A stretch of 35,968 nucleotides of DNA from Patescibacteria group bacterium (GTDB taxonomy: Bacteria > Patescibacteriota > Doudnabacteria > UBA920), in assembly GCA_023484515.1 (NCBI GenBank), contig JAMDAY010000001.1, positions 64,758-100,725 of the forward strand, written 5' to 3'. Position numbers and translations under genes: made by a program. The notes under the pieces are model-generated. The model was not told the origin of the DNA, did not search any database, and saw nothing but the letters and a program-made list of their open reading frames with translations. Shown piece after piece: positions 1-35,968 of the stretch. Each line of letters opens with the position of its first letter. The stretch's first letter is position 1.

Positions 1-1
1 G

Positions 2-418
2 AGGTTATATGTGGCGGCGAAGAATGTTGAAAACAACCCCTCTGGCCTAAAGGCCGTCTCCCCTCAAGAGGGGAGAAAACTGCAGACTGCAGTTTCCCTC
101 TCCTCGAGTGCAGCCGAGGAGGAGAGGGTTAGGGAGAGGTTGCAGCCAACAGTCGAAGGCTACCAGACCATAGACATCCGCCTGGAAAAATACCGCGAGG
201 ATTTTACTCCCGTGGACAACACCTGCGACTGCTACTTGTGCCTAAACCATACGCGGTCGTATCTGCGACACTTGTTCGCTTCGGGCGAGCCTTTGGCCAT
301 TCGCCTGGCCACCATGCACAATTTAAGGTTTTACCTGAACCTGATGCAAAAAATCCGCGACGCCATCCAATATGAATACTTTGAGGAAATGGCAAAAAAT
401 TACCGCGACTACACCTAA
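2..418 (+). CDS. tgt: Queuine/archaeosine tRNA-ribosyltransferase, C-terminal part (5' end outside window)
   Basis: VDNTCDCYLCLNHTRSYLRHLF...RLATMHNLRFYLNLM matches the Tgt C-terminal zinc-binding CxCxxC...H signature; frame is open to the window edge; carries an in-frame repeat. Confidence 0.85.
   Translation, partial: RLYVAAKNVENNPSGLKAVSPQEGRKLQTAVSLSSSAAEEERVRERLQPTVEGYQTIDIRLEKYREDFTPVDNTCDCYLCLNHTRSYLRHLFASGEPLAIRLATMHNLRFYLNLMQKIRDAIQYEYFEEMAKNYRDYT
35..143. repeat. AACCYCTC...GAGAGGTTGC repeat, in frame in tgt
   Basis: AACCCCTCTGGCCTAAAGGCCGTCTCCCCTCAAGAGGGGAGA...GTTAGGGAGAGGTTGC. Confidence 0.8.
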
Positions 419-423
419 ATTTT

Positions 424-456
424 AACGGCTCAACGGCCAATGTCCGTTGAGCCGTT
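424..456. terminator. Hairpin after tgt, 13-bp perfect stem
   Basis: AACGGCTCAACGG-CCAATGT-CCGTTGAGCCGTT; no downstream U-tract on +. Confidence 0.5.
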
Positions 457-509
457 GGTAACTATTTATAAAACTGAGCCGGATTAAGGTTTTGCCCATA
501 TTTGCTGAT

Positions 510-532
510 GTAGTGCAGGCCCGTGGCCTGCT
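510..532. repeat. GTAG-headed REP-like unit, intergenic
   Basis: GTAGTGCAGGCCCGTGGCCTGC. Confidence 0.65.
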
Positions 533-591
533 GATAAGGCGAAAATTTGACAATCCTCTCGACCTTGTGAATAGTTGCAGCCGTTTGAATT

Positions 592-620
592 TTGCCCAAA
601 ATAAGGCGTTTTGCTATAAT
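592..620 (+). promoter_or_regulatory. Sigma70-type promoter for glyS
   Basis: TTGCCC-17 nt-TATAAT. Confidence 0.6.
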
Positions 621-641
621 AAATAAAATTGAAACGTGCCA

Positions 642-680
642 CAAGGAGTCCCCTTGTGCTGCACAAGGGGACTCCTTGTT
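642..680 (+). repeat. 19-bp-arm palindrome filling the glyS 5'UTR
   Basis: ACAAGGAGTCCCCTTGTGC-T-GCACAAGGGGACTCCTTGT directly before the ATG at 682. Confidence 0.85.
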
Positions 681-681
681 T

Positions 682-2013
682 ATGTCGAATGAAAAAGATT
701 TAATGGAAAAAATTGTCAGCCTTTGCAAGCGCCGCGGGTTTGTGTTTCCCGGCAGCGAAATTTATGGTGGGTTTGCCAATTCCTGGAATTACGGCCCGGT
801 GGGAGTGGAGCTAAAAAATAACATTAAGCAGCTTTGGTGGAAACGGTTCGTGCAGCAGCGCAGCGACATGGTGGGGATTGACGCGGCTTTAATCATGAAG
901 CCGGCAGTCTGGGAAGCCAGCGGACACTTAAAGAATTTTTCCGATCCTTTGGTAGAATGCAAAAACTGCCATACCCGTTTCCGCGCAGATAAAATTGACA
1001 TTACCAAGCCTTGCGAAATTTGCGGCAAGGCAGCCGGTTTTACGGAAGCCAAGATGTTTAATCTAATGTTTAAAACCTTCATTGGTCCCGCAGAAGAGCA
1101 GGCGAACATTGCGTATTTTCGCCCCGAAACCGCGCAAGCCATGTTCGTAGATTTCAAAAATGTGCTTGATACGTCGCGCAAAACTATCCCGTTCGGCATC
1201 GGCCAGATTGGCAAGGCGTTCCGTAACGAAATTACGCCGGGTAATTTTATTTTTAGGACTCGCGAATTTGAACAGATGGAAATTGAATATTTTATCCCCG
1301 TGCCTAAGTCAGACGAAGAATGGAATAAATATTTTGAAATGTGGCGCGGCAATATGCTTTCCTGGATAAAAGACGACCTTGGCATTTTGCCGGAGCATAT
1401 CCATGAGCTGGAAGTGCCCAAGGAAGAATTAGCGCATTACAGCAAGCGCACCATAGATTTTGAATACCATTTTCCGTTTGGCGTGGACGAGCTTTATGGT
1501 TTGGCTTACCGCACGGATTTTGACTTGAAAAACCATTCGGAAAAATCCGGCCAGGACTTGCGCTACACCGACCCGCAAACCGGCGAAAAATATTTGCCGC
1601 ACGTAATTGAGCCAACCTGGGGGGTGGACCGGAGCGTCTTGGCCGTCCTGTGCGAGAGCTATCGCGAAGAGGCGGATCGCGTGTATTTGTCGCTGCCGCC
1701 AAAATTGGCGCCGTACAAGGCGGCGGTGTTTCCGTTGCTAAAAAATAAACCCGAACTCGTAAAAAAAGCCAAGGAAATTCACTTAGCCCTTAGCACTAGC
1801 AACTTAGCACTTGGTCCCATTGCCTGGGACGACCGGGGCAACGTAGGCAAGCGCTACTACAGCCAGGACGAAATAGGTACGCCGTTTTGCGTGACCGTGG
1901 ACTTCCAATCTTTGGAAGACAATACAGTTACAGTCCGCAACCGCGACACCAAAGAACAGCCGAGGGTGGGGGCTGGGGAGTTAAGGGACTATATTTCTAA
2001 ACAAATTTATTAA
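682..2013 (+). CDS. glyS: Glycyl-tRNA synthetase (single-subunit class II)
   Basis: MSNEKDLMEKIVSLCKRRGFVFPGSEIYGGFANSWNYGPVG...; FRPETAQ, RNEITPG, REFEQMEIEYF motifs. Confidence 0.95.
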   Translation: MSNEKDLMEKIVSLCKRRGFVFPGSEIYGGFANSWNYGPVGVELKNNIKQLWWKRFVQQRSDMVGIDAALIMKPAVWEASGHLKNFSDPLVECKNCHTRFRADKIDITKPCEICGKAAGFTEAKMFNLMFKTFIGPAEEQANIAYFRPETAQAMFVDFKNVLDTSRKTIPFGIGQIGKAFRNEITPGNFIFRTREFEQMEIEYFIPVPKSDEEWNKYFEMWRGNMLSWIKDDLGILPEHIHELEVPKEELAHYSKRTIDFEYHFPFGVDELYGLAYRTDFDLKNHSEKSGQDLRYTDPQTGEKYLPHVIEPTWGVDRSVLAVLCESYREEADRVYLSLPPKLAPYKAAVFPLLKNKPELVKKAKEIHLALSTSNLALGPIAWDDRGNVGKRYYSQDEIGTPFCVTVDFQSLEDNTVTVRNRDTKEQPRVGAGELRDYISKQIY

Positions 2014-2019
2014 GAATTT

Positions 2020-2493
2020 ATGAGAGAAGGCGGAATTGGAAATGTGATTAATATGGGCACATGGAAGAAGCGGAAAGCAAAAAGGACCGCTAAGTCTGAA
2101 GTTGGACGGACAATGGGCCAGTATGAACAGGATCCTGCCGAAGGTTTTATTAGAGTTGGCCTGGTTCACCCCGCAGGGTTTCCCATTTCAGCGGAGGAAA
2201 GTGTAAAAAAAGATGCGGAGGTGGTGCTGGAGGAGTTTCCTTTGATCGTCGGGGATTACAAAAAAAATGAGTTGGAAAAATTTGGCTTTGCCAATTTTTT
2301 AGGCAGGCTGGAGAAAGGTAAATATTTTTTGACCAGTTTAGAAGAATTACAGAAGTCGGGTTTGGGAATTTTGCCTGACTCTCCCGACGGGGCAGCGGTT
2401 TCGGGATATTTAAGGGAACGGTGGGAAGTTATGGCGAAAGACAAAATTCACCCAGGTGGCGCTTCAAAAAAATCAAAAGCAATTCACGTCTAG
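2020..2493 (+). CDS. Hypothetical protein, 157 aa
   Basis: Open frame in the gene cluster; overlaps none of the conserved domains. Confidence 0.5.
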   Translation: MREGGIGNVINMGTWKKRKAKRTAKSEVGRTMGQYEQDPAEGFIRVGLVHPAGFPISAEESVKKDAEVVLEEFPLIVGDYKKNELEKFGFANFLGRLEKGKYFLTSLEELQKSGLGILPDSPDGAAVSGYLRERWEVMAKDKIHPGGASKKSKAIHV

Positions 2494-2498
2494 ATTTT

Positions 2499-3725
2499 AT
2501 GGAAAAATCACGCTTGCGAGATTTGCAATATGTTCTTAGACATCCGTTGCTTGTTAAGAAAAAAGAAAACCTGTTGTATTTGACAGGTCGTTCTTTTTTG
2601 GCGGGGTATTTGCTAGTAAAACCGATGAACACGGATCGAAGCAAACGGATTAACACGGATAAACATCGAGTAGTATTTTTTGGAGATGGCTTGGAAAAAG
2701 CGGAAAGAATAAAGCAAGATCGTTTAAAAAATATCCCGCTATACTTAAGTAAAGCGGCAACGCTGCAATTGGAAGACGAATTCACGTTTGCGGAATATAA
2801 TTATATAAAGGCTAAGTGCAAAGAGCTAAGCGCTAAGGTAAAAATTTGGCACGTAAAAAGCCCGGTGGATTTCCAGCGCGCAATAAAGGACGAAACTGAA
2901 ATCAGGTTAATCAGGAAATCCATGCAGATTGTGGAAAAAGTTTTTAGTTTGGTCCGAAAGGAGATAAAAAAACAAGGGATGGCGGAAAAAAGATTGGCCG
3001 ATTTCATAAAATCAGCCGGCTTAAAACTGGGAGCGGAAGACGTTTCCTTCCCGCCCATTGTCGCCTCCGGCGCCAACGCCGCAATCCCGCACCATGTGCC
3101 GTCCGGCAAGAAATTAAAAGCAGGGGAGCCGGTAATCCTGGACTTCGGCTTTAAGTATAAAAACTATTGCAGCGATTTCACGCGCACCGTATTTTTAAAA
3201 AAAATCTCCGCCAAACTGGAAACCGTTTACATTCAGGTGGAAAAGGCGTATTGGGGAGCGATTGATTATATTAATCACCAGCCTGTGTCATTGCGAGGAG
3301 CTCCGAGTGCAGCCGAGGAGCGACGCGGCAATCTACCTTTAGTTAAAGTTAAGGTTGCTTCCGACTACGCCAAAGCTACGTCGGACAGGTCGTCGCCAGA
3401 CAAAGCCCTGCCTCCTCGCAATGACACAGGTATTACTGGCGAGCAAGTTTACCACAAAGCCGTTGAAATTTTATTCCAGAAACATCTGGAAAAATACTTC
3501 ATCCATAGCCTTGGCCACGGCACCGGCCTGGAGATCCACGAACTGCCGAATTTGTCGCCCAATTCCCGCGACATATTACAGGAAAATATGGTTTTTAGCA
3601 TAGAGCCGGGGGTTTATTTGCCCCGCGCCGGTGGCATCAGGATTGAAGATTTGGTATATTTTAAAAACGGGGGAGCTAATAAGTTTATAAATGTGCCTAC
3701 AAAATTAAAAGACAATATCTTATGA
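2499..3725 (+). CDS. M24 family Xaa-Pro aminopeptidase/dipeptidase
   Basis: ILDFGFKYKNYCSDFTRTVFL, HSLGHGTGLEIHE, FSIEPGVYLPRAGGIRIED metal-ligand motifs. Confidence 0.9.
   Translation: MEKSRLRDLQYVLRHPLLVKKKENLLYLTGRSFLAGYLLVKPMNTDRSKRINTDKHRVVFFGDGLEKAERIKQDRLKNIPLYLSKAATLQLEDEFTFAEYNYIKAKCKELSAKVKIWHVKSPVDFQRAIKDETEIRLIRKSMQIVEKVFSLVRKEIKKQGMAEKRLADFIKSAGLKLGAEDVSFPPIVASGANAAIPHHVPSGKKLKAGEPVILDFGFKYKNYCSDFTRTVFLKKISAKLETVYIQVEKAYWGAIDYINHQPVSLRGAPSAAEERRGNLPLVKVKVASDYAKATSDRSSPDKALPPRNDTGITGEQVYHKAVEILFQKHLEKYFIHSLGHGTGLEIHELPNLSPNSRDILQENMVFSIEPGVYLPRAGGIRIEDLVYFKNGGANKFINVPTKLKDNIL
3282..3430. repeat. 149-bp in-frame element with 19-bp perfect terminal inverted repeats inside the M24 peptidase
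   Basis: CCTGTGTCATTGCGAGGAG ... CTCCTCGCAATGACACAGG. Confidence 0.85.
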
Positions 3726-4030
3726 GGAATGAGAATTATCCAAAAAGGGATACAACACACACTCCAGCCCCTAAGGAAGCAGCCAGAATTCCGGACATAA
3801 CCTTAACAGACTTTGAAAAATTGACGCAGGATTTAAACAGATATTTTCAAAATATAAAAGGTGCGGATGGGAATAGAGACAGGGCATTGGAAAATTTAAT
3901 AGCGACCATGGACACGGCTTTACGGCTTGCTCAAGAGGCCAAATCCGGAAACGGGTTGCCGGTTCAGGTGCAGCAATCCTTGAATAAATTATCAGCAAGG
4001 GCGAAGGAGCATTTGCCCGCGGCAAATTAA
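3722..4030 (+). CDS. Hypothetical protein, 102 aa
   Basis: ATGA overlap with upstream peptidase; lies in operon. Confidence 0.5.
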   Translation: MRNENYPKRDTTHTPAPKEAARIPDITLTDFEKLTQDLNRYFQNIKGADGNRDRALENLIATMDTALRLAQEAKSGNGLPVQVQQSLNKLSARAKEHLPAAN

Positions 4031-4031
4031 T

Positions 4032-5303
4032 ATGAAATATACCAAAAAAGTCTTATCTAACGGCCTGACAATTTTAGAAGTTCCCAGCACTGACGCGGGA
4101 AGCGTGGTGGTGGATTTTTTTGTTAAGACCGGCAGCCGGTGTGAAACGCCGCGCGAAAACGGCATCTCGCATTTTTTGGAGCACTTCCTGTTTAAGGGGA
4201 CCAAAAAATTCCCTTCGGCTTTCGCCATCAGCGAACTGGTAGACGCCATTGGCGGGGAAATGAACGCCAATACCGGCAAGGAGCATACCCAGTTTTACAT
4301 CAAATCCGCCAGCCAGCATTTGCCTTTAATTTTTGAAATCCTTACCGACATGATCCAAAATCCGCTGCTGGACAGCGACGAAATGGAACGTGAAAAAGGC
4401 GTGATTGTGGAAGAGATAAATATGTACAAGGACACGCCCATGGCGGAAATAGAAAATGTGTTGGAGCGGACTATGTGGCCGCACGACGCCCTGGGCAAGG
4501 ACATTGCCGGCACCAAGGAAACAGTGACGAAATTTACGCCGGACATGTTCCGCAAGTATATTAAACGGCACTATCAGGCGCCGAATATGATCTTAGGGAT
4601 ATCGGGAAAGTATAATTTGTCGCAATTTGAAAGTTTGGTCAACAAATATTGGGTAAAATACCCCAAGCACGGATATCATGGCTGGGACAAGATTAAGGAC
4701 CGCCAAGCAGACGCCAGGGTGAAAATAGAACATAAGGTAACGGAGCAGGCGCACGTTGCCCTTGGCTTTAAGAGTTTTGCTTACGGCGACCCGCGCAACG
4801 CCGCCGTGTCCGTTTTGGCTTCGGTGCTGGGCGGGGGCATGAGCAGCCGGCTGTTTACCGAAATCCGCGAAAAACGGGGATTGGCTTATTATGCGCGCGC
4901 CATGCCCGGCAGCTACCAGGACACCGGTTCGTTTACCATCAGCAGCGGCGTAAAAGTGGACAAGATTATGGAAGCCTTGCAGGTCATAATGGGCGAATTG
5001 GAGAAAATTAAGGATGCGCCGGTGGACGAGCGGGAACTGCAAAAAGCCAAGGAGTATATAAAAGGCAAATCTACCATTGCCCTGGAAGACAATCAGGTCA
5101 GGCTGGATTGGTTTTTGGAACGCGCGGCTTTCCATAAGAAAATAGAAACGCCGGTGGAAACGTTCGCCAAACTGCAAAAAGTCACGGCCAAACAGGTCAA
5201 AGAAGTTGCCAACGAATTGTTCCAGGGCAAGAATTTAACCCTGGCCGTCATTGGCCCTTATAAAGACGAAACCAAATTTAGGAAAATTTTAAGCGTGGAA
5301 TAG
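4032..5303 (+). CDS. M16 family zinc peptidase (processing peptidase-like)
   Basis: HFLEHFLFKGT (HxxEH) motif, TEIREKRGLAYYARA. Confidence 0.93.
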   Translation: MKYTKKVLSNGLTILEVPSTDAGSVVVDFFVKTGSRCETPRENGISHFLEHFLFKGTKKFPSAFAISELVDAIGGEMNANTGKEHTQFYIKSASQHLPLIFEILTDMIQNPLLDSDEMEREKGVIVEEINMYKDTPMAEIENVLERTMWPHDALGKDIAGTKETVTKFTPDMFRKYIKRHYQAPNMILGISGKYNLSQFESLVNKYWVKYPKHGYHGWDKIKDRQADARVKIEHKVTEQAHVALGFKSFAYGDPRNAAVSVLASVLGGGMSSRLFTEIREKRGLAYYARAMPGSYQDTGSFTISSGVKVDKIMEALQVIMGELEKIKDAPVDERELQKAKEYIKGKSTIALEDNQVRLDWFLERAAFHKKIETPVETFAKLQKVTAKQVKEVANELFQGKNLTLAVIGPYKDETKFRKILSVE

Positions 5304-5331
5304 CAACTCTTTTTTTCGCGGGCGCGTAAAA

Positions 5332-5943
5332 ATGAGTTGTAGGCCCGATTGGCCAAAAGAATATATGGCAAATTTTGTTGAACAAACAAGCGAATTAATC
5401 CGTTGCTTTGACGACCAAGGAAACGAGGTTCAACCCCGTCCGCGCGCAGAGATTCACCAAAAACCTTTTAATACTTGGCATGCCACAACGGCCATTTACG
5501 TAATCAACAAAGAAGGAGAGTTGCTTTGCTCTAAACGATCAAATAATCATTCTTATCGCCCTGGCCAGTGGCAAGGATGTTTTGGCGGGCATGTACAAGC
5601 AGGGGAAAGTTACGAGCAAAATGCCGCCAAGGAATTGTCGGAAGAGGCGGGAATAAAGGCTGGTGCTGATAATTTGCATTTCCTTATGCAAGCAGATTAT
5701 CCGCATTCTATGCATTGTGCGAGGTTATTCGCGTATTTGTTCGACGGAGATTTAAAAGATATCCATTGCGACGACGGAGAAATATCCGAAGTAAAGTGGA
5801 GGGATATGGGGCAATTCTGGCGGGAAGAAAATCGATTGGGCAATATCGGAACATCCGCCTGTCCCCCTGAAGTGCAGGAAAAAATTAAAGTTTGGTTAAA
5901 AAATTTATCGGCTATAGTAAGCATTCAAAAGATTAGCCGGTAA
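5332..5943 (+). CDS. Nudix hydrolase
   Basis: GGHVQAGESYEQNAAKELSEEAGI Nudix-box-like motif. Confidence 0.85.
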   Translation: MSCRPDWPKEYMANFVEQTSELIRCFDDQGNEVQPRPRAEIHQKPFNTWHATTAIYVINKEGELLCSKRSNNHSYRPGQWQGCFGGHVQAGESYEQNAAKELSEEAGIKAGADNLHFLMQADYPHSMHCARLFAYLFDGDLKDIHCDDGEISEVKWRDMGQFWREENRLGNIGTSACPPEVQEKIKVWLKNLSAIVSIQKISR

Positions 5944-5990
5944 AGGTAGCGCTGGCCTTGCAAAAAAACGCACTGCTAAAATTAAGCAGC

Positions 5991-6020
5991 TTGGCTTAAG
6001 TCCGTCCTATATGATATACT
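5991..6020 (+). promoter_or_regulatory. Putative promoter of the TA module
   Basis: TTGGCT-18 nt-TATACT. Confidence 0.4.
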
Positions 6021-6023
6021 AAC

Positions 6024-6053
6024 GTTAATCAAGATTGTTTAATCTTAATTAAC
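6024..6053. promoter_or_regulatory. Inverted-repeat operator of the TA module
   Basis: GTTAATCAAGATT-GTTT-AATCTTAATTAAC, 12/13 matching arms, between promoter and antitoxin start. Confidence 0.55.
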
Positions 6054-6063
6054 ATTAATCAAT

Positions 6064-6378
6064 ATGGTACATACCATTCCAATTACCAAAGCCAGGATAA
6101 AATTGGGCGAGATTGCCAAGCGCGCGCATTTAAAGGGTGAATATTTTATCTTGGAGAAAGACGGGATTCCCGTTGCCGGCATTATGTCGGCGGACGAACT
6201 GGAAGATTACTTGGAATCGCAGGACCCCAAGGTTAATCAGATTATTAAGGAAGGTTATAAAGAATACCTGGCAGGCAAGACCCGCCATGCCAGGAATTTG
6301 CTGGACGAGTTAAGGTCCGACGTAAATAAATACAAAAAAAGCAAAAAAAATAACAATGTTCAACGCAAAAACTCATAG
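6064..6378 (+). CDS. Phd/YefM-type antitoxin
   Basis: MVHTIPITKARIKLGEIAKRAHLKGEYFILEKDGIPVAGIMSADELEDYLE. Confidence 0.8.
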   Translation: MVHTIPITKARIKLGEIAKRAHLKGEYFILEKDGIPVAGIMSADELEDYLESQDPKVNQIIKEGYKEYLAGKTRHARNLLDELRSDVNKYKKSKKNNNVQRKNS

Positions 6379-6637
6379 GCATTTTGACAGGCTTATGAAG
6401 TCGCTTGCCAAGCGGTATTTTGAATTACCGGAAGTGTTCGGGAAAGCTATTGATATTTTGGAATCCGATCCTTATAACTTAAGTCAGGTTTACGATATAA
6501 AAAAGTTGTCAAACATAACCGACGGTTTGGGAGAGTATCGCTTAAGAATAGGCCGGTGGAGATTTCGCTATGATATCCGCGGCAGCGAAGTGATTTTTTA
6601 TTTTTGCGGTTTAAGGAATGAAAACACTTATGGTTAA
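6356..6637 (+). CDS. RelE/ParE-type toxin
   Basis: GEYRLRIGRWRFRYDIRGSEVIFYFCGLRNENTYG; overlaps antitoxin 3' end. Confidence 0.8.
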   Translation: MFNAKTHRHFDRLMKSLAKRYFELPEVFGKAIDILESDPYNLSQVYDIKKLSNITDGLGEYRLRIGRWRFRYDIRGSEVIFYFCGLRNENTYG

Positions 6638-7523
6638 ATTATCCATAGGCTGCCATGTGTCTGTGGTCGGAGGGGTTTGGAATGCGCCGAAGAACGCGCG
6701 CGATTTGGGCTGCGAAACTTTCCAAATTTTTACGCGGCCGCCCCAGGGCGGGTCCGGGGCAATTTTAACAAGTGATGACATTGAAAAGTTTCGGTCGGAG
6801 ATGGATCGTTATAATTTTAATTCGTTTGTCGTCCATAGCCCTTATTATGTAAATTTTGGGTCAAGCGAAAACCGCGTTTATTACGGCTCCATTAACACAG
6901 TCACCCAGGAACTGGCGCGCGCCAACCTTTTGGGAGCCCAATACGTCATGACCCATGTGGGCAGTTTTAAGAATGCCCGCGAGGAAGACGTGTTAAAGTA
7001 TGCCGCAGAAGGGCTGGTTAAGGTTTTGGAAAAATACGAAGGCAAGACGCGGTTGTTGCTGGAAAACGCGGCCGGCAGCGGCAACATTGTGGGAGACAGG
7101 TTTGAGGAATTGGCCATGTTAATGGAACCCCTGGCCAAATTTAAAACCTTTGGCGGCATCTGCCTGGACACCCAGCATGCTTTTGCTTCCGGGTACGATT
7201 TGCGGAACACCTCAACCGCGGTTGAGGTGTTCAGGCAATTTAACAAGGAAATAGGCCTGAAATGGCTGAAAATGGCCCACATTAACGACTCTTTAACGGA
7301 CCTGGGCAGCCGCAGGGACCGTCACGAACATATTGGAAAAGGGAAAATAGGCAGGGAAGGGTTTGGGGCTATAATGGAATATCTGGCTTCCCATATTCCT
7401 GCCTTGCCCGCAGGCAGGCAATATCCAGATTCCAGTATTATGCCCTTGATTTTGGAAACCAAGCATGATACAGTAAAAGCAGATGTTAAAATTTTGAAAC
7501 AAATTAGGGATAAAATCTCATAG
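6618..7523 (+). CDS. nfo: Deoxyribonuclease IV (AP endonuclease)
   Basis: IGCHVSVVGGVWNAPKNA, LLLENAAGSGN, CLDTQHAFASGYDLR, HINDSLTDLGSRRDRHEHIGKG. Confidence 0.93.
   Translation: MKTLMVKLSIGCHVSVVGGVWNAPKNARDLGCETFQIFTRPPQGGSGAILTSDDIEKFRSEMDRYNFNSFVVHSPYYVNFGSSENRVYYGSINTVTQELARANLLGAQYVMTHVGSFKNAREEDVLKYAAEGLVKVLEKYEGKTRLLLENAAGSGNIVGDRFEELAMLMEPLAKFKTFGGICLDTQHAFASGYDLRNTSTAVEVFRQFNKEIGLKWLKMAHINDSLTDLGSRRDRHEHIGKGKIGREGFGAIMEYLASHIPALPAGRQYPDSSIMPLILETKHDTVKADVKILKQIRDKIS
7205..7232. repeat. 28-bp perfect palindrome inside nfo
   Basis: GAACACCTCAACCGCGGTTGAGGTGTTC. Confidence 0.9.
7381..7430. repeat. In-frame palindromic repeat inside nfo encoding PALPAGRQ
   Basis: CCTGCCT-TGCCCGC-AGGCAGG core; outer ATCTGG...CCAGAT. 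Confidence 0.75.
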
Positions 7524-7534
7524 AAAGGAAATAT

Positions 7535-7720
7535 ATGCCAAATCCGGAATATGGCATGCCCGCGGAAGCCCTAGAAGGAAAAAAAATCAACAGTGAAAAG
7601 TTAAAAGGAGCGGTGTTAAAAGCCGGAGGGTTGGCTGCGGCTGTGACCTTTCTGGGAGCGTCAAGGGAAGCTGTCTTGGCGCTTATGGGTTCTGAAATAG
7701 TAAATAATAGCGAAAAATAA
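7535..7720 (+). CDS. Hypothetical small protein, 61 aa
   Basis: GAAAGGA SD-like sequence; open frame. Confidence 0.45.
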   Translation: MPNPEYGMPAEALEGKKINSEKLKGAVLKAGGLAAAVTFLGASREAVLALMGSEIVNNSEK

Positions 7721-7721
7721 A

Positions 7722-7955
7722 ATGGACGAAAGAGAAAAAATTCAAAAATTAATAAACCTTATAGAAAAAACCGACCTGGACCAGACCATTAAAGACATTT
7801 TAATCCGCGACTTAAAGTCCGAAGGAATTACCGAATTCATTAAAGAACAGATTAAAGCTTACTGCTTGGAAGAAATAAAGCAGATTGACGAAGCCGTAGA
7901 AGAGGCGAAAAAAATTTTGGAAGAGCAAAACCAACAAAATCCACCCGAGGTTTAG
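7722..7955 (+). CDS. Hypothetical small acidic protein, 77 aa
   Basis: Helical Lys/Glu-rich frame; starts 2 nt after previous stop. Confidence 0.5.
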   Translation: MDEREKIQKLINLIEKTDLDQTIKDILIRDLKSEGITEFIKEQIKAYCLEEIKQIDEAVEEAKKILEEQNQQNPPEV

Positions 7956-7968
7956 GAGGTGGATTTTT
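7937..7968 (+). terminator. Terminator-like hairpin overlapping the stop of the 77-aa ORF
   Basis: AAATCCACC-loop-GGTGGATTTTT. Confidence 0.55.
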
Positions 7969-7975
7969 GATAAAT

Positions 7976-8962
7976 ATGAAATACAACGAACTGGAGGCAT
8001 CAACCAAAATAATCCTGAAAGTCATATTCGCGTTTTTGATATTGGTGTTTTTATGGCTGATCCGCGACATTATTATCCTGGTTTTGCTGTCATTAATAAT
8101 CGCTTCGGCCATGGAGCCGCTGGTTGACTATTTGCACCACAAAAAAGTTCCGCGGTTCATAAGCGTGCTGCTGGTTTACATTGTGGCCATTGGCACGACA
8201 GTGCTGATAATTTATTTAATGATCCCGCCGGTGGTAAGCCAGTTCCAGATTTTAAAAAATAACCTGCCCCAATACGGGCAGGCTCTGCAAAACCAGTTCG
8301 GCGCGCTGAATGTGCAAAAATTTTTCCAGGAAATGGTTTCCGGGTTTTCCGGCGGCAATGTGGTAAAAAGCACGTTTGGCGTATTTAACGGCGTGCTGGA
8401 CGCCATTGCGGTATTGGTAATTTCCTTTTACCTGGTGGCGGAACAAAAGGGCATGAAAACTTTTATAGCCTCTTTTACCCCGCCGGGCAGCCGCGAATTT
8501 ACCTTGAACCTGATCCAAAAAATCCAGAAAAAAATGGGGTTGTGGGTGCTAGGGCAAATTATTATCAGCTTTGGGATTTTTCTGTTCACATATATCGGCT
8601 TAATGCTCCTGCATGTCCAATACGCTTTGGTGCTGGCTTTGGTCGCCGGGCTGTTTGAGATTGTTCCCTACATTGGCCCGTTTTTGTCCGCCATTCCGGC
8701 CATGTTTATTGGCTTTATCCAAAGCCCGGCCTTGGCCGTTTGGGTGGGGGTGCTGTATCTTTTGGTGCACGAGGTGGAAGGGTATGTGCTGGTGCCGAAA
8801 ATTATGGAAAAAACCGTGGGTCAGCAGCCGCTGCTGACGCTTTTGGCTTTATTAATAGGTTACCAATTGGCCGGCATAATCGGCTTGATAATTTCCGTCC
8901 CCTTTGCCACGGCCCTTACCGTCATAGTCGGCGAATTTTGGCCGAACAACCAGCGGCTGTAA
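7976..8962 (+). CDS. AI-2E family transporter
   Basis: Multi-TM; VPYIGPFLSAIPAMFIGF, HEVEGYVLVPKIMEKTVGQQPLLTLLALLIG. Confidence 0.92.
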   Translation: MKYNELEASTKIILKVIFAFLILVFLWLIRDIIILVLLSLIIASAMEPLVDYLHHKKVPRFISVLLVYIVAIGTTVLIIYLMIPPVVSQFQILKNNLPQYGQALQNQFGALNVQKFFQEMVSGFSGGNVVKSTFGVFNGVLDAIAVLVISFYLVAEQKGMKTFIASFTPPGSREFTLNLIQKIQKKMGLWVLGQIIISFGIFLFTYIGLMLLHVQYALVLALVAGLFEIVPYIGPFLSAIPAMFIGFIQSPALAVWVGVLYLLVHEVEGYVLVPKIMEKTVGQQPLLTLLALLIGYQLAGIIGLIISVPFATALTVIVGEFWPNNQRL

Positions 8963-9104
8963 AATGCAGATGCGCCCGTAGGCAATGGTCATATGGAAGA
9001 CAATTTTTTTATAGTCGATAACCAAGTTCCCTCATAACTTCTTTAGACAGCGCTGCTCTCCGTGGTGCCATCAAAACATCGCTATCAAGTTGCCTTGGAA
9101 GCAG

Positions 9105-9133
9105 TTGCCTCAAATTTGCGAAAATTGTATAAT
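9105..9133 (+). promoter_or_regulatory. Sigma70-type promoter
   Basis: TTGCCT-17 nt-TATAAT upstream of the methyltransferase ATG. Confidence 0.6.
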
Positions 9134-9162
9134 AAAATGGCTAGAAATAGCCTTTTCTTTTT

Positions 9163-10212
9163 ATGAATACGGAATACGAAAAAATTAGCAATGAGTCAAC
9201 GCCTCAAAATTTTAACCTTTTAAAGGCGAAAAAAGAAAGAAACGATGTTGAAAAGTATAATGCGGAATTTTTATTTAGACAAAGAGTTATTAACGAAAAA
9301 GTAATTGATTGGAGCGGTAGCGTCCACCCGGGAACAGCAGTACTTGATGCCTGCGCCGGGCCAGAAGGAAGTTTTTTAGCTGTTAGCAGGAGAGATGGAA
9401 AGTGGTTTGGAAATGAAGTTTCTTTAAAGACAGCAAGTTACTTAAAAAACACCGGAGGTGATGTGGTTATAGGTTCGGCCGACAGGTTTGCTTTTAAAGA
9501 AGGAGCGATAGACTTAGTATTATTTATTTTTGCTTTGAATAATATTGGCAATACTCGCGAAGCGCTTTCTGAAGCATATAGGGTATTGGGACCGGAAGGC
9601 CGGGCTTTAATATCTGATCCGGGAGAGACCCGTTGGGCAACAGATTTGTACATGTATTTTGCATTAAAAAACGGGTCTCTCCCCCCGGACTTAGCCGCAA
9701 TTCTTAAAAAGTCCACACGTTTCGGGCAGCATATTGGAGCTTATTACCAAAAATATCCGGAACGCGAGGAGGAAGAAAAACATAGGATAGAATTGTATTT
9801 AAAAGGATTGTATAACTTATCTTTTCAAGAAATTCCGTCTATAATTAAGCAAATTTATACTGATGCCAAGGAGAAGGCAAAAGATATAAGAGCATCGGCC
9901 TTGAGCGGATATTTCCATGAAGAATTGGAATCTAAATATTGGCTGTTAATAGTTGAAGCCGCACTTAGTAACGGATTTAAAATTGAAAAATTAGGGATAT
10001 TCTCAGCTTATCAGACGCTTAAAACTCCGGAAGATAAAGAATGGCAAGTGGGTGGGGTTCATGGAATTCCAATTCCGTCCAACAATAACGAAATCCCAAA
10101 GTTAATCTTAGATATTAGAAACAACAACCATGAACTTTCGCGTGATATAATTCATCCGGGGAAAAGCATGGTAAAAAACGTAGTTTCACCGGTTTTGCTA
10201 ATAAAAAAATAA
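9163..10212 (+). CDS. Class I SAM-dependent methyltransferase
   Basis: AVLDACAGPEGSFLAVSRRDGKWFGNEVS...IDLVLFIFALNNIGNTREALSEAYRVLGPEGRALISDPGE. Confidence 0.75.
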   Translation: MNTEYEKISNESTPQNFNLLKAKKERNDVEKYNAEFLFRQRVINEKVIDWSGSVHPGTAVLDACAGPEGSFLAVSRRDGKWFGNEVSLKTASYLKNTGGDVVIGSADRFAFKEGAIDLVLFIFALNNIGNTREALSEAYRVLGPEGRALISDPGETRWATDLYMYFALKNGSLPPDLAAILKKSTRFGQHIGAYYQKYPEREEEEKHRIELYLKGLYNLSFQEIPSIIKQIYTDAKEKAKDIRASALSGYFHEELESKYWLLIVEAALSNGFKIEKLGIFSAYQTLKTPEDKEWQVGGVHGIPIPSNNNEIPKLILDIRNNNHELSRDIIHPGKSMVKNVVSPVLLIKK

Positions 10213-10230
10213 TCCCGTATTTACAGTATC

Positions 10231-11742
10231 ATGGAAAATAACATAGGAAAGTTTTACATCACCACCACCTTGCCTTATGTGAACGCCGAGCCGCACATTG
10301 GGTTTGCTTTGGAATTGGTGCAGGCGGATGCGATTGCGCGTTACCGCAAGCTTTTGGGCCAAGAGGTGTTTTTCAATACCGGAACGGATGAGCACGGAAT
10401 AAAAATTTACAACAAGGCGGCGGAGCAGGGGAAAGACCCCCAAAGCTATGCCGACGAGTATGCGGCCAAGTTCCGGCAACTTATACCGGCGCTGGGGGTA
10501 TTGCCGGACATCCATTTCATCCGCACGACCGACCCGCGCCATCTGGCCGCGGCGCAGGAATTTTGGAAACTGTGCGACAAGAACGGGTATATTGAAAAGA
10601 AACTTTACAGGGTTAAGTATTGCGTGGGCTGCGAGCTGGAAAAAACCGAAAGCGAGCTGGACGAAAACGGGCGCTGCCCGCTCCATCCGAACCTTGAATT
10701 GGAAATCCGGGAAGAGGAGAATTATTTTTTTAAGTTTTCCGCGTTTGAAAAACCGCTTTTAAATTTTTACGAAAATCATCCTGATTTTGTAGCGCCTGAC
10801 TTCCGGTTTAACGAAATTAAGCAGTTCGTTAAGGACGGTTTGCAGGATTTTTCCATTTCGCGCCTGAAAGCCAAAATGCCTTGGGGTGTGGAAGTGCCCG
10901 GAGACAGCGAGCATGTGATGTACGTGTGGTTTGACGCGCTGATAAATTATATTTCCACCTTGGGGTGGCCAGAAGAGGCCGATAAATCGGCGCACTACAA
11001 CCAAGGTAGTGTGCCCATTTATGGGCTGTTCAATCAGTTTTGGCCCGGCGTGCAAATTGCGGGCAAAGACAATTTGCGCCAGCAGTCAGCCATGTGGCAG
11101 GCTATGCTAATGGCCGCGGGGCTGCCTAATTCCAAGCAGGTGATTATCCACGGTTTTATTAACAGCGGCGGCCAGAAAATGTCCAAGTCTTTGGGCAATG
11201 TGGCCAATCCGTATGAGATTTTGGACCGATTGCAATCAAAAGGACTTGCCAAAGAGCAGGCCATAGACGCCTTGCGCTATTATTTATTGCGCGAAATTCC
11301 TACCTTTGAAGACGGCGACTACACCTGGGAACATTTGGTGGAAACTTATAATGCGGGCCTGGCGAACGGGCTGGGGAATTTAACCAGCAGGATTTTGAAA
11401 ATGGCGGTGAACGCGGCTTGTAGTGTGCCCATTTATGGGCAATCCGCGATGGCCGATAAATCGGCGCACTACGTCGAGCATTACGAACTCCAAAAAGCCG
11501 CGGATGTCATATGGAAAAAAATTAAAGCTTGCGACGAATATATCCAAAAGACCGAACCGTTTAAAGTAATAAAGACAGACAAAGAAAAAGCCGTAAAAGA
11601 CATCCAATATTTGCTTTCCGAATTGCATCAGATCGCCTTAAATTTACAGCCTTTCCTTCCCCAAACCAGCGAAAAGATTCTGGCCGTTCTAAAAGATCTC
11701 AAATTGGAAAATATTCCTAAATTATTCCCGAGGATAGAATAG
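10231..11742 (+). CDS. metG: Methionyl-tRNA synthetase
   Basis: TTLPYVNAEPHIGFA (HIGH-like), GGQKMSKSLGNV (KMSKS). Confidence 0.96.
   Translation: MENNIGKFYITTTLPYVNAEPHIGFALELVQADAIARYRKLLGQEVFFNTGTDEHGIKIYNKAAEQGKDPQSYADEYAAKFRQLIPALGVLPDIHFIRTTDPRHLAAAQEFWKLCDKNGYIEKKLYRVKYCVGCELEKTESELDENGRCPLHPNLELEIREEENYFFKFSAFEKPLLNFYENHPDFVAPDFRFNEIKQFVKDGLQDFSISRLKAKMPWGVEVPGDSEHVMYVWFDALINYISTLGWPEEADKSAHYNQGSVPIYGLFNQFWPGVQIAGKDNLRQQSAMWQAMLMAAGLPNSKQVIIHGFINSGGQKMSKSLGNVANPYEILDRLQSKGLAKEQAIDALRYYLLREIPTFEDGDYTWEHLVETYNAGLANGLGNLTSRILKMAVNAACSVPIYGQSAMADKSAHYVEHYELQKAADVIWKKIKACDEYIQKTEPFKVIKTDKEKAVKDIQYLLSELHQIALNLQPFLPQTSEKILAVLKDLKLENIPKLFPRIE
10978..11026. repeat. BIME-like repeat pair inside metG, copy 1
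   Basis: GCCGATAAATCGGCGCACTA-CAACCAAGG-TAGTGTGCCCATTTATGGGC. Confidence 0.85.
11421..11471. repeat. BIME-like repeat pair inside metG, copy 2 (opposite unit order)
   Basis: TAGTGTGCCCATTTATGGGC-AATCCGCGATG-GCCGATAAATCGGCGCACTA. Confidence 0.85.
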
Positions 11743-11991
11743 ATGCCGGCAGAAGACGAACAAAAATATAATATGTCAGCCCATAGGGAAGAGCAGGAAG
11801 CTTTGGCAAAAGAAGAGGCCCGTATTTTTATTGAAAAGGCAATTACCGACCTCGGGCCGACCGGGGCCTATGATTCCGAACCCAATTTGCTGAGGAGATT
11901 ATTGGAAGATTTGAATAATAATCGGAAGACTGTTCAAGAGGCCCGTACTGAAGCCGCAGCAATAAAAGCAAGGAGAAGCCATTATCATTAA
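11743..11991 (+). CDS. Hypothetical protein, 82 aa
   Basis: Starts at the nucleotide after metG stop; charged helical. Confidence 0.5.
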   Translation: MPAEDEQKYNMSAHREEQEALAKEEARIFIEKAITDLGPTGAYDSEPNLLRRLLEDLNNNRKTVQEARTEAAAIKARRSHYH

Positions 11992-12032
11992 GCTGAAAAT
12001 AGCCATCCGGTAGGAAATGGATTGGAGACATA

Positions 12033-12074
12033 AAAAAGCAAGGGCGCCTGGAGCAGAACATTCCAGAGCGCCCT
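12033..12074 (-). terminator. Rho-independent terminator of the minus-strand zinc-ribbon gene
   Basis: Minus strand AGGGCGC(T)CTGGA...TCCAGGCGCCCT then TTGCTTTTTT. Confidence 0.7.
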
Positions 12075-12078
12075 AAGG

Positions 12079-12297
12079 TCAGGCGGAGGCTGCCAGGGCA
12101 GCCGGTTTGGGGCGGAGAAAGTAACCAGGAATAATAATTTCTGCCTCACAGTAGGGGCAGAAAATCTTCCTTGACTTTCCGTCGCTTGAGATAAAGGTTG
12201 AAAACGGTTCACTGCATCCCCCATGAGGGCAACGGAATTCCGCTTCCTCCATAAGATTTGAGGGAATTTTAACAGGTACTGCCAAAACAGATTCCAT
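12079..12297 (-). CDS. Small zinc-ribbon-like protein
   Basis: MESVLAVPVKIPSNLMEEAEFRCPHGGCSEPFSTFISSDGKSRKIFCPYCEAEIIIPGYF; own terminator. Confidence 0.65.
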   Translation of the reverse strand: MESVLAVPVKIPSNLMEEAEFRCPHGGCSEPFSTFISSDGKSRKIFCPYCEAEIIIPGYFLRPKPAALAASA

Positions 12298-12467
12298 AGA
12301 GTGGATATTATATAAAATAATCAATTAAGTCAATAATTGATAAATGTTTAATCAGCCAAATAAGTAAAATACTATCGTGCTAAGAGTATCAAGTATTCCT
12401 TTGTATCCTACATCCTACATCTTATATCCTGTATCCCATATCTTATATCTTAAATCTTACATCTTAA

Positions 12468-13433
12468 ATGTTAATAGACACCCACGCGCACGTAAATTTT
12501 AAAAGCTTTAAGGACGACGCCAAGGAAACTTTGCGGCGGGCTTTGGACAATGATACTTGGGTTATAAACGTCGGGTCGCAAATAGACACCTCTAAGCAGG
12601 CCGTGGAATTGGCGAACCAGTTTGACAAAGGAGTGTATGCGATTGTCGGCCTCCATCCCGAACACACGCATTCGCAATACGTGGACGAGGAAGAAACGCA
12701 TTTTCAGAGCCGCGAGGAAAATTTTGATTACAATTTATACCGCGAACTGGCAAGCAACCCCAAAGTGGTCGGCATAGGGGAGTGCGGGCTGGACTATTAC
12801 CGCTTGCCTCATGAACAAGTTCATGAAAATTTTCATGAATTAATTCATGAACAAATCAAAGAAAAACAAAAGTCCGCGTTCCGGCAGCAGGTAAAATTGG
12901 CAATGGAATTAAATAAAGTTTTGGTAATCCACAGCCGTCCGGCAAAGGGCGACGAGTCGCTGTACGACGATTTGCTGGGGATATTGGATGAAGAAAACAA
13001 CCTCTCCCTAACCCTCCCCTTAGAAGGGGAGGGGAGCTCCGCAAAAATTCTTGGGATAGGTGCGGAGCCTTCTCCTCTTTTGAGGGGAGATGCCCAGAGG
13101 GCAGAGAGGTTGCGTTTTGAAGTTCACAGTTATACCGGCTCCTCCGAGTATCTGCAAAAGTTTTTAGACCGCGGCGCGTACGTGTCCTTTAACGGTATTA
13201 TCACGTTTGACAAAACCGGCAATATGGAAAAGTTGGTAAAAATGGCTCCGCTTGATAGAATACTACTGGAAACTGACTGCCCTTACTTAACCCCCGCCCC
13301 GAATCGCGGCAAAAGAAACGAGCCACTGTTTGTGAAATTTACGGCAGAGAAAACGGCGGAGATTAAAAATTTATCAGTTAAGGAAATTGCAGAAATTACC
13401 ACTAAAAACGCCAGGCAGTTGTTTAAAATTTGA
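12468..13433 (+). CDS. tatD: TatD family hydrolase
   Basis: MLIDTHAHVNF, VGIGECGLDYY, VIHSRPAKGD, ILLETDCPYLTPAPNRGKRNEP. Confidence 0.94.
   Translation: MLIDTHAHVNFKSFKDDAKETLRRALDNDTWVINVGSQIDTSKQAVELANQFDKGVYAIVGLHPEHTHSQYVDEEETHFQSREENFDYNLYRELASNPKVVGIGECGLDYYRLPHEQVHENFHELIHEQIKEKQKSAFRQQVKLAMELNKVLVIHSRPAKGDESLYDDLLGILDEENNLSLTLPLEGEGSSAKILGIGAEPSPLLRGDAQRAERLRFEVHSYTGSSEYLQKFLDRGAYVSFNGIITFDKTGNMEKLVKMAPLDRILLETDCPYLTPAPNRGKRNEPLFVKFTAEKTAEIKNLSVKEIAEITTKNARQLFKI
12809..12856. repeat. Period-12 in-frame repeat inside tatD
   Basis: TCATGAA at 12809, 12821, 12833, 12845, encoding HEQV-HENF-HELI-HEQI. Confidence 0.85.
12999..13113. repeat. AACCYCTC...GAGAGGTTGC repeat, in frame in tatD
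   Basis: AACCTCTCCCTAACCCTCCCCTTAGAAGGGGAGGGGAGCTCCGCA...TGCGGAGCCTTCTCCTCTTTTGAGGGGAGATGCCCAGAGGGCAGAGAGGTTGC. Confidence 0.85.
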
Positions 13434-13635
13434 GGTAATATATTTTTAAGCGCTAAGGTCGGGATTTTATACTGTCGGGCATTAATATTAAACCATCATT
13501 ATAGTGCGGTCACAGCCACTTTTTGGCCATCTCTTAATACCCTATTAGGGCATTGTCCATAAAAGGATCGGGGAAGAGGGTTAGCGGCTGGTCCCAAGGC
13601 AAAAGATACGTACAAATGCGGTATAATAAAACAAG

Positions 13636-13655
13636 ATTCCTGCTTGCGCAGGAAT
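13636..13655. repeat. ATTCC-type palindrome in leuS leader (FLRKQES repeat type)
   Basis: ATTCCTGCTTGCGCAGGAAT then GACA; minus strand reads FLRKQES. Confidence 0.75.
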
Positions 13656-13669
13656 GACACAGGAAACCT

Positions 13670-16600
13670 ATGAACAAATACGACTCGGGGAAAATTGAAA
13701 AAAAGTGGCAAAAGTATTGGCAGCAGAAGAAAATTTTTCAGGCCAAGGATTTTTCCAAATCCGCCGGCCAACAGACTAAGAAGTACGTGCTGGTGGAATT
13801 TCCGTATCCTTCCGGCGAAGGTTTGCATATGGGGCATTTGCGGCCTTATGTGGCGGGGGATGTTTATAGCCGGTTTAAGAGGATGCAGGGGCATAATGTA
13901 ATGTATCCCATCGGCTGGGACGCGTTCGGCTTGCCCGCGGAAAATTTTGCCATAAAACACGGCGTTCATCCCAGCGTATCAACAGCTAAAAACATCAAGA
14001 ATGCCAAGCGCCAGATCCAGAGCTGGGGCTTGAGCTTTGACTGGTCACGGGAAATTAATACTACGGACCCGAACTATTACAAATGGACACAGTGGATTTT
14101 TTTGCAGTTTTTTAAAGCCGGCTTGGCTTACGAGGCCACGGGTATGATCAACTGGTGCCCCAAGGACAAGACCGGTCTGGCCAACGAGGAAGTCATAGAC
14201 GGCAAGTGCGAGCGCTGCGGATCAATAGTGGAGAAAAAAGAATTGCGCCAATGGTATTTGAAAATTACGGCTTACGCGGAAAAACTTCTGGAAGGCTTAA
14301 AAACCCTGGACTGGCCCGATCGGGTAAAAGTCCAGCAGGAAAATTGGATAGGAAAGAGCATAGGCGCGGAAATAGATTTTGCGATATCCCAACCGCGAGT
14401 CAGGCGATTTGTGATCCTGCATGGCCGCGCCAGCACATCTAAAGACAATTTTTATCCTTGGCTGAAGAAAGAATTGGAAGCTAGCGGTTTTGAAATACAG
14501 GCTCTTGACATGCCGGGGAAAGGAGAGCCGGATGACCTGGAGCAAGCGAAGTTTGTGATGAAAAATTGTATGTTAGATGAGAATACGGTTGTTATTGGGC
14601 ATTCGTTCGGCGGTGTGGTCGCTTTGCGCTTACTAGAACAGGGGATGAAATTGAATAAAGTTATCTTAGTGGCAACGCCTTTTAGCGGGAAATTTTTAGA
14701 TGGTAAGCAGCGTGTTTCCGTGTCAAAAGCAGTACAAAAAGGTTTTGATTTCGGGAAAATAAAGAATAGCTGCCAAAATTTCACCTTACTATATGGTACA
14801 AACGATCCCGTGGTACCCTTATCTGACGGTGAGGAATTTTCTCGCCTTTTAAATGTCAACTTGACTAAGATCCAAAGCAGCGGGCCACATTTTCAGTCCA
14901 AAGAGGAACCGGAGGTATTTAAGGCATGCTTGCCGTCACTCAAGGTCTTCACCACCCGTCCTGACACCATTTTCGGCGCGACGTATATGGTGGTAGCTCC
15001 GGAACATCCCATAATCAGGAATCTGGAATCAGGAATTAGGAATTATGAAGAAGTGCAAAAATACGTTGAAAAAGCCAAGAAGGAGTCGGAAATTCAAAGG
15101 ACGTCGCTGGAAAAGGAAAAGACCGGGGTGGAATTAAAAGGCATTAAGGCGGTTAATCCGGCCACGGGCGAGGAAATTCCGGTTTGGGTTGCCGACTATG
15201 TTTTGTGGGGCTACGGCACCGGCGCGATAATGGCCGTGCCCGCGCATGACGGGCGGGATTTTGAGTTTGCGAAGAAATTTGGATTACCGATTAAATCGGT
15301 CATTGAATACAACCCCTCCCCTCATAAGGGGAGGGAAATTCCCGGCAACACTGCGGAGCCTTCTCCCCTTATGAGGGGAGATGTCGCGAGTGCATCCGAA
15401 GCGACAGAGAGGTTGCAGTCAGCCGCGATTGATTACGGCATACTTATAAACTCCGGCAAGTTTACCGGCATGAAGTCCGAAGAAGCCATCCCAAAAATGG
15501 CCGCGGAATTTGGCAAATTGACTGTGCAATACAAGCTCCGCGACTGGGTGTTTAGCAGACAAAGGTATTGGGGCGAGCCTATTCCCATAATCCACTGCGA
15601 AAAGTGCGGGATTGTCCCGGTGCCGGAAAAAGATTTGCCGGTCAAATTGCCGCCTGTTAAAAAATACGAACCCACCGGCACCGGGGAGTCGCCCTTGGCC
15701 GCCATATCAAACTGGGTAAACGTAAAATGCCCCGAGTGCAAGGAACCGGCCAAGCGCGAAACCAATACCATGCCGCAATGGGCAGGGTCTTCCTGGTATT
15801 GGCTGCGTTACACTGATCCGGGCGATAAAAAAATATTTGCTGACAAAAAGAAACAAAAATACTGGACGCCGGTGGACGTGTATTTCGGCGGCATGGAACA
15901 CACGACTTTGCATTTGTTATATTCCCGGTTTTGGAATTTGTTTTTATACGACCAGGGCCTGGTTACGGCCAAGGAACCGTTTGCGCAAAGGAAGCCGCAC
16001 GGAATTGTTTTGGCCGCGGACGGCGAAAAAATGTCCAAGAGCCGCGGCAACGTGGTGAATCCCGACGATATAGTAAAATCCCAGGGCGCGGACACGCTGA
16101 GGATGTACGAAATGTTTCTGGGACCGCACGAATTGTCGGTTTCCTGGAACGACCAGGGAGTTGTAGGCATACGGAGATTTTTAGACCGGGTGTGGGTTTG
16201 GACGAATGAACAATTTAAAAATAAAAAAATAGAAAGATTGAAAGATTCGGAGAAGGTGGAGAGGGTTTTGCATAAGCTGATTAAGAAGGTTACGGAAGAT
16301 TTGGAAGAGCAGCGGTTTAACACGGCCATTGCCAGCTTTATGGAATTCCATAACGAAATTAAGCAGGAGCCGGTAAGCTTAAAAACAATCAAGACATTTT
16401 TAACTTTGCTTTACCCGTTCGCGCCGCACATAGCCGAAGAATTAAACCAGATGCTTGGAGGCAAAAAATCGTTACAGCTTGAAGCCTGGCCAAAGTACGA
16501 TCCCGCCAAAGTGGTTGAGCAAACTGCGGAAGTGGTGGTCCAGGTTAACGGCAGGGTTCGCGGCAAGGTAAGCGTGCCTGCGGGGAGCGGGGAAGACGCG

Positions 16601-16708
16601 GTTAAGGCGGAGGCCTTAAAACAGGATGCGGTAGCCAAACAAATTGCCGGCATCGGCATAAAGCGGGTAATTTACGTAAAGGATAAGTTAATTAATTTGG
16701 TTATATAA
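13670..16708 (+). CDS. leuS: Leucyl-tRNA synthetase with inserted alpha/beta hydrolase domain
   Basis: PYPSGEGLHMGH, FTTRPDTIFGATYM, GYGTGAIMAVPAHDGRD, GEKMSKSRGNVV; insertion at about 14391-14940. Confidence 0.96.
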   Translation: MNKYDSGKIEKKWQKYWQQKKIFQAKDFSKSAGQQTKKYVLVEFPYPSGEGLHMGHLRPYVAGDVYSRFKRMQGHNVMYPIGWDAFGLPAENFAIKHGVHPSVSTAKNIKNAKRQIQSWGLSFDWSREINTTDPNYYKWTQWIFLQFFKAGLAYEATGMINWCPKDKTGLANEEVIDGKCERCGSIVEKKELRQWYLKITAYAEKLLEGLKTLDWPDRVKVQQENWIGKSIGAEIDFAISQPRVRRFVILHGRASTSKDNFYPWLKKELEASGFEIQALDMPGKGEPDDLEQAKFVMKNCMLDENTVVIGHSFGGVVALRLLEQGMKLNKVILVATPFSGKFLDGKQRVSVSKAVQKGFDFGKIKNSCQNFTLLYGTNDPVVPLSDGEEFSRLLNVNLTKIQSSGPHFQSKEEPEVFKACLPSLKVFTTRPDTIFGATYMVVAPEHPIIRNLESGIRNYEEVQKYVEKAKKESEIQRTSLEKEKTGVELKGIKAVNPATGEEIPVWVADYVLWGYGTGAIMAVPAHDGRDFEFAKKFGLPIKSVIEYNPSPHKGREIPGNTAEPSPLMRGDVASASEATERLQSAAIDYGILINSGKFTGMKSEEAIPKMAAEFGKLTVQYKLRDWVFSRQRYWGEPIPIIHCEKCGIVPVPEKDLPVKLPPVKKYEPTGTGESPLAAISNWVNVKCPECKEPAKRETNTMPQWAGSSWYWLRYTDPGDKKIFADKKKQKYWTPVDVYFGGMEHTTLHLLYSRFWNLFLYDQGLVTAKEPFAQRKPHGIVLAADGEKMSKSRGNVVNPDDIVKSQGADTLRMYEMFLGPHELSVSWNDQGVVGIRRFLDRVWVWTNEQFKNKKIERLKDSEKVERVLHKLIKKVTEDLEEQRFNTAIASFMEFHNEIKQEPVSLKTIKTFLTLLYPFAPHIAEELNQMLGGKKSLQLEAWPKYDPAKVVEQTAEVVVQVNGRVRGKVSVPAGSGEDAVKAEALKQDAVAKQIAGIGIKRVIYVKDKLINLVI
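14391..14940 (+). other. RBBP9/YdeN-like serine hydrolase domain inserted in leuS
   Basis: RRFVILHGRASTSKDNFYPWLKKELEASGFEIQALDMPGKG...TVVIGHSFGGVVALRLLEQ...LLYGTNDPVVPLSDGEEFSRLL...SSGPHFQSKEE. Confidence 0.85.
15311..15416. repeat. AACCYCTC...GAGAGGTTGC repeat, in frame in leuS
   Basis: AACCCCTCCCCTCATAAGGGGAGGGAAATTCCC...TGCGGAGCCTTCTCCCCTTATGAGGGGAGATGTCGCGAGTGCATCCGAAGCGACAGAGAGGTTGC. Confidence 0.85.
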
Positions 16709-16755
16709 ACCGCTGAAAAAGCGCTGATATTTACGCTGAGCAAACGCTAATAAGC

Positions 16756-16935
16756 AATGAAGACGCCCTTCCGGGAAAAACAGGCTTAAGATTATTAGAT
16801 ACTGACCATTATCAAATCAAACTTATTGATCTCCGCAAAATCAGTTGAACAAATTTCGGCTTACTGATAACAAAAATTATTCAAGATAATATGCGGGCTT
16901 CAATAGTAGGCTGGTCCCGGAAGGGCGTCTTCATT
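16756..16935. repeat. 180-bp intergenic MITE-like element with 21-bp perfect inverted repeats
   Basis: AATGAAGACGCCCTTCCGGGA ... TCCCGGAAGGGCGTCTTCATT. Confidence 0.7.
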
Positions 16936-16994
16936 TAGACCCGCATATACGGCAATTTCGCAATATTCGCATATTGTTTCGCGTAATTCGCATT

Positions 16995-17654
16995 ATGTTG
17001 ATAATTGATTACCAAAAGAAATATCATATCCAAACAATCAAGTCCTGCGTAAAAGCGCTAAAGCAGGGAAAAACAATTGCTTATCCCACGGACACTTCGT
17101 ATGGCTTGGCGGCGGACGCGACAAATTTAAAAGCCATAAAGATACTGTATAAAATTAAAGAGCGCGGGTTTAAACAGCCGATTCATGTAGTGGTGCCGTC
17201 AGTAGCGTATGCAAAAAAGATCACGGCGTGGAATTCGGTAGCCGTAAAATTAGCCCGTAAGTTTTGGCCTGGTCCGCTGACGTTAGTGTTAGGGCTAAGG
17301 GCTAAGCGTAAAGGGCTAAGGGTTTTGTCGGCCGGAACCGGTTTTATTGGCCTGCGCTGTCCGAAAAACAACATCGCTTTGGACTTGGCAAAATATTTTA
17401 AGCGCTCCATTACCGCTACTAGCGCCAACCCTTCCGCCCATATTTCCGGAGGTTTTGACAGTTTTTCAGCCAGTGATGTAATTAAGCAATTTGAAAATAA
17501 AAAATGTCAGCCTGATATTATAATCAACGCCGGCCGGCTGCCCAAACACAAGCCTTCCACGCTAGTCAAAATTGACGGAAATCAAATTACAATATTGCGC
17601 CAAGGCCCGGTTAGCGAGAAACAAATTAGAATAGCGCTAAAGGCTAAGCGCTAA
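16995..17654 (+). CDS. Sua5/YciO/YrdC family threonylcarbamoyladenylate synthase
   Basis: GKTIAYPTDTSYGLAADATN, FWPGPLTLVL, GLRCPKN, ITATSANPSAHISGG. Confidence 0.9.
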   Translation: MLIIDYQKKYHIQTIKSCVKALKQGKTIAYPTDTSYGLAADATNLKAIKILYKIKERGFKQPIHVVVPSVAYAKKITAWNSVAVKLARKFWPGPLTLVLGLRAKRKGLRVLSAGTGFIGLRCPKNNIALDLAKYFKRSITATSANPSAHISGGFDSFSASDVIKQFENKKCQPDIIINAGRLPKHKPSTLVKIDGNQITILRQGPVSEKQIRIALKAKR

Positions 17655-17671
17655 AGGCTAAAAGGAAAGCG

Positions 17672-18025
17672 ATGCAAACAAAAACTTACAAAGATCTGAT
17701 AGTTTGGCAAAAAGGGATGGAATTGGTTAAGGAAGTATATTGTTTGGCTAAATTAATGCCAAAAATGGAAACATATATCCTAATTTCGCAAATGCTTAGG
17801 GCAGCAATTTCTATTGTCTCAAATATCGCAGAAGGCTATAAGCGTAACCATAGGAATGAGTTTAGGCAGTTTTTGGGATTGGCAAATGGTTCCGCAGGAG
17901 AATTAGAGACGCAAATTTTAATTGCAAAAGAAGAATATAAACAAATAGATTTTAGCAGGGCTGAAAGTTTAGTCATCGAAGTTCAAAAAATCCTCCACTC
18001 CATGATATTAAAGATGCAGTCTTAG
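17672..18025 (+). CDS. Four-helix-bundle protein (23S rRNA intervening-sequence/S23 family)
   Basis: YKDLIVWQKGMELVKEVYCLA...QMLRAAISIVSNIAEGYKRNHRNEFRQFLGLANGSAGELETQILIA. Confidence 0.9.
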   Translation: MQTKTYKDLIVWQKGMELVKEVYCLAKLMPKMETYILISQMLRAAISIVSNIAEGYKRNHRNEFRQFLGLANGSAGELETQILIAKEEYKQIDFSRAESLVIEVQKILHSMILKMQS

Positions 18026-18050
18026 CCTTTAGCCTTAAACGCTTAGCTCT

Positions 18051-19199
18051 ATGTTACTCAACTTCCACATTCCCCATTACTTCACCAGGCAAGTGCGCGA
18101 AGAAATAGGGGAGCTGTATGCCGCTTCCGCCATTTCCAATTTGGCCCTTTCAGTGGTAATGCTGTTTGAGCCGATTTTTTTGTACAGCGTGCTGCATTTT
18201 AGCGTGCCCAAAGTGCTGGCGTTTATGGCGGTGGTTTACCTTGTTTATATTTTTGCCATTCCCATGGGCGGCTGGTTTGCCAGCGTTTACGGCTACCGCC
18301 ATTCCATTGCCATTTCCATTCCTTTTCAGGTGCTGTATTGGCTGCTGTTGGTATATTCTTCCAGTTATCCGCATTTGGCGTTCGTGGCCGCGGCCATGTT
18401 CGGCCTGCAAAAAACTTTTTACTGGCCGGGGTTCCATTCGGTTATTGCGCGTTACGCCGAAGCCGAACAGATGGGCCGGGAGTTCGGCGTGGTTTATTCC
18501 ATTATCAATATGGTTAATACGCTGGGGCCGCTGCTGGGCGGGTTGCTGGCGCAGCGCTATGGCCTTTACGCCTCGTTCGTGCTGGCCTCGGTCGCTTACT
18601 GCTGCAGCGCCATCCCTTTATTTTCCACAAAAGAAATTTTTACGCCCAAAGTTTACCATTTCCGCGATACCTGGCAGCTTTACAAGGACTATCCGAAAAA
18701 ATTTATGGGCTATTTGGGATTTGGCGAAGAACTGCTGCTTTTAACCGTTTGGCCGATTTTTATTTACATTGTAGTTAAGGATTATAGTGGAACCGGCTTG
18801 CTGGCTACTTCGGCCAGCATTGTCGCGGCCGGCCTGTCCTTAGTGCTTGGCAAGGTCGCGGACGTATACACCAAGCGGGTGTTAATTAAAATTGGGGCGT
18901 TTTTCAGCTCGCTAGTTTGGCTGGCCAGGCTGGTAATAACCAATGTCTGGAACACCTTTGCCATAGATACGCTGTCGCGGGCCAGCAAAGAAGTTTCTTT
19001 TATCCCCATTTCCGCCGTAACCTATCTTCGCGCCGAAGCCACGCATGTCATACCTTACGCCGTGTTTTTCGAGCAAAGCCTGGCCGTGGGAAAATTGTCA
19101 GCCTGCCTTTTGGGCATTCTCCTTTTTAGCCTGACCGGCAGTTTTATGGTATTATTCATATTAGCAGCGGGGTATAGCTTGCTGTATATGTATATTTGA
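18051..19199 (+). CDS. MFS transporter
   Basis: 12-TM-like hydrophobic pattern; GPLLGGLLAQRYGLYASFVLASVAY. Confidence 0.8.
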   Translation: MLLNFHIPHYFTRQVREEIGELYAASAISNLALSVVMLFEPIFLYSVLHFSVPKVLAFMAVVYLVYIFAIPMGGWFASVYGYRHSIAISIPFQVLYWLLLVYSSSYPHLAFVAAAMFGLQKTFYWPGFHSVIARYAEAEQMGREFGVVYSIINMVNTLGPLLGGLLAQRYGLYASFVLASVAYCCSAIPLFSTKEIFTPKVYHFRDTWQLYKDYPKKFMGYLGFGEELLLLTVWPIFIYIVVKDYSGTGLLATSASIVAAGLSLVLGKVADVYTKRVLIKIGAFFSSLVWLARLVITNVWNTFAIDTLSRASKEVSFIPISAVTYLRAEATHVIPYAVFFEQSLAVGKLSACLLGILLFSLTGSFMVLFILAAGYSLLYMYI

Positions 19200-19234
19200 T
19201 AAGGTTTTAGGTGTTAGCTTTTAGGTTTTAGAGT

Positions 19235-19660
19235 ATGCAAGAAATAGATCAAAAGAAAATGGTTTTGGATTTTATCAAAAGCCAAAAGTTGGCAACTTTG
19301 GCAACGGTTGGCGCAGACGGAAACCCCGAAGCGGCAACGGTGGCAATTTCGGAAACAAATGATCTAAGTTTAGTTTTTGGTTGCTATGCCACTGCCAGAA
19401 AGTATCAAAACTTGATTAGCAATCAAAATGTTGCCGTGGTATTTAGCCAGGATAAAATATCAGTGCAATATGAAGGCAAAGTAAAAGAGGTGGTGGGAGA
19501 AGAGACAAAAAGATTACAGGATATACATATTGCCAAACATGCCGACTCGGCCAAGCATTCAAGTCATCCGGCGGAAAAGTATTTTATTGTTACCCCCGTT
19601 TGGATCCGTTACATGAACCATTCAACCAAGCCGGATTTGGAGTTTGAAATAAAGTTTTAA
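19235..19660 (+). CDS. Pyridoxamine 5'-phosphate oxidase-like FMN-binding protein
   Basis: FIKSQKLATLATVGADGNPEAATVAI...QNVAVVFS...KYFIVTPVWIRYMNHS. Confidence 0.75.
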   Translation: MQEIDQKKMVLDFIKSQKLATLATVGADGNPEAATVAISETNDLSLVFGCYATARKYQNLISNQNVAVVFSQDKISVQYEGKVKEVVGEETKRLQDIHIAKHADSAKHSSHPAEKYFIVTPVWIRYMNHSTKPDLEFEIKF

Positions 19661-19767
19661 TTTTAATGTTATGCAAAAATTTAAACTGCAAATTAAATAC
19701 CAGGAATTTGAATCTGTGATTGCAGTAATCTTTTTAATTTTCAATTATTAAATCTTTCAATTTGTTT

Positions 19768-21018
19768 ATGAACTATCAAAACATAAAAGAACAAGACCGG
19801 CAGATTTACGAAATCATCAAGCGCGAAGAACAGCGGCAGAAAGAGGGGATAGAACTAATTGCCAGCGAAAATTATGTGTCTAAGGCGGTGTTGGAAGCCA
19901 TGGGTTCGGTTTTGACCAATAAATATAGCGAAGGTTACCCGGGAAAAAGATATTACGGCGGCAACGAGATTATTGACCAGGCAGAGGGGTTAGCTATTGA
20001 GCGGGCCAAGGAACTATTTGGCGCGGAACACGTTAATGTCCAGCCTCTTTCGGGATCTCCGGCCAACTTGGCGGTGTATATGGCCTTGTTAAACCCCGGC
20101 GACAAGGTTTTGGGTTTTTCCCTGGACCAGGGCGGCCACTTGTCGCACGGCCATCCTTTAAACTTTAGCGGCAAGCTTTATACCATTATCCCTTACTTTG
20201 CCAAAAAAGACACGGAAATTATTGACATGGACGAGGTGGAAGAAATAGCGCTCCGGGAAAAGCCGAAAATGATTTTAGCCGGCTTTAGCGCTTATTCGCG
20301 TTCCATGGATTGGAAGCGGTTTAAGGAGATTGCGGACAAAATTGGAGCATTCACTTTTGCCGATATCGCGCATGTTGCGGGTTTGATCGCGGGCAAACAA
20401 CTGGAATCGCCGGTTCCGTATTTTGACGTGGTCTCCACTACCACGCACAAGACCCTGCGCGGCCCGCGCGGGGCAATGATAATGTGCAAGGAAAAGTTTG
20501 CCAAGGACATAGACAAGGCCGTGTTCCCGGGCGTGCAGGGCGGGCCGCATGACCATATTAACGCGGCCAAAGCCGTAGCTTACGGGGAAGCCTTAAGGCC
20601 GGAATTCCGGGAATACGCGGCGCAGATCATTAAAAACGCCAAAGCCTTATCATCAGCATTACAAAATAAGGGCTACCGCATTGTTTCCGGAGGCACGGAC
20701 AACCACTTGATGCTGGTAGACATGTTCGGCAGCAAGCAAATCACGGGCAAGGAAGCGGAAAAGGCTTTGGAAAAAGTGGGTATTTCCATTAACAAGAATA
20801 TGATTCCTTACGATCCGCGCAAGCCCATGGATCCCTCCGGTGTCCGCTTAGGCACCCCGGCCGTTACCACCAGGGGAATGAAGGAAGCGGATATGGAAAC
20901 CGTGGCCGAGCTGATGGATGCTGCGCTCATAAACCGCGCCGACGAATCCAAGCTCGCCGAAATCAAGCAGCAAGTAAAGGAGTTTTCCTTAAAATTCCCA
21001 GTACCGGGAATCGAGTAA
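19768..21018 (+). CDS. glyA: Serine hydroxymethyltransferase
   Basis: [54 protein letters not shown]. Confidence 0.97.
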
Positions 21019-21028
21019 AATTAATGGA

Positions 21029-21064
21029 TACTATAATAACGCGCGCCCGCGCGTTATTATAGTA
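21029..21064. repeat. Long perfect hairpin between glyA and 2H phosphoesterase gene
   Basis: TACTATAATAACGCG-CGCCCG-CGCGTTATTATAGTA type palindrome. Confidence 0.8.
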
Positions 21065-21072
21065 AAAGCAAT

Positions 21073-21687
21073 ATGCTGACTGATATTATTATTTTACCTC
21101 CGAAAAGGTTGAGGAATTTGGTGGGGCGGAGATTAAGGCAAGCCACCAAAGCCTTAAACTATTATTATTTGGTTGATAATCGAAAGTTGGTACCCCATCT
21201 TAGTTTGTTGCATTTAAGGATAAGTAAAAATAGGCTGGCGCTGTTGGAAAAGGTAATTTCCAATATTGCGTCAAAACATCGGATCTTTCACATTAGATCC
21301 ATAAAAGTCGGGCTTTACTCTCACAATGCGACGGTGCTGAATTTGTTTTTTTCTAAAGCTTCAGCACTGAAGAAATTGAATACCGAGATTGTTCAGAAAT
21401 GCAGTAAGCTTAGGACAGGTAATTTATTTTGGTGGAAAGACTTGCATAAGTTCAGTAAGCAAGATAGGAAATACATATATAAATACGGAACTACCTGGAG
21501 CGTGGAGAAAAATTTTAAACCGCATTTCACGCTGGGCAGAATGGCGTCGGAAAAATCCACCCAAACTGCCTTAGACAGGATCAAGGATTTGGAAGTAGAT
21601 TTTGTGGCCGATACAGTAGCCTTGGCTGCGATAAATAATAACGGGCAGGTGACTAAGGTTTTAAAAACTTTCAAATTAAAAAGTTGA
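21073..21687 (+). CDS. 2H phosphoesterase / 2'-5' RNA ligase-like protein
   Basis: Two His motifs: VPHLSLLHLRI and KPHFTLGRM. Confidence 0.7.
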   Translation: MLTDIIILPPKRLRNLVGRRLRQATKALNYYYLVDNRKLVPHLSLLHLRISKNRLALLEKVISNIASKHRIFHIRSIKVGLYSHNATVLNLFFSKASALKKLNTEIVQKCSKLRTGNLFWWKDLHKFSKQDRKYIYKYGTTWSVEKNFKPHFTLGRMASEKSTQTALDRIKDLEVDFVADTVALAAINNNGQVTKVLKTFKLKS

Positions 21688-21723
21688 ACATTTCTCCAAT
21701 GCTCCATTGCATTAGAGAAATGT
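21688..21723. repeat. ATGC-N6-GCAT hairpin, copy 1 (upstream of uppP)
   Basis: ACATTTCTCCA-ATGC-TCCATT-GCAT-TAGAGAAATGT. Confidence 0.75.
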
Positions 21724-21758
21724 CAGTTTAGGAAAAAATCTTAATTCTTATATCTTAT

Positions 21759-22565
21759 ATGACTTTGGTTCAAGCAGTCGTGCTGGGGGTGGTGCAGGGA
21801 TTGGGAGAATTTTTGCCGATTTCGTCTTCGGCGCATTTAATTCTGGCGCCGTGGTTTTTCCATTGGAAAGACCCCGGCCTCGGCTTTGACGTGGCTTTGC
21901 ATTTGGGCACGCTTTTGGCCGTGCTGGCCTATTTTAGGCAGGACGTCTGGCATTTAATAAAAGGCTTTTGGCATTCGCTGTGGCCTTCCACGCGCGATTT
22001 GCAGGAAAATATTTACCAAAAATTGGCATGGTTTATAGTTATCGCCTCCGTTCCCGGCGCTATAATAGGCAAATTGCTGGAAGCCAAGGCGGAAGCCGCG
22101 TTTCGCGCGCCGTTGTTGATCGCAGGGACCATGGCAGGATTCGGCGTATTATTATGGCTGGCGGATGTGCTGGGGCAAAAGGCTAAAAACCTTGACCGTA
22201 TTACCTGGAAGGATTCCGCGCTCATCGGCTTGTCGCAGGCCTTGGCCGTAATCCCGGGCGTATCCCGCAGCGGCAGCACTATTGCCGCGGGCCTGGGCTT
22301 AAAAATGAAGCGGGCTGACGCCGCGCGCTTTTCCTTTTTAATGTCCATGCCTATCATTTTGGGTGCGGGGCTGGTTAACATTAGCCACTTCCGCGACGGC
22401 GCAACCACGCTGGAATTGGCCGTAGGTTTTGTTACCGCCGCCGTATTCGGCTTTTTGTCCATTAAATTTTTGCTTCGGTATTTAAGCAACCACGGCTTCG
22501 GCCTGTTCGTCTGGTATCGCCTGGCACTAGCGGTGATTATTACCGCGGTGTATTTTATGAGATAA
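21759..22565 (+). CDS. uppP: Undecaprenyl-diphosphatase (BacA/UppP)
   Basis: GLGEFLPISSSAHLIL, PGVSRSGSTIAAGL. Confidence 0.96.
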   Translation: MTLVQAVVLGVVQGLGEFLPISSSAHLILAPWFFHWKDPGLGFDVALHLGTLLAVLAYFRQDVWHLIKGFWHSLWPSTRDLQENIYQKLAWFIVIASVPGAIIGKLLEAKAEAAFRAPLLIAGTMAGFGVLLWLADVLGQKAKNLDRITWKDSALIGLSQALAVIPGVSRSGSTIAAGLGLKMKRADAARFSFLMSMPIILGAGLVNISHFRDGATTLELAVGFVTAAVFGFLSIKFLLRYLSNHGFGLFVWYRLALAVIITAVYFMR

Positions 22566-22582
22566 ATACATTTATTGCGGTA

Positions 22583-22640
22583 ATGTAGCGCAGGCCCTCG
22601 GCCTGCCACAACCAGGAAGCGGGTCAAGGGGGCTGCACTA
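22583..22640. repeat. GTAG-headed REP-like repeat, intergenic
   Basis: TGTAGCGCAGGCCCTCGGCCTGCC...GGCTGCACTACA. Confidence 0.65.
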
Positions 22641-22654
22641 CATAAACATAAATA

Positions 22655-23194
22655 ATGCAAAACATCAGCGATGCAAAATTTGTTTCCTGGCAAAAGCGTT
22701 TGGCCACCGACAAATGGTTCGGGTGGTTTTGGAAATGGTGGGGATTATATGCCATAATAATTTACGGTGCAGCCGGATTTTATCTTTTAGTGCGCGATTT
22801 GCAAAACTGGAAAATTGTGGCCATTGCCACCATTGCCGGATTGTTTTGCGAATTCGTGGTTAACAAACTAATCCATTTGGTCCGCAGAAAACCCCATCCT
22901 TACCAGCGTTTAAAATTAAATACGCCCGGTTGGTGGTTAATGTCTTTAAAAGATAGCGTGCATGACGCTTTCCCTTCCGAACACGCGTCCACCACGGCAG
23001 CCATAAGTATAACCATTTTTCTGTTTTTCCCGGCCTGGGGCTGGCTGCTTTTGGCTCTGCCGGTTGTTATTGCCATGGGCCGCATTGTGCTGGCTTACCA
23101 CGACATTGCCGACGTTGTTTGGGGATACCCCATAGGCCTGCTTTCCGGGTATGTCGTTTATATTTTATTGTATCCGCGCCTCTTTACCGGATAA
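22655..23194 (+). CDS. PAP2 family phosphatase
   Basis: KDSVHDAFPSEHASTTAA...GRIVLAYHDIADVVWGYPIGLLSG. Confidence 0.9.
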   Translation: MQNISDAKFVSWQKRLATDKWFGWFWKWWGLYAIIIYGAAGFYLLVRDLQNWKIVAIATIAGLFCEFVVNKLIHLVRRKPHPYQRLKLNTPGWWLMSLKDSVHDAFPSEHASTTAAISITIFLFFPAWGWLLLALPVVIAMGRIVLAYHDIADVVWGYPIGLLSGYVVYILLYPRLFTG

Positions 23195-23228
23195 GGAAAT
23201 TTTGTTAAAATAAAGCAGTAGTTTGTAA

Positions 23229-23316
23229 GCCCAGGTGCTGGAATTGGCATACAGGATGGTCTCAAAAACCATTGAGGATTTCCCTCGTGAGGGTTCGAGT
23301 CCCTCCCTGGGCACCA
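23229..23316 (+). tRNA. tRNA-Leu(CAA), CCA encoded
   Basis: GCCCAGG...CCTGGGC-A-CCA; anticodon loop CTCAAAA; long variable arm; GAGGG-TTCGAGT-CCCTC T-arm. Confidence 0.95.
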
Positions 23317-23318
23317 TA

Positions 23319-23915
23319 ATGAAGAGTAAAAAGATAAAAGGTAATAGAAATTTACAAGCTTATATTGTAGGTTTGGCTTTAGGCGACGGTAATCTTTCAA
23401 ACCCTAATGGCAGATCGGTCCGGTTAAGGATATCTTGCGACCTAAAGTACCCCAAGCTGCTTCGCCATATAATAATTTCGCTGCAAAAATTTTTGCCGGA
23501 CAATAAAATATCCGTAATCCGAAGAAAAGAAAGGTGTGTTGATATAAGTTGTTATTCCAATTTATGGCCGGAAATTTTAGGATGGGAAGCCGGAGAAGGG
23601 TCAAAGCATTTACAAGAAGCGGATATTCCTTCCTGGATTATGTCCAGGAAAAGTTATGCCATAGCTTGTTTAAAAGGTTTAATAGAAACCGACGGTTCAA
23701 TTTATAAAGACAGGGGTTATGACATGGTCATGTTCGTGTCAATAATTCCTAAATTGGCGAAAAGCGTTTTTAAGTGCATTAAGTTATTGGGTTTTCAGCC
23801 GCATATTTATTATTTTCAGCCAAAAGGCAAATATAATAGCAGTAAGATATTCCATATTAGAATTTCAAAAAATACGGAAGATTTTCTTAAATTAGTAAAG
23901 CCAATAAAGTCTTAA
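23319..23915 (+). CDS. LAGLIDADG homing endonuclease, starting 2 nt after tRNA-Leu CCA
   Basis: Two LAGLIDADG-like motifs: AYIVGLALGDGNLS and CLKGLIETDGSIYKD. Confidence 0.88.
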   Translation: MKSKKIKGNRNLQAYIVGLALGDGNLSNPNGRSVRLRISCDLKYPKLLRHIIISLQKFLPDNKISVIRRKERCVDISCYSNLWPEILGWEAGEGSKHLQEADIPSWIMSRKSYAIACLKGLIETDGSIYKDRGYDMVMFVSIIPKLAKSVFKCIKLLGFQPHIYYFQPKGKYNSSKIFHIRISKNTEDFLKLVKPIKS

Positions 23916-23919
23916 GATT

Positions 23920-24897
23920 ATGTCTGATGTAGATTTTCAGCAGCCCAATATTAGCATCCAATCTCCCGACGGGGCGGCTGCGGGGCCTGCGCCGGTTTTT
24001 AATGCCCAAGACCAATCCGGCAGCGTTAAAGAACCGAATGCGGCAAACACTCCCGTTACGCCGCCGGCTGACCGGGTTTCTTACGCGGATGCGCAGATCC
24101 AGGAAATAGAAGTGGCGAAAATTTCCCCCAACCCCTACCAGCCCAGGAAAGTTTTTGAACCGCAGGCCTTGCGCGAACTGGCAGATTCCATTAAAGAGCA
24201 CGGGGTTATCCAGCCCTTGGTAGTGACCAAAACCGAAACTGGTTACGAATTGGTAGTGGGGGAGCGCCGTTTTCGCGCTTCGCAACTGGCCGGGCTGGCC
24301 AAGGTTCCGGCCATTGTCAAGGAGTCCATGGTGGACCAGACTAAGCTGGAAGTGGCGCTTATAGAAAACATCCAGCGCAAGGAGTTAAACCCCATAGAAG
24401 AAGCCCAGGCTTACGAACGCTTGATGAAAACGTTCAATATGACGCAGGAACAGGTGGCCAAAAAAGTCGGCCGGTCGCGGCCGGCCGTGGCCAATACCGT
24501 GCGCCTGCTTAACTTGCCTGCGGAAATCCAGCGCGGGGTTATAGAAGGGAAAATTACCGAAGGCCACGCCCGCGCCATGCTGGGGCTGAACGACCCGGAA
24601 AAAATGCTGTTAATGTATAAACTGGCCGTGGAGCAGGGAATGAACGTGCGCCAGGTGGAAGCCAAGGTACGCGAATTAACCATAAAGCGGCAAATGGATG
24701 CCGCGGCGCCCGACCCGAAGCTTATGGCCATAGAAACGGAATTGCGCGGCAAGCTGGGCACGCAAGTCAAAATCCAGCGCCAGGGCAAGGGCGGCCGCAT
24801 TACCATAGAATTTTTCAGCGACGAAGAGCTGTCGGAAATTGTGCAGCGCATGGACACGGAGCGCAACAGCGGGGGCGGGGGTTATTTGACTGTATAA
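23920..24897 (+). CDS. parB: ParB/Spo0J chromosome partitioning protein
   Basis: ISPNPYQPRKVFEPQALRELADSIKEHGVIQPLVV, GERRFRASQLAG, ALIENIQRKELNPIEEA. Confidence 0.96.
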   Translation: MSDVDFQQPNISIQSPDGAAAGPAPVFNAQDQSGSVKEPNAANTPVTPPADRVSYADAQIQEIEVAKISPNPYQPRKVFEPQALRELADSIKEHGVIQPLVVTKTETGYELVVGERRFRASQLAGLAKVPAIVKESMVDQTKLEVALIENIQRKELNPIEEAQAYERLMKTFNMTQEQVAKKVGRSRPAVANTVRLLNLPAEIQRGVIEGKITEGHARAMLGLNDPEKMLLMYKLAVEQGMNVRQVEAKVRELTIKRQMDAAAPDPKLMAIETELRGKLGTQVKIQRQGKGGRITIEFFSDEELSEIVQRMDTERNSGGGGYLTV

Positions 24898-25002
24898 AAT
24901 GGATTAGGGTTTGCAGGCATAATTCCTGATTCCTAATTCATAATTCGGAAATCTTTTGTGGATAAACCGCCTTGGTGAAATTATAAGAATAAAAAATATT
25001 TC

Positions 25003-25032
25003 AAAAACAGCCTTATTTATGGCTGTTTTTTA
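25003..25032 (+). terminator. Rho-independent terminator after parB
   Basis: AAAAACAGCC-TTATTTAT-GGCTGTTTTTT. Confidence 0.85.
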
Positions 25033-25062
25033 ATGCGTAAGACAATATCACACCATGTATTT

Positions 25063-25090
25063 TTGACAAATGGCAGTTCTTTGGTATAAT
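25063..25090 (+). promoter_or_regulatory. Consensus sigma70 promoter
   Basis: TTGACA-16 nt-TATAAT. Confidence 0.85.
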
Positions 25091-25116
25091 ATTGGTAATT
25101 AGAGATTGTATTAATT

Positions 25117-25191
25117 ATGATTTCTTGCCACTCCCAAATTACCGTTGTAACCCGCGTCCCGTTTAAGGGCGTGCTTTTGGTTGGACATTAG
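25117..25191 (+). CDS. Putative 24-aa leader peptide MISCHSQITVVTRVPFKGVLLVGH
   Basis: ATG ~20 nt after predicted TSS; stop TAG overlaps first G of the antiterminator strand. Confidence 0.4.
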   Translation: MISCHSQITVVTRVPFKGVLLVGH

Positions 25192-25255
25192 GGGCAGCAA
25201 GGTAAAAGTTTGGAACATATAGATTACCTGCTCCCCAATGGAGCAGATTTTTTTT
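25191..25255 (+). promoter_or_regulatory. Antiterminator/terminator attenuator, leader A
   Basis: GGGGCAGCAAGGTAA/TTACCTGCTCCCC exclusive with CTGCTCC-CCAAT-GGAGCAG-A-T8. Confidence 0.75.
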
Positions 25256-25256
25256 G

Positions 25257-25400
25257 GGGATGTTACTGCCAGTGTGCCGCTGGCCAGAAGACAGTCTTCT
25301 GGCGCTTAAACAGTAAACGCACTGCCCGCAAAACTCGGCTCATGGGGATTTAGCCAAGTTTTGCGAGCAGCGTAAAAACTGTTCAAAAAGTTAGGTGGCC
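25257..25400 (+). ncRNA. Highly structured RNA segment of unknown family
   Basis: Nested pairings GTTACTG/CAGTAAAC, CAGTGTGC/GCACTG, GCCAGAAGA-CAG-TCTTCTGGC, CGCAAAACT...AGTTTTGCG with inner GGCT/AGCC. Confidence 0.4.
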
Positions 25401-25452
25401 CCGAGTAAAATCGGGATAGGAAATCGCTCATGATCCCTGGGGAGGATGTAAG

Positions 25453-25569
25453 ATGAGTTTTCAGATTTCTCAAACCATAGTGCCACCTTTAGACACTGGC
25501 AGGAATAACCATTGTTCCCATGGGAACTTTGGCAGGCTTGCCAGAATACAGCCAGCAAGCGCTGGCTAA
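25453..25569 (+). CDS. Putative tiny ORF, 38 aa
   Basis: GGGGAGGATGTAAG-ATG; MSFQISQTIVPPLDTGRNNHCSHGNFGRLARIQPASAG. Confidence 0.35.
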   Translation: MSFQISQTIVPPLDTGRNNHCSHGNFGRLARIQPASAG

Positions 25570-25633
25570 CCGCACCATCCCCCCGGGTGGGGTACAAAAC
25601 CCTGCGAAAGCAGGGTGTAACGGAGGAAAGACG

Positions 25634-25781
25634 TATGGGTCAGCAGTGTGTTGCGGAACCGAAGAACGAGCAGGAACAAACAGAAGATGGTCAGGGTGTG
25701 AGCCAGCTGTTGCCGTGGGTTGGCTTGGATGGTGATCCTTATTCGGCGGATCTGACACCTTCCGAGCTGTACGCCGGTTAA
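25634..25781 (+). CDS. Putative small ORF, 48 aa
   Basis: GAAA-tetraloop hairpin then GGAGGAAAGACGT-ATG; MGQQCVAEPKNEQEQTEDGQGVSQLLPWVGLDGDPYSADLTPSELYAG; contained in the ORF-track frame ending 25781. Confidence 0.4.
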
Positions 25782-25879
25782 TCGAACCCCATTGGCCTTT
25801 TGGAGATCTAGTTCTACAAGGACTTAGATTCTAAGGTAGCCCTGCTGCCTTATTCTGCTCCTTCTGGCCTCGCAACGGG

Positions 25880-25975
25880 GAGTGGACTCGCTCGCAATCT
25901 ATTCCAGCAATTTTGTGCGGATATTACCAGTATCCAAGCTTATGAATAAGATTTGCTTGCGAGTCCCTCCCACTC
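25880..25975 (+). repeat. Long imperfect inverted repeat/hairpin
   Basis: GAGTGGACTCGCTCGCAATCTATTC vs reverse complement of GAATAAGATTTGCTTGCGAGTCCCTCCCACTC. Confidence 0.6.
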
Positions 25976-26147
25976 GCTAAATGTAATTTAAAACGGAGTA
26001 ATCTTTCAGTTGCAAATTTTAGCCTTAATATATTTTTATTGGGCTAAGCTTTGCGGCCGAAATGACAAGAGGAAAGTAGGCCGTGCTTGTGCCGCCTTCG
26101 GGTGGCGCAGGAAATTTGCCCCGGAGAAATTCGGGGGCGGAGGAGAC

Positions 26148-26318
26148 ATGAAGGAAGGGAAATGTATCACGTGCGGAAAAACCCTTAGTGGGTTAGAAAG
26201 GTACTTCGAACACTGTTCGGAGCATCTCATGCCGAAGACATTAGTCTTTCCGGCGAAAAAATCAACCCCTCCCATTGAGCGGAAGTCTGCTCGTGATTTC
26301 GACCAGTGTCGGGATTAG
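26148..26318 (+). CDS. Small Cys/His-rich protein, 56 aa
   Basis: GGGGGCGGAGGAGAC-ATG SD; MKEGKCITCGKTLSGLERYFEHCSEHLMPKTLVFPAKK. Confidence 0.5.
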   Translation: MKEGKCITCGKTLSGLERYFEHCSEHLMPKTLVFPAKKSTPPIERKSARDFDQCRD

Positions 26319-26519
26319 CATTTTTCTTCGCGGCGAGTTACCGCTTGCCGCATCGGTTGCCGAGGAGTCTCGTTATTTTGCAAAAGTCTTACCGGACCTA
26401 GCAATTATAACAAAGAGAGATTCCTCGGCTCTCTCAAAAATTTTATGTCAAAAATTATCCAATTATCATTCACGCGGTTATTATCCCCGTCGTCGGGGTA
26501 GTCTTTGAAATTGGCAAAA

Positions 26520-26582
26520 GGGGCAGGAGTTAAAAAGTTTTAAGCATATTTTTCCACCAGCTGCCCCAAAAGGGCAGTTTTT
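26520..26582 (+). promoter_or_regulatory. Antiterminator/terminator attenuator, leader B
   Basis: GGGGCAG/CTGCCCC exclusive with CTGCCC-CAAAA-GGGCAG-T5; shares AAAAGTTTNNANCATAT with leader A. Confidence 0.7.
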
Positions 26583-26590
26583 ATTTACCA

Positions 26591-26806
26591 ATGTTAAAGG
26601 AGAGTAAAAACGAAGTGGGTGTAGCAAGTGCTGTCAGTCAAAATGCGAAAGCGCAGACAGCAGGACAGAAACAAAAAACTGGGAAGCAGCTTGGCTGCGG
26701 ATTCCCAGGCGAGCCTATGCTGACTATGCTGGCAATAGCCTTTCATAGTCCGGATCAAGCAAAGGAAATTGTCAGACGCTATAACAATTGGCGTCCGTCG
26801 CGGTAG
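26591..26806 (+). CDS. Small ORF, 71 aa, after attenuator B (GTG at 26615 is an alternative start)
   Basis: Open frame; AAAGGAG lies just inside, upstream of the in-frame GTG. Confidence 0.4.
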   Translation: MLKESKNEVGVASAVSQNAKAQTAGQKQKTGKQLGCGFPGEPMLTMLAIAFHSPDQAKEIVRRYNNWRPSR

Positions 26807-26926
26807 GGTATACCCATTTTTTTCCCGGGGGCCCGCTGGATATTTTGATCTTACCGGATCAGTATCAAAGCAGTGGGTTCCCAGGGCCTTACTTAAATTA
26901 TTTTAGAGTTTACACATTTTTAAACA

Positions 26927-26967
26927 AAGAGACCCTTTGCGCAGCGCAAAGGGTCTCTTTGTTTAGA
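26927..26967. repeat. 20-bp-arm palindrome of the same architecture as 642-680
   Basis: AACAAAGAGACCCTTTGCGC-A-GCGCAAAGGGTCTCTTTGTT. Confidence 0.85.
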
Positions 26968-27012
26968 AGGTAATAAAAATACCACATACCCATTAAATTA
27001 AACCATTTTGGT

Positions 27013-27082
27013 CGGGCTGCTGGGAATCGAACCCAGACTACATCCACCCCATGGACGCGTACTACCACTATACTACAGCCCG
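27013..27082 (-). tRNA. tRNA-Pro(GGG)
   Basis: Minus strand CGGGCTG...CGTCC-ATGGGGT-GGATG...CTGGG-TTCGATT-CCCAG-CAGCCCG; no encoded CCA. Confidence 0.9.
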
Positions 27083-27179
27083 TTGGAAATTGCCCATGTA
27101 TTATAGCGAAAAACGAAAAAGCGCGCTAGAGGTTGCAGAATGACGGTTATTCAAGGTTTCCCGGATAGCCATAATCAAT

Positions 27180-27397
27180 AACCAAGAAATTAATGTATTA
27201 TCATACCCTGTAATAATCGCCTTGTCTTTACGTCTTTAAATTTATATTACCGTAAACTGGGGGATTTTCTTGCCGACACAAAAGTTATCCACAAAATAGA
27301 ACTGGACACGTTAAAAAAAATGGGTTACTATACCATCCCCAAGGAAACAGGTATTATTTTTGTAAAATTACGCAAAATTATAAATAAAGCCACTTAA
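27180..27397 (+). pseudogene. Possible 3' remnant of a membrane protein gene (RDD-like C-terminus?)
   Basis: LNLYYRKLGDFLADTKVIHKIELDTLKKMGYYTIPKETGIIFVKLRKIINKAT* with no start; INVLSYPVIIALSLRL in an adjacent frame just upstream. Confidence 0.35.
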
Positions 27398-27416
27398 CGG
27401 CTGGACAGGAGGCGGC

Positions 27417-27920
27417 ATGACCGAAGAAATCCAACAACAGTTCCTCTCGGCCTATGACAATTACCACGAAGCCATATATCGCCATTGTTTTTTCAGGGTG
27501 TACAGCAAAACGCGCGCCGAAGAATTGGTGCAGGAAACTTTCATGAGAGTTTGGCAATATTTGATGCAGGACAAAAAAGTGGAAAATATCAGGGCATTCT
27601 TATACCGCGTGGCCAATAACTTGATTATAGACGAATCGCGGAAAAAGAAAGAAGAAAGCTTGGAAGTGTTAATGGACAAGTCTCCGGCTTACGAACCTTC
27701 GCACGAAGGGCATAAGAGCATGGAGAAAAAAGTGCTTTACGGCGAAATTATTGACAACATGGAAGACCTGCCGCCGGACTATAAAGACATTTTGGTGCTA
27801 AGGTATGTGGACGACCTTGACCCCAAGGAGATTGCCGAAATTTTAGACACCAATGCCAATAACGTTTCGGTCAAGATAAACCGCGCCGTCAAGGCGTTAA
27901 AGATAAAGTTCCAAAATTGA
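27417..27920 (+). CDS. ECF-like RNA polymerase sigma-70 family factor
   Basis: AEELVQETFMRVWQYL...FLYRVANNLIIDESRKKK...LPPDYKDILVLRYVDDLDPKEIAEIL; SD GGAGG. Confidence 0.9.
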   Translation: MTEEIQQQFLSAYDNYHEAIYRHCFFRVYSKTRAEELVQETFMRVWQYLMQDKKVENIRAFLYRVANNLIIDESRKKKEESLEVLMDKSPAYEPSHEGHKSMEKKVLYGEIIDNMEDLPPDYKDILVLRYVDDLDPKEIAEILDTNANNVSVKINRAVKALKIKFQN

Positions 27921-27932
27921 TAAATTTGTACA

Positions 27933-27969
27933 AAACTGCCCAAGGCTGATTGCTTTGGGCAATTTTGTA
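27933..27969 (+). terminator. Rho-independent terminator after sigma factor gene
   Basis: CTGCCCAAGG...CTTTGGGCAATTTTG. Confidence 0.7.
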
Positions 27970-28006
27970 ATTTGGAAAAAAACGTAATTGCAGATATAAT
28001 TCAAGC

Positions 28007-28570
28007 ATGAAAAGGCAAATTATTTTAGCTTCAACTTCCCCGCGCCGCCGGGAGCTGCTTAAACATCTGGGAATAAAGTTTCAGGTTGCGGACAGCGGAT
28101 ACGAGGAAGTCCACCATAAACATTTCAAGCCGCAGGACTTGGTTAAATTTTTAGCCGAAGGCAAGGCACGGTCAACCGCCCGGCGGTATCCTAAAGCCGT
28201 TATTATAGCCGCAGATACCAGTGTTTATTTTAAAGGAAAAGCTTATGGCAAGCCAAAAAACCTGGCCCAGGCCAGGTCTATGCTCAAGGGTTTTAGCGGT
28301 AAGACGCACCAGGTTTATACGGGTTTATGCGTGCTGGACGCAAAAACCGGCAAAACAACCGTCCGTGCGGTTAAAACTTTGGTTACGTTCCGAAAGCTTA
28401 ATTCCAAGGGCCTAAAAACTTATTTAATGACCGGCGAGCCAATGGGCAAGGCCGGGGCTTACGCTATCCAAGGACTGGGCGCAGGTTTAATAGAAAAAGT
28501 CAGCGGCGATTACAATAACGTGGTCGGGCTGCCTTTAACATTGCTGGAAAAGATGCTGGGCGAAGTTTAA
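28007..28570 (+). CDS. maf: Maf family nucleotide pyrophosphatase
   Basis: ILASTSPRRRELLKHLGIKF...AADTSVYFKGKAYGKP...GKAGAYAIQGLGAGLIEKVSGDYNNVVGLPL. Confidence 0.95.
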   Translation: MKRQIILASTSPRRRELLKHLGIKFQVADSGYEEVHHKHFKPQDLVKFLAEGKARSTARRYPKAVIIAADTSVYFKGKAYGKPKNLAQARSMLKGFSGKTHQVYTGLCVLDAKTGKTTVRAVKTLVTFRKLNSKGLKTYLMTGEPMGKAGAYAIQGLGAGLIEKVSGDYNNVVGLPLTLLEKMLGEV

Positions 28571-28578
28571 AAATAATA

Positions 28579-28616
28579 AGTATATATTTAAATATGAATT
28601 TAAATATATACTTTTT
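28579..28616 (+). terminator. Terminator with 15-bp perfect AT-rich stem
   Basis: AGTATATATTTAAAT-ATGA-ATTTAAATATATACT-TTTT. Confidence 0.75.
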
Positions 28617-28737
28617 GCGTCGCTGGTTCGGCGCCATTGGGTCCGGCATATTAAGTTGGACAATCTTTCCCATCAGCCAGGCAGATTCCGTCCAACCTAT
28701 CTTGCAAAGATAACAAAGCTAAATAGTTTACCGTCAA

Positions 28738-28769
28738 AAAAGCTCCGCTGTTGGGGAAGGCGGAGCTTT
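28738..28769 (-). terminator. Terminator of yggT
   Basis: Minus strand AAGCTCCGCC...GCGGAGCTTTTTT. Confidence 0.8.
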
Positions 28770-28782
28770 AAATTAAGGTAAC

Positions 28783-29190
28783 TTACGAAACCGGGCGCGG
28801 CGAAACCAAATCTATAATCCATTCTATGATAAAGGCGACAATCGCGTAAATTATCATGGCAATAATAGTGGACCATTCCAAAACCGAGCCGCTGGTTACG
28901 CTGTTGCTGCTTACGGCAGGGAAAATACCCTGGAAAGGCGCGACCAACGGAGCTGAAACATTGTATATAAACTTTACAAAGGCATTATAAGGGTCGGCTG
29001 CCAAAAGGTGGAGGACAAGCCTTAGGATTAAAATTACCTCCAAAATGAACAGCAAGATGCTGACAACCTGATGCCCGGCATTGGGGTAGTAATAACGTTT
29101 TTCTATAACCCCGTCGTGAGTCCTGTAACCTCTCGCGGGGCGCCGCGGCGTTTCTCTCCTTGGCCTTTCGGGATAGATGTCGGTAACCAT
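28783..29190 (-). CDS. YggT family membrane protein
   Basis: ILRLVLHLLAADPYNAFVKFIYNVSAPLVAPFQGIFP. Confidence 0.88.
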   Translation of the reverse strand: MVTDIYPERPRRETPRRPARGYRTHDGVIEKRYYYPNAGHQVVSILLFILEVILILRLVLHLLAADPYNAFVKFIYNVSAPLVAPFQGIFPAVSSNSVTSGSVLEWSTIIAMIIYAIVAFIIEWIIDLVSPRPVS

Positions 29191-29345
29191 AAAAGCTTTT
29201 AAATTAAATAAAAACCGCAGGGCATGGGGATGGGGGAACCCCATACCCTTAAGGCTTTTTATGTGACGGCAATTTGGGTAATTAATTACTATTAGAAAAA
29301 TCTGCTATAATAACTGCAGATATATAACCGTAGTTCCTGGGTTTT

Positions 29346-29873
29346 ATGATCTTAAAAGGGCAAAAAGTTACTTTGCGGCCTATCCGGCTCTCCGACGCCG
29401 GCCGGTTTGTTAAATGGTTGAATAATCCGGAAATTCACAAATTTTTACAAACACGCAGGCATTTGACCTTGGGTTTTGAAAGAAAATGGATTAAAGATTC
29501 TTTAAAAAAAGGGAGTTCAAGGATTGGCTTGGCCATTGAAACCAAGGACGGCGTGCATATTGGGAGCGTCAGTTTGGAAAGCATAAATAACGACCACCGC
29601 CGCGCTACTTTCGGCATTTTTATAGGTGAAAAGAAATATTGGAACCAAGGATTAGGCAGCGAGGCTGCCAGGCTGGTAATTGATTACGGTTTTAAAAAAT
29701 TGAAGCTGTACCGCATTGAGCTGGGCGTTCTTGAATACAATCCCCGCGCAAAAAGAGTATACAAAAGGCTTGGGTTCAGGAAAGAAGGGGTTAAGCGCGA
29801 CCATATTTTTTTCCAAGGAAAGTATTACGACGAAATTCATATGGGCCTACTGCGGCACGAATGGAAAAATTGA
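29346..29873 (+). CDS. GNAT family N-acetyltransferase (RimJ/RimL-like)
   Basis: VTLRPIRLSDAGRFVKWLNNPE...IGEKKYWNQGLGSEAARLVIDYGFKKLKLYRIELGVLEYNPRAKRVYKRLGF. Confidence 0.93.
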   Translation: MILKGQKVTLRPIRLSDAGRFVKWLNNPEIHKFLQTRRHLTLGFERKWIKDSLKKGSSRIGLAIETKDGVHIGSVSLESINNDHRRATFGIFIGEKKYWNQGLGSEAARLVIDYGFKKLKLYRIELGVLEYNPRAKRVYKRLGFRKEGVKRDHIFFQGKYYDEIHMGLLRHEWKN

Positions 29874-29890
29874 AAAATTATGGCTACTTT

Positions 29891-29928
29891 GACAGTTCTT
29901 GCATGCTATATAGCATGCAAGAACTGTC
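29891..29928. repeat. ATGC-N6-GCAT hairpin, copy 2; 38-bp perfect palindrome in purH leader
   Basis: GACAGTTCTTGCATGCTATATAGCATGCAAGAACTGTC. Confidence 0.9.
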
Positions 29929-29960
29929 GGAAATACAAAATTTGAGAAAATTAACAACCG

Positions 29961-30000
29961 GTAAAATACTCTCATGCCACAGAGCATTGAAGTATTTTAC
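29961..30000. repeat. ATGC-N6-GCAT hairpin, copy 3, in purH leader
   Basis: GTAAAATACT-CTC-ATGC-CACAGA-GCAT-TGA-AGTATTTTAC. Confidence 0.75.
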
Positions 30001-30013
30001 TTTAAGGAAAAAC

Positions 30014-31696
30014 ATGAAGACGGCTTTGATTTCGGTGTTCAATAAGGAAGGAATTGCGGAATTCGCAAAGCAGCTTAAAGACTTAGGTTTTAACATTTTG
30101 GCGAGCGGGGGTACGGCTAAGGAATTATCATCAGCAGGAATAGAAGTAACGGACGCGGCGTCGCTGGTTGGCGGCGGGGCAATTTTGGGGCACCGGGTAG
30201 TCACACTGTCGCGCGAAATCCATGCCGGGCTTTTGGCGCGGGATATTAAGGAAGACCGTGAGGAGTTGGAACGGCTAAAGATTCCGTGGATAGATTTGGT
30301 TTGCGTGGATTTGTATCCGCTGGAATTGGAAATTGAAAATTGGAAATTGGAAATTGGAGGTTACGACCATAGCGATAAAGCCAAAGATGCGGTCATTGAA
30401 AAAACCGACATTGGCGGGCCGACCATGATCCGCAGCGCGGCCAAGGGCCGTCGGATAGTGGTTTGTGATCCGAGCGACCGGATGCCGGTAATTGAATGGC
30501 TTAAAAACGGCGAGCCGGACCGCGAGAATTTCATTAGCAGGCTGGTTGCCAAGTCCGAAGCCGTGGTAGCGGATTACTGCCTGTATTCCGCGCGATTCCA
30601 TGGAGAGGGGGAATGGGAAGGTGTGGTCGGGAAGAAAATTTATACCTGCAAATACGGGGAGAACGGCTATCAGACACCGGCGGGGCTGTATCAAGCCTCG
30701 GGCAGCGACGAATTGGCTTTGCCGAAATTTACGGTCGTAGCCGGCACCACGCCGAGCTATAACAACTGGTGCGACGTGGACAGGCTGCTGCAAACCATAA
30801 CGCATATTGCGGCGGGGTTTGACGCAAATAAAGGCAACCTCTCTGTCGCTGAAGCGACATCTCCCCTCAAAAGGGGAGAAGGCTCCGTACCTGCTCCAAT
30901 GGTCGCGGTTGGCGGCAAACATGGCAACCCTTGCGGCGCTGCGGTCGGGGATAATCCGTCCGAAGTCTTAAAGAAAATGCTGGAAGGGGATTTGCGCGCC
31001 ATTTTTGGCGGCCTGGTCATGACTAATTTTCCCATTGACGAATTGCTGGCGGAAATTCTGCTGTCGCACAAAATGGAAACGGGCAGGAGGCTGCTTGACG
31101 GCATTATTGCCCCTTCTTTTACCGAAGGAGCCATAGAAACCCTAAAAAGAAAAGGCGACAAGTGCCGGTTTATTGTAAATCCGGCTTTGGAAAAGCTTAA
31201 CAAGAATAGCTTGGACAGCCATACCCGCATCCGTTACGTGCGCGGCGGGTTTTTGGCGCAGCCGAATTATTTGTTTACCCTGAATTTTTCCGCGCCGGAA
31301 ATGGCTAAAAGCGGAAAAATTACGGATAAACAAGAAATGGATATGCTTCTGGCTTGGGCGGTCGGCTCGACGTCGAACAGCAATACTGTCACCATCGTAA
31401 AAGACCAGATGCTCATTGGTAACGGCGTAGGGCAGCAGGATAGGGTCGGCGGCTGCGAACTCGCCATTAAGCGCGCTAAGGATGCGGGGCATAGCGTGCA
31501 AGGCGCTGCCGCTTACAGCGACAGCTTCTTTCCGTTCACGGACGGCCCGGAAGTCCTGGCTAAAGCGGGAATTAAATCTATCCTGGCCACCTCCGGCTCG
31601 GTCCGCGACAAAGACGTCAAGGAATTCTGCCAAAAGTCCGGCGTGGCTTTATACCTGGTTCCCGACTCCCAGGCCAGGGGATTCTTTGGGCACTAA
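30014..31696 (+). CDS. purH: Bifunctional AICAR transformylase/IMP cyclohydrolase
   Basis: MKTALISVFNKEGIAEFAKQL...NILASGGTAKEL...GGKHGNPCGAA...GSVRDKDV...SQARGFFGH. Confidence 0.95.
   Translation: MKTALISVFNKEGIAEFAKQLKDLGFNILASGGTAKELSSAGIEVTDAASLVGGGAILGHRVVTLSREIHAGLLARDIKEDREELERLKIPWIDLVCVDLYPLELEIENWKLEIGGYDHSDKAKDAVIEKTDIGGPTMIRSAAKGRRIVVCDPSDRMPVIEWLKNGEPDRENFISRLVAKSEAVVADYCLYSARFHGEGEWEGVVGKKIYTCKYGENGYQTPAGLYQASGSDELALPKFTVVAGTTPSYNNWCDVDRLLQTITHIAAGFDANKGNLSVAEATSPLKRGEGSVPAPMVAVGGKHGNPCGAAVGDNPSEVLKKMLEGDLRAIFGGLVMTNFPIDELLAEILLSHKMETGRRLLDGIIAPSFTEGAIETLKRKGDKCRFIVNPALEKLNKNSLDSHTRIRYVRGGFLAQPNYLFTLNFSAPEMAKSGKITDKQEMDMLLAWAVGSTSNSNTVTIVKDQMLIGNGVGQQDRVGGCELAIKRAKDAGHSVQGAAAYSDSFFPFTDGPEVLAKAGIKSILATSGSVRDKDVKEFCQKSGVALYLVPDSQARGFFGH
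30834..30890. repeat. AACCYCTC...GAGAGGTTGC repeat, reverse-orientation half copy, in frame in purH
   Basis: GCAACCTCTCTGTCGCTGAAGCGACATCTCCCCTCAAAAGGGGAGAAGGCTCCG aligns with the reverse complement of the leuS copy right half. Confidence 0.85.
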
Positions 31697-31704
31697 AGGA
31701 GGAT

Positions 31705-31824
31705 ATGTGGGTTCTGAATAAAAAAATAGCAAAGACTGTTTTTTTCTGGGTGGAACCATGGATTGTTTTTGTGGTAGCGCTAGTTTTGCAACAAATTTTT
31801 GGAATCAATCCGTTAATTATTTAA
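31705..31824 (+). CDS. Small single-TM protein, 39 aa
   Basis: AAAGGAGGAT-ATG SD; MWVLNKKIAKTVFFWVEPWIVFVVALVLQQIFGINPLII. Confidence 0.55.
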   Translation: MWVLNKKIAKTVFFWVEPWIVFVVALVLQQIFGINPLII

Positions 31825-31998
31825 TTTATTGTGTTTTGTCGCCATGATTTTTTAGGTTTATATTGGTAATTTCCATTTAGGTATAAAAAATCGGCATTAA
31901 CGGCAAAACTAAACGGGAAATAATAATAAACCATCCATAATTACCATATTATAATTTTTATGCTAAACTTAAAATATCATTAAAATCCTAGAAACTTT

Positions 31999-32184
31999 AT
32001 GGCCCATTATGTTTGTACTGGTGGGTGCAATTCAGTTTCTGACCAGCCAGGTACTTGCCCGACGCAGGAATGCATGAAGTACCATTTGCCCCTGACCATA
32101 TGCCATTGCTATGACAGCAGCCATCGTGAGGCTTATGAACACCCAAATTACACTGGGGCGGAAGAGCTGACTCACGCGGAGTGA
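31999..32184 (+). CDS. Small Cys/His-rich protein, 61 aa
   Basis: MAHYVCTGGCNSVSDQPGTCPTQECMKYHLPLTICHCYDSSHREAYEH. Confidence 0.65.
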   Translation: MAHYVCTGGCNSVSDQPGTCPTQECMKYHLPLTICHCYDSSHREAYEHPNYTGAEELTHAE

Positions 32185-32218
32185 GAAAAACGCATCTGTT
32201 TAATTAAATTTAGGATAT

Positions 32219-33274
32219 ATGAAAAAAAGCTACAAAATATTTGCGGCGGCGTTGTTGCTTGCATTTTTAATTTTAATAATTTACGTTACCAATAGAAAAT
32301 CGGCAAACTTGGCAGTGCAGAACAGTCCGGATTCCGTCCCAAAAGTTTTATCCGAACAATCTCCGGAAGGCCAGACGGATTCGGCCGCGACCTTAAACGG
32401 CAGCCTGGTTTCCTCCGGCGAAGCGCAAAAAAGGCCCATAGCCGTAATGGTGGAAAACCATCCCGACGCCAGGCCGCAATCCGGCCTGGCCGAAGCGGAC
32501 ATGGTTTACGAAACTTTGGCCGAAGGCGGCATAACCCGGTTTATGGCAGTCTACCAGACCGAATCGGCATCCAATATCGGCCCGGTCAGGTCTGCCCGCA
32601 CTTATTTTGCGGAGATTGCCGACGAATTCGGCGCAATCTATGCTCATGTGGGAGGCAACAGCGACGCTTTGGCCAACATTAAGTCCGGCGTTTATAAAAA
32701 TATCGCCGACGCCGACCAGTTTTTTAACGATGATTTTTTCCGTCGAATCAGCGCCAGGCCCATGCCCCACAATGTTTATACGTCAACTTCCGAGTTGCGG
32801 GAGCTGGCCAGCGCCCATGGCTTTGCAGATGCCGCCAATTATCAATCTTGGCTTTTTAAAGATGATGCGCCATCGGCTAATCCGGCGGAAAAAATTAACA
32901 TAGACTTTTCCCTGCCCAGTTTTGCGGTGCAATGGCGGTATAATCCGGCAGGCAACAATTACGCCAGGACAATGGCCGGCCAGTTGCACAAAGATAAAGA
33001 TACGGGCAAGCAGATTACGGCAAAGAATATTATCGTGCAATATGTGGAAACTTTTCCGGTAAAATCGGACACGCCTTTGGCTATTGGCATGACTTTAACG
33101 GGCAGCGGCAAGTCGGTGGTTTTTGAAGACGGGAAAGCAATAGAAGGTGCATGGAAGAAAGACAATAGCGGCCGCACGCGTTATTATAGCCAAGACGGGG
33201 CGGAAATCCGGTTCAACCGCGGCCAGACCTGGGTGGAGTTGGTGCCCAGTGACAGGAGCGTAAGCTGGAAATAG
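32219..33274 (+). CDS. DUF3048 (YerB-like) protein
   Basis: N-terminal TM; RPIAVMVENHPDARPQSGLAEADMVYETLAEGGITRFMAVYQ...IGPVRSAR. Confidence 0.9.
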   Translation: MKKSYKIFAAALLLAFLILIIYVTNRKSANLAVQNSPDSVPKVLSEQSPEGQTDSAATLNGSLVSSGEAQKRPIAVMVENHPDARPQSGLAEADMVYETLAEGGITRFMAVYQTESASNIGPVRSARTYFAEIADEFGAIYAHVGGNSDALANIKSGVYKNIADADQFFNDDFFRRISARPMPHNVYTSTSELRELASAHGFADAANYQSWLFKDDAPSANPAEKINIDFSLPSFAVQWRYNPAGNNYARTMAGQLHKDKDTGKQITAKNIIVQYVETFPVKSDTPLAIGMTLTGSGKSVVFEDGKAIEGAWKKDNSGRTRYYSQDGAEIRFNRGQTWVELVPSDRSVSWK

Positions 33275-33371
33275 ATAAACCGATCCGGATCTGCGGATAC
33301 TTGCGGATGCCCGGGTCCGCAGTTATCCGTAAATCCGGATGACATCCGCATATCCGGACCGGCAACAGATT

Positions 33372-33623
33372 ATGGAATCATTCAAGCAAAAAGTTTACCG
33401 GGTGGTCAGGCAAATTCCCAAAGGCAAGCTGCTCACCTACGGGCAGGTGGCTTTTTTAGCCGGCAGTCCCAATGCCTGCCGCGCCGTGGGCAACATCCTC
33501 AGCAAAAATTTTGACCCAAGCATTCCCTGCCACCGCGTGGTGCGCGCCGACGGCAAGCTCGGCGGTTACAACCGCGGCAGGCGGAAAAAGTGCGAAATTT
33601 TGCGGAGCGAAGGCGCAATATAA
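33372..33623 (+). CDS. MGMT-like DNA alkyltransferase (PCHRVV active site)
   Basis: VRQIPKGKLLTYGQVAFLAG...RAVGNILSKNFDPSIPCHRVVRADGKLGGYNRG. Confidence 0.92.
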   Translation: MESFKQKVYRVVRQIPKGKLLTYGQVAFLAGSPNACRAVGNILSKNFDPSIPCHRVVRADGKLGGYNRGRRKKCEILRSEGAI

Positions 33624-33632
33624 CAATTTGAA

Positions 33633-33667
33633 AGAAAAACCGTCTTTTATGGCGGCGGTTTTTTTTA
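33633..33667 (+). terminator. Terminator after MGMT-like gene
   Basis: AAAAACCG...CGGTTTTTTTT. Confidence 0.65.
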
Positions 33668-33671
33668 AACG

Positions 33672-34061
33672 ATGCTTATGAAAGCTTTAAATATCTTTGA
33701 AGTCGCAAAAAATAACAAGGCTTTCCGCCGCATATTAATGAGCGGCAACAACAGCCAGTTTGGCGTAATGAGCTTAAAGCCGGACGAGGAAATAGAGCAG
33801 GGAATTTTTAACGTGGATAAAATTTTTATAGTGGCCAGGGGGCAGGGTAGGGTTAAAATTGGCAAAGAAGAAGCAAGTTTGGAGGAAGGCAGCGTGGTTT
33901 TAATAAAATCGGGGAAAAAACACAACTTGTATAACGAGGCCAAAGAAGGGGATTTGAAGTTGATTGTTATTTATGCCCCTGCGGTATACCCCGATGAGCC
34001 TACCCATTCAAAAAGGGATCGTGCAATTGTAGATCCCTTTTCCACGCATGGGGGAGTGTAG
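33672..34061 (+). CDS. Cupin domain protein
   Basis: LKPDEEIEQGIFNVDKIFIVARGQGRVKIGKEEASLEEGSVVLIKSGKKHNLYNEA. Confidence 0.85.
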   Translation: MLMKALNIFEVAKNNKAFRRILMSGNNSQFGVMSLKPDEEIEQGIFNVDKIFIVARGQGRVKIGKEEASLEEGSVVLIKSGKKHNLYNEAKEGDLKLIVIYAPAVYPDEPTHSKRDRAIVDPFSTHGGV

Positions 34062-34102
34062 TTCTTTGCGGGAAAATGGCGAATTACCAGATTTATGCAT
34101 TC

Positions 34103-34131
34103 AAAATAAAACCCCGGCCTGGCGGCCGGGG
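34103..34131 (-). terminator. Terminator of rpmB
   Basis: Minus strand CCCCGGCC-GCCA-GGCCGGGG-TTTTATTTT. Confidence 0.85.
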
Positions 34132-34153
34132 CAGTTTGCTGTCTGCAAAAAAA

Positions 34154-34327
34154 TTACTTCGTTTTTGACTTGCTTTTAATGCAGCGGGTGCAGGCCTTGA
34201 CCCTTTTGCCGTTAAACACGGAATATTGCAAGTTCGGCTTAAGCCTTACAATGGAGGCTCGCATGCTGTGGGATCGTTTAATGGTGCGGGAATAAGTCTT
34301 GCCGCAAATGGCGCATTGTCGGGGCAT
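34154..34327 (-). CDS. rpmB: 50S ribosomal protein bL28 (57 aa, absent from the ORF track)
   Basis: MPRQCAICGKTYSRTIKRSHSMRASIVRLKPNLQYSVFNGKRVKACTRCIKSKSKTK. Confidence 0.88.
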   Translation of the reverse strand: MPRQCAICGKTYSRTIKRSHSMRASIVRLKPNLQYSVFNGKRVKACTRCIKSKSKTK

Positions 34328-34463
34328 AGGATAAATATATGATTTAAGATTTATGACTTAAGATTTAAAAATCCAAACCTTTGTTGATTTTATCATAGTT
34401 TGATATAATAGGCAAGAGGCCGGAAAATTTTGAATTTTCAATTTTTAATCTTTTAATATTTGC

Positions 34464-35096
34464 ATGACTTTAATAATCACCTTTGTCATCTTGATTTTTT
34501 CCGCCATTGTGCACGAGGTTAGCCATGGGCTGGCGGCGGAAAAATTGGGCGACGACACGGCCAGGCAAATGGGCCGCATTACCTTAAATCCTATCCCGCA
34601 TATAGACCTATACGGGACCATTTTATTGCCGGCTTTTATGTGGTTTGCCACCGGCGGCCGTTTCTTTTTTGGCGCGGCCAAGCCCGTGCCGGTGGATTTT
34701 ACCAGGCTGCGTCATCCTAAAAGGGACATGGCCTTAGTCAGTTTGGCCGGCCCATTTGCCAATTTTGCGCTGGCCGTGCTTATGGTTATTCCCATTAAGC
34801 TGCATTTGACCAACAATATTTCTTATCCTATTTTGCTTATTGGCATTTTTATAAATATCATTTTGGGCACGTTTAATTTAATACCCATTCCGCCGCTGGA
34901 CGGCAGCAAAGTCCTGGTTGCTTTGGCGCCGGAAAGCTGGATGTATAAAATTTTAAGCCTGGAAAGGTACGGGTTTTTACTGGTGATTGTGTTTGTCGTG
35001 CTCGGCTTGTTCAGCTATATTTTGTGGCCGGTGGTGCTGGGGTTTTTCCAGTTGTTCCATTTAAGTTTGGGCGACTTGATTTCCGCGCTGGCCTAG
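34464..35096 (+). CDS. M50 family (site-2 protease) membrane metalloprotease
   Basis: IVHEVSHGLAAEKLGDDTARQMGRITLNPIPHIDLYG; PIPPLDGSKV. Confidence 0.93.
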   Translation: MTLIITFVILIFSAIVHEVSHGLAAEKLGDDTARQMGRITLNPIPHIDLYGTILLPAFMWFATGGRFFFGAAKPVPVDFTRLRHPKRDMALVSLAGPFANFALAVLMVIPIKLHLTNNISYPILLIGIFINIILGTFNLIPIPPLDGSKVLVALAPESWMYKILSLERYGFLLVIVFVVLGLFSYILWPVVLGFFQLFHLSLGDLISALA

Positions 35097-35156
35097 CCGG
35101 CCCGTTCCGCCGCGGCCAACTATAGTGAATTAAGTAAATTTTTAGCCGCCCCTTGG

Positions 35157-35207
35157 GTAGTTGCCACATTTATGGGGCCCTGTGAGCCTGATAAATCAGG
35201 CAACTAC
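35157..35207. repeat. Intergenic relative of the metG BIME-like repeat
   Basis: GTAGTTGCCACATTTATGGGGC...GCCTGATAAATCAGGCAACTAC. Confidence 0.7.
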
Positions 35208-35233
35208 AATGCATTTAACTATAGCATTTTAAG

Positions 35234-35267
35234 CATTTCTCCCATGCTACATAGCATGGGAGAAATG
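35234..35267. repeat. ATGC-N6-GCAT hairpin, copy 4, upstream of HIT gene
   Basis: CATTTCTCCCATGCTACATAGCATGGGAGAAATG. Confidence 0.85.
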
Positions 35268-35277
35268 TAAAAGTTTT

Positions 35278-35799
35278 ATGGACTATTATTACAGCCCGTT
35301 CAGGAAGGGTTATAACAAAGAAGCTAATAAGGAGTGCCCGTTTTGCAATTTGGAAATTGTCCAAACGCAGGGCATTAAATCCAGAGCGGGCAAACTGGTG
35401 GAAAACGAGCATTATTTTTGGACCGTAAGTTGGTTTCCGCGCATGGAAGGGCAAACCATGGTAGTGCCCAAGCGGCATTTGTTGAAATTGGAAGACGAAA
35501 CCGAACAAGAAGTTTTAGCCAGGCATGAATTGGTTTGCAAGGCTGCGGAAGCGCTAAAAAAGATATATCCGGGGGCGGGCATAGAAATTTTTCTGCAAAC
35601 CGGCGAGGGTTCCGCTTCCACGGTTAGTCATCTGCACTGGCATGTGGTTCCTGCTTTGCCCGGCAGCCAAATTAAGGGTATAGAAAAATTGGGGCGGTTT
35701 ACAGCCAAGGAAGAAGGAGAAGAAAGGTTAGTTTTGTTTCCCATTCCCATTAAACTGGCGCGGGAAGGCCTGCAAAAAGCCTTGGCAGAGGCGCTGTAG
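35278..35799 (+). CDS. HIT family protein
   Basis: CPFCNLE...TMVVPKRHLLKLEDET...SHLHWHVVPALPG (HxHxH). Confidence 0.88.
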   Translation: MDYYYSPFRKGYNKEANKECPFCNLEIVQTQGIKSRAGKLVENEHYFWTVSWFPRMEGQTMVVPKRHLLKLEDETEQEVLARHELVCKAAEALKKIYPGAGIEIFLQTGEGSASTVSHLHWHVVPALPGSQIKGIEKLGRFTAKEEGEERLVLFPIPIKLAREGLQKALAEAL

Positions 35800-35871
35800 C
35801 GGCTGTCTTATGGGTTTGAAATATCAGACCCAAGAGAGGGCCCTACATTCTAGCTTGAAGTGCAACCGCCC

Positions 35872-35968
35872 TTAGGGCTTAAGGCCCTTAACAAAGACCT
35901 CGTAAGGGGTAAGGTAGTTTAAGCGTTTTCTGGGACGGTGATTAAGTTCTCTGACTGCCCGATCAACG
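35872..35968 (-). mobile_element. IS30-type transposase, C-terminal end (runs off window)
   Basis: Minus strand VDRAVRELNHRPRKRLNYLTPYEVFVKGLKP*; downstream GTTGCACTTCAAGCTAGAATGTAGGG looks like the IS end. Confidence 0.85.

Follow-up and report, generated by a model that had tools for sequence, protein, structure and literature searches.

The trp, his, phe and ilv leader-peptide transcription attenuators are the known systems for comparison (PMC2965389, PMC10272879). Most descriptions of leader-peptide attenuation come from Proteobacteria, Actinobacteria and some Firmicutes (PMC2965389), and the ermC leader senses a global slowdown in translation (PMC2965389). No attenuation paper for Patescibacteria, the candidate phyla radiation or Doudnabacteria was found in the open-licence literature. 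Gene regulation in Patescibacteria is almost unstudied, and nearly all members are uncultured. In ermK-type and other translation-slowdown attenuators, the leader has no run of regulatory codons, and slow ribosomes turn the gene on.

An attenuator element was recognized downstream from parB in the window, the 35,968-nt stretch of DNA analyzed here, which forms positions 64758-100725 of one contig in a 1.3-Mb assembly (hereafter, the own genome). Like the trp, his, phe and ilv attenuators, it combines a short ORF, alternative 1:2, 2:3 and 3:4 helices, a strand 2 that a terminating ribosome would hide, and an intrinsic terminator. The parB attenuator is real and conserved; it is new as a family and for the phylum, and its basic mechanism is ordinary. 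It is probably a trp-type leader-peptide transcription attenuator which would be on when translation initiation works but elongation lags, and the signal is most likely general slowing. The architecture, its conservation, the covariation and the modelled switching can all be read from the sequences of the loci.

The parB locus, its promoter and the downstream small genes

The parB gene (23920-24897, plus strand), with the Pfam domains ParB_N, HTH_ParB and ParB_C, is the constant upstream neighbor of the element. ParB searches indicated proteins from Doudnabacteria MAGs, with 71-83% identity, as the closest relatives, which assigns the window to Candidatus Doudnabacteria (CPR/Patescibacteria). 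From parB to a minus-strand tRNA gene (27012-27082), about 2.1 kb is free of any long gene. On the other side of parB, an ORF with LAGLIDADG-like domains (23235-23915) is placed between parB and another tRNA gene (23229-23313); its true start is probably later than the listed one, because the listed start falls within this tRNA gene. A long near-perfect palindrome with T-rich flanks (26916-26974), between the small ORFs and the minus-strand tRNA gene, is likely to be a bidirectional terminator. A replication origin beside the element was considered and rejected, as GC skew keeps one sign along the contig.

A sigma-70-type promoter, TTGACA-16-TATAAT, is present at 25063-25090 on the plus strand and is kept in relatives; the consensus promoter recognized there by an earlier sequence-only reading scores 12/12. 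A perfect DnaA-box-like site, TTATCCACA on the minus strand (TGTGGATAA on the plus strand), is found at 24957-24965, 97 nt upstream from the -35 box. The DnaA-box-like TGTGGA(A/T)AA is observed at a fixed 5-6 nt upstream from the -35 box in nine of 15 loci (L004, L006, L007, L008, L009, L010, L012, L041, and L057). As a suggestion only, the promoter might be controlled by DnaA or another factor. The distance from the -10 box to the ATG is 26 nt in the window and 10-34 nt in relatives. Several further own-genome elements have only 6-9 nt here and would thus have leaderless or very short 5′ ends.

No gene for biosynthesis, transport or a tRNA synthetase was found downstream from the element, where orphan small ORFs alone precede the tRNA gene. 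All four annotated small ORFs are on the plus strand. The first (25453-25569, 38 aa) follows the Shine-Dalgarno sequence GGGGAGG and has no detected relatives. The next one (25635-25781, 48 aa) follows GGAGG, and a protein search among 60 relatives revealed no homologue. A 56-aa ORF (26148-26318) has a zinc-finger-like CxxC...HCxxH pattern, and the relatives have zinc ribbons with two CxxC motifs here. The last (26591-26806, 71 aa) is located after a second element and has no Pfam match. Across the family loci, ORFs of 40-110 aa preceded by a Shine-Dalgarno sequence within 1.3 kb downstream number 27 in sense versus 2 in antisense orientation. Eight of these 27 downstream ORFs encode two-CxxC zinc ribbons, compared with 5/612 for the own genome (p = 4e-9). 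A zinc ribbon is present downstream in 6 of 14 loci, and looser Cys/His patterns are seen in others, including the window. Pfam and PHROGs searches with the small proteins indicated no family beyond weak zinc-ribbon scores.

The leader ORF, the RNA helices and their conservation

The leader ORF (25117-25191, plus strand) consists of 24 codons and TAG and encodes MISCHSQITVVTRVPFKGVLLVGH, with an invariant Lys at codon 17. The sequence-only reading had already proposed this 24-codon ORF with its TAG stop, and it is indeed present at this position. A clear Shine-Dalgarno site is absent from the leader ORF of the window, whereas the downstream small ORFs have strong ones. The distance from the ATG to the invariant Lys codon is 48, 51, 54 or 57 nt, a multiple of three in 14 of 14 loci, and the reading frame is preserved despite length differences of 3, 6 or 9 nt. 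The leader ORF is predicted to be translated.

The alternative structures consist of RNA segments on the plus strand. Strand 1 (25134-25153, codons ~6-13) is the anti-antiterminator. It is followed within the ORF by an inner hairpin, GCG.CCC/GGG.CGT (25154-25172), whose conserved UUUA..UAAGG loop contains the invariant AAG. Strand 2 (25191-25213), at and just past the stop codon, pairs with either strand 1 or strand 3. Strand 3 (25220-25236) is the 3′ strand of the antiterminator and includes the 5′ arm of the terminator (25228-25234). The intrinsic terminator CTGCTCC-CCAAT-GGAGCAG-A-T8 was correctly identified in the sequence-only reading and lies at 25228-25255, with a 7-bp stem, the loop CCAAT and a dG of -10.5. 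The pairing of GGGGCAGCAAGGTAA (25191-25205) with TTACCTGCTCCCC (25224-25236), proposed there as exclusive with the 5′ arm of the terminator, is likewise confirmed; pairing, swap tests and folding all indicate that antiterminator and terminator are mutually exclusive. The extent given to the element, 25191-25255, needs revision: the parts were located correctly, and the whole is longer, about 25063-25255. That reading did not include the 1:2 anti-antiterminator or the inner hairpin, nor the small genes downstream or the family. In the 1:2 state of the window, 25134-25153 is paired with 25192-25213, and with strand 1 added the predicted helices make up a complete trp-type 1:2/2:3/3:4 attenuator.

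A BLASTN-type DNA search for relatives of the leader detected none, with matches to the promoter only (L002 and L003). Relatives were recognized 3′ of parB by their shared arrangement: a promoter, a short ORF soon after the -10 box, a hairpin within the ORF, then a strand rich in G at the stop codon followed by its complement, and finally a terminator. A covariance model built from 13 loci has matches in 14 of the 22 genomes of the family, with E-values of 2.6e-9 or lower, and all of them are downstream from parB. A weak match (E = 0.003) is also beside parB, in one genome from another family of the order. Among the eight family genomes that lack a match, three have completeness or contiguity problems (G012, G013, and G014). 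The weak covariance hits L079, L082 and L171 were rejected as false, since they lack the promoter-plus-ORF arrangement. No match to Rfam, including T-box, riboswitch and amino-acid leader families, was obtained above the gathering cut-off or among weak hits.

Column covariation in a MAFFT alignment with a hand-given structure is modest, and a structure slid by +1 scores about equally; RNAalifold predicted no pairs from this alignment. These alignment-based methods perform weakly because bulges put the loci out of register with one another, and strand-swap tests were adopted for this reason. Partners were permuted 100,000 times among the loci, with relatedness uncorrected. The antiterminator strands from 14 loci have a sum of -238.3 kcal/mol with their own partners, compared with -221.7 kcal/mol for the lowest permuted sum, and the own partners beat all 100,000 permutations (0/100,000). 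The conservation of the alternative pairing, which the sequence-only reading had named as a check, is thereby supported. The swap tests gave 8/100,000 for the 1:2 helix, 1/100,000 for the inner hairpin and 0/100,000 for the terminator (12 loci), and the fold of the window leader also contains the 1:2 helix. All helices thus appear to covary, as cognate strands outpair swapped ones and at most 8 of 100,000 permutations are equally good. In every one of the 14 loci, a ribosome on the stop codon would cover or adjoin the 5′ strand of the antiterminator (L016 was read by eye).

Switching was modelled by equilibrium folding of the RNA left exposed by the ribosome, and the switch score is the product of the state probabilities; the figures below are therefore equilibrium values, and the actual competition is kinetic. 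In the window, the terminator has a probability of 0.90 without a ribosome and 0.99 with a ribosome at the stop codon, and the antiterminator has a mean of 0.97 with a ribosome stalled at codons 3-21. The score of the window leader was reached by 1 of 60 dinucleotide shuffles. This figure, a detector scan of the own genome and the conserved layout in 14 genomes place the arrangement beyond chance. Over 14 loci the mean score is 0.56, versus 0.061 when the leader is dinucleotide-shuffled and the terminator left intact; the highest of 60 shuffle-set means is 0.128. Without a ribosome, the terminator probability is at least 0.79 in 13 of 14 loci, in line with the anti-antiterminator, and with a ribosome at the stop codon it is at least 0.94, in line with masking of strand 2. 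The exception is L011, which folds into the antiterminator without a ribosome (terminator probability 0.24) and misses the default-off state. L004 (0.01) and L008 (0.06), which have strong terminators, switch poorly at equilibrium, and kinetic trapping alone would rescue them.

Proposed mechanism and alternative explanations

The mechanism proposed here is a prediction with respect to transcription, leader translation, the direction of the response, its signal and what the small proteins do. Transcription would start near 25097. On a leader without a ribosome, strand 1 would pair with strand 2 and so sequester it, and the terminator would form. A ribosome that is slow or stalled at about codons 3-21 would mask strand 1, and the 2:3 antiterminator would allow readthrough into the small genes. 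A ribosome that quickly reaches the stop codon would mask strand 2, leading to termination. A leader-peptide attenuator whose antiterminator is blocked by a ribosome at the stop codon was the interpretation given in the sequence-only reading, and the conserved pairing in 14 loci and the position of strand 2 support it. The small-gene operon would be on when initiation works and elongation lags, because a stalled ribosome leads to readthrough and a fast one to termination. The likely signal would be a general slowing of translation, such as by shortage of charged tRNA, slow growth or ribosome-targeting compounds. General slowing is likelier than a single amino acid, because stalling would be effective over a broad zone and none of the codons is strongly over-represented. 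If attenuation is the right reading, general ribosome slowing is on balance the probable signal.

Amino-acid-specific attenuation, in which the leader gauges one charged tRNA (Val, branched-chain or Phe) like the trp, ilv and pheST leaders, is unlikely. The stall zone is enriched in Val (13.0% vs. 6.7%, p 3e-5) and, to a mild degree, in Phe (8.7% vs. 4.7%), but the pyrimidine-rich strand 1 and the hairpin also impose these residues. Biased leaders do occur elsewhere (Met in L100, Ile in L104b, the I/V-rich type B, and Phe upstream from pheST in two genomes that belong to another family), whereas neither a run nor a cluster of codons for one regulating amino acid was found in the family A leaders. 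For the window peptide, the lack of a run noted in the sequence-only reading agrees with the composition check. The sole invariant residue is one Lys, encoded by AAG in the loop of the inner hairpin, and none of the genes downstream is for biosynthesis, transport or a synthetase. An erm-type sensor, in which a drug or metabolite acts with the nascent peptide to arrest the ribosome at one defined codon, is improbable to a greater degree. Several leaders share motif-like similarity (I-I-V-L-P-V and F-T-K-A-V-x-W), and only 1 of 323 residues in the leader peptides is acidic (Asp/Glu). However, the conserved words follow the RNA pairing: HNSI corresponds to strand 1, and PV and KA to the inner hairpin. 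The apparent peptide motif is in part an RNA constraint. The leader Trp is missing or out of frame in the window, L005, L007 and L047; conservation is therefore weaker in the peptide than in the RNA.

Two other explanations dispense with the role of the leader ORF or of readthrough. The terminated RNA of ~155 nt could be the product itself, as a small or dual-function RNA with incidental readthrough. Its strong promoter, strong terminator and compact transcript fit this idea, as does its absence from Rfam even at low thresholds. Such an RNA needs neither an in-frame ORF nor a 2:3 helix acting against its own terminator, as seen in 14 loci, and the downstream coding is strongly strand-biased; this explanation is very unlikely. 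The chance that the leader is a riboswitch or a protein-bound RNA with a fortuitous ORF is slighter still. Although the conserved inner hairpin with its loop could bind a ligand or a protein, the leader varies in length ahead of the Lys codon only by multiples of three, strand 2 is at the stop codon in all loci, and no riboswitch, T-box or leader family in Rfam matches. The leader-peptide attenuator is the preferred reading in the following comparison.

Related elements and comparison with known systems

A second, weaker leader/terminator element, designated as type B, is present in the window at 26445-26582 on the plus strand (covariance E 0.01-0.047; switch score 0.26 vs. 0.03) and is akin to the second elements in L011 and L044. 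An I/V-rich peptide resembling those of L011 and L044 is encoded in the frame 26447-26533, one base off the sole ATG (26445), at a run of five A. This offset may represent an assembly error, decay or slippage. The switch scores of the paralogs L011b, L044b and L095 are uninformative, as the automatic choice of the terminator failed.

Similar units are found in the own genome (L100, L163, and L104), and the switch scores beat shuffles for L163, L100 and L104a. A detector combining a promoter, an ATG ORF, a terminator and antipairing revealed 14 ATG hits in the own genome versus 0, 5 and 1 in three Markov copies. L100 (minus strand, ATG at 13290) and L163 (minus strand, ATG at 1663) have Met-rich leaders (MSAMYAVKIMMEMLMPPIMG and MNQLKFAKTEMMMQLMNLNRKGWI), which precede a zinc-ribbon ORF and a cupin gene. 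Met accounts for 6 of the 19 residues after the start in L100, and Ile for 6 of 24 in L104b. L104 contains two tandem leader-terminator units on the plus strand, at 173 and 1315, each followed by an orphan small ORF. Other Patescibacteria families yielded weak matches as well. Among them, in two Patescibacteria genomes from one other family, multi-Phe leader ORFs are followed by a terminator and pheS (L172, 1501-1856; L173, reverse strand). These related-looking elements are candidate pheST (pheM-type) attenuators; no Phe leader was found upstream from pheS in 28 other loci scanned.

A wider class of such units across Patescibacteria is plausible, not proven. A more far-reaching proposal is that Patescibacteria employ near-leaderless leader-ORF attenuators, many in number and repeatedly arisen, as a standard means of control that reads ribosome progress in place of protein regulators, and that family A, via the DnaA-box-like promoter site, couples this to lineage-specific zinc-ribbon proteins next to parB; it is tentative and rather doubtful at present. 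The conserved family would carry transcription-translation coupling as a regulatory signal into Patescibacteria, a large group. The parB element also offers access to orphan small proteins whose rapid change hides them from recognition by homology, and it is portable and testable by a reporter in E. coli.

The parB element differs from the trp, his, phe and ilv attenuators in lacking a regulatory codon run, in having orphan zinc-ribbon genes instead of an amino-acid gene downstream, in its Patescibacteria host, and in the weak or absent Shine-Dalgarno sequence of the leader. Unlike the pheST attenuator, it is located away from pheST and lacks a run of Phe. Compared with the erm systems, it has no resistance gene downstream and its peptide is poorly conserved, and ermC acts on translation. 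It is similar to the ermK-type attenuators in that its leader has no regulatory codon run and slow ribosomes, as proposed here, would switch the gene on.
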